Assembly: GCA_943736015.1 (NCBI GenBank)
Contig: OX031064.1
Coordinates: forward strand, 29,759,361-29,823,360
From: Tridacna crocea
Taxonomy: Eukaryota > Mollusca > Bivalvia > Cardiida > Cardiidae
Length of the DNA stretch: 64,000 bases
Direction of reading: 5' to 3'
The notes under the pieces: model-generated
Databases searched by the model: none
What the model was told of the DNA's origin: nothing
What the model saw: only the letters and a program-made list of their open reading frames with translations
Shown here: positions 1 through 64,000 of the stretch, piece after piece
How the letters are laid out: every line of letters starts with the position of its first letter
Numbering within the stretch: position 1 is the first letter of the stretch
Made by a program: the position numbers and the translations under genes

Positions 1-60
1 ACTTCTATTACTAAAACTTCCACTTCTGCTACCACTTTTACTACAACCTTTAATATTGGG

Positions 61-290
61 GTCCTGCGCGGCTCAGTGTTAAAGTGTAGGACTCGTGACC
101 AGGGAGAACCGGGGTTAGAGCCTCAATGGCTCCACTGGGGCTTTCGTGAGAGTGTCCTTGGGCAAGACACTTCAGAGCCCAGGTCGAGCACTTGCGAAAC
201 CCAGGAAACGCATGAGTATGTGAGCTGTCGCTGTGATATGACTGAAATAATGTTGAAAGGGGCGTAAAACACCATACAGTCTTCCAGTCT
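61..290 (+). mobile_element. tRNA-derived SINE, diverged copy
   Basis: A tRNA-like head (GGCTCAGTG as a decayed A box, GGGTTAGAGCC as a decayed B box) leads into a body that ends GATATGACTGAAATAATG, then GTTGAAAGGGGCGTAAAACA. The same tail closes the SINEs near 2028, 11085, 26036 and 43066. No coding potential. Confidence 0.65.
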
Positions 291-384
291 TACCTTCGCT
301 TCTGCAGGGGGCTTAATGAGGACACAGCTCAAGCCGCGTTATCGGACTCGGACCAGCAGTAAATATTATACCTTTACCACTGAT

Positions 385-594
385 TTAACTCTATACCACA
401 CAATCCAAACTTTTAACGACCCTGAGAAAGATGCCTATCGAAAACATTGTGGGAAAAAGGAGAAAATGCTGGTCACCAGCATTTTCTCCTTTTTCTCACA
501 GAAATCACTGTATTAACAAGATTTAAATCTGTTGTCTGCAGATGCTTTGAATTTGGTCCTGCCCCAAAAATTCGTTGTTTGGTAAAGAGTTACC
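385..594 (-). mobile_element. Fam-A MITE, decayed
   Basis: Starts TTAACTCTATACCACACAAT and has the ATGCTGGTCACCAGCAT hairpin tip, but the outer right half of the hairpin is degraded and the right end reads GAGTTAC instead of TTAA. Confidence 0.8.
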
Positions 595-678
595 AAACAG
601 AGCGAGGTAGGACTGAGCAAGGACTGACTTACGGACTTACCTTACAGCTATACGAGTCATACCCTGACAAAAGGGGGT

Positions 679-907
679 TTAACCCATTACCAAACGACAA
701 TATTTTAGGCTTGTCCAAATTGAAAGCATTTGCAGACGACATAATAAAAGTGCCTGAAAATTTGAAATTTCTTTTGTGAAAAGTAGAAAACATTGTGGGA
801 AAAGGAGAAAATGCTGGTAACCAGCATTTTCTCCTTTTCCCACAATGTTTTCTAAAGGCCTCTTTCTCAGGGTCGTCAAAAGTAAGGATTGTGTGGTAAT
901 GGGTTAA
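679..907 (+). mobile_element. Fam-A MITE (TTAA, piggyBac-like), intact reference copy
   Basis: 229 bp bounded by TTAA at 679-682 and 904-907. Terminal inverted repeats are CCCATTACCAAACGAC on the left and the reverse complement of GTGTGGTAATGGG on the right. A long arm (ATTGAAAGCATTTGCAGACG) precedes a central near-perfect palindrome of about 70 bp, from GTAGAAAACATTGTGGGA to TCCCACAATGTTTTCTA, with almost no loop. TTAA duplication plus CCC-type ends are typical of piggyBac-superfamily MITEs; no transposase is present, so the class assignment is inference. Confidence 0.9.
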
Positions 908-1284
908 GGTAAGACCTGTGTAATGGAAAAAATCTATTTCCACAAAAATATCATCCTTCAAAATTAGCTATAATTAGAAATGAGTATTACTGAACTACTT
1001 TCACCGATTCATTTTTCTTTCCATTTTTTCGTTCTTTTAATGCTCATTTTATAAATCTAAAACCACTACATTCTCAATTCAAAAAGATATAATAATTACC
1101 TCCCTTTTCAACTAACAAAAGTATCAAAAAATAATTTCAAGATAAACATAAACGTAATTTCTGATCCGTTAGAAAAGTGCAAAAATATTATTTCTGCATA
1201 AATCCTTAGTTATCCTTATTTATCAACCAATTAGAATTTTTGCCCCATGTTCACCGGAAGTGCATTACACAGGTCTTACCTTAA
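904..1284. mobile_element. Fam-P TTAA element (MITE-like)
   Basis: Inverted ends GGTAAGACCTGTGTAATG (from 908) and its complement CATTACACAGGTCTTACC (ending 1280) are each flanked by TTAA (904-907, 1281-1284). The interior is AT-rich and non-coding. The left TTAA is the same four bases that end the Fam-A copy at 679-907. Only copy seen in the window. Confidence 0.75.
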
Positions 1285-1354
1285 TGCACCTCCTTGATAC
1301 ATTACACTAAGCAAGTCGTCAAATAAATATGGATCCATAAAATCCATTTTGTCC

Positions 1355-1708
1355 CATTATCTCCCGCTATAAATATTCTATAAATACTCATCTATCTAAT
1401 TTGGGCATCCTGGGTACAGAACCGAGCCACTTTCCCACGCGACAACCGTTACTTTTAATTTCAAACTAAAATAAACGTTTACTCAATAAAACGCTACCTA
1501 GTGCAATTCACTCAGCTATGATCTGCAGTTTAGAGAAATATGGAGCTAAAGCAGGTCTCATTTCTCCTCAAACGTATTGAAAAAAGCTATGTTCTACATT
1601 GCTACTTTATAGAGCGTAATATTACAGTCTGCCCGCTTTCAGGGCTACTGATGCGTCATATGTGTAAGATAGTCGAATCTTCGAAGAATATGACATGCGC
1701 ATACAACG
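1355..1708 (+). mobile_element. Fam-B non-autonomous DNA element with 9-bp TSD
   Basis: Begins CATTATCTCCCGCTA and ends CATACAACG. Exact 9-bp direct repeats ATTTTGTCC flank it (1346-1354 and 1709-1717). The ends form only a weak inverted repeat (CATTATCTCC against CGTTGTCTGC). A 9-bp TSD fits Mutator-like elements, but superfamily is unproven. Other copies are near 7408, 22406, 37760, 49495 (-), 53190 (-) and 54423. Confidence 0.8.
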
Positions 1709-1769
1709 ATTTTGTCCATCAACCGTCTGGAACACAGGGCAGAGTTGTCCTTCGGCATGGATATAATTT

Positions 1770-1885
1770 ACAAAAAGCAAATAGTCTCGATACGGGTCAG
1801 CCTGCGCAAACTGCGCAGGATGACCCGTGTCGATACTTTTTGCAGATGCTCTTTACCCCTTTTTCACAGAACACAGCTCATATAA
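1770..1885. mobile_element. Fam-C hairpin element
   Basis: Core GGTCAGCCTGCGCAAACTGC followed by GCAGGATGACCCGTGTCGAT forms a GC-rich stem. The right arm runs ACTTTTTGCAGATGCTCTTT to TTTTTCACAGAACACAGCTC. The left arm is less well kept. Confidence 0.7.
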
Positions 1886-2027
1886 TTATGTGTTCGCTGC
1901 AAATTAATTGGCAATATAATCATTACTGCTTAATATTAATCGCATCAAGTGGCGTATCAAATATCATAATTATTCTTCTATCCTTATCTGTAATAAGCTT
2001 CTAAATAGTAATGATAACAGTGTGATA

Positions 2028-2318
2028 GTTTGGTGTTTAACCGATTTCAACATTATTTCAGTTATATCGCGGCGGCCTATCCAAGCGTTCCTGGAGTCTC
2101 TTTTACCAATACTTCGCACAGTTTTCCTTCGAAGCCACTGGCACATAATCATCGTCGAGACAATGGTCAGCGGTGGGAGAGGAATGAATCCGTTAGCAGT
2201 GACCATCATCAATCCTTGGGAAGAAATTGGCCGAGCCAGGGGGTCGTAGCCAGGGATCGAACCCTGGACCCCGTGTCCTCAAGTCCTGCACGCTACCGGC
2301 TGAGCTACAGGGGCTCGG
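2028..2318 (-). mobile_element. tRNA-derived SINE, near complete
   Basis: On the minus strand the head reads GCCCCTGTAGCTCAGCCGG (good A box) and GGTCCAGGGTTCGATCCCTG (good B box), then a body with GATTGATGATGGTCA and the tail CGATATAACTGAAATAATG. The tRNA-like 5' end makes it a Pol III-type SINE rather than a functional tRNA gene: the head continues directly into SINE body and no terminator follows. Confidence 0.8.
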
Positions 2319-2598
2319 CGCATTTAATATACATGTATACACATCAAAACAATCGATAAGTTGACAATATGAGGGAAAAGTTGTTAAACTTTCACAACAT
2401 ATATTACGGATGTTTAAGCGCATCCATATTGCGCATGTGTTTTTATCATGGGGAGTGTGAATCAAAAGTGCGTCTTTTCAAACTAAATAGATGTAGATGC
2501 GTTAGGTAGATGCACGGATGACTCTGGAATTCCTCCATGCTTAACAATAAATGCCACCCTCCAGCTTTCTCCACCGTCGGCATTTCGTGCATCACTGT

Positions 2599-2805
2599 TC
2601 TTACGAACACAGTCCGTAATAAAGAAACAAATGAATAAATATATGGCAGAGGTGAGGGACTGGGTAGGATTCGAACCATTGAACGCCCGGACGAAAGGCC
2701 AATACCTTAACAACTGAGCTAAAGAGATATCTCCCCAACGCAGTGGTTAGCTATTGTATTTAAACTAGGACAATGGCATGCATGAAGGAGTGGTCTTCCG
2801 TAACA
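2599..2805 (-). repeat. TRIM 3' LTR with tRNA-like segment
   Basis: Starts TGTTACGGAAGACC on the minus strand and ends TTCGTAAGA. Contains TTTAAATACAATA, an A-box-like TAGCTCAGTTGTTAAGG and a B-box-like GGTTCGAATCC, as in the three other LTRs of this family. Confidence 0.8.
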
Positions 2806-2808
2806 CAT

Positions 2809-2944
2809 TCCCTTTCACCTTTTGTCACAATGTTTTCTATGCCATCAAAAGGTGTCATATACACATAAGAAATGGCTTCATCCTTGCTGTTATTTAGGGT
2901 CAATTAGAGATACCATAGAAATACCTTATGGGGTAAAGAGTCAA
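2809..2944 (+). mobile_element. Half Fam-A3 MITE inside the TRIM
   Basis: Matches 8361-8470: CACAATGTTTTCTATGCCAT through CCTTATGGGGTAAAGAG. It stops in the hairpin at the left and at TCAA (a mutated TTAA, 2941-2944) at the right. In the intact TRIM the same spot reads GACTTTAAGAGGGGG, so the insertion used that TTAA. Confidence 0.75.
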
Positions 2945-3029
2945 AGTCATCATTTATTGATGAATAAAAGCCTTATTAAGCAGAAACTCCGTTTTTGGAC
3001 AACAACTGGGATTAATGGCTCAATGGCCA

Positions 3030-3047
3030 ATCCCGGACGAGCCCCCA
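3030..3047 (-). other. Primer binding site of TRIM (tRNA-Pro type)
   Basis: TGGGGGCTCGTCCGGGAT on the minus strand, directly after the LTR end, identical to the copy at 63062-63079. This is the classic sequence complementary to the 3' end of tRNA-Pro. Confidence 0.85.
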
Positions 3048-3242
3048 GCTTACAAACAATTCCGTAACAAAGAAACAAATGAACAAATGCATAGCAGAAA
3101 TAAGGAGCCGGGCAGGATTCGAACCCTAAAACGCCCGGACGATAGGCCAATACCTTAACCACTGAGCCAAAGAGACGCAGTGGTTAGGTATTGTATTTAA
3201 ATCGTGACAAAGCCATGCTTGAAGCGGGGGTCTCCCATAACA
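3048..3242 (-). repeat. TRIM 5' LTR with tRNA-like segment
   Basis: Starts TGTTATGGGAGACC and ends TTTGTAAGC on the minus strand, 195 bp. It carries TTTGGCTCAGTGGTTAAGG and GGGTTCGAATCC. About a dozen bases before the A box are missing relative to the other LTRs. Confidence 0.8.
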
Positions 3243-3514
3243 CTAGTCAACATACGTATAAATGTTATAATCTTGGCTACGCCTATGCGCGGCTCGTGCA
3301 GTTTGGTGTTGACTCTAGTGTCCGCAAAAACGTCTCGAGTCAGGTTTAACAAAGTAAGGGTTAAGTTGCCGGTTTGTCAAGGATTAAGTTACACCGTTAA
3401 TGATGCTTATTAGCTGATGATTTACGCTGATTTAACACTTAGTAGTGTATTTTTATTAATTTTGCGTTGACATATCGTTTTCCCTCTACTAGTCATTCGA
3501 CCCAATAACACACA

Positions 3515-3725
3515 AGAGTTTGTAATTTTCCAAATTAAAAGCATTTGCAGACAGCGAGTTACAAGCAGCTAAAATGATGAAATTATATTTCTGAAGAATT
3601 GAAAACGTTGCGAGAAAAGAAGAAAATGCTGGTAACCAGCGTTTTCTTCTTTTTCCTCACAACGTTTTCAAAGATTTTTATCCTCAAAATGGTGAAAAGA
3701 CAGTATTGTTGGATAAAGGATGTAA
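3515..3725 (+). mobile_element. Fam-A MITE, decayed
   Basis: Keeps the AAAAGCATTTGCAGACAGCG arm and a hairpin with AACGTTGCGAGAAAAGAAGA paired to its counterpart (TTCTTCTTTTTCCTC, ACAACGTT). Both arms share changes against the family norm (GAAGA/TCTTC, AACG/CGTT). Confidence 0.7.
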
Positions 3726-4391
3726 CAGTGCAAATGTATTCTAAACTACAATATCATGATTAAACGGATCATTTTATCTGGAAAATGACACATACTTTTT
3801 TTCTGAATTAATTAATATATTAATTAAAAAACAACTAATACAAACTAAGATCATTTATACTGTTGTGGATTACACCATATTTGTCATGATGCGACACGCT
3901 TGATCACAGAGGTTTCACACCCTATGTTGAGAAAAACGAAGCAAAATGATAGCCGAATTTTTTTTTATTACAAGCTCTTCATTTTCCCCCCCAAACATTC
4001 AATCAAAAATGACTTTATAAGCGATGTTTTTAGAGATTACACCCAATTTTATACCTATGGGACGGTTAGTCTGATTAGTCGTAATAATAATAGCAGGCAA
4101 GTCAATCATATACATGTCAACTAAAAGTTGAACTATATGAAATATATTGTATAGATTTGCTGAAAGCACTACACGCATAAGTCATTTTCCCTGACATACG
4201 TGCTCTAAAATTACAACATGTCACTATTATTGTTGCTGAGATTCACCATAGATGCCATTTATATTCCAAAAAACTTCCTAAACCTACATGTCCAGAGTAC
4301 CTTCTTTATATGTCTTTTTATTTTGTTTCATTTTTTTCAGTATACCTACTGTTCTGCAGACAAATATATGTGTAGCACTGTCAAGTAAAAC
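3726..4391. other. No recognisable feature
   Basis: AT-rich DNA with poly-A/T runs. I see no motif-bearing reading frame or repeat shared with the rest of the window. Confidence 0.5.
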
Positions 4392-4944
4392 TTAAAGGTG
4401 GCCCTTAAGATTTTGGGACGAACATTTTACAAAAATACAAAGAAATCATTCTTTTAACTCCCAAAGCCTTTTTATTTCCATTCATAAAACCCCAGTAGTC
4501 GAAAACCATCTGACAACAAGAGAAATTAGAGATTTACTACAGTCCAGGTAGACACCGACGAGAAACACAGTCTATTTTTACATGAGCAACTCCCTCATTG
4601 ACATACCGGAAATATACAGACAAAGCTTCAAACATAGCGTACGAAGAATACATTATGGAAAATCATTACATGTTGGTTATGTTATGGAATTTAAGCGTCA
4701 TTAGTCACGTGCCAGTCACTTAACATTTCCACATTGCTTTCTTTTTTAATTTTTGGCGCGAAATCTAAAAATAGCTTAAGAGGCTACGTAGCCTTTTAAG
4801 GGAATACCATCAAAAAACATTTTTTTCGTAATTTTATGATTCTTAATTATTGATGATTTGTATTGTTTTTTCATATTGATTTCAGTGATATATATATATT
4901 TCTTAATTTGGTGGGATGTGAAAGACCTAAATACCCACCTTTAA
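4392..4944 (+). mobile_element. Fam-H TTAA element, ~553 bp
   Basis: TTAA at 4392-4395 and 4941-4944 bracket inverted ends AGGTGGCCCTTAAGATTTT (left) and a right end whose complement reads AGGTGGGTATTTAGG. The interior is non-coding and matches, on the opposite strand, 43657-44206 over essentially its full length (for example CAAAGCTTCAAACATAGCGT against the complement of ACGCTATGTTTGAAGCTTCG). Confidence 0.85.
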
Positions 4945-5296
4945 ATTATATTAAACAAACTTTTGACTTTGCTGAACGTAAGTGCTGCACACATATATTG
5001 TATAATGTAGGTCCTTTTACCGTCTGTCATACTCTTTAGATCTCGTATTATCTTATGTTTATGGATGAATTTTGTGACTATGTACAACTGTCTCGTAATA
5101 AACATTTGTTCTGTTCTGTTCATGTCATTATGGATCAATACAGTCTATTTCGTCGCGCTTGTCCTTTGGCATATAGATCTAGAGCTAGAAAGTTTATGAA
5201 TTGTACAAAAGTTTCGATTCAGGATATCTATCTTTATCCTTTGGCTCGGAAGTTTCTACGTAAGTTTGTTATTCTATCATGGATATGAATCCAGAA

Positions 5297-5570
5297 ATTT
5301 GTGACCTGTCGCACGGAAAGGGACATTCTGGGCGTTCACCACATCAATAAGATGAAAAACTGATCAATCATGGTGCAAGTCAATTAAAGTTGATAGTTCT
5401 TAAATGATTGTATAACTAGGTAGAATGACTACTTCTTAAACAGAAAATATAATAAAAGCGAAAAGTGTCGACCCTGGTCAGCCTGCGCAATCCGCGCAGT
5501 CTGACCAGGGCTGAAACGTTTCGCAGTTCCCAGAAGCTCCCTTCTTGAGTGACGGGTCTCAAATTTTGAA
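5297..5570. mobile_element. Fam-C hairpin element (long form)
   Basis: Centre GGTCAGCCTGCGCAATCC, then GCGCAGTCTGACCAGGGC. Outer ends are inverted: GTCGCACGGAAAGGGACATT at left and, as complement, ACCCGTCACTCAAGAAGGGA at right, both followed inward by TTCTGGG. Confidence 0.65.
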
Positions 5571-5665
5571 AATGAAAGGTGGCTTTTTGAACTTTAATTA
5601 AAAAGAAGATTCATCCCTGGAAGAGAGTCGATGTTATTAACAGAATCATATCTTGTTCATATCTT

Positions 5666-5887
5666 ATAACCCAAACGCCAAATTTTGGACTCTTTCAAAC
5701 CAAAAGAGTTTGCAGACGACAGTTTTGGATTTGGAGAAAATGACAGAAAGTTCTTAAAAAGGGTAGAAAACACTGTGGGAAAATGAGAAATTGCTCGTTA
5801 CGAGCAATTTCTCCTTTTCCCACAGTGTTTTCAAAAGACTTTTCCTGCAGACACGTAAAAACCAGGGCTTGTTTGGGAAAGTGTTAA
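5666..5887 (+). mobile_element. Fam-A2 MITE (GCTCG tip)
   Basis: Same plan as Fam-A, but the hairpin tip is AAATTGCTCGTTACGAGCAA instead of the CTGG/CCAG tip. Left end ATAACCCAAACGCC (degenerate TTAA), right end GGGAAAGTGTTAA. Stem arms CACTGTGGGAAAATGAGAAA and TTTCTCCTTTTCCCACAGTG pair well. Confidence 0.8.
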
Positions 5888-5956
5888 AGTGCCTTGCACA
5901 ACTATAGTTGTCTTTGTGGCATGTATATCTCAAGACCAGACTCTACAAAACATAGT

Positions 5957-6080
5957 ATAGGCATGTCTACATTTTTTACCAATCACAGTTTTCTATTTAT
6001 TCATATTCTATGAGTACCAAAAAAAAGTAGGTCAAAAGTCAGCACATTCAATAACGTCGGAAAAAGGATGTTGAAACGGT
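5957..6080 (+). repeat. Fam-G dispersed repeat fragment
   Basis: CATGTCTACATTTTTTACCA followed by ATCACAGTTTTCTATTTATT recurs at 28775-28890 and, more diverged, at 52555-52680. Function and full boundaries unknown. Confidence 0.6.
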
Positions 6081-6263
6081 TTAAAACCGGCCACGTAGAA
6101 AAATAATCTGAAAACATGAAAGCTTTAGGTATTAAAGGGAAGCAACTTGAACGTGTCCATTGGTACACTTTAACTATTTACCTCTCTTGATAGAAAAAAA
6201 TATCAAGCCATTTTCTTAGAAACTGTCCAGATCATAATACATTTCAGTGATAAAAAGAATTAA

Positions 6264-6776
6264 CAAGTTGGCTTCTTTTATTGTATTGAAATAAAAAGCC
6301 AATGATCTATTTGAAAACATTGATCAATGTTTTCAAATAGATCATTGGCTTTTAATTTCAATACATTTTGGTACATGTAAGCAAATAAGTGGAAACGTCA
6401 TGAATATGTTCGACTTGACGGTTATTTGGCCTTCTTGTCGCGTTTTCAAGTCGCATGATCTTGTCCAGCAGCAGTCTTCTTTCTCTTTCTTAACGAAATT
6501 ATTCTTATATTTTCTTCTGCTTAGATTTATTTACTTAATGAGAGATTACAATTATTTTAGGGGTCATTTGCAGCCATGGCAAATTAATGTAACAAATATT
6601 TTTCTGAAATTCGTCTTATAAGAATAAACACGTTATTTCCTGTTTCGGTTATTTGATTTCGATCTATTTACAAAACCATGACGAAACAGACTGTGTACAA
6701 GAACAATTTCGCAAGAAAAATGGATTTAGACAGCAAATTCTGTGACAGTCTGCCTTTTAAACTCACCACTGTTGCA
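6264..6776 (+). repeat. Fam-F dispersed repeat with 84-bp hairpin
   Basis: Aligns with 53929-54422 (shared AAGTTGGCTTCTTT, CATTTGCAGCCATGGCAAAT, CAGTCTGCCTTTTAAACTCA). At 6282-6365 it carries a near-perfect inverted repeat centred on AACATTGATCAATGTT. The other copy has lost one hairpin arm. Confidence 0.75.
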
Positions 6777-6959
6777 GAGGTCTGATGATGATAGAGTAGT
6801 GTCTGTATTTAAAGTTTCGCCTGCTTTTTGTACATAGAATCGTAGCTTGAGCTTATTGCTCAATTTTCATTGTACTCGTACTTGGAAAGTAAGGCCCTCT
6901 TTGAAGTTGGAAGGAGAATCAAGAGGAATAACTCTAAATATACGTTTCTCATTATATAG

Positions 6960-7090
6960 AGCCATTCAGATTAAGTAGTTTACCTTTACTTTTACACTGT
7001 GCAGCGAAACGTTAATTCCTTTCCTTCATTAACAATGTCGATCAAGATCAGACTGCACAGAATTTATCTGATCTTGTATAAAGAATGTCA
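6960..7090. mobile_element. Fam-E remnant
   Basis: GATCAAGATCAGACTGCACA and a partial return arm TTATCTGATCTTGTATA keep the Fam-E core. The termini are not preserved. Confidence 0.5.
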
Positions 7091-7194
7091 AATCCTTTTG
7101 TACGGACACTCGGACAAAATAGAACCTTGAATTTACGATATCTAGGCAATTTCATCCCGACTGAGGATGCTCGTTGTATTTAGTTGACTTTTTA

Positions 7195-7340
7195 CCAAAT
7201 AACCCTGAGGAAGAAGGTCTTTGAAAATATAGTGGAAAAAGGAGAAAATGCTCTGGTCACCATGTTTTCTTCTTGACAATATTCAGACTATTTCATCCAG
7301 AATGTCAAAGATTAAGGTTCGTTTGAAGGAGTGTTAGTAA
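7195..7340 (-). mobile_element. Fam-A fragment
   Basis: CCCTGAGGAAGAAGGTCTTT, then GAAAATATAGTGG and AAAGGAGAAAATGCT match the Fam-A short arm and half hairpin. The rest is decayed. Confidence 0.5.
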
Positions 7341-7344
7341 TTTT

Positions 7345-7792
7345 AGATGGCCAGCCGTGAGGATCGAACCCACACCCGCAAGTTACTCGAAACATCATGT
7401 TCACGAGCATTATCTCCCGTTAGATGGCATTCTATAAATACTCATCTATCTCATTTGGGCATCCTGGGTACAGAACCGAACCACTTTCCTATGCGACAAC
7501 CGTTACTTTGAATTTCAAACTAAAATAAATGTTTACTCAATAAAACGCTACCTCGTGCAATTCACTCAGCTATGATCAGCAGTCTAGAGAAATCTGGGGC
7601 TAAAGCAGATCTCGTTTCTCCTCAAACGTATTGATAAAAGCTTTTTTCTACATTACTATTTTATAGAGCATAATATTACAGTCAGCCCGCTTTTGGGGCT
7701 AGTGATGCGTTATATAAGACAGTCGAATCTTCGACATGCGCAGACAACGCGTTCACGAGTCCTACGCTCTACTGATTGAGCTATGCCGCTGT
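7345..7792 (-). mobile_element. tRNA-like SINE head split by Fam-B
   Basis: The minus strand reads CGGCATAGCTCAATCAGTAG (A box) and, beyond the inserted Fam-B, GTTCGATCC (B box region). The two halves rejoin cleanly when 7408-7759 is removed. Confidence 0.65.
7408..7749 (+). mobile_element. Fam-B element inserted in a tRNA-like SINE
   Basis: CATTATCTCCCGTTAGATGG to GCAGACAACG, flanked by GTTCACGAG at 7399-7407 and 7751-7759 (one extra base precedes the second copy). Interior matches 1355-1708 closely. Confidence 0.85.
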
Positions 7793-8027
7793 ACATAATG
7801 CAGAAAAATGACCCCCAGTATAAAATGACCCCGGATCATTTCTCGACGTAGAGGAATGACCCATAGGTCATTTTTCGACGTAGAAAAATGACCCGGGTCA
7901 TTATTCTACGTCGAGAAATGACCCGGGGGTCATTTCTCGACGTCGAGAAATGACCCATGGGTTATTATTCTACGTCGAGAAATGACCGTAGGTCATTTTG
8001 TAATGGGGGTCATTTCTCTGCATTACA
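7793..8027. mobile_element. Ladder element of alternating palindromes (AAATGACCC type)
   Basis: Ends form an inverted repeat: TAATGCAGARAAATGACCCC at left and, as complement, TGTAATGCAGAGAAATGACC at right. Between them two palindromes alternate about every 34 bp: AAATGACCCGGGTCATT-like and TCTCGACGTCGAGA-like. Non-coding. A shorter relative lies at 16797-16971. Confidence 0.8.
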
Positions 8028-8243
8028 CCGGCTGCTCAGACAGAATGGACCTTATTGGACTGATACTCTTGCATGCTATCATGTAGAATGGCGATGCATT
8101 AAGCCCCGTTTTGTTTGAGCACGTCTCGAATCCTTTTCACAAGAAAGAATAGCTTTGAGAATACTTACAGTGCACTTTCAGGTAAAAGAAAGAAAACAAC
8201 GTGGAGCAATCTCAGTAAAGTAAGTAATGTTGTCACAGCTTGG

Positions 8244-8472
8244 TTAATCCTTTACTCCATAGATACTCATTTCTAAGCATTGCTTGTAGGAGCCTTTGGA
8301 AAACATTGTGGCAAAAGGTGAAATTGCTCGTCACGAGCAATTTCACCTTTTGCCACAATGTTTTCTATGCCATCAAAAGGTGTCATATATACATAGGAAA
8401 CGGCTTCATCCTTGTTGCTATTTAGGGTCAGTTAGGGATACCATAGAAATGCCTTATGGGGTAAAGGATTGC
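8244..8472 (-). mobile_element. Fam-A3 MITE, full copy
   Basis: Left TTAATCCTTTACTCCATA, right CTTATGGGGTAAAGGATT. Hairpin tip AAATTGCTCGTCACGAGCAA with stem CATTGTGGCAAAAGGTG paired to CACCTTTTGCCACAATG. The long arm (GGTGTCATATATACATAGGA) differs from ordinary Fam-A, so this is a distinct subfamily with the same hairpin plan. Confidence 0.8.
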
Positions 8473-8554
8473 GTGAGTCAATGTCTAGCCATTCAATTGA
8501 AAGGTGTTTCCTTTACAAGTAAACGAAAAAGGGCAAAGAGTTTTCAGTAATAAC

Positions 8555-8650
8555 CCTTAGACTGATCAGCGAAACGGGCAGACCCTTTGCTGACAGTGTA
8601 GATCAATATCAGACTGCACAGAACGTGCAGTCTGATCTGGAATTTTAAAT
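8555..8650 (-). mobile_element. Fam-E, partial
   Basis: GACAGTGTAGATCAATATCA, GACTGCACAGAACGTGCAGT and CTGATCTGGAA give the hairpin core. The end after the core is missing. Confidence 0.65.
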
Positions 8651-8822
8651 TACAGTATATAAATATCGAGATTTTGTCGGCGAACAGAACTTTGGAATCT
8701 GAGTACTTTGCTTTTTACTGTCGGCTTAAACATATTATTTGAATTATTAGCAGTTCAAGGAATTTATTTGAAGAGAAGGGAGATGGGTATTGAGAAAGAA
8801 GGAAATGGAGGAGGAGAGGTAG

Positions 8823-9050
8823 TTAACCCATTACCACACAATCCCTACTTTTTACGCCCCTTAGAAAGAAACCTTTAGAAAACATGTGGGAAAAGGAGAA
8901 AATGCCGGAAACCAGCATTTTCTCCTTTTCCCACAATGTTTTCTACCCTTCACAAAACAATTTTCAAATTTTCAGTCACTTTTATTTTGTCGTCTGCAAA
9001 TGCTTTCGATTTGGACAAGTCTGAAATATTGTTGTTTGGTAATGAGTTAA
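8823..9050 (-). mobile_element. Fam-A MITE, intact
   Basis: TTAACCCATTACCACACAAT to GTTTGGTAATGAGTTAA with TTAA at both ends. The right TTAA abuts the tetranucleotide array that begins at 9051. Confidence 0.9.
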
Positions 9051-10505
9051 ATGGGTAGGCAGGTGGGTGGGAAGGTAGCCTGGCAGGCAGACAGGTAGGC
9101 TCGAAGACAGGCAGATAGGTAGGTAGGAAGGTTGACTGGCATGTAGGCAAGCAATTAGGCAGGCAGACAAGTGGGCAGGCGGGCAGATAGGTAGACATGC
9201 AATTAGACTGTCCGGCAGGTAGGCAGGAAGGCAGACAGGCAGACATGCATGTAGATAGGTGGTAACACAGGCGGATAGGTAGACAGGCAGGTAGGCAGGT
9301 AGATAGATAGGTATGAAGGTAGGCAGGAAAGCAGATAGGTAGGTAGACTGGCAGGCAGACAGGTAGGCTCGAAGACAGGCAGATAGGTAGGTAGGAAGGT
9401 AGGCTGACTTGCATGTAGGCAAGCAATTAGGCAGGCAGACAAGTAGGCAGGGGGGCGGATAGGTAGACATGTAGTTAGGCTGGCAGGCAGAAGGCAGAGA
9501 GGTAGTTAGATTGGTAGGCAGGTGGGTGGGAAGGTAGGCTGGCAGGCAGATAGGTAGGCTCGAAGGCAGGCAGGTAGGAAGGTAGGAGGGTAGGCTGGCT
9601 GGCATGTAGGTAAACAAGCAGGCAGGGAGACAAGTGGGCAGGCGGGCAGATAGGTAGACATGCAAGTAGGCTGGCAGACAGGAAGGCAGGCAGACAGGTA
9701 GGCATGCACGCAGATAGGTGGTAAAGCAGGCGGATAGGTAGACAGGCAGGTAGGCAGGTAGATAGATAGGTATGAAGGTAGGCAGGCAAGCAGATAGGTA
9801 GGTAGACTGGCAGACCGGCAGGCGGGTAGAAAGGTAGGTTCTGCCCGATAGGTAGGTAGGTAAGTCGGCTGGCATGCAGAAAGGCAGGTAGGCTGGCAGA
9901 CAGGTACGTAGGTAGGCAGGCAAACAGACAGATAGGTAGGCTTCCAGACCTGCACATAGGCAGGCAGGCAGGCTGACAGGTATGTAGGTAGGCAGGCAAA
10001 CTGACAGATAGGTAGGCTTCCAGACCTGCTGGTAGGCAGACAGGCAGACATGCAGGAAGGTAGGAAGGGAAGTTACAGGCAGGCAGGCAAACAGACAGGT
10101 AGGTAGCCTTCCAGACTGGCAGGTAGGCAGGCAGACGGGCAGACAGGCAGGTAGGTAGGAAGGCAGGTAGGCAGGTAGGCTAGCAGACAGACAAGCAGGC
10201 AGGTAGACAGACAGACTGATGGGCAGGCAGGCAGGCAGATAGGTAGACAGGCAGGCAGGCAAGCAGGTAGGCAGATAGGTAGACAGGCAGGCAGGTAGAT
10301 AGGTAGACAGGCAGGCAGGTAGACAGGTAGGCTGGCAGACAGACAGGCAGGTAGACAGACAGACAGACAGATGGGCAGGCAGGCAGATAGGTAGACAGGC
10401 AGGCAGGCAGGTAGGTAGGCAGGAAGGCAGACAGGCAGGTAGGCAGGCAGGTTGGCAGGCAAGTAGATTGATAGACAAGCAGATAGGCTGGCTGGCAGGC
10501 AGACG
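9051..10505. repeat. Tetranucleotide-derived array (GGYA/GACA type), 1.45 kb
   Basis: Made of GGCA, GGTA, GACA, GATA and GGAA quartets with higher-order repetition: the block starting GGTAGGCAGGTGGGTGGGAA recurs about 470 bp later (9053 and 9523), and AGATAGATAGGTATGAAGGT also recurs at about that spacing. Because the period is 4, the minus strand is open for hundreds of codons and translates as a Cys-Leu-Pro-Ala-Tyr ladder. This is not evidence of a gene: several frames are open together and no start or domain exists. Confidence 0.95.
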
Positions 10506-11080
10506 TTACAGCGAATGCTTGCCTCGGATCGAAAGCTATCAATAATTGAAAAAAAAAAAAGATGAATGATAATAAGCGTCATGAGTTAATCAGTGGATTC
10601 TTCACTGAATTATCGATAAGGCACGCGACATTATGGAATATAGAACACGAAAGATGTTTTTTTCTTTTTTTTCCACGATATTGATTGATGTATGATGAAT
10701 TGACAGATTGGCTATTTTTTTCTCGGGTGAGCTTTAACAAGCTGGTAAAGAAAAGATCAATATTGACATCTACAGTCGATAGGAAAACATGAATAGAAGA
10801 ACTCGTGACTGTTTCAGCTAAAACAGATTTCGGACAATGTTTTACATTTGGCCGTTTCTGGATCTGTTCTGATTTTTTGCTGTTCTAGAAAAAAGCTCTG
10901 TATGTGGTATAGGATTCCGGGTATGGAACATTGAAAGGACGTTCATTGATTCCTTTGCGTTATCACAAAAGGCTTATCGGTGACTATAACAGCTGGAGAC
11001 TGAAAGCTATTCAGTATGAAATAATATTCAATTTAAAAAAGAACACCTAGGTAGTCAACTGGTAACTTACCCACAGCTAT
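10506..11080. other. No recognisable feature
   Basis: Unremarkable AT-rich sequence with a poly-A run near 10548 and no shared repeat that I can identify. Confidence 0.5.
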
Positions 11081-11084
11081 TTAC

Positions 11085-11318
11085 CGGCTCGGTCAATTTC
11101 TTTCCGAGGACTGATGATAGTCATTGCGACAGGACTCATTCCTCTCTCACCGCTGATCGTTGTTTCGACGATGGTTATGCGGGAAAGCAGCCAGTGGCTT
11201 GGAAAGAATATTGTGCGGCGCACTGGTATCAGAAACTCCAGGAAAGCATGGATAGGTGCACTGGCCGCCGCGATATAACTGAAATAATGTTGAAAACGGC
11301 ATTAATCAATCAATTCTG
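11085..11318 (+). mobile_element. SINE body, tRNA head lost
   Basis: TTTCTTTCCGAGGACTGATG, CCGCTGATCGTTGTTTCGAC and the tail CGATATAACTGAAATAATG match the SINE body. It starts within the body at CCGGCTCGG, with no A/B boxes upstream. A Fam-A copy begins just after the tail. Confidence 0.75.
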
Positions 11319-11324
11319 TACAAT

Positions 11325-11552
11325 TTAACTCTTTACCACACGAGAAAATTTGAGACTGGTCCAAACTGAAAGCATTTGCAGACGACAAAATAAAAGTGAC
11401 TGGAAATTTAAGATTTGTTTGGGAAGGGTAGAAAACACTGTGGGAAAAGGAGAAAATGCTGGTTACCAGCATTTTTTCCTTTTCCCACAGTGTTTTCAAA
11501 AGGCTTCTTTCTCAGGGGCGTCAAAAGTAGGGAATGTGTGGTAATGGGTTAA
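11325..11552 (+). mobile_element. Fam-A MITE, intact
   Basis: TTAACTCTTTACCACACGAG to GTGTGGTAATGGGTTAA. Stem variant CACTGTGGG/CCCACAGTG, changed on both arms relative to CATTGTGGG/CCCACAATG. One extra T lies in the distal arm. Confidence 0.9.
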
Positions 11553-11605
11553 TTTGATTTAGTACTAACGGCAAAAGAAAATGATTTTTATCAAAACAAC
11601 AGAAG

Positions 11606-11815
11606 TTAACTCTTTTACTGCCAAAGAGCAAACACGAAACTGTCAAGCAGATTGTAAATACCCAAAACCCAAACCCGGTGTTTCTTTTCGGTCGATAATA
11701 TCTTCTTTCCGGACACTGTAGATCCAAGATCAGACTGCACGTTCTGTGGAGTCTGATCTTGATCTACACTGTCCGCAAAAGGTCAGCGAGTCGCGCTTAG
11801 CAGCCGAAGTGTTCA
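11606..11815 (+). mobile_element. Fam-E MITE, near full length
   Basis: Starts TTAACTCTTTTACTGCC. Its hairpin GATCCAAGATCAGACTGCAC / GTGGAGTCTGATCTTGATC is followed by GTCCGCAAAAGGTCAGCGAG and TCGCGCTTAGCAGCC, ending in a decayed TTAA. It sits about 350 bp upstream of the SLC6 start codon. Confidence 0.75.
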
Positions 11816-12162
11816 ACTCCGGAAAAATACTACCAACCTCAATGACGCGCGGAATTATGGGATATGGTTGCTATATAACAACTGATCCCCGATACGCTTG
11901 CGTTCGATGTACTCGCAATATCGTCTGCTACATACGGGACGCTGAGAGCGCGCGAGCAAGTCAGTCTAAAATAGTTAAAGAAGACGGTCTTAATACAGCG
12001 TTCAAGATCTTTATTTTTACTTTTACAAATTTGAAAAAGAACAACATCAACGGAAAAAAAATCTATCATTTAATGAGATCGAGAGTCTAGGTGTAATATA
12101 GGTTAATATTTAGGTTATAAATAGCTATTTAGACTAAAGTGATAATTTAGAAATACGTGATA

Positions 12163-12499
12163 ATGGATGAAAAAAGTGCTTTAAGAAACGCCGAGTTACA
12201 AGAAATGAAGTTGTTAAATGGTGACAATGGCGACTCGGCTTTCGTTGACATTCCGGATTCTTGTGCTGATGACGGAAGAGAGAAATTTATCCATAAAAAT
12301 GAAAAAGCACGAGTGATCCATGGCGATGATGTTGATGATGACGATGACGATGATGGGAGCACCACGTCGGTCAGTTCCAATGGAACACAGTCCGAAACCT
12401 GGTCTCGTGGTCTGGACTTTATTTTATCCTTACTGGGGTATGCTGTGGGACTCGGCAACCTATGGCGTTTTCCGTACTTGTGCATGAGAAATGGCGGAG
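12163..12499 (+). CDS. SLC6-family transporter, first coding exon (partial gene)
   Basis: Encodes 112 residues plus one base, then a consensus donor (GAG|GTGAGT), so the intron is phase 1. Residues 1-79 form a charged cytoplasmic N-terminus with an aspartate run at 58-64 and a Ser/Thr-rich stretch at 66-77. Residues 80-112 are the family signature: W80, a hydrophobic helix from about 84, and [15 protein letters not shown] (92-106), transmembrane helix 1 with its unwound sodium/substrate site, then CMRNGG, where SLC6 proteins continue into helix 2. SLC6 proteins are 12-helix plasma-membrane Na+/Cl- symporters for amino acids, GABA, glycine, monoamines or osmolytes. Monoamine carriers have Asp in this helix (AVDLAN); here it is Gly (AVGLGN), which argues for an amino-acid, GABA or glycine-like member or an orphan. 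Start: ATG at 12163 is the first in-frame ATG; an in-frame GTG six bases earlier is unlikely. The remaining exons were not found in the window. Confidence 0.88.
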
Positions 12500-12505
12500 G
12501 TGAGT
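12500..12505 (+). other. Splice donor of the SLC6 exon
   Basis: GTGAGT directly after AATGGCGGAG. It interrupts the conserved NGGG at the usual place between helices 1 and 2. A Fam-A MITE starts 47 bp into the intron. Confidence 0.85.
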
Positions 12506-12546
12506 TTCTTTTCTTTCGCAAATCTCCAGGAACTTTAAAATGTCGG

Positions 12547-12778
12547 TTAAAACTCTTTACCACACAATCCCGACTTTTGACGAAACCTTAGAAAGAAGCC
12601 TTTCGAAAACGTTGTGTTAAAAGGAGAAAATGCTGGTAACCAGCATTTTCTCCTTTAAATACAATGCTTTCTACCCTTCCCAAACCAAATTTCAATTTTT
12701 CAGTCACAATTATTTTGCCGTCTGCAAATGCTTTCAATTTGAACCAGTCTATAATTTTGTCGTCTGGTAAAGAGTTAT
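12547..12778 (-). mobile_element. Fam-A MITE at the start of the SLC6 intron
   Basis: TTAA, then AACTCTTTACCACACAATCC, to GTCTGGTAAAGAGTTAT. The stem carries linked changes on both sides (GTGTTAAAAGGAG with CTCCTTTAAATAC). The right TTAA has decayed to TTAT. Confidence 0.85.
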
Positions 12779-12915
12779 ATGGTTCTTTACTCCGTTTTCA
12801 ACATTCTTTCAGTCATATAACGGCGACAGGTTCGTTACCTTATAACCGCAACACCACACCAAGATTTGTCGATCTGGTTCGTATTTTCTTACAACAAACC
12901 AATGTTTGTTTTTGT

Positions 12916-13176
12916 TCAACACACCAAAAAGGGTCATTGAAACATTTGCGTAAAGTATCGTCTCGGACGAGCCTATGCAGTCTCTGCGCAGGCTAATCCG
13001 AAACGACACTTTCCATTTTTAAGTACTTTCTGTTAAGCGCATGTCTACTGTAGCACAAAATCTAATGTAGTCGTAAAGTGCCATCTCGGATCAGCCTGCG
13101 CGGACTGCGCAGGCTGATCCGAGACGACACTTTAAGCAAATGTCCGAATGCCCCTTTTCACGTCTTGCAAGCCATA
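12916..13176. mobile_element. Fam-D element with two GC-rich hairpins
   Basis: Ends are inverted (CAACACACCAAAAAGGGTCA; complement of right end GCAAGACGTGAAAAGGGGCA). The first hairpin is decayed, around GCCTATGCAGTCTCTGCGCA. The second, ATCTCGGATCAGCCTGCGCG to GCAGGCTGATCCGAGACGAC, is nearly perfect. Confidence 0.8.
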
Positions 13177-13341
13177 TTATGTTTGCCATGATGACCCTTA
13201 ATTTTCTGACAAAAGCAACATAACTTGATGACAACAGTCAATGTCACAAGCGCCTTGATCGAAACATACCGGGACAGAACGTGCCAGCGCACCATCGTGT
13301 GTACCATGGTGCTTTTAGTCACAATGTCCATGGCAAATTGT

Positions 13342-13410
13342 GGGTTTACTTCAAAAACTTCATAACTACAGCTTAAACAAGCTGTAGTTACGAGGATTTT
13401 GAAGTAAGCC
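13342..13410. repeat. Fam-J hairpin
   Basis: GGGTTTACTTCAAAAACTTC and ATAACTACAGC pair with GCTGTAGTTACGAGG and ATTTTGAAGTAAGCC. Same stem at 38368-38446 and, decayed, 50535-50605. Confidence 0.75.
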
Positions 13411-13429
13411 GGCGAAATATTCTTCGGTC

Positions 13430-13600
13430 AGATCGTCCTGGGTCAAAAGGTCCAAGGGAACACGAATGCTTTTTTTAACAGCGATTTAGAAACGAACGTT
13501 TGTTCTAAGACGTTTTCGTCCCGGATATTTTGACCAAAAAGTCCGCTGGCCAAAATGTCCGTGCAAAAACGTCCACTGGCCAATACGTCCATACACCAGG
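13430..13600. repeat. Ladder element (GTCC / GGCCAAAA type)
   Basis: Short motif reiterated: GGTCAAAAGGTCC, GACCAAAAAGTCCGCTGGCC, AAAATGTCCGTG, AAAACGTCCACTGGCC, AATACGTCC. It looks like a reiterated non-coding module; the reading frame across it has no known domain. Confidence 0.5.
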
Positions 13601-13844
13601 AAAACTTACCGAGAAAATAAAGATTCGACTTTTAAAAGAACAGAATAGCAAAGAACGGAATCTTACGTTCGCTGATCTGAACGCAACAGTTCATCGTTAC
13701 AAGTCAGTATTTACTTATATGTAACCTATGTAACAGTGGAAATTACATGTTTTAAAAGTACCATGTTCTATAAAGATTATGTAGAAGATCGCCACATGAA
13801 TCATGGAAAAACATGTTTCTTCTGATAAGATAAAGGAAAAAGTT

Positions 13845-14068
13845 ACAAGATAACGAAATTCTAGAACTGTCAAAACTGAAAGCAACTGCGGACTAAAGAA
13901 AAATAATAGTTGTTTAAATGATCGTATTTGTCTTTGAAAAGGTAGTAAACAATGTGGGAAAAGACAGATAAAAGGCTGGTTACCAGTAGTTTCCCCCTTT
14001 CTCCAACTGTATGCTAGAGCCCGTTTTCTTAGGGTCGTTAAAACCAGGATTGTTTGGTAAGTGGTTAA
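13845..14068 (+). mobile_element. Fam-A MITE, strongly decayed
   Basis: GTCAAAACTGAAAGCAACTG, AAACAATGTGGGAAAAGACA, AGGCTGGTTACCAGTAG and GGATTGTTTGGTAAGTGGTT align along the family; the hairpin is broken. Confidence 0.65.
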
Positions 14069-14429
14069 CGAAGTCATGGCATATCTTTTTGCTGAAATGT
14101 TTTCCACAACCATCACTTAGACGGTTGTATGTAAAGTTGCATTTGTTCTGCATTAGAATCTTTGGTTATATCATAGAAGATAGAATTTGAGCATATAAAG
14201 AAAGAGTCAAGAAAAAAAATCATCAAATTTAGCCATTTGAAACGCAGTCAGAGGGGGCGATATAGTCGGGAAGATTGGGAAAAACGAGGGGCCATTATTT
14301 CTATCATTATCTATATATCCCATGATTCTCTTTGAACAATTTTGTACCAGACAACTTTGTACATACAGCTGTAAAAGACGGGTAATCAGTGCGAATGGTG
14401 ACTAATGACAATAATGCATAGATAGGTAA

Positions 14430-14495
14430 ACAAAGAAAGAATGCAGAAAAAGGAGAAATGGCTCGTGACGAGCAATTTTTACTCTTGCTACCTTT
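14430..14495. mobile_element. Fam-A2 hairpin remnant
   Basis: AAAAAGGAGAAATGGCTCGT and GACGAGCAATTTTTACTC keep the GCTCG tip. The flanks are lost. Confidence 0.45.
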
Positions 14496-14589
14496 TTTTT
14501 TTAAACTCGTTTGCTGCAAGACCAAAAAAGAGGTTCTGCTAGCGGTATGGGTTATGATGCCGAGAATATATCTGTGTGTGTGGGTGTAA

Positions 14590-14715
14590 GAAAGAGAGAC
14601 AGACAGACAGAGAGAAAGACAGACAGACAGGCAGACCAACAGACAGGCAACAGGTAGGCAGGTAGGCAGACAGACAGACAGATAGGCAGGTAGGCAGACA
14701 GAGAGACAGACAGTG
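14590..14715. repeat. Tetranucleotide tract (GACA/GGCA/GGTA)
   Basis: Impure GACAGACAGACAG and GGTAGGCAGG runs like those of the 9-10.5 kb array, preceded by a short GT run. Confidence 0.85.
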
Positions 14716-14749
14716 GTCCTTTGAAATGCAGAAACTTTACATTCTGCAA

Positions 14750-14850
14750 AATGTTTCGACACATGTTATCCTGTGTGGACTGCGCAGGCTGACATACGTC
14801 GATACTTTTTGCAGATGAATTAAAGCTTTTTTTCACATTTTCACAGCATA
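14750..14850. mobile_element. Fam-C element, partial
   Basis: TGGACTGCGCAGGCTGACAT, then GTCGATACTTTTTGCAGATG and a TTTTTTTCACATTTTCACAG end. Left arm lost. Confidence 0.6.
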
Positions 14851-15024
14851 AAACTGTGAAAACGCTTCTTTAAAGTTAAAATAATTGGCAGGGCAATCGC
14901 TCCTTTTCCCATGATGTTTTTAAAGCTTTCAGCTGATCCGTACTGAACTATGTGTGCACGTCAATGAGGTAAGCGACAGGATTTCCGCTCATATCTCAAC
15001 TACCATCGACAAAGACACAATGAC

Positions 15025-15150
15025 TTTTCACACTATAATCATTTATCCTACAATCTCGAGATCCTTAATGACCCTGAACAAAAAAGCTTTCGAAAACACT
15101 GTTGGAAAAAGGAGAAAATGCGTGCATCCAGCATTTTCGCCTTTTCCGCG
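15025..15150 (-). mobile_element. Fam-A fragment (short arm and hairpin)
   Basis: GACCCTGAACAAAAAAGC, GAAAACACTGTTGGAAAAAG and a decayed tip ATGCGTGCATCCAGCAT. Truncated where the next Fam-A copy starts. Confidence 0.6.
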
Positions 15151-15154
15151 CCCT

Positions 15155-15383
15155 TTAAGCCATTAGCACACAATCCCTACTTTTGACACCCCTGAGAAAG
15201 ATGCTTTTGGAAAACATTGTGGGAAAAGGAGAAAATGCTGGTAACCAGCATTTTTTCCTTTTCCCACAATATTTTCTACCCTTCATCAAAGAAATTTCAA
15301 ATTTTCAGTCACATTTATTTTATCGTCAGCAATTGCTTTCGATTTGGACAAGCCTAAAATTTTGTCGTTTGGTAATGAGTTAA
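15155..15383 (-). mobile_element. Fam-A MITE, intact
   Basis: TTAAGCCATTAGCACACAAT to GTTTGGTAATGAGTTAA, both TTAA ends kept, 229 bp, as long as the reference copy. Confidence 0.9.
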
Positions 15384-15830
15384 ATGACATATTTCATCAT
15401 TTCAGCCACATCGATATTTTATGTCATTAAGGGCTTATGATTTTGGCCATTCTGAATGTTTTGCCTGCGAGTATAGGGTTGATATACGTACAGGAAATCG
15501 CTCGTCGTGCCGGTATTTTCTTGTTATAATATCACCAAGAAAATTTTGATGCATAACATCAATAGCCTCGCAAATCAGTTGTTTCTGAAATAAGGCACAA
15601 AAGAGCATTTCAAACTGTCCATAGTAAATTTATGTAGAAATTGGTGAGAAGTGAACTGAGAAACCCTAAACAAGCCTTAGAATCCAGCTGAAAACTTAAA
15701 AAAGAAAGAGGCAATAATTGCAAGTCACATAGTCATTCTTCGGCAAAATGTAACATAAGGACATTGGAGCTATGCATGAAAGCAGTTGTCATTCAGCAAA
15801 CATCACAGGAAAATAGTAGTAAGACTAGGT
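15384..15830. other. No recognisable feature
   Basis: AT-rich sequence without a repeat or exon signal that I can support. Confidence 0.5.
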
Positions 15831-15834
15831 TCTA

Positions 15835-15970
15835 CATTACCAAAGTGATATTAGAAACTGGGTATGAAATGACCAGAGTTGGTACGAAATGATTAAAGTG
15901 AGTACGACATGAACAAAATTGTACGAAATAGCCTAGGTACGAAATGATGTTATTACGAAATGACTGGAAG
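15835..15970 (+). repeat. Ladder element (GGTACGAAATGA type)
   Basis: Motif variants GGTATGAAATGACC, GGTACGAAATGATT, AGTACGACATGAAC, TGTACGAAATAGCC, GGTACGAAATGATG and TTACGAAATGACTGG follow each other every 15-25 bp. Confidence 0.6.
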
Positions 15971-16208
15971 CCGATTAAACAATATGCTGCCTCCATGGGT
16001 ACTGTTCAAAACCGAATAAAGATATGGTGCCGCCGCTCATACGGCGCCACAATAATATCTTTCTAGTCAAGGAAAACTTTGGGCATACGAAATTTCAAGG
16101 ACCTTTCCTTGACTCGGTGGTTTAGTGGCTCGATATGTAAGCAAAGTAAATGCTAAGTGGATCTCAGATGGCGGCCCAAGCAACGCTGAAACCCTTGGGA
16201 GACCAGGG

Positions 16209-16412
16209 TCCGTTTTCACCAACAGTTCCTAGGAACGTTCTTGGTCCTATTCTTCAGAATCTCGACAATGTGAGAGTAAAAGAACTTCTGGTTGACTAAA
16301 CCATTTGGTTTAGGTTGGCTGGTTTAGCCAATCAGAGGTTCTGTTACGTTCACAGTCTGAAAATATTGAAGAATAAGACTTAGGAACGTTCTTCGAATGG
16401 TTAGTGAATACG
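16209..16412. mobile_element. Fam-L MITE-like element
   Basis: Left TTCACCAACAGTTCCTAGGA and right end complement TTCACTAACCATTCGAAGAA form inverted ends. The centre holds TTTGGTTTAGG and GGTTTAGCCAATCAGA. Related sequence lies at 35733-35872 and possibly 19565-19745. Confidence 0.65.
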
Positions 16413-16796
16413 GAAGTGAGTCATTTACCTGATAATACTGCAATACGATTGGAACAAGAGAATTCCATGCCAGCCATGTTTTTATCATCATCTCTAGCGT
16501 ACACATGAATTCAAATGAAATGATTTCGGTGGAATAAAACTGTAGTTTATCTTAGTATGGTATTCTGTTGTAATATCCCACGGTTAATCCCCATTAACCG
16601 TTACCCGATATTTGGAGAAGAATTTATGATGTGAATCTTCAACGTGCATGAGAAAACTTTAAACATGTGTACTGCTATAATTTCAATATGTCCATCATTG
16701 TACAAATTCGAGGTTTTCTTTGAGTTACGGACGATTTGTTTACGTCAAGTGACTTTCATCTTAAAATACCTGAGGGCGGAGTCGTGGAACAGCCCG

Positions 16797-16971
16797 TGTA
16801 ATGCAGAGAAATGACCCTCGCCTCCAAAATGACCCATTGGTCATTTCACTACGCAGAGAAATGGCCCGGATCATTTTTCTACGTAGAGAAATGACCCAAG
16901 AACAATGACCCGGGTCAATCCTCTACGTACTGAAATAACCCGGGTCATTTTGTAGGCGAGGGTCATTTCAC
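16797..16971. mobile_element. Ladder element (AAATGACCC type), second copy
   Basis: Begins TGTAATGCAGAGAAATGACC. The internal spacer CTCGCCTCC at left is mirrored by GTAGGCGAG at right, whereas the 7793 copy has CCCCCAGTATA mirrored by TAATGGGGG. Rungs include CCCGGATCATTTTTCTACGT and ACCCGGGTCA. The right tip is truncated. Confidence 0.75.
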
Positions 16972-17135
16972 CGGTAGGAAGCGATTTTACCAAGCTTCCG
17001 CTGCACTGTCTTGATAGAGCCGAAATTACGTATGGTGCTAGATTTCTACACAGAGTATAAAGCAGCATTGGCAATGTAATTATCCATCCTGCACTGCTAT
17101 CGTTTGATCTACAAGTAAAGGCCCCCAGGTTAAAT

Positions 17136-17371
17136 TTGAACTCTTTACCTGACGACAAAATTTTAGACTGACCCAAATTGCAAGGATTTGCAAACGACAG
17201 ATTAAAAAAAACATTGCACCATGGATGAAACTTGTTGCTTAAACGATCGAAAACGTTGTTGAAACTGGAAGAAAATGCTGGTTACCAGCATTTTCTTCCT
17301 TTTCAAACAACGTTTTTAAAAGCCGTATTTCTATTGGTCGTTGAAACACTGTGCTGTTTGTGTAAAGCGTG
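17136..17371 (+). mobile_element. Fam-A MITE, diverged
   Basis: TTGAACTCTTTACCTGACGA start (TTAA decayed). The hairpin GTTGTTGAAACTGGAAGAAA / TTTCTTCCTTTTCAAACAAC differs from the family at several stem positions on both arms together. Confidence 0.75.
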
Positions 17372-17399
17372 TTTCCTTTTTCGTATCAAAATCCATAAA

Positions 17400-19016
17400 T
17401 TCTACTATTTTCCATATCTGAAAGAAAATTTCAACTCAATGTTCAAGGCGACTTCGGTCATGTTTTAACATTAAGCAGCAAATGGCGTATATATGCAAGA
17501 TCAGACTACACCTTTGATCGTTTTCTACGCCATCCGTTACAAAGCTATTGAATCGGCCACTGCTAGTGAAAGTGTTAATCTCAAATTTTGCCAGGCTGTA
17601 GTCCACACAGCTGCTTCACGTCATCGTAATTAGCCCGGTGATTGAACCTTGTACATGTGGGGCAAAATTAGACTGAAAACTCAATATTGAATCCTGTGGT
17701 AATATTTCGACTTTATTTGCTAATTGAATACCTCCCTTTAACGCTTTCAGCCACATTAGCGGTCAAAAAAGCTTTTACAGGGGCGTAGATCAAGGTATGG
17801 CTGCACAAAACGTGGTGAGGTGTCATCACCGTCCGATCTTTTGTTCTAAACTTTTTAAAAGAAATATCTTCATCGAATGATATTGTTTAATCCGTTGCAA
17901 TATGCAAAGATTAAACTAAGTAGCAACTATGAAGTTTGAGGACGTCCTTGTGAAATACGTGCAATCCACACATAACTGCTTAATCAAATACGTGTCTATA
18001 ATGAAACCATTCTGTCAAGGAAATTTTATTACTGTAATAATGGTTCCAAACAAATACAAGTACAGTTCAGAAAAATGCAAGAAAAAGTAATGATCTTAAA
18101 CGAATTTTTTTTATATATAAAAAAACACAACATTGACAAAAAGAAATCTCTTTTTGGCCCATACATGCAACCAAAGATGACAATCACTGTTTCTATATCT
18201 ATACTGGTACTTTAAATCCTGTCAGGCTGTGGTCGAGACATTGGAAATATCGTTTTACTTTGTTATTTAGACCGAAAAACAAAATTTGAGGGGGCTAAAA
18301 ATTTGCAAGTTGATTCCTTTTCAGTCACAGAACGCCCTTGACCTACGACAGACATCAGTACAGGCACAACCTTTGGCTCAAAATTCTTGCCGAAAGAATT
18401 ACAGAATTGGCTACATTCGTATTTACTACTCTACAACCGTAGACAAGTAATGAGGGTAATTCCTGTAATTTCTGCCTTGCCAGATACAGATTAAAAGTTA
18501 ACCAAATAACAACAAATGATACTGCACGGTCCTTACACATGTATTCCTTTGTTTTTATACTTGATTCCTTTGGGGATGTTGCGATAGATATAAAATATTT
18601 TGCGATCTCGCATGTGTAAGGTTACCATATAATTCAAACCAATTCTATTTTCAGTCATCGAGAACCTCATAAATTTATCGATTTGTAAATCATTCTAACC
18701 GGATTTATTTGAGATATTAGCTCAAGAACACAGCTGTTTAGTACAAAAAGCAAGGAAAAAAAAACCAAGTAAACCCCTAATATTAGAACAAATGCAGTAC
18801 TGGAGAGGAATCTAGAGAAACAACTTATGAATAGCTCTCAAATGTTGTAAATCATCTGAACGAAAACCCAAGCCTCAAGGCGGATATCTTCTTAAACTCT
18901 AATCCGGTTATATTGACAAAGATTAAAAAAAACACAGGACATGAAAGCGGAAGAAAAACACAGTGAGGAAAAATGAAATACCAACGTAAAATAAGTTGCC
19001 TTTTCCGTCTATAATT
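17400..19016. other. No recognisable feature
   Basis: Long AT-rich stretch. GATCAGACTACACCTTTGATC near 17500 may be a Fam-E relic. No exon or repeat shared with the window stands out. Confidence 0.45.
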
Positions 19017-19017
19017 A

Positions 19018-19080
19018 CCTTTTTACCAAATGAAAAAAATCAAGACCTGTCGAAATTGAAAGCATTTGCAGTGTTCAAAA
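19018..19080 (+). mobile_element. Fam-A fragment (long arm only)
   Basis: CTTTTTACCAAATG and CGAAATTGAAAGCATTTGCA match the left arm; the copy stops before the hairpin. Confidence 0.55.
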
Positions 19081-19344
19081 AGTCCTCCTCCCAGATCCCC
19101 ATCCAGCCAAAATAGCCCCTTTATGGTGGCCTCAGCTGTAATAAAAAGCCAGTCAAAACCTGTGTTTTTCACATCAATTTGCATGTCAGAAAATAACACA
19201 TGTGCACTCATCCGCCGTGTGTGGGGGTAGCCCAGGCTCATTCAACCTTGGTCAGGTCTTCTTAACCCGCATTATTTTCACTCTATGTCGGTCAATTACT
19301 CTCTACCCTTTCACAAATCGCCTTTCTCTATAAAAGTTATCTAC

Positions 19345-19420
19345 ATGTATGTGGCCAGTGTAGATCAAAGATCAGACTGCACTAAAGTCTGATCTTTGAT
19401 CTACACTGTCCGTTTGGTAA
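19345..19420. mobile_element. Fam-E hairpin only
   Basis: CAGTGTAGATCAAAGATCAG, ACTGCACTAAAGT and CTGATCTTTGATCTACACTG form a near-perfect stem with shortened loop. The outer parts of the element are missing. Confidence 0.7.
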
Positions 19421-19564
19421 TGTATTCTGGAAAATAGCACAGTCAAATTTGCAATTTTTTGGATGTTATGTTTTAGACTGAAATGGTTCAATTGGATATA
19501 TTATTATTCGGTGTTCTAAGGGCAAACATCAAGCTTCAGAGTTCAGTAAGGTCAACACCTGGGG

Positions 19565-19745
19565 GTCGTATTCACAAACTATTCTAAAATGCATCTGTAG
19601 TCTAGATCCAGATTTAGAAAGTAATAAGTTTTTTTTTGATTGGCTAGACCAATTTGGGTTGACCAATCAAGAACGTTAATGCTACTTTAAAAATTAGAAT
19701 ATTCTTGAAAAATTCTTGAAAATTAGAATACAAATGTAATCCAGC
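19565..19745. mobile_element. Possible Fam-L relative
   Basis: CGTATTCACAAACTATTCTA, GATTGGCTAGACCAATTTGG and TTGACCAATCAAGAACGTTA give inverted parts like those of 16209-16412. Similarity is partial. Confidence 0.4.
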
Positions 19746-19749
19746 CATG

Positions 19750-19870
19750 TTCTGTTAAAAAGGGGTCTTGGTGCATCTGCAAAAAGTATCGACCCATATC
19801 AGCCTGCGCAGTCAACGCAAGCTGACTTGGGTCGATGCATTTTGCTATTGGTCACTTTTCTGCATGAAAA
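19750..19870. mobile_element. Fam-C element
   Basis: TGTTAAAAAGGGGTCTTGGT, GCATCTGCAAAAAGTATCGA and CAGCCTGCGCAGTCAACGCA, returning as GACTTGGGTCGATGC. Confidence 0.7.
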
Positions 19871-20069
19871 TCGACCATTTTACCCACTGACTAAGTCGGT
19901 TTTGCATTTACAGAAATGCACATATCGTTCGTTAGCTAGACCGTTGATCAACCATGAATGGTAGGTGAATGCAACCAATTCACTCCTCCGTCGTTCTGAT
20001 TGGTGCACTGTTATTGTAATTTCAACCAATCAAAAAATCGTTATGTACCAAATTTGGGAGCTGATTGAT

Positions 20070-20241
20070 ATATGGTGTGCAACATGCGAAAAGGGACAGT
20101 CGGACATCTGCACAAAACGGAAAATTGCATGAAAACGGAAAGTGTCGTCTCAGATTATCCTGCGCGGACTGCGCAGGCTGATCCGAGACGACACTTTACG
20201 CAGATGTCCGAATGTCCCTTGTCGTGTGTTGTAGGCCATAT
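20070..20241. mobile_element. Fam-D element, compact single-hairpin form
   Basis: Ends GTGTGCAACATGCGAAAAGG and, as complement, GCCTACAACACACGACAAGG. The single central hairpin has TCTCAGATTATCCTGCGCGG and GCAGGCTGATCCGAGACGAC. Confidence 0.8.
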
Positions 20242-20587
20242 CTAAAATAACAAGTTGGCCAATGATAAAATGTGAAGTCTGGTTTTTTTTATCTCAACAA
20301 GTAGCGTTTATATAGGCCTACTCACACATAGATTTATTTCAATAATTTGAAGTTGTTTTTTGCTTGATGACACTAAATCATAGGGCAGAACCAGTAAGAT
20401 AGACAGGGCATGAAAAGACAGAAGGAAAGAAAAGAAAAATAGAAAATGAAAAATAAAGAAAGAAACAACTTTCTGGGCGGGTTCAGGCTCAAGGTATAGA
20501 AGTGCAGGTCACAGTGTTCAGCATGTACATGTAACTTATATTGATAGATCAATGGCTACAGATCTTATCACATCCTTTATTAGATTG

Positions 20588-21132
20588 AGGTGTGTTCAAC
20601 ATTGCGGGCGCTTCACAGAGCGCCTGGCGAGAATGCACCTCGTTAATTGAACGCAAGCGAGCGCTCGCTTATTTTTCAAAATGGCGTCTAAAAAGATTTT
20701 TCTAGGACATAAGATTGGCCATCATTACAGAGTTATCTGTAGAATTCAGTTAACTATCTTATGATAAGAAAAGCATAAACCAAGAAAACAGCGGTTAGCT
20801 GAATCTTTTCGTTCCGATCACAGACCTGATAATTCTCCGTGTTCATAGAAAAAAAAATACCAAATAAAATACTGAAATTGTCTTCAGAACATCTTTACTA
20901 AACATCTAAAGGGCCGTGCACGGTGTAATTTTGCCCAGTCGCCTCAATGTTTAGATTCTCATTACACTCTCTCATTTAGATAACACCTCTGCTATTGGAT
21001 GCCATCTTGGAAATACAAGCGAAACTCCTATCAAGTATGCACGCGGGCGCTATCGAGCGCCGCAGTGGGCGCCCGCTTTCGAAACGAAAGCGCGTGAGAG
21101 CGCTCGAAGCGCTCGCCATGTTGAACGCGCCT
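20588..21132. mobile_element. Fam-M element with GC-rich inverted ends
   Basis: Left GAGGTGTGTTCAACATTGCG and right end complement GAGGCGCGTTCAACATGGCG, each continuing into GCGCTTC-type sequence. Interior non-coding, ~545 bp. The right terminus (complement CAGAGGCGCG) resembles hAT ends, but I could not find a clear 8-bp TSD. Confidence 0.65.
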
Positions 21133-21559
21133 CTGTCTCTGCAGCCAGAGACACGATGTTAAGTTACATGTACAACTAAACACTACGGTAGGATATAAGG
21201 AACATACAAGAAAAGTAAAAATCTCTCGTGACCACTAGGTATCAGCAATGCTCTGGCAAAAGACAGCTTCATGCATCTCCATGATGCACCGTGTTAAGCG
21301 AGTGTGGTAATTACAGTTGAAAAGAAAATGTATGAATTAAAAGGCAGTAATTGAATATCTTGAGTTTTTGTAGACACAAAGGAAGCTTTTGATAATTCAA
21401 TAGATTCTAGATATAAAACTGAAATCCTAAAGATTAACCCTGGGCTGTTTCAAACCTTCTACAAATCATTACGCGTTGCCTACCTGGCAAACATTTACAG
21501 GGAAGTGAGACATCATTTTTTATAGAAAAAAGTTTTGAATTCTGACTTATCACGACTAC

Positions 21560-21640
21560 CGAAAAAGATTTGTTTCAAAAATAATTTGGCTGGTAATCAG
21601 CATTTTCTCCTTTTCCTATATTTTTTTTTTTCTTTTCGAT
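21560..21640 (-). mobile_element. Fam-A fragment
   Basis: GGCTGGTAATCAGCATTTTC and TCCTTTTCCTAT keep the hairpin tip only. Confidence 0.5.
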
Positions 21641-21670
21641 CGAAGACAGAAATCATCACATGAATTACGT

Positions 21671-21897
21671 TTAACCCTGTACCTCACAATAACGACTTTT
21701 GACAATCATGAGGGGGAAGCCTTTTGAAAACATTGTGGGAAAAGTAGAAAATGCTGGTAATCAGCATTTTCTCCTTTTCCAACAATGTATTCTACCATTC
21801 CCAAATCAAATTTTGATTTTTTAGTCACATCTATTCTGTCGTCGGCACATGCTTTCAGTTTGGACCAGTATCAATTTCTCATTTGGTAAAGAGTTAA
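21671..21897 (-). mobile_element. Fam-A MITE, near intact
   Basis: TTAACCCTGTACCTCACAAT to CATTTGGTAAAGAGTTAA with both TTAA ends. The first stem arm has GGGAAAAGTAG where the second keeps CTCC. Confidence 0.85.
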
Positions 21898-21899
21898 TA

Positions 21900-22105
21900 T
21901 GTCGTCTGCAAATGTCTTCAATTTAGTCGAGTCCAAAATTTTGTCGTTTGGTGCAGAACGTGCAGCCTGATCTTGGATCTGCACTGTCCGATAAGGAGAT
22001 ATTTTCGCCTAAAAATATCGTTGAAATAGCAAAGTTTGGGTTACTATTATCAGCTTGAAAATTTCATGATAGTTATTTAGCAGGACAGGAGTTATTATCA
22101 TACAG
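21900..22105 (-). mobile_element. Fam-A end fused to half Fam-E
   Basis: GTCGTCTGCAAATGTCTTCA to TTTTGTCGTTTGGT is the Fam-A long-arm end. From 21953 GCAGAACGTGCAGCCTGATC, GATCTGCACTGTCCGATAAG and the Fam-E arm ATTTCATGATAG follow. The junction lies inside both elements. Confidence 0.65.
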
Positions 22106-22405
22106 CATAGAAATTTCTCGCGATCTGATTGGATAATATACCCCGAACATACATGTATTTATCATGTACACTGGCAAAACCAACTTAGAAGCAGTTTCCT
22201 TTTCCAGAGCCCGTATAATTAAATGGCTGCACCGTCAACGCCCAAAATGGCTGCGTCGATCAAGATAAACATACACTCTATTGTACTACGGATCATTGCC
22301 ACTCACCTCTGTAGTTGGCTCAGAAAGTAGTCCGTCATCACGTGATGTTTTCGTCACATGACCATAACTCAAAATGGCGAGAGTAAAGAACGACAATGTC
22401 CTGCG

Positions 22406-22763
22406 CATTATCTCCCGCTAGATGGCATTCTATAAATACTCATCTATCTCATATGGGCATCCTGGGTACAGAACCGAATCACTTTCCTACGCGACAACCG
22501 TTACTTTGAATTTAAAACAAAAATAAAGGTTTACCCAATAAAACGCTACCTCGTGCAATTCACTCAACTATGATCACCAGTTTAGAGAAATCTATTGCTA
22601 AAGCAGGTCTCATTTCTCCTCAAACGTATTGATACGTGAAAGCTATTTTCAACATTGCTACTTTATAGAGCGTAATATTACAGTCAGCCCGCTTTCGGGG
22701 CTAGTAGTGATGCGTCATATAAGACAGTCGAATCTTCGAAGAATATGACATGCGCAGACAACG
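22406..22763 (+). mobile_element. Fam-B element
   Basis: CATTATCTCCCGCTAGATGG to CGCAGACAACG. Flanks ATGTCCTGCG (22396-22405) and ATGTCGTGCG (22764-22773) differ at one base and are read as the target duplication. Confidence 0.85.
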
Positions 22764-22773
22764 ATGTCGTGCG

Positions 22774-23405
22774 CGATTGAGTAATCACGTGCTCGGAGTC
22801 AGCCTAAAATGCAACTAGAACAGACGGGAACAGATGCCTTTACTCGCCCTCAATCTCTCTAATTTCTTGTCGTAAGACTGTACAATTTTATTTAAATTGT
22901 CACCATTCATGGGTGCAGCCATTGTTTTATTATTGGCGTAAGATTCTGATCAGTAACAAAGCTTGAAAAAATAGTTCCATTCTATACAGGTAAATTCATC
23001 AATTTGAATGCACCTCATATAATGTATCCGTAATCATATTTCCTTTGTCTATTTTATTATGTTACACATTAAACAGTTAAACAGTAACAAAACATGTTTT
23101 CCTCGGTTTGACAAGATTCTTGTCATTTACCCCTTGCAGAGGTGTATGGTGAGAGTAACGAACGACAACTCTGCTCGGAGATTGATAAACATCAAGATTA
23201 TGCGCCAAGCTGCACGTTTTAGCATGAATTACTAAGATTTCAGTGACGTCAGTTCACAGTGACGCCAGCTTTCATTGAATTGGGGGCACTAAGAGGGTAC
23301 TTCTACTTCGTAAGGCGTACTATTTTTTTTTTTTTTCAAACAAAAATCAGGTTAAATTCGCTTAACAAACCTTAGAATGGTAAAACTTTGCGGTATGATA
23401 AATTC
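22774..23405. other. No recognisable feature
   Basis: Mixed AT-rich sequence with a poly-T run at 23324-23335. No exon or shared repeat recognised. Confidence 0.45.
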
Positions 23406-23544
23406 GTTGTACGGTCAGGTGGCAGGGGACTTGGAAACTTGTTCACGGCTGTGTTGACTCATGTCGCCACCTTCGGCTCGGGGCGACATGATTAACCACA
23501 GCCGTGAACAAATTTCAAAGTCCCCTGCCACTCTACCGTACAAC
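23406..23544. mobile_element. Fam-K: 139-bp near-perfect palindrome
   Basis: Left arm GTTGTACGGT, GTGGCAGGGGACTTGGAAAC, TTGTTCACGGCTGTG, CATGTCGCC; the right arm returns GGGCGACATG, CACAGCCGTGAACAA, TTTCAAAGTCCCCTGCCAC, ACCGTACAAC. The loop is about 12 nt (ACCTTCGGCTCG). Only copy in the window; probably a fold-back MITE. Confidence 0.8.
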
Positions 23545-23999
23545 TAATAATGTATACAGGTAAATCTATATTAAGGAAAGAAAAATTAAAAGGCTATTTC
23601 TCCAAATGCTACATTGTTTACAAAATCACCATATTTCATCTCTTTCAGCGTCAAACAAGAGCCGTCAGAGACGGGTTATGCTCCCCGAACAAGTGCTTGT
23701 CATAGAATATAAGAAATTGATATAAATTCACTTCTTTTATCCTAGAAGAACCTGTTCATGCCCCGCAAAATTTGAAGTGAAAAGGCAATTACTATCTTAG
23801 AGATAGCCAACACAAACTTGTAGAGGACAATTAGCCCAATAAGCCCCCTTTAAGCCCCCTTTTCCCATGAGACAATATTGGATCATTGTAATAAATACAA
23901 CAGGTGTGTGGTTTGTGGCATTTTTTAATAATAAATCAAAATTCGAAATTTCATAAAATTTTGAGCGTTCATGTATTAAATATTACATAAAACAATTTT

Positions 24000-24700
24000 T
24001 TACATGAAGCCCCCTTTTTCCGAGACGCAGCCTGAAATTGAGAAAAAGGAAGAGAGGTACCTGGGCATCGTTCCAACAAGTTCAGATTTGAAATTTCACA
24101 AAGTTTTGAGCACTGATAAAGGAGAACCTAGTGAAAAACAATTTTTTCCATGAAGTCCCCTTTTTCCGTGATGCAGCCTTAATTTGAGAAACCAGGAAAG
24201 ACGTATTTGTGCATTAATAATTCATAGATTGCAAAAACAAAGGGCACATGTTGAAGCTTGTAAAACAAGATATAACCATGAAATGTTGACAAAAACTGAA
24301 CAAGATATTAGTAAAAATTGCAATTTTGCATTAGGGCCCCTTTTTCATTTTACAAGAAACCCCCTTTTTCCATGACAGAGGGTCAAATTGAAAACACATA
24401 GATAAAGAAACAAGAGCACAGAGTGAAACTTTGAAAAAACAATATAACCTCGAAGTTTAATTAAATTTTGACCAAAACTGAATGAAATATTAGTAAAAAT
24501 TGGAATTTTGCAAGAAGCCTCCTTTTTCCATGATGGAACGTCAACTTAAAAAATGCCCAGATTAAAAATAGCAAGGACACATGCTAAAACTTTCAATAAA
24601 CAATATAACCATGAAGTTTCATGATATTCTGACAAAAACTGAATGAGATATTGGTAAAAATTGCAATTTTGCATTAAGCCCCTTTTTTCCATGACATGAG
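24000..24700. repeat. Internal tandem units of the Helentron-like element
   Basis: Each unit carries CCCCTTTTTCCATGA-like sequence, at about 24006, 24153, 24358, 24519 and 24678 (spacing ~150-205 bp), with AACAATATAACCATGAAGTT and CAAAAACTGAATGA between. Confidence 0.75.
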
Positions 24701-24802
24701 GTCAAATTGAAAATCCGGGAAAAGTATATTGGCAACTTACCCTAAGGAGTTCATATATGAAGTTTTATCCAATTTGGTCCAAGGGTTGTGGAGAAATGGC
24801 TT

Positions 24803-24880
24803 CGGACGGACGGACGGACAGACGGACGGAAGGACGGACGGACGGAAGGACGGACGGACGGACGGACAGACGAAGCGGCG
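24803..24880. repeat. GGAC/GACA microsatellite
   Basis: TCGGACGGACGGACGGACAG and following quartets; part of the Helentron-like element. The open frame across it (DGRTDG repeats) is an artefact. Confidence 0.9.
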
Positions 24881-24979
24881 ACTATATGCTCGCCCTTCGG
24901 GGAGCATAAAAATGAATTCGTCTTTTTTTTCACCAATAGCTGAAAATAAAATCGAATGAAATTCAGAGAAACTTTCATC

Positions 24980-25470
24980 TCAGAGTTTTGATTTTACAAG
25001 CAAACACATTTTGTGCAGTCTGATCTATATCCATAACGTCTACAGAAGTCCATGTTTTTGCCTTTGGTGCCGAAAGGGCGAAGTAAATCGTGCAAGACGG
25101 ACAAAAAAGTCCCCCCCCCCTCCCTTTTCCCTCGTGGTTGACGGGTTAACACGTCAAAACTATCTGACAAGTTTACGAAGTGCATAATGAAGGCCCCTCC
25201 CTGTAAAACATTATCTTGATAAATGTTTACTTTTAGTTACTGTTTATGAAAAAGATCTTTTTAGAAACGTATAAGGAGTGGTTTTTCATCGAAATCAAAA
25301 TGAGGCGATCTTATTGAAAACAGAAATACCAAAGGTGTGGCTTTTCAACGGACCAGCAATTTTATGCAATCGGAAAATAATACGATGTTTCAAAATACAT
25401 AATGAGCATCTTGTAACTTGATCAAACTGGATTTCAAAACTGACGAATGACCGAATGGCTGGGATAGGAA
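24980..25470. other. No recognisable feature
   Basis: Contains a C-rich run at about 25111-25120 and otherwise unassigned AT-rich sequence. Confidence 0.45.
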
Positions 25471-25473
25471 GAC

Positions 25474-25498
25474 AGAGAGAGAGAGAGAGAGAGAGAGA
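25474..25498. repeat. GA microsatellite
   Basis: Uninterrupted AG dinucleotides. Confidence 0.95.
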
Positions 25499-25534
25499 TT
25501 TACCTGCATTGTCTTTAGGACATTGAAAAATTCT

Positions 25535-25630
25535 CAGTCTGGGGCAAAAAAAAATGTCCACTCGGACGTTGACACTCTCAGTATGGGCAAAAAAATGCCC
25601 ACTCGGACGTTGACAGTCTCAGGGGAAAAA
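25535..25630 (+). repeat. Two-unit tandem repeat (~53 bp)
   Basis: CTCAGTCTGGGGCAAAAAAA, TGTCCACTCGGACGTTGACA recurs as CTCAGTATGGGCAAAAAAAT, GCCCACTCGGACGTTGACAG, with a partial third start CTCAGGGGAAAAAA. Confidence 0.8.
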
Positions 25631-25709
25631 AAAGTCGACATAGTCCATCACCACACAAGGACAGTGAAAGATAACCGTAAAAAACATGATGGAAAAGGTA
25701 CAATTTATC

Positions 25710-25938
25710 TTAAATCTTTACCAAACGAAAGAAAAATAGACAGGTCCCAATTGAAAGCATTAGCAGACGTTAAAATAAAACTGTCTAAAAATTTGAAATT
25801 TGTATCTCAGAAGAGAGAAAACATTGTGGGAAAAGAAGAAAATGCTGGTTAGCAGCATTTTCTCCTTTTCCCAAAATGTTTTCAAAAGGTTTATATCTCA
25901 GGATCGTAAAAACCAGGGATTGTTTGGTAAAGGGTTAA
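25710..25938 (+). mobile_element. Fam-A MITE, intact
   Basis: TTAAATCTTTACCAAACGAA to GTTTGGTAAAGGGTTAA; both TTAA retained; 229 bp. Tip TGCTGGTTAGCAGCA has one mismatch. Confidence 0.9.
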
Positions 25939-26035
25939 ACAAACCTTGCTTTTCCCTTTTCCCCAGTTGTTAACCTACAAACTACTGGTGTCTTAACCAC
26001 ATAATCATCAACATAAATTAGCTAAGTCCCTGGTA

Positions 26036-26516
26036 GCCCAGTCGGTAGACTTGAGAACAAGGATCGCTGGTTTGATCCCTGGCTCGATCAATATCTATTC
26101 CGAGGATTGATGACAGTCATTGTGACAGGATTTATTCCTCTCTCTCTCTCTCTGCTGATCGTTGTTTAGACGACAGTTATGTGGGAAAGAATATAGTGCG
26201 GAGTACTGATAACAGAAATTCCAGGAAAGCATTGGCAGGTGCTGTTTAAGTCTTTAACAAACAACTAAATTTTAGACTGGTCCCAACTGAAAGCACTTTC
26301 TGACGACAAGATAACGGCAACTCAAAAATTGTTTTCAGCCGGGTAGAAAACATTATGGGAAAAGGAGAAAATGCTGGTTACCAGCATTTTCTCCTTTTCC
26401 CTCTATGTTTTCAAAAGTCTTTTCTTTCAGGGTCATTAAAAGTCGGTTAAAAGTCGGGATTGTGTGGTAAAGAGTTAACTGACAAACTATTGAAAACGCC
26501 GTAAACACCACGTAGT
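26036..26516 (+). mobile_element. tRNA-derived SINE split by a Fam-A MITE
   Basis: Head TGGTAGCCCAGTCGGTAGAC (A box) and GGTTTGATCCC (B box), body CGAGGATTGATGACAGTCAT, then the MITE at 26246, and after it CTGACAAACTATTGAAAACG with CCGTAAACACCA, the SINE tail. A CT run at about 26134-26149 lies inside the body. Confidence 0.8.
26246..26478 (+). mobile_element. Fam-A MITE inside a SINE
   Basis: TTAAGTCTTTAACAAACAAC to GTGTGGTAAAGAGTTAA. The host site corresponds to TATAACTG of the intact SINE, here TTAACTG. A short duplication (AAAAGTCGG) lies near the right end. Confidence 0.85.
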
Positions 26517-26620
26517 CATGGAAAGTAGGAAGCCTTGTAATCAATTCATCTATTTATCAACATTAAAATGGATGAAAATTTCCATCCTGTTGTACCGCTG
26601 AAAATTTTCCCATTTTCAAA

Positions 26621-26765
26621 CTAGGGTTGTCACTGAATGTGACTTAATACCCCCGCCAGCGCTTTGATAGAAACAGGCAATGACTAGTATTTTGTACACA
26701 GACGGATACACGGACACACGGGCTGATTCCAGTATACCCCCGAAAACATTCGTTTTACTGGGTAA
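26621..26765 (-). mobile_element. Short Helentron-like element
   Basis: GTTGTCACTGAATGTGACTT, AATACCCCCGCCAGCG to CTGATTCCAGTATACCCCCG. On the minus strand this gives a terminal hairpin GTCACATTCAGTGAC near the 3' end. Confidence 0.5.
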
Positions 26766-26785
26766 TAACACCTTTTCGCACCCAA

Positions 26786-27295
26786 AAAAACTAGAGCTGT
26801 CACTGAATGTGACTTAATACCCCCACCAGCACTTTGACAGAAAAAAGTGTCAAGTTCAAAGGGAGATAATTCCTCAACCAGGAAGAGTGGACGCTTGAAA
26901 ATTGTGTCTTGCAAACCTTCAGTAGATGATAAGTACGAGTATACATGTATGTGCAAAGTTTCAATACAATTGATGGAAAACTGTGGGAAGAGTTCGTTAC
27001 ACAAAATTACCAATATTTGGTACACAGACGGACACACGGACGAACGGACAGACGGTCTTATGAGACGGACCTTGTGAGGTTGCATTGTTCTTTATTCAAT
27101 GCAACCCAAACAACCCCAGAAAAGCACTTTTTTAACGCACTAGCCATAACCTAACCCCATACCTACCAGATGGACGGAATGAACCCATAGAGACTAAACG
27201 TACAGTTACCCCTAACCCCACAATGTCGGGCTGGTAAGGACGGACAGACAGGCTGATTCCAGTATACCCCCGAAAACATATATGGGGTAGGCCAG
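26786..27295 (-). mobile_element. Helentron-like element, longer tandem neighbour
   Basis: Begins CTAGAGCTGTCACTGAATGT and ends GATTCCAGTATACCCCCGAA, with ACACGGACGAACGGACAGAC inside. Minus-strand 3' end: hairpin GTCACATTCAGTGAC, then AGCTCTAG. The frames crossing the GGAC tract are not genes. Confidence 0.55.
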
Positions 27296-27385
27296 AGTAG
27301 ATCTAAAATCAAACTAGAAGTCGTGCTGTGCAGTCTGATCTTGATCTACACTGTCCACAAAAGCTCGGACTGAGTGGTCCATATC
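27296..27385 (+). mobile_element. Fam-E hairpin, partial
   Basis: AGTAGATCTAAAATCAAACT pairs imperfectly with GCAGTCTGATCTTGATCTAC, followed by TGTCCACAAAAGCTCGGACT. Confidence 0.6.
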
Positions 27386-27394
27386 AACAGAACG

Positions 27395-27836
27395 TTAACA
27401 TTCATCCTGCTCAATAAGTTAACCCTTTACCACACAATGACGACTTTTATCGACCCTTGGAAAGAAGCCTTTTGAAAACATTGTGGGAAATGGGAGAAAA
27501 TGCTGGTAACCTGCATTTTCTCCTTTTCCAACAATGTTTTCTACCCTATCAAAGAAAATTTGCACCATGTAACATTGCACACTGCAAATTGTCATCTGCA
27601 AATCTTTTCAGTTTGGACAAGTCTTAAATTTTTGCTGTTTGGTAAGAGTTAAATGAAACTTCCAATCCGATAGTAAAAGCCCTGAATAGATGCTATTTTA
27701 AACTTGACTTTTGGAAAAGTATACCACCTTATCGGACAGTTTAGTTCCAAGATCAGACTGCACGTTCTGTGCAGTCTGATCTTGAACTACACTTTCCGCA
27801 AAAGGTCAGTGAGTCGCGCTTAGCATCCTAAGGATT
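27395..27836 (+). mobile_element. Fam-E MITE carrying a nested Fam-A
   Basis: TTAACATTCATCCTGCTCAA, then Fam-A (27419-27652), then ATGAAACTTCCAATCCGATA, hairpin CCAAGATCAGACTGCACG / GCAGTCTGATCTTGAAC, and GTGAGTCGCGCTTAGCATCC ending ATTAAC. Without the insert it is the usual ~210 bp. Confidence 0.8.
27419..27652 (-). mobile_element. Fam-A MITE nested in Fam-E
   Basis: TTAACCCTTTACCACACAAT to GTTTGGTAAGAGTTAA. The TTAA target lies in the host arm, between CTCAATAAG and ATGAAAC. Confidence 0.85.
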
Positions 27837-27839
27837 AAC

Positions 27840-28438
27840 TGGATTAACGATCAAGCATCTTGCCCCCACCCTTTTGCATATTTCTTGGAACCCAGACAAG
27901 TACTAGTAATTACAACCACATGTTGTCGGGTTCAAAAGGTCGAAAAGAAGGTCACGCGCATCATGGGATTGTAAGATCAAAGTACCGTAACTTTCCACTG
28001 TCAAATCAACTCAAAACGGTCTGTACTGTGTAGCCGACCAGCAGTATTTCTCGTTTGAAAGTGGACGCCGATCTGAAAACATTGCAGCAAATCGAAAAGT
28101 GACTCGTTTTCAGCACTGTTTGAAATTATACAATTCTAGATCAATATATGTCATGCTCTGTGAAAAGGGGAGGAGCGGGTTTGGGGGTGTCAGCCTGGCC
28201 CTGCGAAAGGTCAGTTGTGGATTTCAAAGGGGCAAACCAGTTAATTGAGCGCAAAATGGTCGCCCTTTTGCTGCTTCACTATGTTTGCTATAGTTACATT
28301 ATATTTGCATTCTTCAGTTATTTCCCTTGTTTCTTCTCCGGTACCACATTGGTCCTCATAAGGGGATTACTTGGATTTTATCCTTGATTTTCTTGCACTG
28401 AAAGGCTATGTTCTTAGACAATATTTCAATTAAGAATT
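27840..28438. other. No recognisable feature
   Basis: Includes an open frame at 28148-28387 with a hydrophobic stretch (LLLLHYVCYSYIIFAFFSYF), but no family motif, splice signals or repeat support a gene. Confidence 0.4.
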
Positions 28439-28439
28439 G

Positions 28440-28591
28440 TTAGATTTTTTTACCAGTATTTTGTCCTTTTCCTACTATGTTTTCTACCCTGCTGGAAACA
28501 AATTTCAATTTTTGAATTACGTTTATCTTGTCGTCTGCAAGTGCTTTCAATTCGGACCAGTCCAAAATATTGTCGTTTGGTTATGAGTTAA
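28440..28591 (-). mobile_element. Fam-A right half
   Basis: TACCAGTATTTTGTCCTTTT, TATGTTTTCTACCCT to GTTTGGTTATGAGTTAA. The hairpin's first arm and the short arm are gone. Confidence 0.75.
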
Positions 28592-28774
28592 TATGGTTAC
28601 GTCCTTCCTCCTCACAAACATGATACCACACGATGTATGCTCCCAGCACAATTTATTCCTAACTTACTCTACAAATTAATAGTAGCAGACATTGAAAAAA
28701 AAACGGACTGAAAGAAAATAAAAAAAATTTATTCCTAAAAAGGACGAACATGGCGTCTATTTGTCAGCAAATAG

Positions 28775-28890
28775 ACAGGGACCCTTTCAATAAACATGTC
28801 TACATTTTTGACCAATCACAACCTTCCATTTATTCATTTTTATCAGTATCAAATACGTCAAAAGCCAACATATTCAGTTACGTCTAATAA
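28775..28890 (+). repeat. Fam-G dispersed repeat fragment
   Basis: AAACATGTCTACATTTTTGA and CCAATCACAACCTTCCATTT align with 5957-6080. Confidence 0.6.
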
Positions 28891-28912
28891 GGACGACCTA
28901 TGTTAGCAGAGA

Positions 28913-29141
28913 TTAACCCAGTACCACACAATCCTTAATTGCTTTTGACGCCCCTGAGAAGCCTTTGGAAAACATTGTGAGAAAACGAGAAAATGCTGGT
29001 AACCAGCATTTTCACCTTTTCCCACAAAGTTTTCTACCCTTCATAAAATAAATTTCAAATTTTCAGTCACTTATATTTTGTCTTCTGCAAATGCTTTCAA
29101 TTTGGACCAGTCTAAAAGTTTGTCGTCTGGTAACGGGCTAA
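28913..29141 (-). mobile_element. Fam-A MITE, near intact
   Basis: TTAACCCAGTACCACACAAT to GTCTGGTAACGGGCTAA (right TTAA now CTAA). Small indels in the short arm (CCTTAATTGCTTTTGACG). Confidence 0.85.
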
Positions 29142-29419
29142 GTACTAGAATAGGTGTCAAACATTTCGACTAAATGAAAGATGCTTGCTTCTTGCACTTT
29201 CTTCTCTTGCCGCGGTGTTCATAAAGCGATCTGCTGCAAGAACGAATAATGAGATCATCTGCAGGGGGTGCTTTGCGTTAATCTTTCCCATTGATAAACC
29301 GTCAAAGCGCTCAATAATGAAAAAGGGCCTTTTCAGTTAGGAAAAAAAAAAACATCTGACATAACAAATATTATAAACATTTCAAGGTTGTTTGAGTCAG
29401 AATATGGAGCGAAGTAGCC

Positions 29420-29447
29420 AACAGTATAGGTCCAAAATCAGACTGTT
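29420..29447 (+). mobile_element. Fam-E hairpin half
   Basis: CAGTATAGGTCCAAAATCAG then ACTG, cut by the Fam-A that starts at 29448. Confidence 0.45.
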
Positions 29448-29664
29448 TTAACTCTTTACCAAACGACAAAATTTAAGACTGATTCAAATTGAACGAAAAA
29501 ATAAAGGTGACTGAAAATTTGAAATTTGTTCCGGGAAGGGTAGAAAACGCTGTGGGAAAAGGAGAAAATGCTGGTTACCAGCATTTTCTCCTTTTCCCAC
29601 AGTGTTTTCAAAAGGCTTCTTTCTAAGGGGCGTCAAAAGTAGGGATTGTGTGGTAATGGGTTAA
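29448..29664 (+). mobile_element. Fam-A MITE, intact ends
   Basis: TTAACTCTTTACCAAACGAC to GTGTGGTAATGGGTTAA, 217 bp because part of the GCATTTGCAGACGAC segment is deleted. Stem GCTGTGGG/CCCACAGTG. Confidence 0.9.
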
Positions 29665-29712
29665 GGTCTTTAAAGCAAGATGCTGTATGTTGTAATGGAC
29701 AACACCCCAACA

Positions 29713-29745
29713 CCCCCCCCCCCCCCCCCCCAACACACACACACA
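29713..29745. repeat. Poly-C run followed by CA microsatellite
   Basis: About 19 consecutive C then ACACACACACAC. Confidence 0.95.
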
Positions 29746-30655
29746 AATAAATTAAAATGAAGACCTAGCCTTGAAAGACGAAACTATGCGAAATGTCAAG
29801 TATGTGCATAATTAAAAGCGAATCCCAAATTTATGATGGAAAGTTTTGCCGACAAATTTGGAAAGTTTTTATTATCATTCTTATTTCTTTATGTTCACCT
29901 CAAAATACATTTGACAGATTGAACAGAAAGTGTTCAATAGCGCGCATAGATAAAAGATATATAGATCTATCTATCGGAAAAAATATTTCTATTTTATTTT
30001 TTTGTGAGAAGTTTAGGTGCTCATAAATATGCAAGACACATTTTACGGTAAATTCAACATTAGACTTTTTTTTTTCAAAAGCGGGCGGATAATTATGTGT
30101 CTGAACACAGAGAGTTATTAACGTGTTTCGATTTTTTTTTCGAGGGTACGAAATTTTCGCTATTTTAGAGGCTGGGACATCCTCGCGAAAATTAAATTCG
30201 TTTGATATTGAATGCAGTCTGAAAGTCATGCCCTTAATACGAAACACGAAGAGAAAAAAATTATATTGAAAAAAGTAGACATAGTAAAATGATTTACTGG
30301 GAGACTTGTCGTCAGATACCGATAATCATGATTATGAAGTTTGGACTAAATTGTTTCCCTTAGTTTTCCAGTAACCATTTGCTGTCAAATGATTCTATGA
30401 ATTATGAAATAAACAGACAGGGAAATATAAGTAGTCTTAGCTTTAAATACATGGTTTCCCTATTGGTGTATTTTCATATACATCTACCATCGGAACCACT
30501 AAGAAAAGGCGTAATTTTGTGATTTTGAAATGCCGGACTTTTAAGGCAAGTCTTGTAATTCTAGCATTTTTTTTTTTGCAAGTTTGCATATGTACTGACG
30601 CGTCCTTTATGTTATACCAGATATATCAATAAAAACCTGTGTAGAGTTTGATGCT
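29746..30655. other. No recognisable feature
   Basis: AT-rich with poly-T runs near 29997, 30065 and 30570. The open frame at 29900-30247 (-) is Lys/Asn-rich with no motif. Confidence 0.45.
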
Positions 30656-30659
30656 TTCG

Positions 30660-30866
30660 CACAGTACCTGCAGGCTAATCCGAAACGATACTTTTCGTTT
30701 TTATGCATTTTTTCTGTTTCGCGCATGTCTACAGTAGCACAAAATAAAATGTAGTTGTGAAATACCGTCTCAGATTAGCCTGTGCTGAATGCGCAGGGTA
30801 ATCCGAGACGCCACTTTACGCAAATGTCCGAATGTCCCCTTTTGCGCGTGACGCAGGCCAAATGTG
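30660..30866. mobile_element. Fam-D element, left end lost
   Basis: GCAGGCTAATCCGAAACGAT (first hairpin half), GCATGTCTACAGTAGCACAA, then TCTCAGATTAGCCTGTGCTG and GCAGGGTAATCCGAGACGCC, ending CGCGTGACGCAGGCC. Confidence 0.7.
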
Positions 30867-30879
30867 GTTCAATTTGTGA

Positions 30880-31015
30880 AAGATGTGTGAAAAGTGGTAG
30901 GAAACTGTGGAAAGGAGGCATGCTGGTTACCTGCATATTCTCCTTTTCCCACAATGTTTGTAAAAGCCATCTAGGCTAGATACGATAAAACCTTTGACTG
31001 TTTGAGAAAATTTCA
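30880..31015 (+). mobile_element. Fam-A, decayed central part
   Basis: AAAGGAGGCATGCTGGTTAC, CTGCATATTCTCCTTTTCCC, ACAATGTTTGTAAAAGCC. Confidence 0.6.
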
Positions 31016-31341
31016 ATTTGTCCTTTATTATATACCCGTGTTCTAAAACTGTTTCAGAGGAAAGTTATAGTAGCGCTCTGTTGGTGTTATCAAAATTATT
31101 GCCTTGGCAACGTTATCTGTAGTCTGCATAGTATTTTAGTTTTTAACATTTAAGATTAATTGGTTGATTATAGAAATTTCTCAGAAATTACGGGCTTATA
31201 TTTTAAGTACAGCATCAAGGTCATATATCAGTTACTTCTGAGAATTAAACATATTTTCCCAATATAATTTTAGATATGTTTGGCGTTTTCAGCGTTTTTT
31301 TTTTTTTTTTTCTTAATATTTCTGATGTTACCTTGTTAATT

Positions 31342-31567
31342 TTAACCCATTACCACACAATCCCTACTTTTGACGCCCCCGAGAAAGAAGCCTTTAGAAA
31401 ACATTGTAGGAAAAAAAGAAAATGCTGGTAACCAGCATTTTCTCCTTTTCCCGAAATGTTTTCTACCATTCACAAAACAAATTTCAAATTTGTCACTTTT
31501 ATTTTGTCGTCGGCAAATGCTTTGGATTTGGACCAGTCTATAAATTTGTCGTTTGGTAAAGAGCTAA
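31342..31567 (-). mobile_element. Fam-A MITE, near intact
   Basis: TTAACCCATTACCACACAAT to GTTTGGTAAAGAGCTAA, directly followed by a Fam-E half, as in other A/E composites. Confidence 0.85.
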
Positions 31568-31735
31568 AGCCGATTGTTACAACCCTAATTTGGCTATTTC
31601 ATAGGTATTTTGAGAGTAAAAATATCCCCTTAACGGACAGTGTAGATCAAAGATCATACTGCACGCTCTGTTCAGTCTGATCTTGATCTATGTAGTCCGA
31701 AAAAGGTCCTTGTGTGGCACTTAACAGCCTAAAGC
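31568..31735 (+). mobile_element. Fam-E, most of element
   Basis: TCCCCTTAACGGACAGTGTA, ATCATACTGCACGCTCTG, TTCAGTCTGATCTTGATCTA and GGCACTTAACAGCCTAAAG. The left arm runs back into the Fam-A insertion. Confidence 0.7.
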
Positions 31736-31837
31736 TTAAGACTGCTAGAGGCGCTTGAGCGGCTGTATCGCTCCACAGGCCTAATTTTACTGTAACGATG
31801 AAGAGAAGCTTTTAACAATTACCATTCCTTCCTGCAT

Positions 31838-32047
31838 TTTACCTCACTGAACGAAAAAAAGCTATGAAAAACATTGTGAGAGAAGAAAATAATGGTAACC
31901 AGCATTTTCTTAGTTTTACACAATAATTTGATTACATGTAATTTCCCCCTTTTTGATACAAGTTTTATTAATTTGAAGATATATTGTTGTCTGCAACATC
32001 TTTCAATTATGACCAGTTATAAAATTTTGTCCTCTGGTTATAGTTAA
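31838..32047 (-). mobile_element. Fam-A MITE, decayed
   Basis: AAAAACATTGTGAGAGAAGA, AATGGTAACCAGCATTTTCT and GTTGTCTGCAACATCTTTCA to GGTTATAGTTAA. Confidence 0.65.
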
Positions 32048-32499
32048 AGAGGGCCTTGTTACAAATCATTTTGGGTGTGGAAACATTAAAATATAGAAAA
32101 TTGTATTGTAGTAATTGTTTTACTGAAGTTGCAGGATCAGTTTGATTGGATGACAAATGCCTTATCACAACTGCAAAGCCCTGTCCCACTTTGTACTATA
32201 GGTCACCAGGATTAACACCCTTTCTGTCCACTTTGCACTTAGTCACCAGTAGGTCAATTTTACCAGAAGTAATAAAAGTGCAGAGGTTTTCTTGTTTTAA
32301 ATGAAAAGGATTATGGATTTTATAAACCAATCCTCTTTACCAGCATAGGAACTTACCTGCACCACAACAATGAAATCCAACGAATAGTTTGAGAGAACAA
32401 ATTTTCAAAGATTTTACTTTATACCATAAAAGGAAAATGAGTCTCCCATAAAAGCCATGTTTTTGACGGATCACTTTTTTAAAGGAATTCTGTAAACCT

Positions 32500-32760
32500 C
32501 TATCTAAGGAACATTCCTTCAAAATAGTAATGCTATCCGATTAGCGGTTTAGGAGGAGAAGATTTTTAAAGGTTTTTTTAGTTTGGTTGCTATGGCAACC
32601 AGAATTCTTCGTGGAACACAATTTTGAAGGAATTTGAAAGAGGATCACCAAAGGAATATTCCTGTGAAATTTGGTAAAATTCCAGTCAATAGTGGAGCTA
32701 AAACGAGAACGAAATGTGAAACAAAATTCATCTGTCCCACTGACATACTATATTACAGCA
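32500..32760 (+). repeat. Two diverged direct-repeat units
   Basis: AAGGAACATTCCTTCAAAAT at 32509 reappears as AAGGAATATTCCTGTGAAAT near 32660. Tandem units of this kind also occur inside the Helentron-like elements of this window; assignment uncertain. Confidence 0.4.
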
Positions 32761-32895
32761 CAAAACCAAAAGGCAACACTCAGTATTTTCCATAATTTGA
32801 TTTTCTTTCCTTTGCACCCTTATAGACTGTTAGAGTGAACGGGTTGAATCGTTTAAAAGAAAACAAATTGTTGTATATGGCTACCAAATTTAGCA

Positions 32896-32917
32896 TGTAT
32901 ATATATATATATATAGC
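32896..32917. repeat. TA microsatellite
   Basis: Alternating TA between CATG and GCTTC. Confidence 0.9.
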
Positions 32918-33020
32918 TTCATCTTAGGGACCTGTACAGCCACTTTTTTTTTTTTTCAAACTAAAGCCCTGAGATCAAATATGTCATATCCTGGCTTCGA
33001 ATGCAAAGCACACACAAATT

Positions 33021-33180
33021 CTAACCATACGACAACATTTTTGACTTGTAAACTGAAAGCAAATGCAGAAAAATACATGTATCGCTCAAACTATGGGATT
33101 TGTCCTTGAAACGTGAGAAAACGTGGGAAAGGAAACAAATGCTGCTAACCAGCAATTTTCCCCTTTTCTTTCAAAGTTTT
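33021..33180 (+). mobile_element. Fam-A MITE, decayed
   Basis: CTAACCATACGACAACATTT, GTAAACTGAAAGCAAATGCA, AATGCTGCTAACCAGCAATT. Its right part merges with the next copy. Confidence 0.6.
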
Positions 33181-33186
33181 TTACCC

Positions 33187-33378
33187 TTGACCAAACAATC
33201 CTTAGTTTTTACGACCCTGAGATAGAGAACTTTTGAAAACATTGTGGGAAAAGGAGAAAATGCTGGTAACTATCTACCCTGCTGGAAACAAGTTTTATTT
33301 ATATTTTCGTGTATTTTTTTGTCGGCAAGTGTTTTCAAATTGGACCAGTCTAAAATTCTTTCGTTTGGTAAAGAGTAA
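33187..33378 (-). mobile_element. Fam-A MITE lacking one hairpin arm
   Basis: TTGACCAAACAATCCTTAGT, GGAGAAAATGCTGGTAAC, then directly TATCTACCCTGCTGGAAACA to GTTTGGTAAAGAG. The second arm is deleted exactly from the dyad centre. Confidence 0.75.
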
Positions 33379-33585
33379 AAAGCCTTTCTTCCTCAAGGTT
33401 GTTAGAATTTCTGGATTTCATGATACAGGGTTGTCATGTTGTTGAAGGACTTAAGTAGGTTACAAGATTCCACCTGTCTGTAAATTTGACATTAAATATG
33501 CAAAATATTTTGTTATGTCTGTTAAAAAGACATGTTTGCGTAATGAGTTCATGTGTCCCGAAATGTGACTAAAATAAAAGTGAAA

Positions 33586-33847
33586 TAGTCTTATAATAGA
33601 AAAGCGGTATAAATTATGTTAATTGCACCGTTCCAGTGAAGAATCTTTAGATATGGCTCTCTGTCTGTGTACTTTATCATTCTGTCTTTAATTAACGTTA
33701 AATGGTCTTATAATAGTAAAACAGTATGGTTATAATCATGTCTATTACACAGTTTCTTCGAAACTGAGCCTGTTAATATGGCTTTCTGTCTGTAAATACA
33801 TGTGTCTGCACATAGCAACTTTATCATTCTGTCTTAGTTTTAATTAA
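33586..33847 (+). repeat. Diverged tandem duplication (~117 and ~145 bp)
   Basis: TAGTCTTATAATAGAAAAGC to TTTATCATTCTGTCTTTAAT recurs as TGGTCTTATAATAGTAAAAC to TTTATCATTCTGTCTTAGTT; both units contain ATATGGCTYTCTGTCTGT. Confidence 0.7.
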
Positions 33848-34071
33848 CCCTTTCCCAAACGCCAAATTTTGGACCAGACCAAATTGAAAGCATTTTGTAG
33901 GTAACAAATTAACAGTTGCTAAAAAGATGATTTTTCTATATAACAGGGTAGAAAACATTGTGGAAAAGGAGAAAATGCTGGTTACCAGCATTTTCTCCTT
34001 TACCCATAATGTTTTCAAAAGGCTTCTACTCCTGACCCGTAAAAACCAGGGATTGTTTGGGAAAGGGTTAA
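33844..34071 (+). mobile_element. Fam-A MITE, intact
   Basis: TTAACCCTTTCCCAAACGCC to GTTTGGGAAAGGGTTAA. Both ends have TTTCCCAAAC where most copies have TTTACCAAAC, so the termini changed together. Confidence 0.9.
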
Positions 34072-34314
34072 ATGAAAAAGGTCGCATAACAGTAAAACTG
34101 TACTAATTACCAGCAGCTGTATCCGTTACAGACCGATTTACTGGGATTCGACAGGGTTTAGACATCCCACTGTATCTTATTGCCTTTGAATAAGCCATGC
34201 AAGTAAACCATGTAACTTCAATATAGGCTTAAGGTTGGTCGAAATATCTTGTCTAAACGAAACAGTGGGGGCTATTCGGGATTCATGTACCCTGGGTTCC
34301 AGCTCGACTATTTT

Positions 34315-34690
34315 TAGCTCATCTGACCACGAACTGCTCAACCTGAGCTTTTGTGATCGTGCAGCGTCCGGGGTCCTTCATCAGTAGTGCGTCGTCCGTC
34401 TTGCGGCAGTCAATCGTTACCTTGTGTGGACTCTAATGGTCACATTTGCAGCCAGATACAAGCGACATTAGGTCCGAGTGTTTGTCCTGATTTTATTTCA
34501 CACAAGTTTTCAACGATGGTTTGTCTTGCTGATATATCGGACAAATTTGAAATCGGGTCTTGTCAGGCCAAAACGTAGGTCACTTAATTCATGTGTTTTG
34601 CATCATTAAAATCATAATCTCTTTAACTTGATCACCTTTACTCAGGTGAGCGCTTTAGGGCCAAAGCCCACCCCCCCACTTCTGTTTTCT
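34315..34690 (+). mobile_element. Fam-O repeat, possibly Helentron-like
   Basis: TTAGCTCATCTGACCACGAA, CAACCTGAGCTTTTGTGATC at the left and TTTACTCAGGTGAGCGCTTT at the right are inverted to each other. The left half recurs at 49330. Confidence 0.55.
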
Positions 34691-34699
34691 TTTTATGCA

Positions 34700-35482
34700 T
34701 TCGGACGCCGTTTCGTTATGATGGTGACCATTGAGGACCCGATTATCATTTGCCATAGATATTCATAAATCGTGAAAAGAGTCTGCAATAAGAAGTCAAT
34801 GAAAAAATATTACAGCCTGATTCCAGGGTAAGATTCCCGTATATCGCATCAGCGTCGTAGTTGGATGTGCAATCTATACATTACTGTGTCTATAGTCTGC
34901 TGGCGGCTCTAGTCATGTGTCCTTTGGCAGGGCAGGAGTCAAAGTCCAGCATTGATGAAAATAAGGACCGCCATGAAAAATGCTGTCGTACTGATATACG
35001 AGTACTGATCGAATTAATGTAAAAATTGGGATTTAAAAAAAAAAATGAGTCAATAAAATTTTCCACTTCTTCGGTTACATAGCCTCTTAATACATAACCA
35101 AGTGCATGCCATATTCTCTTTCAATTATTGTCATCAAACAAACCCTTTCATTTGATTAAACGCCCACTTTTTTTTTTAAAGATATATTCAATAGCATTTG
35201 GCATTGAATTATATATAGTGCCAAACACATAGAATCAATAGAACATAATCACATGTTATGTATAAAGGTATGCACTTAGGCCTACCTTAATTTTTAAACT
35301 TAAAATGACGTTCATTTTAAACAAAACACTTACACTATTGTTTCCGAAATGCTAGAAAATTTTGTAGGAAGCATCCAGCATCCAAAAACGGACACTATTC
35401 TACATTTACATGCCAGTTTTTCACATGCACGAAATAATTTCTAGATAGGTATTCAGCAACCATTCTCGATTTCATTCTAAGT
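34700..35482. other. No recognisable feature
   Basis: AT-rich. No exon-like frame and no repeat shared with the rest of the window. Confidence 0.45.
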
Positions 35483-35732
35483 TTAACTCTTTTCCAAACA
35501 AGCCCTGGTTTGTACGTGTCTGCAGTAAAAGTCTTTTGAAAACACTGTGGGAAAAGGAGAAATTGCTCGTAAAGAGCATTTTCTCCTTTTCCCATAGTGT
35601 TTTTCTCCTTTTCCCATAGTGTTTTCTACCATTTTTGAGAACTTTCTGCAGTTTTCTCCAAATCCAAAAATTGTCGTCTGCAAACTCTTTCGGTTTGGAA
35701 GGGTCCAAAATTATCGTTTGGGAAAGGGTTAG
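35483..35732 (-). mobile_element. Fam-A2 MITE with tandemly duplicated hairpin arm
   Basis: TTAACTCTTTTCCAAACAAG to GTTTGGGAAAGGGTTAG. The distal arm segment TTCTCCTTTTCCCATAGTGT occurs twice in a row, so one stem arm can pair with either copy. Confidence 0.8.
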
Positions 35733-35872
35733 TTCAAGTTTATGAGAGTAACACAACATCTGATTGGGTAACATATTTGGTTTAGCCAATCAGAATTTGT
35801 GTTGCATTGACATTTAGAAAACTCTTACCAAGAAGATGAAGGATGTTCTTGAGAATGGTTGGTGAATATGGA
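35733..35872. mobile_element. Fam-L relative
   Basis: ATATTTGGTTTAGCCAATCA matches the 16209 core. The right end reads GAGAATGGTTGGTGAATATG, complement of a TTCACCAACCATTCTC terminus. Confidence 0.55.
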
Positions 35873-35940
35873 CTAAGGACTAGTTAACATTAAATATCCC
35901 CAAATAATAAAACCCAATGAATCAAAGTTACTAACGTTAT

Positions 35941-36205
35941 AATATAATGTTGGCTGCAACACGCAAAAAGTGTCATTCGGATATTTGCGTAAAGCACCGT
36001 CTCGGATCAGCCTCCGCAAGCTAGTTCAAAACCACACTTTCCGTTTTTATGTAAATTTTCTGTTTTGTGCAAAAAATCCAAAAACTAATGTAGGCGTAAA
36101 GTGCCATCTCGGATTAGCCTGTGGGGACTGCGAATGCTGATCCGAGACGGCACTTTACACATAATGTTCAAATGCCCCTTTTCGTGTGTCGCAGCCCATA
36201 TAATA
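35941..36205. mobile_element. Fam-D element
   Basis: ATATAATGTTGGCTGCAACA at left against the complement of GTGTCGCAGCCCATATAATA at right. Second hairpin ATCTCGGATTAGCCTGTGGG / GCTGATCCGAGACGGC; the first is decayed. Confidence 0.75.
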
Positions 36206-36206
36206 T

Positions 36207-36270
36207 AGTGAGTGAGTGAGTGAGTGAGTGAGTGATTAATTAATGGAATAAATGAATGAATGAATGAATG
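36207..36270. repeat. GTGA and AATG microsatellites
   Basis: (GTGA)n from 36207 to 36234, then (AATG)n from about 36250 to 36270. Confidence 0.95.
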
Positions 36271-36337
36271 TAAGGAACAAACCAGCGTAATTCTTGTCAT
36301 TTCACGCATAATTAAGCCAAAATATATCCCCATATAG

Positions 36338-36437
36338 GGTAGTGTAGATCCAAGATCAGACTGCACGTTCTGTGGAGTCTGATCTTGATCTACACTGTCC
36401 GCAAAAGCGCGGTGAGTACCGGTTATCAACCTCAGAG
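36338..36437 (+). mobile_element. Fam-E hairpin and right arm
   Basis: GTGTAGATCCAAGATCAGAC, TGCACGTTCTGTGGAGT, CTGATCTTGATCTACACTGT and CCGCAAAAGCGCGGTGAGTA. The left arm is missing. Confidence 0.75.
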
Positions 36438-36619
36438 TTAAAGATTCTCTTATGAAAATTTATTTCTTTTATTAATAGGTAACAAACCATACTAAGGATA
36501 CGCGTCACATCACAGATACGGCTCTGTAACGTGATCTTTTTTTCCCCCAAAAAAGTATGTCGGTATGATTTACATTAAACATCCTAATTCTTTATAACCC
36601 TTGGCAAGTCGAGACTTGT

Positions 36620-36832
36620 TTGACCCTTCACACGAGTTTTAACAACCTGGACGGAAAAGGCTTTTGGAAAACATTATGGGAAAAGAAGGAAAGTGCCTGT
36701 GACAAGCATTTTCTTTTTTACCAATATGTTTTTCAAAAAACAGAGTTCAAAGTTTGTTTTGCAATTATTTTGTGGTCTACAAATGCTTTGAATTTGGACA
36801 AGTCAAAACTTTTTCGTTTGTAATACAGTAAA
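36620..36832 (-). mobile_element. Fam-A MITE, decayed
   Basis: CTTTTGGAAAACATTATGGG, GAAAGTGCCTGTGACAAGCA and GGTCTACAAATGCTTTGAAT. Tip no longer palindromic. Confidence 0.65.
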
Positions 36833-36909
36833 AAAGTAATTCAGGAAAAAAGGAATGGAAATTAGAAGTAGAAGATATAATTATCTGTTTTGTAATTTCT
36901 TGCATCACT

Positions 36910-37121
36910 TTAACTCTTAGGCTGCTAAGGGCGAGTCACTGACCTTTTGCGGACAGTGTAGATCAAGATCAGACTGCACAGAACGTGCAGTCTGATCTTT
37001 GATCTGCACTGTCCGATAAGGAGACATTATTCCCTAAAACATAACAATGAAATAGCCTTACATGGGTTGTAACTATCGAAATGAAAATTTCATTTTAGTC
37101 TTTTAGCAGGATAAGGGTTAA
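36910..37121 (-). mobile_element. Fam-E MITE (TTAA), intact reference copy
   Basis: 212 bp with TTAA at 36910-36913 and 37118-37121. Terminal CTCTTAGGCTGCTAAG (left) and its near mirror CTTTTAGCAGGATAAGGG (right) act as inverted ends. Hairpin GATCAAGATCAGACTGCACA / ACGTGCAGTCTGATCTTTGA. No coding sequence. TTAA and CCCTTA ends suggest another piggyBac-like MITE family. Confidence 0.85.
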
Positions 37122-37137
37122 TAAAACGACGTGTACC

Positions 37138-37165
37138 TCTGTCTGTCTGTCTGTCTGTCTGCTCT
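37138..37165. repeat. CTGT microsatellite
   Basis: CTGTCTGTCTGTCTGTCTGT followed by CTGC. Confidence 0.95.
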
Positions 37166-37210
37166 CTGTTTCTCTCTCTTCTTGTACTATTTTACAACAA
37201 ACCTTCGGTT

Positions 37211-37646
37211 TTAACCCTTTACATACTAATTAACCCATTACCACACGAGAAAAATTTAGACTGGTCCAAATTGAAAGCATTTGCAGACAACAAAATAAAG
37301 CTGACTGAAAAATTGTAATTTGTTCTGGGAAGGGTAGAAAACACTATGGGAAAAGGAGAAAATGCTGGTTACCAGCATTTTCTCCTTATCCCACAGTGTT
37401 TTCAAAAGGCCTCTTTCTCAGGGGCGTCATAAGTAGGGATTGTGTGGTACTGGGATAAGTAAAATGAAACTTTCAAGCTGATAGTAAAACTCTTAATTCT
37501 GCTATTTCAAAATCAATTTTAGGGGAATCATACCTCTTTGTCGTGCAGTGTTGATCAAAGATCAGACTTCACGTTCTGCACAGTGTGATCTTGACCTACA
37601 TAGTCCGCAAAAGGTGACCGAGTCGCGCTTAGCAGCCTGGGGGTAA
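37211..37646 (+). mobile_element. Fam-E MITE carrying a nested Fam-A
   Basis: TTAACCCTTTACATACTAA, Fam-A, then GTAAAATGAAACTTTCAAGC, the hairpin around AAAGATCAGACTTCACG and GAGTCGCGCTTAGCAGCCTG. Confidence 0.8.
37230..37458 (+). mobile_element. Fam-A MITE nested in Fam-E
   Basis: TTAACCCATTACCACACGAG to GTGTGGTACTGGGATAA, 229 bp. It sits at nearly the same position of the Fam-E arm as the nested copy at 27419. Confidence 0.85.
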
Positions 37647-37759
37647 AAGGTTTTCCCAAAAATTACGTCACCTACACAACGCATATAACGCTGTTTTCAA
37701 GCCAAGTGCAACTTTCCCATAAAGTCAAGACTATATTCAGCATTTCGAACTCTTGATTT

Positions 37760-38113
37760 CGTAATAGCTCCCGCTAGATGGCATTCTAAAAATACACATT
37801 TATCTAATTTTGGCATCCTTGGTACAGAACCGGACTACTCTCCTAAGCGACAACTGTTACTTTGAATTCCAAACTTAAATAAACGTCCACTCAATAAAAC
37901 GCTACCTGGTGCGATTCATTCAGCTATGACCAGCAGTTTAGAGAAATCTGGAGCTAAAACAGGCCTGATTTCTCCTCAAACGTATTGATAAAAGCCATTT
38001 TCTCCTTTGCTACTTTATATCGCGTATTACTACAACCTCCCCAATATTGGGGGGAGTGATACGTCATAGAAGACAGGTCGGATCTTCGAAGGATATGATA
38101 TGCGCAGACAACC
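37760..38113 (+). mobile_element. Fam-B element, diverged
   Basis: AGCTCCCGCTAGATGGCATT, AATAAAACGCTACCTGGTGC and GATATGCGCAGACAACC. The target duplication is no longer visible. Confidence 0.75.
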
Positions 38114-38367
38114 CCACTGTTACGGTAACCTCGTGGGAAACAAGTTCTTGGCTTTATATCTAAGCTACCTGACCTCGACAACATGCCTTGTATCAGCTTG
38201 CAAATTTCTTCAACGCCATTCACTACAAGCGAAGTTATTTCAAAAAGCTGCCACATGTTACGAGAATTACAAATCGATAGGATTGTTCACATGATAATAG
38301 AATATAAACTGAGAAAACAATTAACCAAACGCTTTGAACTCAGATATTACACATACAATAGACAAAT

Positions 38368-38446
38368 CGTCGGGTTACTTCAAAAAACCTCGTAACTACA
38401 GCTTGAAACAAGCTATAGCTACGAGGTTTTTAAAGTAAACCGACGA
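38368..38446. repeat. Fam-J hairpin, best copy
   Basis: TCGTCGGGTTACTTCAAAAA, CCTCGTAACTACAGCTTG / CAAGCTATAGCTACGAGG, TTTTTAAAGTAAACCGACGA; nearly perfect 79-bp inverted repeat. Confidence 0.8.
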
Positions 38447-38768
38447 TATTTTTATCTGTTATTTTGCATGCCACAAGTTTATGGCGAGTCTTGTGCAGTT
38501 CACACCATCATCTGTATAATCCACTAGTAGTAATCATTTTGTCAAGAATTAAAGCCTGAAAGCAAAGACTTACTTGAGATTCACGATAACGAATTACATG
38601 AGCAACATTTGTTATTATTTCTGGTAGCAAATTGATTTAAATACCAGAAAAACACTCAATAATGTGCCGTGTATAATTCTTGTGGACCGTGGACGAGAGT
38701 TTGATTTCCTGATTCGCAAGCTTTCAAAGAGAACTTTTTCCTTATTCTAAATGCTTTATTTCTCTTCC

Positions 38769-38843
38769 AAACCCTACGTTGTGGGTACTCATTAGAATCG
38801 TCTCGATGAGACGATTCTAATGAGTACCCACAACATAGGGTTT
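38769..38843. repeat. Fam-I hairpin, best copy
   Basis: AAACCCTACGTTGTGGGTAC, TCATTAGAATCGTCTCGATG and AGACGATTCTAATGAGTACC, CACAACATAGGGTTT: a 75-bp inverted repeat with three visible mismatches. The right flank holds CTCCCTCTGTCTGGAGCTCT, shared with the other Fam-I copies. Confidence 0.8.
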
Positions 38844-38909
38844 AGAGGAGAATAATTAATATTTTCAATTTTGAAATCAAAATCGCTCCCTCTGTCTGGA
38901 GCTCTGATA

Positions 38910-39965
38910 TACCATATGTTATGTTAAGTCATGTTATTTTATTTAAGATCATGGACTAGGTCATGTTTTACATGTCTGTTAACCAGATAACTAATCATTT
39001 TGAAAATAACGCGTTCAATGGCTTAGATGTGCAAAAGAACCTGAATCAGGTTCTGCAATTATATTCTTAAAATTTTTACTTACCTTTTCAATCAAATTTT
39101 TTTGAATTAATGACAGTTCTATTAATCAGAGGTCCGGATTCATCGTTTATTTCGGATTTAATATTTGTTCAGATTTGCCTTGATGTCCATGTATATTGGC
39201 CATTTTTCTTTTTGTATTGGCCGGGTTAGCTGATATTGGCCGAGTTTATCATTCTGTAGTTTTTCGTCATATAATAGCAACAAACAGTATTTCGACCGAT
39301 TACATGGTCTTGGAATAGGAAGAAATCTTATTTAATGAGTCTAGGAAAAATGTTACACAGACAGCCCTTGGCACTGAATAACATTTTTTCTTGACGTGTT
39401 TAACAAAATTTTATCTCAAACGCAAACAAATGTCAGATTCCTTTTATCTCATTACTGGATGTCAAAACTTGCAAAAAAAATCGTTAGATATCTATAAAAA
39501 ATTTCTTTATATATGAATGATACAAATTCAATGCTTTGACATACCATAGATTCGGAGGATAAAATAGTTCTAAAGGAGCTGACATTTCGTAACTTGATCT
39601 AAAATTTTAAAACAAGAAAAATCTTTTCTTTAAAACAATCATCAATTTTACAGTTGAACTGACCGGAAAATATATGTCGGACGTTGGTTTTGGAAATAAC
39701 AGACAAGAATATGTGTTTTAATTGATGAAGTCACTTAAAGCTCCTGTATTACGCCATAAAGTCTACTCTAAAACGCCTGTAGGATAAGAAAATTCGTAAC
39801 TTATACTCTATCACATCGAAAGTAAATGTGGTTTGTGGATAACTATTTCTATTCAACGTATTAAGCATAAAGATGACATTCTTGAACCTGGTTGTTGACA
39901 GGATATTTACATACGACGCCGAAATTCATCGAAGCTAGCATGTCCTTTTGTATGCATTTTTCGTT
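38910..39965. other. No recognisable feature
   Basis: AT-rich and repeat-poor. No exon signal seen. Confidence 0.45.
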
Positions 39966-39969
39966 TCTA

Positions 39970-40425
39970 TCACTCTTTACCAGACAAGAAAATAATATCA
40001 TTGTCAAAATTTAAGAAATAATAACTCAAAACCGATGAATTTCAAAGAATGAAAAATACTTTGGGAAAAGAAAAAAATATTGTTTAAACTTTACCCATGT
40101 ACCAGCGGTTTCTCCTTTTCCAAGTACGATTTAAACAAAAAAAAAAACATCTTTGCTCTTGGGGAAAAAATAATCATATTGGATAAAAGGGAGTCATACA
40201 GAGAGACGCTGTCCCATACTACAACACACTGTTCCATATTTAAACTGTCTGCAACAAACACACTGAGCCAGCATTTTCTGTTTTGCCCACCATGTTTTCT
40301 ACCCGTTCACGACCAACTTCTCTTACAACCAACTTCTTTCATTTGAGCCACGTCTAATTTGTCGTCTGCAAATGCTTTCAATTTCGAAAAGACTTGAATT
40401 TTGTCTTCTGGTATTTAGAGTTAAG
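39970..40425. mobile_element. Fam-A pieces, decayed composite
   Basis: CACTCTTTACCAGACAAGAA with ATACTTTGGGAAAAG near 39970-40080, then a right half from 40260 (GAGCCAGCATTTTCTGTTTT, TCGTCTGCAAATGCTTTCAA, GAGTTAA). About 170 bp of unrelated sequence lies between. Confidence 0.55.
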
Positions 40426-40429
40426 GCAA

Positions 40430-40857
40430 AGAACAGCAAAAAGAATGATCACTTTCATATCCTTGAAATGTCACTATAACATGATATATTTTTTATGCAC
40501 CTTCCTGTAAAATCGTGAAAACTTTGACAAAAATTGAAGAAATAATTTACAAATGATGTCGGGTTTTTTTTTCACAGATCTGCTGCCGTTTCAAGCGTAA
40601 GGTGTTAAGTAAAAACACTATGATAAATTACAGTTTTCGCTGGTTGCGTAATATTTTGTTGGGATGATTATTATGTAACCTTGGTTGTGAATTACGAGCA
40701 TAAATATTTTGTCGTGTCTGGGTTACCGATATCTTGATGAACTCGTCGAGGTATTGTCGTAGTTTTTTGACGTCCGGCGTCGTTTTTGTCGTCTGTAACG
40801 TGATGCAAAACTCTAACATTTTGGATTATTTGTATTATAAATGAACATATCTACACA
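40430..40857. other. No recognisable feature
   Basis: AT-rich sequence without support for a feature. Confidence 0.45.
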
Positions 40858-41008
40858 TTGCCCTATCCACACAGAAAAAATTTAGAACTATCCAAATTGA
40901 AAGTATTGGCAGATGACAAAATAATTGTGAATCAAAAATCTGAATTTGTTTTTAAAAGGGTGGAAAACATTGTCGGAAAAGGATAAGGATTGTGTGGTAA
41001 AGGGCTAA
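40858..41008 (+). mobile_element. Fam-A MITE with hairpin and short arm deleted
   Basis: Long arm kept (AATTGAAAGTATTGGCAGAT), then GAAAACATTGTCGGAAAAGG is followed at once by the terminal AGGATTGTGTGGTAAAGGGC. Both termini survive without the palindrome. Confidence 0.8.
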
Positions 41009-41369
41009 GCTCGGACAAGTTGTTAACTACGAAAAGAAGACCCCAGACAACAAAGACAAATAATAAAGTATTTGACACACATATGCTCCCTTTTCGACTT
41101 TGACTTTTAGTTGAGAATCCAGCACCTGCAGACGAGCATTGGCACCCACATACGATGCTCTTGGATTTCTTCCCTACAGCACTAGTAGATAATGTTTTTG
41201 TCATAAGCACTACTGACAAAAGATCAGCAAGCTTTGTCTTAGTTCACCCGCCCATCCTTCAGTGCGTCCGTGTGTGCCTCCATAAATATTTTAGTTAGAT
41301 ATCTTTTCGCAAAAATCACAAAATTTGTTTTGACTTGGACACACATTTTTATGGGTAGAAATACCAGCA

Positions 41370-41476
41370 TTTTCTCCTCAATCCTTTGTTACCAGCATTT
41401 TCTCGTTTTCCCACAATGTTTTCTAAACGCTTCTTTCTCAGGGTCTTCAAAAGTAGGGATTGTGTGATAATGGGTT
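41370..41476 (+). mobile_element. Fam-A right half
   Basis: TTACCAGCATTTTCTCGTTT, CCCACAATGTTTTCTAAACG to GTGTGATAATGGGTTA. A stray ACCAGCATTTTCTCC just upstream may be a second remnant. Confidence 0.7.
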
Positions 41477-41479
41477 ATA

Positions 41480-41625
41480 CATATGTTTGATTCCCATAGT
41501 GTGGCATTAGATAATAAACAATGCAGAATACAATCAGACAGCACGTTTTTTTGCTTTCTGATCTTATTCTATGTCCTCTACAAAAGCTATTTCAGTCGCC
41601 CTTGTGATAAAAGGTGTAAAGATAG
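41480..41625 (+). mobile_element. Fam-E remnant
   Basis: ATACAATCAGACAGCACG and TTTCTGATCTTATTCTATGT, TCCTCTACAAAAGC, next to the right end of a Fam-A half. Confidence 0.5.
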
Positions 41626-41764
41626 ACGGTGTTAACGTAAATTTTCCACTCTATATAAATTATACACTTTTTAATGAGACCGTAAAGTGATGGATTGGAG
41701 CGACTTAATTAACCTCAACATTTAACTTAGATAAGTGATGTTATTATGACAAATGCGTGAAGTC

Positions 41765-41996
41765 TTAATCTTTTTCGAAACAAACCCAAAAATGTATACG
41801 ACCTTGGGGACATTGGCTTTTGAAAACATTGTGGGAAAAGAAGAAAATGCTGATAACAGCATTTTCTTCTTTTCCCTCAATGTTTTCGCTCTTTCAAAGA
41901 GGAATTACATCTTTTGGTCCCAGTTGGACTTGCCGTCTGTAAAATGGTTCAAAATTTGGGAAGTCTAAACAATTATGTCGTGTGGTAAAGAGTTAA
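41765..41996 (-). mobile_element. Fam-A MITE
   Basis: TTAATCTTTTTCGAAACAAA to GTGTGGTAAAGAGTTAA. Stem GAAAAGAAGAAAATGCTG / CAGCATTTTCTTCTTTTC has matched changes on both arms. Confidence 0.8.
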
Positions 41997-42256
41997 TCTT
42001 TTAGGAAATGACGTCGTGTTTTAACGAATCTTGCGTCAAATACTTTGGAAAACTTTGTGGAAAATGGAGAAAGTGCTGGTAACCATTTTACCATGCAAAT
42101 TTTAGAATACCAATTACCAATTTGTAGTGCTTTGCCAAGCAACCTCTAGTGACGCTTCAAGGGCTCTAAGGCTTATAAAATGGGGTGAAAAAAAAAAAAC
42201 AAACGAAAAATGCTTGTAACCAGCCTTTTTTCAGTTTCCAACATAGAACCCATGCT

Positions 42257-42400
42257 CTGTGAAAAGGGGCCTAATGCAACTGCAAAAGTATCGACAAAGA
42301 TCAGCCTGCGCAGACTGCGCAGGCTGATCTTTGTCGATACTTTTTGTTGCAGGTCAAATTACTGCATGTCAAAGGACTATTTTACCACATGATTCGGTCA
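42257..42400. mobile_element. Fam-C element, best hairpin
   Basis: CTCTGTGAAAAGGGGCCTAA, then AAAAGTATCGACAAAGATCA, GCCTGCGCAGACTGCGCAGG, CTGATCTTTGTCGATACTTT: an essentially perfect stem. Confidence 0.8.
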
Positions 42401-42473
42401 GTTGTTTGGAAAGAAACGGATGCTTTGGATCCATAGCTATGTGGTGACTACTTTCATACAATGCTCCACGGTA

Positions 42474-42701
42474 TTGCCCATTACCACACAATCCCTACTT
42501 TTGACGCCCCTGAGAAAGAATCCTTTTGAAAACACTGTGGGAAAAGGAGAAAATGCTGGTAACCAGCATTTTCTCCTTTTCCCACAGTGTTTTCTACCCT
42601 TCCCAGAACAAATTTCAAATTTTCAGTCAATTTTATTTTGTCGTCTGCAAATGCTTTCAATTTGGACCAGTCTAAAATTTTCTCGTGTGGTAAAGAGTTA
42701 A
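42474..42701 (-). mobile_element. Fam-A MITE, near intact
   Basis: TTGCCCATTACCACACAATC (TTAA decayed to TTGC) to GTGTGGTAAAGAGTTAA. Stem variant CACTGTGGG/CCCACAGTG. Confidence 0.9.
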
Positions 42702-43005
42702 ACTGGTCCTTTGGCTACGTTTTTTTGTATATGGAAAAGGAATAATGTATCTTTTTGGTGGAATGTAGATTAATTTGTGTATTTTTGTAAGCTTCTTGGG
42801 GAAAAGTATTGGAAAATTCCGATGAATCAGTCTGATATTAGCATGGGGTTCTTATATAATTGGATTTTTTTTATACCGCTATATAAGAATGGCTATACGT
42901 CATAGAATCTACTTCGTGTAGACTCATGAGAAATTGATTATAATAAAAGTATATTTAACACTTACAGCGCTGCCAAGGACGAACAAAGATGCTTTGTTTT
43001 TTGGA
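42702..43005. other. No recognisable feature
   Basis: AT-rich sequence, no supported feature. Confidence 0.45.
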
Positions 43006-43075
43006 AGGCACAGATCATGATTGGACTGCACAAAATGTGCACTCTCATCATGCAGTCGGATCTTGGATGTTAAGT
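43006..43075. mobile_element. Fam-E remnant against SINE head
   Basis: ACAGATCATGATTGGACTGC, ACAAAATGTGCACTC, CAGTCGGATCTTGGATGTTA. It replaces the 5' part of the following SINE. Confidence 0.5.
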
Positions 43076-43345
43076 CAGGGTCTTGTGAACACAGTGTCGC
43101 CGGTTCGATTCCCGGCTCGGCCGAGCGTTGATGATGGTCATTGCGACAAGACTGATTCACCTCTCACCGGTGATCATTGTTTCGACGATGGTTATGTGGG
43201 AAAGAAGCCAGTGACTTGGAAAGAATATGGTTAGGAGTAGGTCTACTGGTAAAAGAGACTGGACGAAAGTATGCATAGGAGCATTGGCTTCCGCGATAAC
43301 TAAAATAATGTTGAAAACGGTGTTAAACACCATTTAATAAATCGT
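43066..43345 (+). mobile_element. tRNA-derived SINE, 5'-truncated
   Basis: CCGGTTCGATTCCCGGCTCG (B box), body GATGATGGTCATTGCGACAA, GATCATTGTTTCGACGATGG, tail AACTAAAATAATGTTGAAAA with CGGTGTTAAACACCA. A box missing. Confidence 0.8.
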
Positions 43346-43379
43346 TAAGGTAAACCAATAAAAGAAATATCTTTCTTAT

Positions 43380-43530
43380 GTGTAACCCATCACGCGGAAA
43401 GTGACATTCTGGGAACTGCGAAAAATGTCAACTCCGGTCAGACTGCGCGAATTGCGCAGGCTGACCAAAATTGACACTTTTCGCTTTAATGACATATTTC
43501 TGTATGAAAAGTGGTCATTGTACCTTATAC
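43380..43530. mobile_element. Fam-C element (long form)
   Basis: ACGCGGAAAGTGACATTCTG, then CTCCGGTCAGACTGCGCGAA, TTGCGCAGGCTGACCAAAAT. Shares the left end with 5297-5570. Confidence 0.65.
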
Positions 43531-43656
43531 TATCATTTTTGAATTATCAACTCAAACTGACCTGTACTATCGTTGATCTGTTTTCATCTAATTGATGTAC
43601 AGAATTCCCAGATGGTCCCTGTTTGCGTGATGGATCACATAATTGTGGATGGTATT

Positions 43657-44206
43657 TTAAAGGTGGGAGTTTAGATTTTTCACATCTCACCAAATTAGAA
43701 AATATATAGACTCTGTAACACTGAAATTTATTTGAAAAGCCAATAAGAATCATCAAGAATTAAGAATCATAAAATTACATTTTTTATGGTGTTCCCTTAA
43801 AAAGCTACATAGCCTCTTAAGATAGTTTTAGATTTCGTGACAAAAATTTTAAAAAAGCATCGTAGAACTGTCACGTGACAGACGTGGGAATGTCAGGTGA
43901 CTGGCAGGTGACTATTTGACGCTTAAATTCCATTACATAACAAACGTCTTCTTCGGACGCTATGTTTGAAGCTTCGTCTGTGTATTTCCGGCATGTAAAT
44001 GAGCGAGTTGCTCATGTTAAACAAGACCTTGTTTCCCGCCGGTGTCGACTTGGGCCATAGTAAATCTCTAATTTTCCATGTTGTCGGATGGTTTTCGACT
44101 ATTGGGATTTTATGAATGAAACTTAAAAAGGCTTTGGGAGTATAAGGATGATTTTTTTAGTATTTTTGTAAAATTTTTGTCCCAAAATCTGAAGGGCCAC
44201 CTTTAA
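43657..44206 (-). mobile_element. Fam-H TTAA element, second copy
   Basis: TTAA at 43657-43660 and 44203-44206. Ends AGGTGGGAGTTTAGATTTTT and, as complement, AGGTGGCCCTTCAGATTTTG. 550 bp, aligned in reverse with 4392-4944. The most diverged part lies around the CACGTGACAGACGTGG segment. Confidence 0.85.
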
Positions 44207-44289
44207 GCATTCGATGTATGTCTCGTATAGATATTTCGTGCGCAAAAAGTTATCAAACAAACGTAGGCAAACCGCATGTTTCCGTCGTG

Positions 44290-44375
44290 AAACAAATCTC
44301 GAAAACATTTTGGCTCAAGAAGATTGCTCGTGAAGAGCAATTTCTCCTTTTGCCACAATGTTTTCCAATGCATTC
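44290..44375. mobile_element. Fam-A3 hairpin remnant
   Basis: GAAAACATTTTGGCTCAAGA, AGATTGCTCGTGAAGAGCAA, TTTCTCCTTTTGCCACAATG. Confidence 0.6.
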
Positions 44376-44379
44376 GTGT

Positions 44380-44790
44380 ACACACACAACCGTAATTCCT
44401 CTTAGTTACGCATATTTTACAATAATATTTCTGACTGATTTCTCTGCTTGTAAACTGGTTTCTATAGGTAACCGGTTATCAAAGTACGTTAGTCTCGCCA
44501 CATGAGAAATTCATTACAGGGAAACATGCCCGAGCAATTACTCGTTTTTTGTAATTTCCCGTGTTTCCTTAATTTACTCCCAACAAATGTATTTTTATAA
44601 ATATTATATATTGGGGGTTTTCAGTAGCACTGTAATTACTTGAACATTTGTACTGATACAGAACAGGCTCTGCTTATTATCATTGATAAAATGAAGAATT
44701 TTGTCCGAAATAGATTTAGTATGACCAAGTGCAGGTCATGATTTTGCGAAGAAAAGTGGCATTTAGATATTTTTCCCCGCCGTGGAAGTA
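44380..44790. other. No recognisable feature
   Basis: No supported feature; AT-rich. Confidence 0.4.
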
Positions 44791-44794
44791 ATTT

Positions 44795-44980
44795 CTATCG
44801 AAATTTTCATTCGATGATAAAATCCGAAATACTGAAATTTCAGAGTTCTGTTTTGGGGAATAATATCTCCTTCGCGGACAGTGTAGATCCAAGATCAGAC
44901 TGCACGTTCCGTGCAGTCTGATCTTGATCTACACTGTCCGCAAAAAGTCAGCGAGTCGCGCTTAGCAGCCTAACGGTTAA
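44795..44980 (+). mobile_element. Fam-E MITE, right end intact
   Basis: TAATATCTCCTTCGCGGACA, GATCCAAGATCAGACTGCAC, GTGCAGTCTGATCTTGATCT, GTCAGCGAGTCGCGCTTAGC to GCCTAACGGTTAA. Left end diffuse. Confidence 0.8.
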
Positions 44981-45019
44981 AAACGCTTATGAATTTTTCA
45001 GCAGGTTATTTTTCTCTGT

Positions 45020-45214
45020 GCTTTAAACAACCCTGGAAAAGTAGCCTTTATACAATATTCTTGGAAAATGCTGGTAGCCAGTATTTTCTCCTTTTCCCAA
45101 AATGTTTCCTGTCCGATCAAAGAAAAAATACACCATTTGAGCCTCTATGAAATTGTCGTCTGCAAATATTTCATTATGGACAGGTCTAAAATAGTCGTCT
45201 AGTAAAAGGGTTAA
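45020..45214 (-). mobile_element. Fam-A MITE, decayed
   Basis: GGAAAATGCTGGTAGCCAGT, ATTTTCTCCTTTTCCCAAAA, GTCGTCTGCAAATATTTCAT to GTAAAAGGGTTAA. The first stem arm is shortened. Confidence 0.7.
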
Positions 45215-45600
45215 ATAGGAGTGTTGTACTTATTGTCTATTTTTAGAACATCAGATATGACGTCATCAAGCTCATTTGAATATAATCCCACACATTCGAT
45301 CGGTTTTAAATATCACATAACATCCCAACAAGCTTAAAAATTGCGAAATTCTTATATAACGTTACTAATATTGATGGGTTTCCAACTGTGAACTTACAAC
45401 ATGGGGTTTGGATGAGAAATGATTGATTTCTAAAGAATGCCATCACTCCCTCTTACCTGGAGCTCTGTAATAATTTCCCATAAAATAATAGGTTATACAG
45501 TAATTCTTGTTGTTCTACAAGCTAGACAAATAACAAGCATTGTATACTATGGTAAAACGATACAAATAGACATAACCCATACCGTAAGAATGGCTTTAAT
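45215..45600. other. Mostly unassigned; Fam-I edge at ~45436
   Basis: GAATGCCATCACTCCCTCTT with ACCTGGAGCTCTG matches the flank sequence of the Fam-I copies at 38.8 and 60 kb, but the hairpin is absent. Confidence 0.45.
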
Positions 45601-45607
45601 ACATCTG

Positions 45608-45765
45608 AAAAAAAAAAATGATCGACTCAGGTTAGACTGTGCCAAGTACGCATGCTGACCTGGTTCGAAACCTTTTTTTGTCATTTGTCATCTTGTCAGA
45701 TTTTTGCATGTCAAAGGACCTGTCTACCTGGTCGTCATTTGTGAGACAAAATGGCTTTTATGGAT
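45608..45765. mobile_element. Fam-C element, decayed
   Basis: GATCGACTCAGGTTAGACTG, CGCATGCTGACCTGGTTCGA, TTTGCATGTCAAAGGACCTG. The right outer arm resembles 42257-42400. Confidence 0.55.
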
Positions 45766-45790
45766 CTATAATCATGTTTCGACTTGCTCG

Positions 45791-46056
45791 ATATGGCTTG
45801 CAACACGCGAAAAGCAGACATTTGAATAAAGTATCGTCTTCGATCAGCCTGCGCATGTCGCGCGGACTAATCCGAGATGGCACTTTACGACTACATTAGA
45901 TATTGTGCTACAGTAGAATTGTGCAAAACAGAAAATAACATAGAAACGGGAAATGTCATTCCGGATAAGCCTACGCGGAGTGCACAGGCTGATCCGACAC
46001 GACACTTTACGCAAATGTCCAAATGCCTCTTTTTACGTAATACAGGCCAATTATAA
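45791..46056. mobile_element. Fam-D element with two hairpins
   Basis: TATGGCTTGCAACACGCGAA at left. Hairpins around GATCAGCCTGCGCATGTC and GATAAGCCTACGCGGAGTGC, right end TTACGTAATACAGGCCAATT. Confidence 0.75.
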
Positions 46057-46101
46057 TACATGTACATCAGGTAGATGCATTTAAATCTCAGAGAGAGCCG
46101 C

Positions 46102-46328
46102 CTAACCCTATACCAAATAATCCCTGGATTTTACGACATTGGAAATGATGACTTATGAAAACAGTGTAGGAAAAGGAGAAAATGCTGGTAACCAGCATTT
46201 TCTCCTTTTCCCACACTGTTTCTGCCCTATCTGAGGGCTATAACTCATGAGTACAGGTGTTGAAATTGTATTCTGCACACTTCTCGAGTGTGAAAGAATC
46301 TTAATCGTGTCGTTTGGGAAAGAATTAA
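46102..46328 (-). mobile_element. Fam-A MITE
   Basis: CTAACCCTATACCAAATAAT to GTTTGGGAAAGAATTAA. Stem CAGTGTAGG/CCCACACTG. The long arm is diverged (CTATCTGAGGGCTATAACTC). Confidence 0.8.
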
Positions 46329-46329
46329 A

Positions 46330-46640
46330 TAGACTGCAGACTGAAACCCGAGTTAAATCTATATACAGTAGAGGAAAAACGAGGTGAGGCTTTCGTATTG
46401 GATTCTACACTGCTCAAAGTCGACTGGTTTAAAAATATCCCACAAAGATTATTTTCAAGAGGAGAGTACATTCTTTACATAATTTGTCTAATAACTACAA
46501 AGCGTGTTAAAGGGGACGATTCAGATTTTCATAATTTCGCCATACGTCAAAAACGACTCTTCACTGAAATTAAGCAAACCGTTGGCCGGTAAACCATCAG
46601 TAATCAAAGTGCTGTAAGCACTGTAATCGGTCGTCACTGA
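46330..46640. other. No recognisable feature
   Basis: No supported exon or repeat. Confidence 0.4.
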
Positions 46641-46649
46641 ATGATTATT

Positions 46650-46860
46650 GGTTGGTTGGTTGTATTGGAGTTTAACGCCACTTTAACTGCTAAGGTCACA
46701 TCATGGCGATCGATGACGCCAATGTGTTTCCTGACTTTCTCACACCAGTACTAACTCAACTTTTCTTTCTAAAGCCACCGACTACTTTTCTCAATTGTGT
46801 CAGTTTGGATTGTGGAAAACGCCGTCTCTAATCGGTCTAACGACCAATTAAAAAACAAAA
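46650..46860 (-). mobile_element. SINE 3' region, second type
   Basis: The complement reads GCAGTTAAAGTGGCGTTAAA, CTCCAATACAACCAACCAAC, i.e. the GGCGTTAAAC tail followed by a CCAA-type repeat end. Head not recognised. Confidence 0.6.
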
Positions 46861-46977
46861 CATGTATGAAAAGATATTTTCATTTGGCATTCCTTTATGG
46901 GATACGCTGCTCCTTGATGTTTTGTGCCTGTCACGTGATCAATAACGCGGTTCGATTATGAAGGGCCGTTTTCAGAT

Positions 46978-47170
46978 ATGCACGCATGCTTCGTGAAAAG
47001 TGGGCATGATGTATATGCGAAAAGTATTGACCCAGGTCAGCCTGCGCAGCCGCGCAGGTTAATCTGAGCCAAAACTTTTCGCTATTGGTCAATTTCCTGT
47101 ATGTCCAAGGATCAGTCTACCACATGATTGAGTCAATTGTTAAAAAGAATGGCTATTATGGATCCGTAAG
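46978..47170. mobile_element. Fam-C element
   Basis: AAAAGTATTGACCCAGGTCA, GCCTGCGCAGCCGCGCAGGT, GAGCCAAAACTTTTCGCTAT, then GTATGTCCAAGGATCAGTCT. Confidence 0.7.
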
Positions 47171-47254
47171 TATAAATTATGATGGCTTGCTTGGTACACA
47201 ATGCATCACGCGGATGCACTAAACTCTATCTGACAGAGAACGGTTCAAAAATAT

Positions 47255-47945
47255 AATGACGTCATCATTTGCTTTCCCACATAACCATCGTCTAAACAAT
47301 GATTAGAAGTGAGAGAAGAATGAAGAAAGGTCCGTTTATACAGAGCGCGAACTCGAACGCGTCCGACGCGAACGCGGACGCGACTTTTGAGCAGTTTTGC
47401 CATTCAAATAGAGCTGGAACCCGAACGCGGAAAACCTTTCCAGGCGGCGTGTCTTTTTCTTGCTGTGAGAGATAAAATTTGGTCATTTGGTTATGGCGCA
47501 GGTAGAGTCAGACATGGAGGAGATCATAGATCATGATGTCTTTGTAATCTTTGTCTGCTTTGTAGTACAGTACATGATTCTTCTCAATTTCAAGAATCAT
47601 GGCTTCTGTCTTGTCCATTCTTCACAAGCAGAGTAGACTGACGCTAGCGCCTAGCTTTTTCTTGGAACGGTCAGGCATACATGTTTCTATTTGTGCTGAT
47701 TGGTTGATAGCAAAAAAGCCGCGCGACCTTCTCAGAAAATTCGCTCTGGTGGCGATCAAGACGGTCGTTCGCGCGAACAAATATTTGTTCGCGTTCGCAC
47801 TCTATTTGAACGGTTCCTCTAAAAAAGACTAAATGAAAATATTCCAGGACGAAAAACCGCGTTCGCTTACGTGTTCGCGCTCAGTATAAACGGACCTTTA
47901 TATCGCAATGACAATCATCGGTCCTCAGAAAAAGGACCAAATCAT
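47255..47945 (-). mobile_element. SINE body split by Fam-N
   Basis: CCCACATAACCATCGTCTAA to GTGAGAGAAGAATGAAG on the left and CGCAATGACAATCATCGGTC, CTCAG on the right are two parts of one minus-strand SINE body, separated by 47336-47899. Confidence 0.7.
47336..47899. mobile_element. Fam-N element with GC-rich inverted ends
   Basis: Left AAAGGTCCGTTTATACAGAG and right end complement AAAGGTCCGTTTATACTGAG, each followed by CGCGAAC, give a 27-bp inverted repeat with one mismatch. 564 bp, CpG-rich toward both ends (CGAACGCG repeats). The open frame at 47599-47832 has no motif. No clear TSD. Confidence 0.75.
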
Positions 47946-48105
47946 TGACTCCCTGTTCTTAAGTTCTGTTCGCTGCCGAAAAGGGTTAAAAGAGCGCATC
48001 ACTGTGATTGATCATGCGCGTAGTGTGGAATCGAATCCGTCATATCTTTGAATCTCCGGTCTGCGCTATATGATATCTTACTGGAGGTTCTTATCAAAAG
48101 CCATC

Positions 48106-48525
48106 TTAACTCTTTAACAAACGACAACATTTTAAGATTGTCGAATTTTTCCATGAAAAAAAAAAAGTACTAAAAGCAATAGGTATCAACACAGGTCAGC
48201 CTGCGCGGAGTGTGCAGGCTGACCTTGGCGGATGCTTTTTGCAGATGCACTTCAGTCCCCCTCTTCACAAACTTACTGACAAAAGGAGATGTGTTGTAAA
48301 ACTAGGACAAAACTTAGCAACTTTTGCTCTAGTTTTACAACGCTTTGAAAGCAATTTCAGACGAAAAAGTAAATTTGACTCAAAAATGAAATTTCTTTTT
48401 AGTGGCGTTGAAAACATTGTGTGTGTGTGTGGGGGGGGGGGGGGAAGGGGGAACTTTCCCACAATGTTTTCAAAAGCTTTCTTTTCAGAGTCGTTAAAAT
48501 TTGAAATTGCGCAGTAAAAGGTTTT
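48106..48525 (+). mobile_element. Fam-A MITE with Fam-C insert and replaced hairpin tip
   Basis: TTAACTCTTTAACAAACGAC start. A Fam-C segment (GGTCAGCCTGCGCGGAGTGT, GCAGGCTGACC) lies at about 48175-48280. The Fam-A arm resumes with GCTTTGAAAGCAATTTCAGA. After GAAAACATTGT a GT run and about 14 G replace the first stem arm and tip; CTTTCCCACAATGTTTTC then follows. Confidence 0.7.
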
Positions 48526-48577
48526 CCATAGACTGATAATGTCTATTTCTTAACTTCAGCTAAATTGACGGGTTCTC

Positions 48578-48807
48578 AATTCTTTATACCAAACGACTAA
48601 ATTTCAAACCAGTCTAAATTGAAAGAGTCTGCAGACGGCAAATAAAATACATGTATGATTCAGATGAAAGATTGTTTCTCTCTGCAAAGCATTGTAGTAA
48701 AAGGAGAAAATACTGGTAACAGGCATTTGCTCCTTTTCCAACAATATTTTTCAAAAGTTTTCTTCTGTATAATCGCTAAAATACGGGTTTGTTTGATAAA
48801 GGGTTAA
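48578..48807 (+). mobile_element. Fam-A MITE
   Basis: TTCTTTATACCAAACGACTA to GTTTGATAAAGGGTTAA. Tip AATACTGGTAACAGGCATTT partly decayed. Confidence 0.8.
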
Positions 48808-48915
48808 CTGATTGCTATGAATTATGAAGGAAGTGACTTACTCGACTGATTGACGCCAGTGAGAAATGCAAATCGAGATGCAACGCATATGCTTCAAAGA
48901 TAAAGCTCTACACCC

Positions 48916-49134
48916 TTAACTCTTTACCAAACGACAAAATTTTAGTCTTTCCCAAATTGAAAGCATCTGCAGAGGACAAAAATATCGTGATGCAAAAATT
49001 GAAATTTTCTTTCCAGCAGGGTAGAAAACATTGTGGGAAAGGGAGAAAATGCTGGTTACCAGCATTTTCTCCTTTTCCCACAATGTGCTTCTTTCTCAGG
49101 GACGTAAAAAACGGGGATTCTTTGGTAAAGGGTA
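48916..49134 (+). mobile_element. Fam-A MITE adjoining Fam-E
   Basis: TTAACTCTTTACCAAACGAC to CTTTGGTAAAGGGTATA. Perfect tip GAAAATGCTGGTTACCAGCA. A short deletion removes TTTTCAAAAGG after CACAATG. Confidence 0.85.
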
Positions 49135-49320
49135 TAGCTACTATATAACTGAAACGAAAATTTCCACTCAATAGTAAAAACCCAAATAGTGCGATTTCAA
49201 AGTTGATTCCAACGGAGGAATACCTTTTGGTTAGTGTAGATTCAAGATCAGACTGTGTGCAGTCTGATCTTGATCTACACTGTCCTCAAAAAGCCCAAGT
49301 AGTAATATGCCTGGATCTAG
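49135..49320 (+). mobile_element. Fam-E, left end replaced by Fam-A
   Basis: CTGAAACGAAAATTTCCACT, CAATAGTAAAAACCCAAATA, GATTCAAGATCAGACTGTGT, GCAGTCTGATCTTGATCTAC. Confidence 0.75.
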
Positions 49321-49329
49321 TGCGTCAAC

Positions 49330-50150
49330 CATAGCTCACCTGAGCACAAAGTCTTCAAGTTGACCTTATGCGCTTGCACCATGTCCGTCATACGTCGCGC
49401 GGTCGTCAGTAGTTACGCTGTGTACCACATTTTATTTTTAGATGTCAAAGAAGGTGGTAAGCATGTTTGTACTCAATGGTATCTCGGTCGTGATCGTTGT
49501 CTGCACATGTCATATTCTTCGAAGATTCGACCTGTCTGCTATATGACGCTTCACCCATCTCCCGTATTCTTGGGAAAAGTAAGGCTTATACCGAAGCTAT
49601 TGGCCAATTACCCAAATATGTTGAGGCTATTTTAATAAATGGTCGGTGCATAGGTTACATGCTAGCCGATCATAGCTGAGTGAATGGCACCAAGTAGCGT
49701 TTTATAGAGTAAACTTTTATTTCGTTTGAAACTCAAAGTTACGGTTGTTGTTATGAAAAATTATTCCGCTTCTATACCTTCAGGAATGTTCGAATTAGAT
49801 GTGTATTTGTAGAATGTAGCGGGAGATAATGCTATCGCGATGTTTGAAAACAGATTATGTTTTTTTTTTTTCAATTTAAAAAAGGTCACAAGAAAAATCT
49901 TAGAATAACCTTGTTTCTACTTTCAAGGTCACCTTCTCCATCTGATACCACAGGAAATAGGTAAAACCGTTTATCTTTAAAACATGTGACCAGGCGAATA
50001 CGAAAATTGGTCAAATGGGGATAAAAAAATTAGGTCAGTGGATATTTCTTAGAAAAACCTTGTGTGTACACTCCAGGTTCGTCCTTTCCAGTCCAATGCA
50101 AATGAAAGTTGATCAGTATCTCAGGGGCACATGATCATAGATGGGCAATT
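49330..50150 (+). mobile_element. Fam-O repeat split by Fam-B
   Basis: ATAGCTCACCTGAGCACAAA opens like 34315. After the Fam-B insertion, two units (ATCTTAGAATAACCTTGTTT near 49897 and TTCTTAGAAAAACCTTGTGT near 50048) lie about 150 bp apart, suggesting internal tandem repeats. Right boundary uncertain. Confidence 0.45.
49495..49831 (-). mobile_element. Fam-B element
   Basis: The complement starts CATTATCTCCCGCTACATTC and ends GACATGTGCAGACAACG. No exact flanking duplication remains. Confidence 0.8.
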
Positions 50151-50383
50151 CAGTCCCATCGTTGACCACTAGTTTTTCCAAAATTTCTTCAAATCGTGGT
50201 CTTTACTAATAATTACTTATAACTTCCAAGGCAAAAAGACTGCAGTGGACAGTATTTTATCTTCTGGAAAAGGAGCGGTAGTACATGTAGGTTTGATTTT
50301 CTCGTATAATCGACATTGACTGATCTATCGCGAAGTCGAAAAGCCGTGGATCGTTTTCACCTACCATATTCATTAGTTTTATT

Positions 50384-50465
50384 ATTCTAAATTCCAAGAC
50401 TAACAATCTGATTGGCTGCGACGTTGAGTCGCAGCAAACAGATTGTTAGTCTTTGATTTTAGAAT
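50384..50465. repeat. Isolated 82-bp hairpin
   Basis: ATTCTAAATTCCAAGACTAA, CAATCTG, CTGCGAC / GTCGCAG, CAGATTGTTAGTCTTTGATT, TTAGAAT. Single copy here; likely a fold-back element. Confidence 0.7.
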
Positions 50466-50534
50466 TAGACTTGAAGTTAGAAAAGTTAGAAATCACGGAC
50501 ATGAAATTTCATTCTCAAGAGCCAATAACAATTC

Positions 50535-50605
50535 GTCGGATTGCTTCAAAAAAACTCGTAACTACAGCTTGAAACAATCTGTATAGTTACGATATAGATA
50601 GTCTA
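50535..50605. repeat. Fam-J hairpin, decayed
   Basis: TCGTCGGATTGCTTCAAAAA, AACTCGTAACTACAGCTTGA pairs only partly with CTGTATAGTTACGA. Confidence 0.6.
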
Positions 50606-51134
50606 ACCAAGTCAGACCCAATCAAATAATAGTAAAAAAATAATAAACGAATTCCTTTATCTATTAAGTTCCTCCTATTGATACTAAAAAAATAAGCACA
50701 TTGCAGCGCATCTCATGTGAATACATCATCACGTGATCCTTGCAGCTTATACGTAGGATCAATTGTCTAGACTTTAACCGATTTCAGTCCAAAAATAAAC
50801 TGATCTTTGAATTCTCGGTGAGTCTATTATTACGTATACACGTATTTGATTGTCCGCTTTATACAGACAAATTATCTAGTTCATACATAGGACAAATACC
50901 TCTCATGATTCCCATGGCAACATTTTCGAACTAGACGGTATGTTTTTTAAATGTTTGGTCTAGGTTAAGGCCCACTATGTTTGCTTAAAAATTGTTCGTT
51001 TTTTTTTTTCAATACAGTCATAAATTAGATCATAAACTTTGATCAGTCGTATAACCTTTCGTGCTGTGTAGATAAACGATTTTTTAAAAAGTCAAGGAAC
51101 GATTTCAGCTACACCAAAAAGATCATGGGATTTT

Positions 51135-51180
51135 GTGGACGGTATTGAGATTAGACTGCAATCTGATCTTGGATCTATTA
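51135..51180. mobile_element. Fam-E remnant
   Basis: GAGATTAGACTGCAATCTGA followed by TCTTGGATCTATTA. Confidence 0.4.
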
Positions 51181-51271
51181 GATCACATGTTCATCTATAC
51201 CGATCACTTAAACATGTCTCTGAATGTCAAATTATTTATTTTCAGACATCGGGGGCACATGATCGAGTATA

Positions 51272-51487
51272 CTAACCCTTTCCCTAACAAACTCTGGTTT
51301 TCACGGTTCTGGAATAGTAGCCTTTTGAAAAGATTGTGGGAAAGGTAACCAGCATTTTCTCCTTTTCCCACAATGTTTTCTACCCTATCATAGACAGAAA
51401 AAATCTTTTCAGCAAGAGTTGAATTGTCGTCTGTAAATGCTTTCACTTTGATCTGGTCCAAAAGTTTGTCGTTTGGGAAAGGGTTAA
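51272..51487 (-). mobile_element. Fam-A MITE with shortened hairpin
   Basis: CTAACCCTTTCCCTAACAAA to GTTTGGGAAAGGGTTAA. GATTGTGGGAAAGGTAACCA shows that the first arm lost AGGAGAAAATGCTGG-type sequence while the second arm is whole. Confidence 0.8.
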
Positions 51488-51504
51488 ATGGTTAATTAAT
51501 GCTC

Positions 51505-51620
51505 TGTAAAAAATGAGGGTTTGATTCATTTGCAAAAAAGTATCGACTCAGATCAGCCTGCGCCCTTCTGAGCAGGCTGACCTGTGTCGAAACTTTTTGC
51601 TTTCCAAATAACTTCGACGA
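51505..51620. mobile_element. Fam-C element
   Basis: GCTCTGTAAAAAATGAGGGT, AAAAGTATCGACTCAGATCA, GCCTGCGCCCTTCTGAGCAG, GCTGACCTGTGTCGAAACTT. Confidence 0.7.
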
Positions 51621-51639
51621 TTATGTGACTACTTGCTCA

Positions 51640-52550
51640 GTATAATGCATCTTCGCGAGTCAAGGTTACGATCACTACGTGGATCTTACCTTGGCTGATT
51701 GAGCCCGATTTCGAGATTCCTGCGATGCGCCCTCTATTGGATGCTGGTTATTACCCCCCTTTACATCATATTTCTGAAAGCCAATGAAATATCGTTTTAC
51801 AAACCCCTTACGAATACACGTGAAGCGATAAGCAGACATCCACGTGGGTTTCCATGTTTACCTTCTATTCGAAAGGTAGGGACCTTGTTCTATTTTTTAT
51901 CAAAGATGAAATGCTGCAATCGATTTCATTCGTTGCAGTTAGAGCTGGCTGCATCCAATGAAAAAGCGTATGGGGAAATATCAAAATCAAGCTCGATCCG
52001 CCAAGGGTAGAGTAGCGTAGTGAATCGTCAGCCTTGGCTTGCGAAGATGGATATAATGTATCACGGGGATACACTAAACCCCCTTTTGCTGGAACACGTC
52101 TTATGCAAAATTTGCCCTAAAAGATTTGATACAATAAAGCCTATATAAAGACCAACTTTTTTCGAAAGTATTTTCAAATAGCTTTAGAAGATAGGGCAGT
52201 ACAAAGCATAATGCCTAATCTCTGTGCTAGAGCGTTTAATGTATGCTTAAAATAGTAGATTTATCACCGGAATCAAAAAATATCTCCAAAATGACAGACG
52301 GCGTCAGAAGTACTGGGATATGAATACTAGAACTCTTTTCTAGTTAAATACGGAAGAGAAAAATGAAAAACAACCTCGGAAATAATTTTTTTTTCCTCAT
52401 TGCTTTGTATATTGTTGAAAAGTGAAATTTTCAATCAGACATAATTTTTCAAGGCAGAAATATAATGAATATGCTCCTCCAGGTATCGCTTTACGGTGGC
52501 AACGCTTCTATATTGGCGTCATGTTTCAGCAAATAGGCCTTGAGGGGCTC
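51640..52550. other. No supported gene; one unassigned open frame
   Basis: A 103-codon frame at 51699-52010 (+) shows no family motif and no flanking splice pattern I trust. Otherwise AT-rich. Confidence 0.4.
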
Positions 52551-52554
52551 GCGG

Positions 52555-52680
52555 AATAAACATGTCAACATTTTTGACCAATCGCATACTACTATCTATT
52601 CGACCGAGACTATCATTTCCAAGAAGAGTGTCAAAATCCAGCATACTCAGGTTCGCCGAAAATGAATGGTTTTGAAAACC
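52555..52680 (+). repeat. Fam-G fragment, diverged
   Basis: ACATGTCAACATTTTTGACC, AATCGCATACTACTATCTAT, GTGTCAAAATCCAGCATACT align with the other two copies. Confidence 0.5.
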
Positions 52681-52806
52681 ATGCAACTCGAAGACTTGTT
52701 GTTTGTCAAAGTCGACAAGGGCAAAAAAACTGAGTCAGTATAATTTTAGTTTTCTTATCGCCTTCTTACCTGCAGGCAGTCCTTTTCGTCTTGCTGCACT
52801 AAAACT

Positions 52807-53038
52807 TTAATAATTCTTTACCAAACGATAAAATGTTACACTGATCCAAATTGACAGCAGTTGCAGACGGATATTTAAATGTGGCTCAAATGGAGAAAAT
52901 TGTCTTAAAAGTGGTAAAAAACATTGCAGGAAAAGGAGAAAATGTTGGTTACCAGCGTTTTCTCCTTTTCCCTCAATGTTTTCCACGGGCTTTCTTCCTC
53001 AGGGTCGTTAAAATTCGGGACTGTTTAATAAAGAGTTA
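52807..53038 (+). mobile_element. Fam-A MITE
   Basis: TTAATAATTCTTTACCAAAC to TGTTTAATAAAGAGTTAC. Stem ACATTGCAGGAAAAGGAG / CTCCTTTTCCCTCAATGT. Confidence 0.8.
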
Positions 53039-53189
53039 CGAACACATTGTTTCAATACAGAAAATTCTTCTGATTGGCATATTTTTCTCCCTTTATAAGC
53101 ACAATGCTAGATCACGTGTAATTCATGTACAAGACCCGTAACTCTGATTGACTGTCCATATTGAACACTTTCAACGACAAGTACACGAG

Positions 53190-53345
53190 CAATACTCTGG
53201 CAAAAGGGGCGTTGTCTGCGAATGTCATAGTCTTCGAAGATTCGACCTGTCTGCTATTGCGCATCGCCCACGACCATCCCTTTACACTTGGGAAAAGTAG
53301 GGCTTATACCAAAGCTATTATCCAGGCGCGGTTATCAATCTAGAA
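53190..53345 (-). mobile_element. Fam-B 3' fragment
   Basis: CGTTGTCTGCGAATGTCATA, CTTCGAAGATTCGACCTGTC, AGTAGGGCTTATACCAAAGC, parallel to 49495-49610. Confidence 0.7.
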
Positions 53346-53351
53346 TATATT

Positions 53352-53430
53352 TGTAGACATAGCAGATCAGAGATCAGACTGCACGTTCTGTGTAGTCTGA
53401 TCTTGATCTACATGGTCCACCAAAGCTTTT
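53352..53430 (+). mobile_element. Fam-E hairpin
   Basis: GCAGATCAGAGATCAGACTG, CACGTTCTGTGTAGTCTGAT, CTTGATCTACATGGTCCACC. Confidence 0.7.
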
Positions 53431-53578
53431 GGTGTCATCGATGGTATGGAAGGAGTTGAAGGTTCAAAACCACAGTTGCCCAGCAGGTGCCCGTCGTTGT
53501 TTGTTGCTAACATCTGTATATCAAGGTTACAATCTTTGTCCCATGGTTCGACCGACTTTTCTGCTGACCCATGATCTT

Positions 53579-53807
53579 TTAACCCATTACCACACAATCC
53601 CTACTTTTGACGCCCCTGAGAAAGAAGTCTTTGGAAAACATTGTGGGAAAAGGAGAAAATGCTGGTAACCAGCATTTTCTCCTTTTCCCACAATGTTTTC
53701 TACCCTTAACAAAATAAATTTCAAATATCCAGTCACTTTTATTTTGTCGTCTGCAAATGCTTTCAATTTGGACCAGTCTAAAATATTGTCGTTTGGTAAT
53801 GGGTTAA
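53579..53807 (-). mobile_element. Fam-A MITE, intact
   Basis: TTAACCCATTACCACACAAT to GTTTGGTAATGGGTTAA, both TTAA kept, 229 bp, perfect hairpin. One of the least diverged copies. Confidence 0.92.
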
Positions 53808-53928
53808 ATCTTAAAATGTCATGCGGAAGGGCTCCCCATCCTACCTCCTGATTATGTCAAAAATGGCTATACGTGTGTTTGTAAGTAGCTGATAAAGGAT
53901 GTGTAATCTGTGCATATTTTATTGAAAA

Positions 53929-54422
53929 CAAGTTGGCTTCTTTACAAAAGAGGCCAGGAGAGGTCAGCATCAATGTTTTCAAACAGTTTATTGGATTTTA
54001 ATTTCCATATATTTTGGTAGATGTAAACAAACAAGTAAAAAAGCCGCCGAGTAGAAACCTTACAATGCTTTACATGACGGTCATTTGACCTTTTTGCCGC
54101 GTGTCCAAGTCGTATGATCTCGTCCACCGGATTTGTCTTTTTTAACGAAATGCTGCTTGGTTTTTCTTCTGCTAAGATTTATTTGCAAAATGAAAAATCT
54201 TTTTTTTGAGATGTCATTTGCGGCCATGGCAAATCAATATAACATGCCTTTTCTAAAATTCGTCATATAAAAATAAACCACGTCTATTTCCTGTTTCGTT
54301 TTTTATTTCGCTTTATTTACAAAACCATGACGAAGCAGACCGTGTTTCAGAATGATTTCTCAAGAAAGGAGGTTTACATCAAACTCTGTTACAGTCTGCC
54401 TTTTAAACTCACCGCTGTTGGA
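53929..54422 (+). repeat. Fam-F dispersed repeat, second copy
   Basis: AAGTTGGCTTCTTTACAAAA, GTTTATTGGATTTTAATTTC, TTGCGGCCATGGCAAATCAA, TTACAGTCTGCCTTTTAAAC. Its hairpin is broken. Confidence 0.7.
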
Positions 54423-54637
54423 AACCTCATGCCCCATTCCGCTATGCTCAGCACTTTAGAGAAATCTGGAGTTAAAACAGGAATAGTTTCTCCTCAAAAG
54501 AATTGATAAAAACATTTTTCTCCAGAGCTACTTTATAGCGCGTATTACTACAATTCCCCAACCCCACACTGGGTGAGTGATGCTTCATATAAGACAGGTC
54601 GAATCTTCGAAGAAGATGATGTGCGCAAACAACGAAT
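54423..54637 (+). mobile_element. Fam-B 3' two-thirds
   Basis: TTAGAGAAATCTGGAGTTAA, TTTCTCCTCAAAAGAATTGA, GACAGGTCGAATCTTCGAAG to GCGCAAACAACG. The 5' end is replaced by Fam-F. Confidence 0.75.
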
Positions 54638-54804
54638 GCAATTTAGAAAGGTTAATGTAGATAACATGAGGCCTTGAGTCACAAATGTTTATGCAATCCA
54701 TCTCTCACACTGTGATGTTACAGACAAGTCCCCGGATAGATAGTGCAACAGCAGGTGTTATGTTGTTTGTTTCACCCCTTAAGCGCTTTTCATAACTACT
54801 GTTA

Positions 54805-54885
54805 CCTTTGCGGACAGTGAATATCAAGATCACACAGCACAAAACGTGCAGTCTTATCTTTGATCTATACTGTCCGCTATGCTAA
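54805..54885 (-). mobile_element. Fam-E hairpin
   Basis: TTTGCGGACAGTGAATATCA, AGATCACACAGCAC, GTGCAGTCTTATCTTTGATC, TATACTGTCCGC. Confidence 0.7.
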
Positions 54886-54889
54886 ACAC

Positions 54890-55853
54890 TTAAGTAAAAA
54901 GAAACCTCTCAGTTGCAATTACTTTTTGGTTTTCTGGTGGTTTTTGTCGAAGACAATACCACTATAGGAAGTAAACCCAAGTAAACTCAATTTTTCTCAG
55001 ACAAATGAGTTTTTAGAAAGCACTTCGATATGTAATTAGAAATGGCATGTTGAAATACACAGAGTGAGGCCATCTATCGTGAAAATACTTATTTACTATT
55101 GAAAATAGCTTCACCTGCTCATAGCCTTCTATTGGCGCAATGATAAACACAAAATTTGTCTACTGATCGCTTGGTCAGAGCTTTTTCGTTCCAAAACCAG
55201 TTAGTACCTTAGCTTGTTCGTTCCATGATTGCACGCTTCCCATTAGACTGTGCGCAAAGATCCCTAATGTAGGTGCAAAATTATTGTACTTAATACATTT
55301 ACATCGTTTTTCTCTCTACCCATAATGAGTTCTACTGTCAAGGGACGTAACTCCTGGCTCCTCCTACTGATCAATGAGAGACCATCAACACACAAAAAAT
55401 CCTACGATTGTCATGAGTACTCTCCTTTCCACCAAAAATGTATTCATTTGCTTAGTTGGTTGACTTTCGAGCTTATGTTTGAATGAATATTTCTCTTTTT
55501 CTTTCAAAGTTTTGATACACACAATGGCTTCCATGACTTAATATCACTCTAGCGTTTTTAACGCTTTGATTCTTTAAGAGTTGAAATGACCTCTAAGTGT
55601 ACTCGGCGCTCTGAGGGGTCAATATTATTGTAACCAACGCCCGTTATCCTCACCATACCATCATGCATTGACAAGTCCTGTCGTATACTGAATTTGTTTA
55701 AAAAAAAAAGAAAAAAAAACATTGTCGGAAAAGGAGGGATAGCTAGTTACAACATCGCACGCCTTGTCGTAGATGAAAAGGAAAAGCATTTTGGGGAAGA
55801 GAAAGATTACTTAACACTCTCAGTATATCTATAGATATGATTATGGAGTGTTT
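54890..55853. other. No recognisable feature
   Basis: AT-rich; a short AAAACATTGTCGGAAAAGGA near 55717 is the only Fam-A-like trace. Confidence 0.45.
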
Positions 55854-56038
55854 TTAACTCTTTACCAAACGACAAAATTTCCAAACTGAAAGCATTTGCA
55901 GACCACAGAATAATCGCGACTCAAAAATCAAAATTTGACTCTCGTGGAATAGAAAACATTGTGAGAAAGGGAGAAAATGCTGGTCACCAGCTTCTTCATC
56001 TGGGTCGTAAAATCAGGGATTGTTTGGTGAAGGTTTAA
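55854..56038 (+). mobile_element. Fam-A MITE lacking one hairpin arm
   Basis: TTAACTCTTTACCAAACGAC, GAGAAAATGCTGGTCACCAG then directly CTTCTTCATCTGGGTCGTAA to GTTTGGTGAAGGTTTAA. The deletion starts at the dyad centre. Confidence 0.8.
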
Positions 56039-56039
56039 C

Positions 56040-56470
56040 TAGCTTCGCGAAAAGGATGCTTTGGCAGAGGTGGAAAGACATTCTGAATCTCCAAACCAAA
56101 TAGAAAATATTAAAATTAGGCACATGCAATAAAGGAAAACACTTGCACGCATGTCTTTCAAGAATGACATCAAGCAATTTTAATATATGAAGAGTTTAGT
56201 GGCTATGTCTCTTAATCGTTTAAAAGGAAAATTAATAGCATTCACGAAAAAAAGGGGGTAGCAGAAAGTCGGTTTGTGCAAAGCGGGGGCAGCAAGTGAT
56301 AAGTTGGGGTAATATGCTGACTGATACCTTCACTGCACAGTGTGCAGTCAGGTGTCATACGCTACTTGCTACACAAAGCAAATCACAATCTGGGAAACGT
56401 CATGCAGCTGTACATTTCGACTGTCGTCACGGCCCACTGAACCAACTCTTTGCATCCTTTCTCGGTCTTT
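56040..56470. other. No recognisable feature
   Basis: No supported exon or repeat. Confidence 0.4.
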
Positions 56471-56473
56471 TTT

Positions 56474-56515
56474 CAGACATCGTGGATCCAAGATCAGACT
56501 GCTTAAAACGTCTGG
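56474..56515 (+). mobile_element. Fam-E half hairpin
   Basis: CAGACATCGTGGATCCAAGA then TCAGACTGC; the return arm is missing. Confidence 0.5.
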
Positions 56516-56833
56516 TGTTATGTGAAATAATCCTGCAAATAAAGCTCTAAATTTGTGATTTATAAATTGGTACATAATATAATCTTTTGGACTTGGAACA
56601 TGAATTATCCAAATCTGGCGGGATTAAAACTAATAAAGCATTCGTTAACATCTTTTTTTAATATTTTTTTCTATTAAGAATGTAGCCAGTAAACATCTTC
56701 GCAGTCTAAATTAATGAGCCTTTGTGGAGAATAAAGATCAAGGTCAGATTGTACAGAACGTGCATTCCGGTTTGGGCTTTACAATGTCTCAGTGCGATGG
56801 TTGTCTTTTGTCGGAAAGACTTTGTCACACGAT

Positions 56834-57062
56834 TTAACCCTTTCCCAAACAATCCCTGGTTTTCACGACTCTGAGAAAGAAGCCTTCTGAGAACATTGTT
56901 GGAAAAGGAGAAAATGCTGGTTACCAGCATTTTCTCCTTTTCCCACAATATTTTCCTCCCTTCCCAAAACAAATTTCGATTTTTAAATTACACAAATGTT
57001 GTCGTCTGCAAATCCTCACAAATTGGACTAGTCTGAAATTATGTCGCTTGGTAAAGAGTTAA
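56834..57062 (-). mobile_element. Fam-A MITE, intact
   Basis: TTAACCCTTTCCCAAACAAT to GCTTGGTAAAGAGTTAA, 229 bp, both TTAA kept. Confidence 0.9.
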
Positions 57063-57107
57063 GTTTTTAATCGCCGCAGTTAATTTTCGTTCGACAACTC
57101 AGCAATT

Positions 57108-57129
57108 TATTTATTTATTTATTTATTTA
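57108..57129. repeat. ATTT microsatellite
   Basis: Five tandem TTTA units. Confidence 0.9.
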
Positions 57130-57184
57130 CTTGAGCCGTGCTAAAATTTTCTACCTCTTTACTAACATTTTATACCATTTCAGC

Positions 57185-57258
57185 CACACTTTATTTGTCG
57201 TCTCCAGATGCTTTGAATTTGGAGAAGTCAAACATTTTGTCGTCTGGCAGAAGATTGA
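57185..57258 (-). mobile_element. Fam-A long-arm fragment
   Basis: GTCGTCTCCAGATGCTTTGA, ATTTGGAGAAGTC, CATTTTGTCGTCTGGC. Confidence 0.55.
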
Positions 57259-57389
57259 ACAAGTTTTATTGTGGTTAAAACAGATGGGAGATAACGAAAC
57301 CTTGGCAACCAGGATATTTATAGTATATTGACGAAAATATAACAATCAAAGTTCATTCGGTGAAAGTCTATTTTAAGTCATTTCAAGCC

Positions 57390-57545
57390 TTTTCCAGAGC
57401 TCCAAACAGAAGAAGTGATTTCAATTTTGAAATAAAAATATCAAAAATTCTGTACCGAACCCCATGTTATGGGTACTCATTAGAATCGTCCCGTTGAGAC
57501 AATTCTTATTAGTACCCATAACATACGGTTTGAAAAAGAAATCAA
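57390..57545. repeat. Fam-I element
   Basis: CCAGAGCTCCAAACAGAAGA precedes the hairpin AACCCCATGTTATGGGTACT / AGTACCCATAACATACGGTT (57458-57532). Confidence 0.75.
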
Positions 57546-58055
57546 AGTACTGATAGTACTGAAGGCCAGGAAATTGAGGATACGAAACAACACATCAGGT
57601 CAATTTTAATAAATACAAACAGGTAGACGGACAGGGATACAAGCGGATTCCACTAAGCCCCTGGAATTCTTGGTTTTATCAGGAAATTTTGAACTGATGC
57701 TAGAAAGCACCAGCCAGAAACTAATTAAGCCAGAGCTAGGCATGTGCTCACAGTTATGCGATGCTTGATAATGGCTTAGAATACTTAGTAATTTGTCGTA
57801 CTTTTAAACAATCCCAAGTCAAAATTGAACAGTATTTAATAGGTGCAATACCAACTTTGGTTATCTAAATTTTCTGAGACATGTGATGTCTTGTAGTCCT
57901 GAATGACGCTATTTTTTACATTTATGACGCAAGAACATATTTATTGTTATTGATTTCAATGAAAATACATGTAAGATAGATATCAAGGTAAAATGTAATG
58001 AATAATAAAGATTGGAGTGATACGGCAGTTGGCCATGTTGTCTCTACCTTCCACA
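57546..58055. other. Mostly unassigned
   Basis: GGTAGACGGACAGGGATACA and GCGGATTCCACTAAGCCCCT (57600-57660) resemble the ends of the Helentron-like elements at 26.6-27.3 kb. The rest is unassigned. Confidence 0.35.
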
Positions 58056-58059
58056 AGTC

Positions 58060-58255
58060 GACGAAATTTTGAACTGGTCATATTTGAAGGAAGTTGTAGA
58101 TGAAAATCCAAAGTAGTTCTTCGTGTATATTGAAAAGTAAGATTTTGGGGAAATTGGGAGGAATTGCTTGTTACAAGCGAATTCTCTTTTAGCCAAAATA
58201 TTTTCTCAATAAAATACTGTGAAAAGGTTGGATTGTTTTGGGAAAACGATTAGGC
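58060..58255 (+). mobile_element. Fam-A, strongly decayed
   Basis: CGACGAAATTTTGAACTGGT, AGGAATTGCTTGTTACAAGC, GGATTGTTTTGGGAAAACGA; hairpin tip of GCTTG/CAAGC type. Confidence 0.5.
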
Positions 58256-58409
58256 TAGGTTTTCCTATTTTAATTGCCTATTTTACGGACAAGTCACAGT
58301 GACTTGAGCTTCGATACTTATATCTACATAATATAAAAAGACGTTAATCCTAATTCATAATCGTTGTCCAATGACAACTTCTGTCAAGCCCGCGAACACT
58401 TGACTCTCA

Positions 58410-58690
58410 AGCTTGACCTAGACCCTGGACCTGAATAAATGTTTCAAAGGGAACTTCTACTCATGATGGAGAACAATGCATTATGCTAATTTATATCGGA
58501 ATCTATCCAAAAATGTAGGAGTTATGGTTCGGACGAAAAATTGGCCTTCAATGGGGCCTTGATCTTGAACCTACTTGAACAGATGTTTCAAATGGCACAT
58601 CTAACCGTGATGGAGGTCAATTGTGCCAAATTATTTTGAAATCCATCCACAATTGTAGAAATATTCGGATGCACACAAGCCCTAGTGAAC
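58410..58690 (+). repeat. Two tandem units (~130 bp)
   Basis: AATAAATGTTTCAAAGGGAA, TGATGGAGAACAATG, GAATCTATCCAAAAATGTAG and, 130 bp on, AACAGATGTTTCAAATGGCA, TGATGGAGGTCAATTG, AAATCCATCCACAATTGTAG. Confidence 0.6.
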
Positions 58691-59089
58691 ACCAGAAATA
58701 TGTGTGTCAGAGACACTGATGCCCCTGCTAAATGGTATTGGTCATAGGTATGTCATATGACACTAGTAGAGAGAGAGAGATATAAAAGAAAATACATTAA
58801 ATGACAAGCGAAAGACTACAGAAAAAAAATATAAGCATTTATTTGGTTTCAAATCAAAGTCAATCAAAGATATTTTTAAGAATCACACAGGTGTAATCTA
58901 TTTGTGACGGGTGTAAAAGGTGTGAAATACATCCTATCAGTGTGAAATAGGCAGTATAAACAATGACAAAACTACCAAATAACTCTTGGATAAAGGTAAT
59001 TAATACACATAATGTATATACTAAAGACAACGAAATTTCAAAAATATTTTTATAGACAACTTGATTAACGATATGGGTGAAATTTGATG

Positions 59090-59235
59090 TTGGGGTCGAT
59101 TTTTCTAAAATTTTATTTGGGGACGATTTCACCAATGAAATCGTCCCCAGACGATTTCTCCGGAGTGATAAACATAACACGGGCCAAGCAGTTTGGGGAC
59201 GATTTCTCCAGGGGCCGATTTCTCCAGCATTCCGC
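59090..59235. repeat. Ladder element (GGGGACGATTTCTCC type)
   Basis: GGGGTCGATTTTTC, GGGGACGATTTCACC, its complement GAAATCGTCCCC, GACGATTTCTCC, GGGGACGATTTCTCC and GGGGCCGATTTCTCC occur in 130 bp, with one inverted pair at 59119-59147. Confidence 0.6.
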
Positions 59236-59371
59236 TGAAGTACCCTAGATTTAGTCGATATACATTAAACTGGCCACCGTTGTATACCGTGTATTATACA
59301 CGTATTAGTATCAGGGGCGGTAACCAGTCTAGATATACATAAGAAAAAGTGATAAACATAACACGGGCCAA
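59164..59371 (+). repeat. Exact 24-nt direct repeat pair
   Basis: AGTGATAAACATAACACGGG followed by CCAA occurs at 59164-59187 and 59348-59371, bracketing part of the ladder element. Confidence 0.75.
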
Positions 59372-59905
59372 TATTCTATATGTAGTTTGCTTTATTTACA
59401 ATCGCATTTTAGCGGAGACGCGTTTTGTGACACGCATGTTCAAATGTCAACACAAAGTTATAGACAAACTCCGAGCAAAGTCGTCGTTCGTTAATTTCAC
59501 CATACCTGAATGTGAATGATCCGGAGTGGAAGAGAGAGCGTTATAGATATTAACCGTATACAGCTCGTAGGAATACACAACTGCCGGATAAAACTAAGTT
59601 CATTAGGTTACGCCTTTATTAGGTCAGTGTTACTGACAAAAACGGGATAAAAAACACACACTCGTCAGTTATTAAAGGATTGTAATACCCTTGCAATTCC
59701 ATGGCGTTTTGCAGATGAAAGCTTTGAGGAAAGGAAAGCATTCACACCGTGTGATAAGCAATCTCTGTATGTACTTGGGAAACTAGTTGTTTTGGCGGAC
59801 TCAGCGATATAGAGTGGACACACCGTCCAACATTTTTGTCTGAATAGGCAGCTTACGATCCCTATAGGCAAGGGAATCCCTTGAGAGGGATTCCCTGGCC
59901 TAAAA
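59372..59905. other. No supported gene
   Basis: A 68-codon minus frame at 59665-59871 has no recognised motif. No repeat identified. Confidence 0.4.
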
Positions 59906-59914
59906 ATGGATTTA

Positions 59915-60145
59915 TGATGCCATCACGCCCTCTTTATCTGGAGCTCTGACCTTTCCCTGGCAGTTACGTACTTTTGAATTTGAAATATAAATTATTCTGC
60001 ACCACACTCTATGTTGTGGGTACTCATTAGAATCGTCTCTTTGAGACAATTCTAATGAATACCCACAACGTAGGGTTTGAAAGAGAAATTAAGGATTTAT
60101 GATTCCATCACTCCCTCTTATCCGGAGCTCTGGCCGTTCCCAGGC
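59915..60145. repeat. Fam-I element with direct flanks
   Basis: Hairpin 60005-60079 (TGTTGTGGGTACTCATTAGA / TCTAATGAATACCCACAACG). CCATCACGCCCTCTTTATCT before it and CCATCACTCCCTCTTATCCG after it are direct repeats, each followed by GGAGCTCTG. Confidence 0.75.
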
Positions 60146-60244
60146 AATCACGCACTTTAATGACTCTCAGGGAAAAGAAGAACTATTGGTGACAGAGCAA
60201 AGCTTGGCACTGTCAAGTTGTCAAGTTGTATGGTGAACGCAGTG

Positions 60245-60315
60245 ACTGTCATCAATCCTCGGAAAGAAATTAACCAGCCCAGGGGTCGTACCCAGGGATC
60301 GAACCGTGACATGGT
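60245..60315 (-). mobile_element. SINE fragment
   Basis: GTGACTGTCATCAATCCTCG, GAAAGAAATTAACCAGCCCA, CAGGGATCGAACC (B box, minus strand). Truncated at both ends. Confidence 0.65.
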
Positions 60316-60459
60316 CAAATCATATTGATATTGGTCAATTCTCTTCTTTTCACAGATTTTTTTTTCGAAATCCTAAACTTCTCTAAAGCTTGTTGCCAGC
60401 TTCCCCCCCCCCCCCCACCACCACGTTTCAACAGTCTTTTTCCATCGGTTCCCACAGGA

Positions 60460-60880
60460 TTAACTCTTTACCAAAGAACTGCGTCTTAACCCTTATCCTG
60501 CTAAATAACTAAAATGAAATTTTCAATTCGATAGTAAAAACCCAAAAAATGTTATTTCAAACGTATGTTTCGGGAAAAAATATCTCAAAACGGACGGCGT
60601 AGATCTAAGATCAGACTGCACGTTATGTGCAGTCTGATCTTGATCTACGCTGTCCGCAATAGGTCAATGAATCGCGATAAGCAGCCAAAGGGTTAAGATT
60701 TGCCCGTGTTGAAAGCTTATGCAGACAACAAATAAATGTGGCGCCTAGAAAAAGATTTTCGAAACTTCGCCTATGGAATGTTATAAAACACTGCAGGAAA
60801 AGGAGAAAATGCTGGTTACCAGCATTTTCTCCTTTTCCTACAATGTTTTCAGACGGCCAGGATTGTATGGAAAATGAGGA
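60460..60880 (+). mobile_element. Fam-A MITE carrying a nested Fam-E
   Basis: TTAACTCTTTACCAAAGAAC, Fam-E, then TGTTGAAAGCTTATGCAGAC, AAACACTGCAGGAAAAGGAG, GAAAATGCTGGTTACCAGCA, ending in a decayed terminus near GGATTGTATGGAAAATGAGG. Confidence 0.8.
60486..60696 (+). mobile_element. Fam-E MITE, intact, nested in Fam-A
   Basis: TTAACCCTTATCCTGCTAAA to GATAAGCAGCCAAAGGGTTAA-type end, 211 bp with TTAA at 60486-60489 and 60693-60696. Hairpin TAGATCTAAGATCAGACTGC / GCAGTCTGATCTTGATCTAC. Confidence 0.9.
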
Positions 60881-60904
60881 AGAATGTGTAAGTTACGTGA
60901 CCGT

Positions 60905-61102
60905 ATACTGAACCTGCACACCCTGAGAAAGAAACAATTGGAAAATATTGTTGTTCTAGAAACTGAAAATGTTTTAAACCAGCAAATTATTCCTTTTTGC
61001 ACACCGTTTTCCTACAGATCAAAGCCACATTTAAGATGTCAGTTGCCAATAACTTGACTATGGACGAATCCATTCTTTTTTGTCGATTGGAAAAGGGTTA
61101 AA
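60905..61102 (-). mobile_element. Fam-A MITE, decayed
   Basis: CCCTGAGAAAGAAACAATTG, GAAAATATTGTTGTTC, TTTTAAACCAGCAAATTATT to GTCGATTGGAAAAGGGTTAA. Confidence 0.65.
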
Positions 61103-61560
61103 CTCGATCGCGCTCTCTATCCGGTATGCAAAGATATATGATTCACGAATCTGTGCTGTAGTTTTTCCATTCAGAGTCAGTGGAAAATTACCGCCATTTG
61201 TATAAGCGGGGGAAAAAACAGATTTTCGACTTTCGCTAAGTGCAGAAATATTAAACATAGGTATTTTGTATCTGAAGTTACTAGATCTCGCATGTTTTTT
61301 TAAGGAGAATATTTTAGTTTCTCTATCGACCGAGTTGCAAACACATTACGAATATTATGAATGAGGCTGGCTTTGTACCTAACGACATCGAAATCCTGCG
61401 GTGTAACAATGCATATATACGTCCACGCCTGTTTGTCTGTCTGTCCGTCCGTCGGTCAGTCTGTCGGTCAATGTTGGGGGATAGACGGTGCGCGGATAGG
61501 TCATTTCTGAAAGCTTTATTATTTCCATCGTTTTACCCATTATGAATGAATGAATTTTCG
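61103..61560. other. Mostly unassigned; GTCC/GTCT tract at ~61434
   Basis: GTTTGTCTGTCTGTCCGTCC and GTCGGTCAGTCTGTCGGTCA may be the quartet tract of another Helentron-like element. No gene supported. Confidence 0.4.
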
Positions 61561-61749
61561 TTTATTTATCGTCGCCACCGGTTGCCCATATTAGCGAAAA
61601 CTCTCGAAGACCGTTAGTATTGTTACGGAGGAAAGTGCACGATACAGGACCGTGAAACCCATCCCAAGATATACCCTTTTCTTTAACGTGCTCAATGTGT
61701 ATAGCACCATCACACGCGAGCTCGGTTAACCGACTCGTCCAAAAGACAG

Positions 61750-61860
61750 TAAGTTTAGATGGCCAGCCGTGGGGCTTGGACCCAAATTCTTAGGTGACCC
61801 AAGCCTTGATACTTACAAGTCCGGCGCATTAATACTTGATCAATGCGGGCTGTTCTCATA
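61750..61860 (-). repeat. Possible tRNA-like remnant
   Basis: TTTAGATGGCCAGCCGTGGG shares its start with 7333-7355 (TTTAGATGGCCAGCCGTGAG), where a tRNA-like SINE head follows. Here the boxes are not recognisable. Confidence 0.35.
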
Positions 61861-61897
61861 TCTCATAGCCACACACTTCCGGCCTTTACAGACCCTT

Positions 61898-62126
61898 TTA
61901 ACATTTTACCACACAACCCCGACTTTTAACGACCCTGAGAAAGAAGACTTTTGAAAACATTGTGGGAAAAGGAGAAAATGCTGGTAACCAGCATTTTCTC
62001 CTTTTCCCACAATTTTTTCTACCCTTCACGAAACAAATTTCAAACTTTCAGTCACTTTCATTCTGTCGTCTGCAAATGCTTTCAATTTAGAACTGTCTAA
62101 AATTTTGTCGTTTGGTAAAGAGTTAA
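61898..62126 (-). mobile_element. Fam-A MITE, intact
   Basis: TTAACATTTTACCACACAAC to GTTTGGTAAAGAGTTAA, 229 bp. The next, decayed copy follows without spacer. Confidence 0.9.
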
Positions 62127-62312
62127 AGAAGGCGTTTGATAACATTGCGGGAAAGTAGAGAGTGCCGTCAATCAGCAGTTTCTACTTTACCCACAAAGTT
62201 TTCTTCCCTTCTATATACAAATTTTTAATGTTTGAGTCACGTTCAGGTTGCCGTCTGCAAATGCTTTCATTTCGGAAAAATCTAGAGTGTTTGCGTTTGG
62301 TAAAAAAATAAG
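62127..62312 (-). mobile_element. Fam-A MITE, decayed, head-to-tail neighbour
   Basis: AACATTGCGGGAAAGTAGAG, AGTGCCGTCAATCAGCAGTT, TCTACTTTACCCACAAAGTT, GCCGTCTGCAAATGCTTTCA. AGTAGAG/TTCTACT changed on both arms. Confidence 0.7.
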
Positions 62313-62375
62313 CCTTGCTTCTGGGTACTCAAATGACTCAATCAGATTGTGATACCGAGCAGCCAAAATGTATGT

Positions 62376-62589
62376 TTAACCCTTTACCACACTACCATGA
62401 GAAAGAAGCCCATTAGAAAACATTGTGGGAAAAGGAGAAAATGCTGGTAACCAGCAATTTTTCTTTTTCCCACAATGTTGTTTACCCTTCAAAAACCAAA
62501 TTTCAAATTTTCAGTTACTTTGATCTTGTCGTCTGCAGATGCTTTCGACTTGAACAAGCCTAAAATATTGTCGTTTGGTAATGAGTTAA
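62376..62589 (-). mobile_element. Fam-A MITE, intact ends
   Basis: TTAACCCTTTACCACACTAC to GTTTGGTAATGAGTTAA; 214 bp because AATCCCTACTTTTGACGCCC is missing from the short arm. Confidence 0.88.
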
Positions 62590-62853
62590 GCAAATAATAA
62601 GCTGTAAATATTTTTTTCACGCCGCAAAATAGCCCTTCTGTATATACCTCTGAAAACAATGTGCAATGCCTGCATGCAGACAACCCATTTTAAGAAATAC
62701 CCGAAAGCTGATTGTCGTTCGCCTCAACTCGTCACAAATCGGGTGATTCTGTACCTAATGGGGGGGGGGGGTTGGTTTCTATTCTGAAATAGTGCTAATC
62801 AAAAAAGATTCCAACGGAAAATTGTCACTAGTGTTTGCTTTCTTAGTGCAGTG

Positions 62854-63061
62854 TGTTACGGGCGACCACTCCTTCCTGCATGGCATATACTCCCGATTTA
62901 AATACAATACCTGGCTACTGCGTCAGGGAGATATCTCTTTGGCTCAGTGGTTAGGGTATTGGCTTTGCGTCCGGGAGTTCGGAGTTCGAATCCCGCTCCG
63001 ATCCTTATTTCTGCCATGCATTTATTCATTTGTTTCTTTGTTACGGACTTCGTTCGTAAGA
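62854..63061 (+). repeat. TRIM 5' LTR
   Basis: TGTTACGGGCGACCACTCCT to GACTTCGTTCGTAAGA. Contains TTTAAATACAATA (TATA-like, kept in all four LTRs of the family) and the tRNA-like segment described separately. Confidence 0.88.
62930..63005 (+). promoter_or_regulatory. tRNA-like Pol III promoter segment in TRIM LTR
   Basis: A box TGGCTCAGTGG (62940-62950) and B box AGTTCGAATCC (62983-62993), 32 bp apart, fit the type 2 Pol III promoter spacing. The segment does not fold as a good tRNA (the T stem is poor), so it is a tRNA relic rather than a tRNA gene. The same segment is present at 63254-63329 and, on the minus strand, in the LTRs at 2599-2805 and 3048-3242. Activity is inferred. Confidence 0.7.
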
Positions 63062-63079
63062 TGGGGGCTCGTCCGGGAT
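63062..63079 (+). other. Primer binding site (tRNA-Pro type)
   Basis: TGGGGGCTCGTCCGGGAT starts immediately after the LTR, complementary to the last 18 nt of tRNA-Pro as used by many retroelements. Confidence 0.9.
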
Positions 63080-63166
63080 TGGCCATTGAGCCATTAATCC
63101 CATTTGTTGTCCAAAATCGGACTTCCTGCCTAATAAGGCTTTGAGTCATCAATAAATGATGACTTT

Positions 63167-63175
63167 AAGAGGGGG
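63167..63175 (+). other. Polypurine tract of TRIM
   Basis: AAGAGGGGG, followed by TG and the 3' LTR. The TTAA overlapping its start (63165-63168) is the site used by the MITE in the older copy. Confidence 0.8.
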
Positions 63176-63177
63176 TG

Positions 63178-63385
63178 TGTTACGGGCGACCACTCCTTCC
63201 TGCATGGCATATACTCCCGATTTAAATACAATACCTGGCTACTGCGTCAGGGAGATATCTCTTTGGCTCAGTGGTTAGGGTATTGGCTTTGCGTCCGGGA
63301 GTTCGGAGTTCGAATCCCGCTCCGATCCTTATTTCTGCCATGCATTTATTCATTTGTTTCTTTGTTACGGACTTCGTTCGTAAGA
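63178..63385 (+). repeat. TRIM 3' LTR
   Basis: Same 208 bases as 62854-63061 by eye. The following AGTGTTACCATTATAAG is flanking DNA. Confidence 0.88.
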
Positions 63386-63620
63386 AGTGTTACCATTATA
63401 AGAAGAACGATGAAGCGGTTACTATCGCCAAAGAAATGTACCATATAGGTGCATATCATGGTACGAGATACTGCCGAGGGACTTCACCAACGGATCAACC
63501 GAGGTTTGCTGCAAGGCAAAGCACGCAAAAAAATGTTGTTTTTCCCAATTTTACTTCTTAATTACAAAATCATACGCCGGTACGAGTTATGCAGATCTGT
63601 TAATTAACCGTTCTACTGCT

Positions 63621-63821
63621 TAACTCTTCACATCCAGACCTCAAACATTTTTAGACCTGTAGAAATTGAACGCATTTCTAGCTGGCAAATTAAATGTGGC
63701 TCGAATGACAACTTATAAATTGAATCGGTATAAAATATTGTGGGAAAAAGAGAAAATGCAAATGATTGGCACTTTCTCCTTTTCCTGTTTTGTTTTCAAA
63801 GGCTTCCTCAATCGGGGTTAA
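63621..63821 (+). mobile_element. Fam-A MITE, diverged
   Basis: TTAACTCTTCACATCCAGAC to TCAATCGGGGTTAA. The hairpin tip is decayed (GCAAATGATTGGCAC). Confidence 0.7.
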
Positions 63822-63976
63822 GTATGGGAAAGCAATCACAGCATGTATCTCGTTATTGTTCATGAATAAAGAAGTCATTTCCAGCGACTTGTAAAAATAC
63901 CAAGTACTCGTATCGCCATTTCAAAGTTCTTTGCTCACATTATCGGTCAGTGCATGTTCTGTGCAGTGCACTCTGG

Positions 63977-64000
63977 CTTTAAAGGTGGTCCTTCAGATTT
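63977..64000 (+). mobile_element. Fam-H left end, cut by window edge
   Basis: TTAAAGGTGGTCCTTCAGAT matches the Fam-H terminus at 4392 and the complement of the one at 44206. Confidence 0.7.

Follow-up and report, generated by a model that had tools for sequence, protein, structure and literature searches.

A short LTR element with tRNA-type promoter boxes in each LTR

At 62854-63385 on the forward strand of the window, the whole 64,000-nucleotide stretch of Tridacna crocea DNA analysed here, lies a compact element in which two 208-bp LTRs enclose an interior of 116 bp. The 5' LTR (62854..63061, TGTTACG...CGTAAGA) and the 3' LTR (63178..63385) are 100% identical, and inspection of the flanks revealed the target-site duplication (TSD) AGTG at 62850..62853 on the left and 63386..63389 on the right. 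The interior (63062..63177) opens directly after the 5' LTR with an 18-nt primer-binding site (PBS) of the tRNA-Pro type (TGGGGGCTCGTCCGGGAT, 63062..63079), which we take to be complementary to the 3' end of tRNA-Pro, and a polypurine tract (PPT; AAGAGGGGG, 63167..63175) precedes the 3' LTR. The initial annotation had read the locus as a miniature LTR retrotransposon, and all of these parts were present. The interior also contains a hairpin, AGTCATCA-ATAAA-TGATGACT (63144..63164), that holds the sole AATAAA of the element; neither AATAAA nor ATTAAA occurs in the LTR, placing this one signal upstream of the 3' LTR.

Each LTR carries, in order, a TATA-like sequence (TTTAAATA, LTR 44-51; 62897..62904 with a second copy at 63221-63228), a 10-bp palindrome (GAGATATCTC, LTR 75-84; 62928..62937 and 63252-63261), an A box with 0 mismatches to TRGYNNARNGG (TGGCTCAGTGG, LTR 87-97; 62940..62950 and 63264-63274) and a B box with 1 mismatch to GGTTCRANYCC (AGTTCGAATCC, LTR 130-140; 62983..62993 and 63307-63317). 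The two boxes start 43 nt apart and are repeated at equal depth in the 3' LTR, in agreement with the tRNA spacing that had been annotated, and TTTAAATACAATA is present in both the 5' and the 3' LTR. Among 5000 shuffles of the LTR, 7 contained an A/B pair in which neither box exceeded one mismatch, and 0 contained a pair with no more than one mismatch in total. The description of the block as tRNA-like was confirmed for its A and B boxes and not for a fold. ARAGORN found 0 tRNAs in the window and none in 10 loci, and the covariance-model scan with the Rfam tRNA model gave no match to the block at E<=10 and none at E<=5 in four loci holding diverged relatives. A cloverleaf tRNA within the LTR was ruled out by ARAGORN and the Rfam tRNA model, and no 5S or other Rfam RNA was found in the element at gathering score. 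The transcribed strand of the window element was scanned for TTTT and has none, so a canonical Pol III terminator is missing; the same lack was seen in 155 of 5000 random sequences of similar composition. As a separate observation, CGTCCGGGA is common to the LTR block (LTR 115-123) and the primer site at 63062-63079, and CGTCCGGG, a part of it, is retained in the LTRs of an older relative at 2599-3242.

Conservation was assessed in 13 LTRs less than 93% alike, the window LTR included, that had been reduced from 43 LTR sequences. Five of the 13 came from one array (L067), and the set was collected by similarity search, so LTRs without the A/B block might be missed. Within this set the A box was kept at its aligned position with at most one mismatch in 12 LTRs, the B box in 11 and both boxes in 11, and most of the block was deleted in one LTR. 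The proposal that copies carry the block inside the LTR was borne out to this extent. Neither box was better conserved than the LTR average in the 13 LTRs, with 111 of 198 offsets equally or more conserved for the A box and 60 of 198 for the B box, leaving a stronger constraint on the boxes than on the LTR unsupported by the offset comparison. The TATA-like sequence, which had been annotated as conserved, ranked first in conservation among the three motifs compared, with 19 of 201 offsets equally or more conserved. The B box reads AGTTC in the young family as opposed to GGTTC in older relatives.

Copies and age of the family

The genome searched comprises 1.049 Gb in 31 contigs. Among the matches listed, the best 40 of 553 candidates scored, 40 were full-length and near-identical, with one further partial match. 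An exact 4-bp TSD flanked 38 of these 40 fetched copies, the window copy included; L016 is a copy without one, and L018 continues into a tandem copy. The LTR pair was identical in 26 of the 40 and differed at one site in the other 14, values that describe the young end of the family, as the 40 copies are the best matches and both youth and TSD rate are biased upward. The LTR-PBS-PPT order, whose absence from other copies the initial annotation would have taken as refuting, recurs with the TSD across those fetched.

The PBS together with the next TGG occurs 2,479 times in the genome, a count that takes in other elements (partner copies, described below), and its reversed control occurs 0 times. 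The first 10 of these primer-site loci comprised five full copies (L080, L081, L083-L085), one palindromic locus (L078), one degraded locus (L079) and three partner elements (L076, L077 and L082). The older relative within the window (2599..3242, minus strand) has two LTRs that are 78-80% identical to the young LTR, the same PBS and a longer interior. Both of its LTRs contain a perfect B box (GGTTCGAATCC); one has the A box TGGCTCAGTGG and the other has TAGCTCAGTTG, with 1 mismatch. The window element is a recently active member of a very young non-autonomous family.

A gag-bearing element joined to the small element at the primer site

At L076, L077 and L082 the PBS is the same as in the small element and is accompanied by a different leader and a long gag-like frame. 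The frame at L076 contains a SCAN domain (PF02023, E 1.7e-11) and a weak zinc knuckle that falls under the cut-off (E 0.0034). Some Gypsy elements have a gag to which SCAN is related. The LTR of this partner begins TGTTATG, as judged by the onset of homology among the three loci, and ends CGTAACA five bases ahead of the primer site, termini that are close to the TGTTACG and CGTAAGA of the small element. An A/B pair was absent within 500 bp upstream of the partner PBS in 3 of 3 loci. The initial annotation had suggested looking for an autonomous relative with the same primer site, and these gag-bearing elements, known here by their gag, LTR ends and leader, are candidates for it.

Chimeras were sought genome-wide using exact patterns that span the primer site and detect PBS joins only. 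Junctions of the small-element LTR end with the partner leader or interior were found at 8 sites, 7 of which were read, and in all seven both the LTR and the partner sequence extend past the pattern. The upstream LTR measured 198-208 bp in six of the seven, and the remaining one, L086, consists of LTR 75-208 and is palindromic. Reciprocal junctions were counted by pattern only, at 4 sites, one of them just upstream of the chimera at L108. An additional chimera outside the PBS pattern, L102, was found by the palindrome pattern described below and has the order palindrome, primer site, then pieces of the partner LTR and leader. Among the chimeras L104-L107, divergence is 0-1 of 162 sites in the partner leader and 2-9 of 202-204 in the LTR. 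This pattern favours several independent joining events with a single recent lineage of the partner and stops short of proof. In L104, partner gag sequence reaches as far as about 770 bp downstream of the primer site. The 3' end of the chimera at L086 was absent from the interval 5.2-7.2 kb downstream (L091), the sole search of this kind. With 12 PBS junctions found by exact pattern, 7 of them read, there is direct evidence of recombination between the small element and a particular gag-bearing element, and on these sequences the SCAN element is the likely helper of the small element. The simplest route to the chimeras would be strand transfer at the common PBS during reverse transcription in one particle.

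Head-to-head LTR palindromes

At L078, and likewise in the pair L086/L090, an inverted LTR running from 208 to 75 takes the place of the LTR sequence upstream of position 75, with the result that two R-U5 halves are joined head to head at GAGATATCTC. The exact palindrome junction centred on LTR 75-84 was present at 44 sites genome-wide and its reversed control at 0; the self-complementary pattern lists each site twice, and 44 is the number of sites. Control junctions at two other palindromic centres of the LTR gave 0 and 0 sites, and these are imperfect controls since their centres measure 8 bp and 6 bp and the real centre 10 bp. The corresponding palindrome of an older subfamily, CTAAAGAGATATCTCTTTAG, was found at one site only.

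Fourteen of the 44 palindromes were read and 13 analysed. Of these 13, 8 allowed a TSD to be assessed (L094, L097, L101, L102 and L103 did not), and exact 4-bp TSDs were found at the outer ends in 6 of the 8: L092 (AGAC), L093 (ACAA), L098 (ATCG), L099 (TCAT), L100 (CCCA) and L078, whose TTTT is of low complexity and whose LTR end has one changed base. L095 and L096 had no exact TSD in register. Four of the six TSD-bearing palindromes are solo, without any interior. In 9 of the 13 analysed palindromes the arms matched at 94-100% across 124 aligned bases or more, and in 7 of the 13 both arms stop exactly at the LTR 3' end. The arms of L093 stop just short of the LTR end, and L103 is a larger inverted dimer whose arms extend into the interior on both sides.

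The TSDs lie at the outer ends, so the palindromic product was most likely made before integration. The palindromes look like integrated strong-stop cDNA paired at its 3' ends. A longer cDNA would present a mismatched end that could not be extended, which suggests that the copied RNA began at about LTR 75; only RNAs starting there would leave a palindrome as a trace, so other starts may be used as well. The hairpin predicted for the cDNA 3' end is weak (-0.3 kcal/mol, z 0.20), making a single folded-back cDNA an unlikely primer, and we propose pairing of two cDNAs instead. In HIV-1, strong-stop DNA is reported to prime itself. Among the papers listed in the literature searches, none was recognisable by its title and the start of its abstract as dealing with integrated palindromes of such form. 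L097 is arranged differently: its LTR runs through the B-box region (TTCGAATCCC) into an apparent tRNA-Pro primer 3' end, after which comes inverted LTR. This may reflect template switching involving the LTR B box and the primer tRNA.

Comparison with Helenus and other short elements

Helenus is a published kind of terminal-repeat retrotransposon in miniature (TRIM) with tRNA-like A and B boxes, compared in its description with Cassandra and with SINEs (Kojima 2024, PMC10886601). Its members have two LTRs, a total length of 311-1263 bp and no protein, with an A box TRGCY...YGG and a B box GGTTC (PMC10886601). The window element totals 208 + 116 + 208 bp, its stop-free frames reach 88 codons at most, both LTRs hold tRNA-like A and B boxes and the A box TGGCTCAGTGG fits TRGCY...YGG. 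Further points of likeness are a PBS for a tRNA 3' end, with Pro among those given for bivalves (PMC10886601), an interior bounded by PBS and PPT, the 4-bp TSD of animal copies (38/40 here), and hundreds to thousands of copies with tandem arrays. The Helenus block is also described as tRNA-derived by sequence similarity; ARAGORN and the Rfam tRNA model detected no such similarity in the block of the window element. The anatomy therefore places the window element in the published kind, and the suspicion in the initial annotation that such an element might already be described proved correct.

The differences concern host and evidence. The bivalves in Table 1 of that paper belong to Ostreida, Pterioida, Mytilida, Pectinida and Arcoida, and its text names Pteriomorphia only (PMC10886601), whereas the present host, Tridacna crocea (Cardiidae), lies outside that group. 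If the host is indeed a giant clam, Helenus extends beyond the bivalve group of its description and is very young there. The published evidence for an animal Helenus partner is likeness of the primer site only, with a Gypsy partner proposed, and the main text is without chimeras, palindromic insertions, transcription starts or an RNA 5' end (PMC10886601). In our analysis the partner is indicated by chimeras and not by PBS likeness. As regards Gypsy-type mobilisation, what was found here is the SCAN domain of the partner gag together with the chimeras, the link from SCAN to Gypsy being general background. As far as our searches go, the chimeras and palindromes are the new part. A meeting report of 2026 mentions the Helenus class.

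The bivalve TRIMs named biv-TRIM include heterodont copies, a likeness in host, and differ in having no unambiguous PBS (Satovic 2019, PMC6934838). Membership in biv-TRIM was rejected, as its conserved interior segment TGATCCCAAAGGAC matches the window element at best with 5 mismatches of 14. The Cassandra elements of plants are likewise TRIMs whose LTRs each contain promoter sequence of Pol III type; in Cassandra this sequence is derived from 5S rRNA, and no 5S match was found in the region of the window element. With tRNA-derived SINEs the element would share A and B boxes inside the transcript, and it differs from them in having LTRs, a PBS, a PPT and TSDs fixed at 4 bp. SINEs move by means of LINEs.

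A proposed cycle and its alternatives

In the cycle that we propose, transcription would begin at about LTR 75, which is 31 bp downstream of the first base of the TATA-like box and 12 nt upstream of the A box. With a start there, the A and B boxes would lie inside the transcript and every copy would carry its promoter along. The small-element RNA would be packaged with the RNA of an autonomous, tRNA-Pro-primed element encoding the SCAN gag, and the enzymes of this helper would reverse-transcribe and integrate it, producing 4-bp TSDs. Minus-strand strong-stop cDNAs ending at LTR 75 could pair via their self-complementary ends, be extended on each other and then be integrated through their U5 ends. 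A start near LTR 75 matches the distances predicted for both Pol II TATA and tRNA-type Pol III promoters, so its position does not separate the two polymerases, and Pol III is a candidate suggested by the boxes. On sequence grounds we consider it probable that the small element is of the Helenus (TRIMp3) kind, has an RNA 5' end at about LTR 75 and is moved in trans by a SCAN-gag helper. We also lean towards the fuller reading, in which the solo R-U5 palindromes would be MITE-like fossils of paired strong-stop cDNAs that mark the RNA start and, with the PBS chimeras, name the helper of an element whose promoter sits inside its own RNA and which a SCAN-gag retrotransposon moves in trans.

The palindromes could instead have arisen in the chromosome after insertion, by replication or repair at the short palindrome, and the chimeras by DNA recombination, in which case neither would inform on RNA or particle. 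Inverted duplication of DNA at palindromes is known, the centre here is a perfect 10-bp palindrome, and the tandem arrays indicate rearrangement at such loci, as does the larger inverted dimer with interior on both sides. A chromosomal origin fits poorly with the exact outer TSDs of six of the eight testable palindromes, four of them solo, with the precise stop of both arms at the LTR 3' end in seven of the 13, and with the 0 sites at the two other, shorter, palindromic centres. The 18-21 bp shared at the primer site are also short for ordinary homologous recombination, and we hold this origin to be quite improbable. Pairing of strong-stop cDNAs before integration remains the reading we prefer.

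The choice of promoter and the source of the boxes are the other points at which readings diverge. The element might be a TRIM of the ordinary sort in which the TATA-like box directs transcription by Pol II and the A and B boxes are either what is left of an inserted SINE or tRNA or a relic that serves no purpose. Such an element would suit the position of the TATA-like box, which begins 31 bp above the proposed RNA start, and its conservation, the highest among the three motifs. It would also suit A and B boxes conserved no more than the LTR average, the lack of TTTT on the transcribed strand and the absence of a tRNA fold by the Rfam tRNA model. It is harder to reconcile with the A box in 12 and the B box in 11 of 13 LTRs that still have at most one mismatch, with the missing AATAAA/ATTAAA in the LTR, and with the distance from the proposed start to the A box, which is that expected in tRNA genes; we judge this alternative rather unlikely. 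As to the source of the boxes, the LTR may be a chimera that arose when one particular SINE inserted into the LTR of a TRIM, and a SINE of this genome might still be recognisable as its source. A SINE insertion was put forward for Helenus (Kojima 2024, PMC10886601), and the window has another A/B-box sequence with the look of a SINE head at about 2230-2319 on the minus strand, but that head differs by eye from the LTR block, and we consider traceability to a particular SINE somewhat less likely than not. Under the proposed cycle, the palindrome centre would provide one nucleotide position at which to ask about the RNA start and polymerase of Helenus, and palindromic insertions could reveal RNA start sites of silent or unsampled elements from genomes alone.

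Other observations in the window and genome

The second A/B-box sequence (2230-2319, minus strand), of tRNA-derived SINE-head appearance, adjoins the older Helenus relative. A strong inverted repeat at 62414-62486 (CATTGTGGGAAAAGGAGAAAATGC...) gave many microRNA-like Rfam matches below gathering scores, and matches of the same kind were seen in L064, L065, L067 and L069, with similar letters at 63735-63790 of the window. A microRNA at 62414-62486 was rejected, as the matches reflect the inverted repeat and lie below gathering scores. On the minus strand, 8950-10585 holds long stop-free frames of a CLP-rich repeat (CLPACLPAYLP...) that forms a minisatellite-like array. A frame at 12151-12591 (+) resembles, by its sequence motif, an exon of a sodium/neurotransmitter transporter. 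The mitochondrial contig (C31, 29,009 bp) has two repeat arrays next to a stretch of N, one of about 70 copies of a 97-bp unit and one of about 4 copies of a 235-bp unit. A gastropod host was discarded on the evidence of this contig, whose recognisable genes, named by our own reading of the open frames, lie on one strand and include a nad6-cox3-cob-gap-nad1-cox1-atp6 block as in Keenocardium buelowi (Cardiidae).
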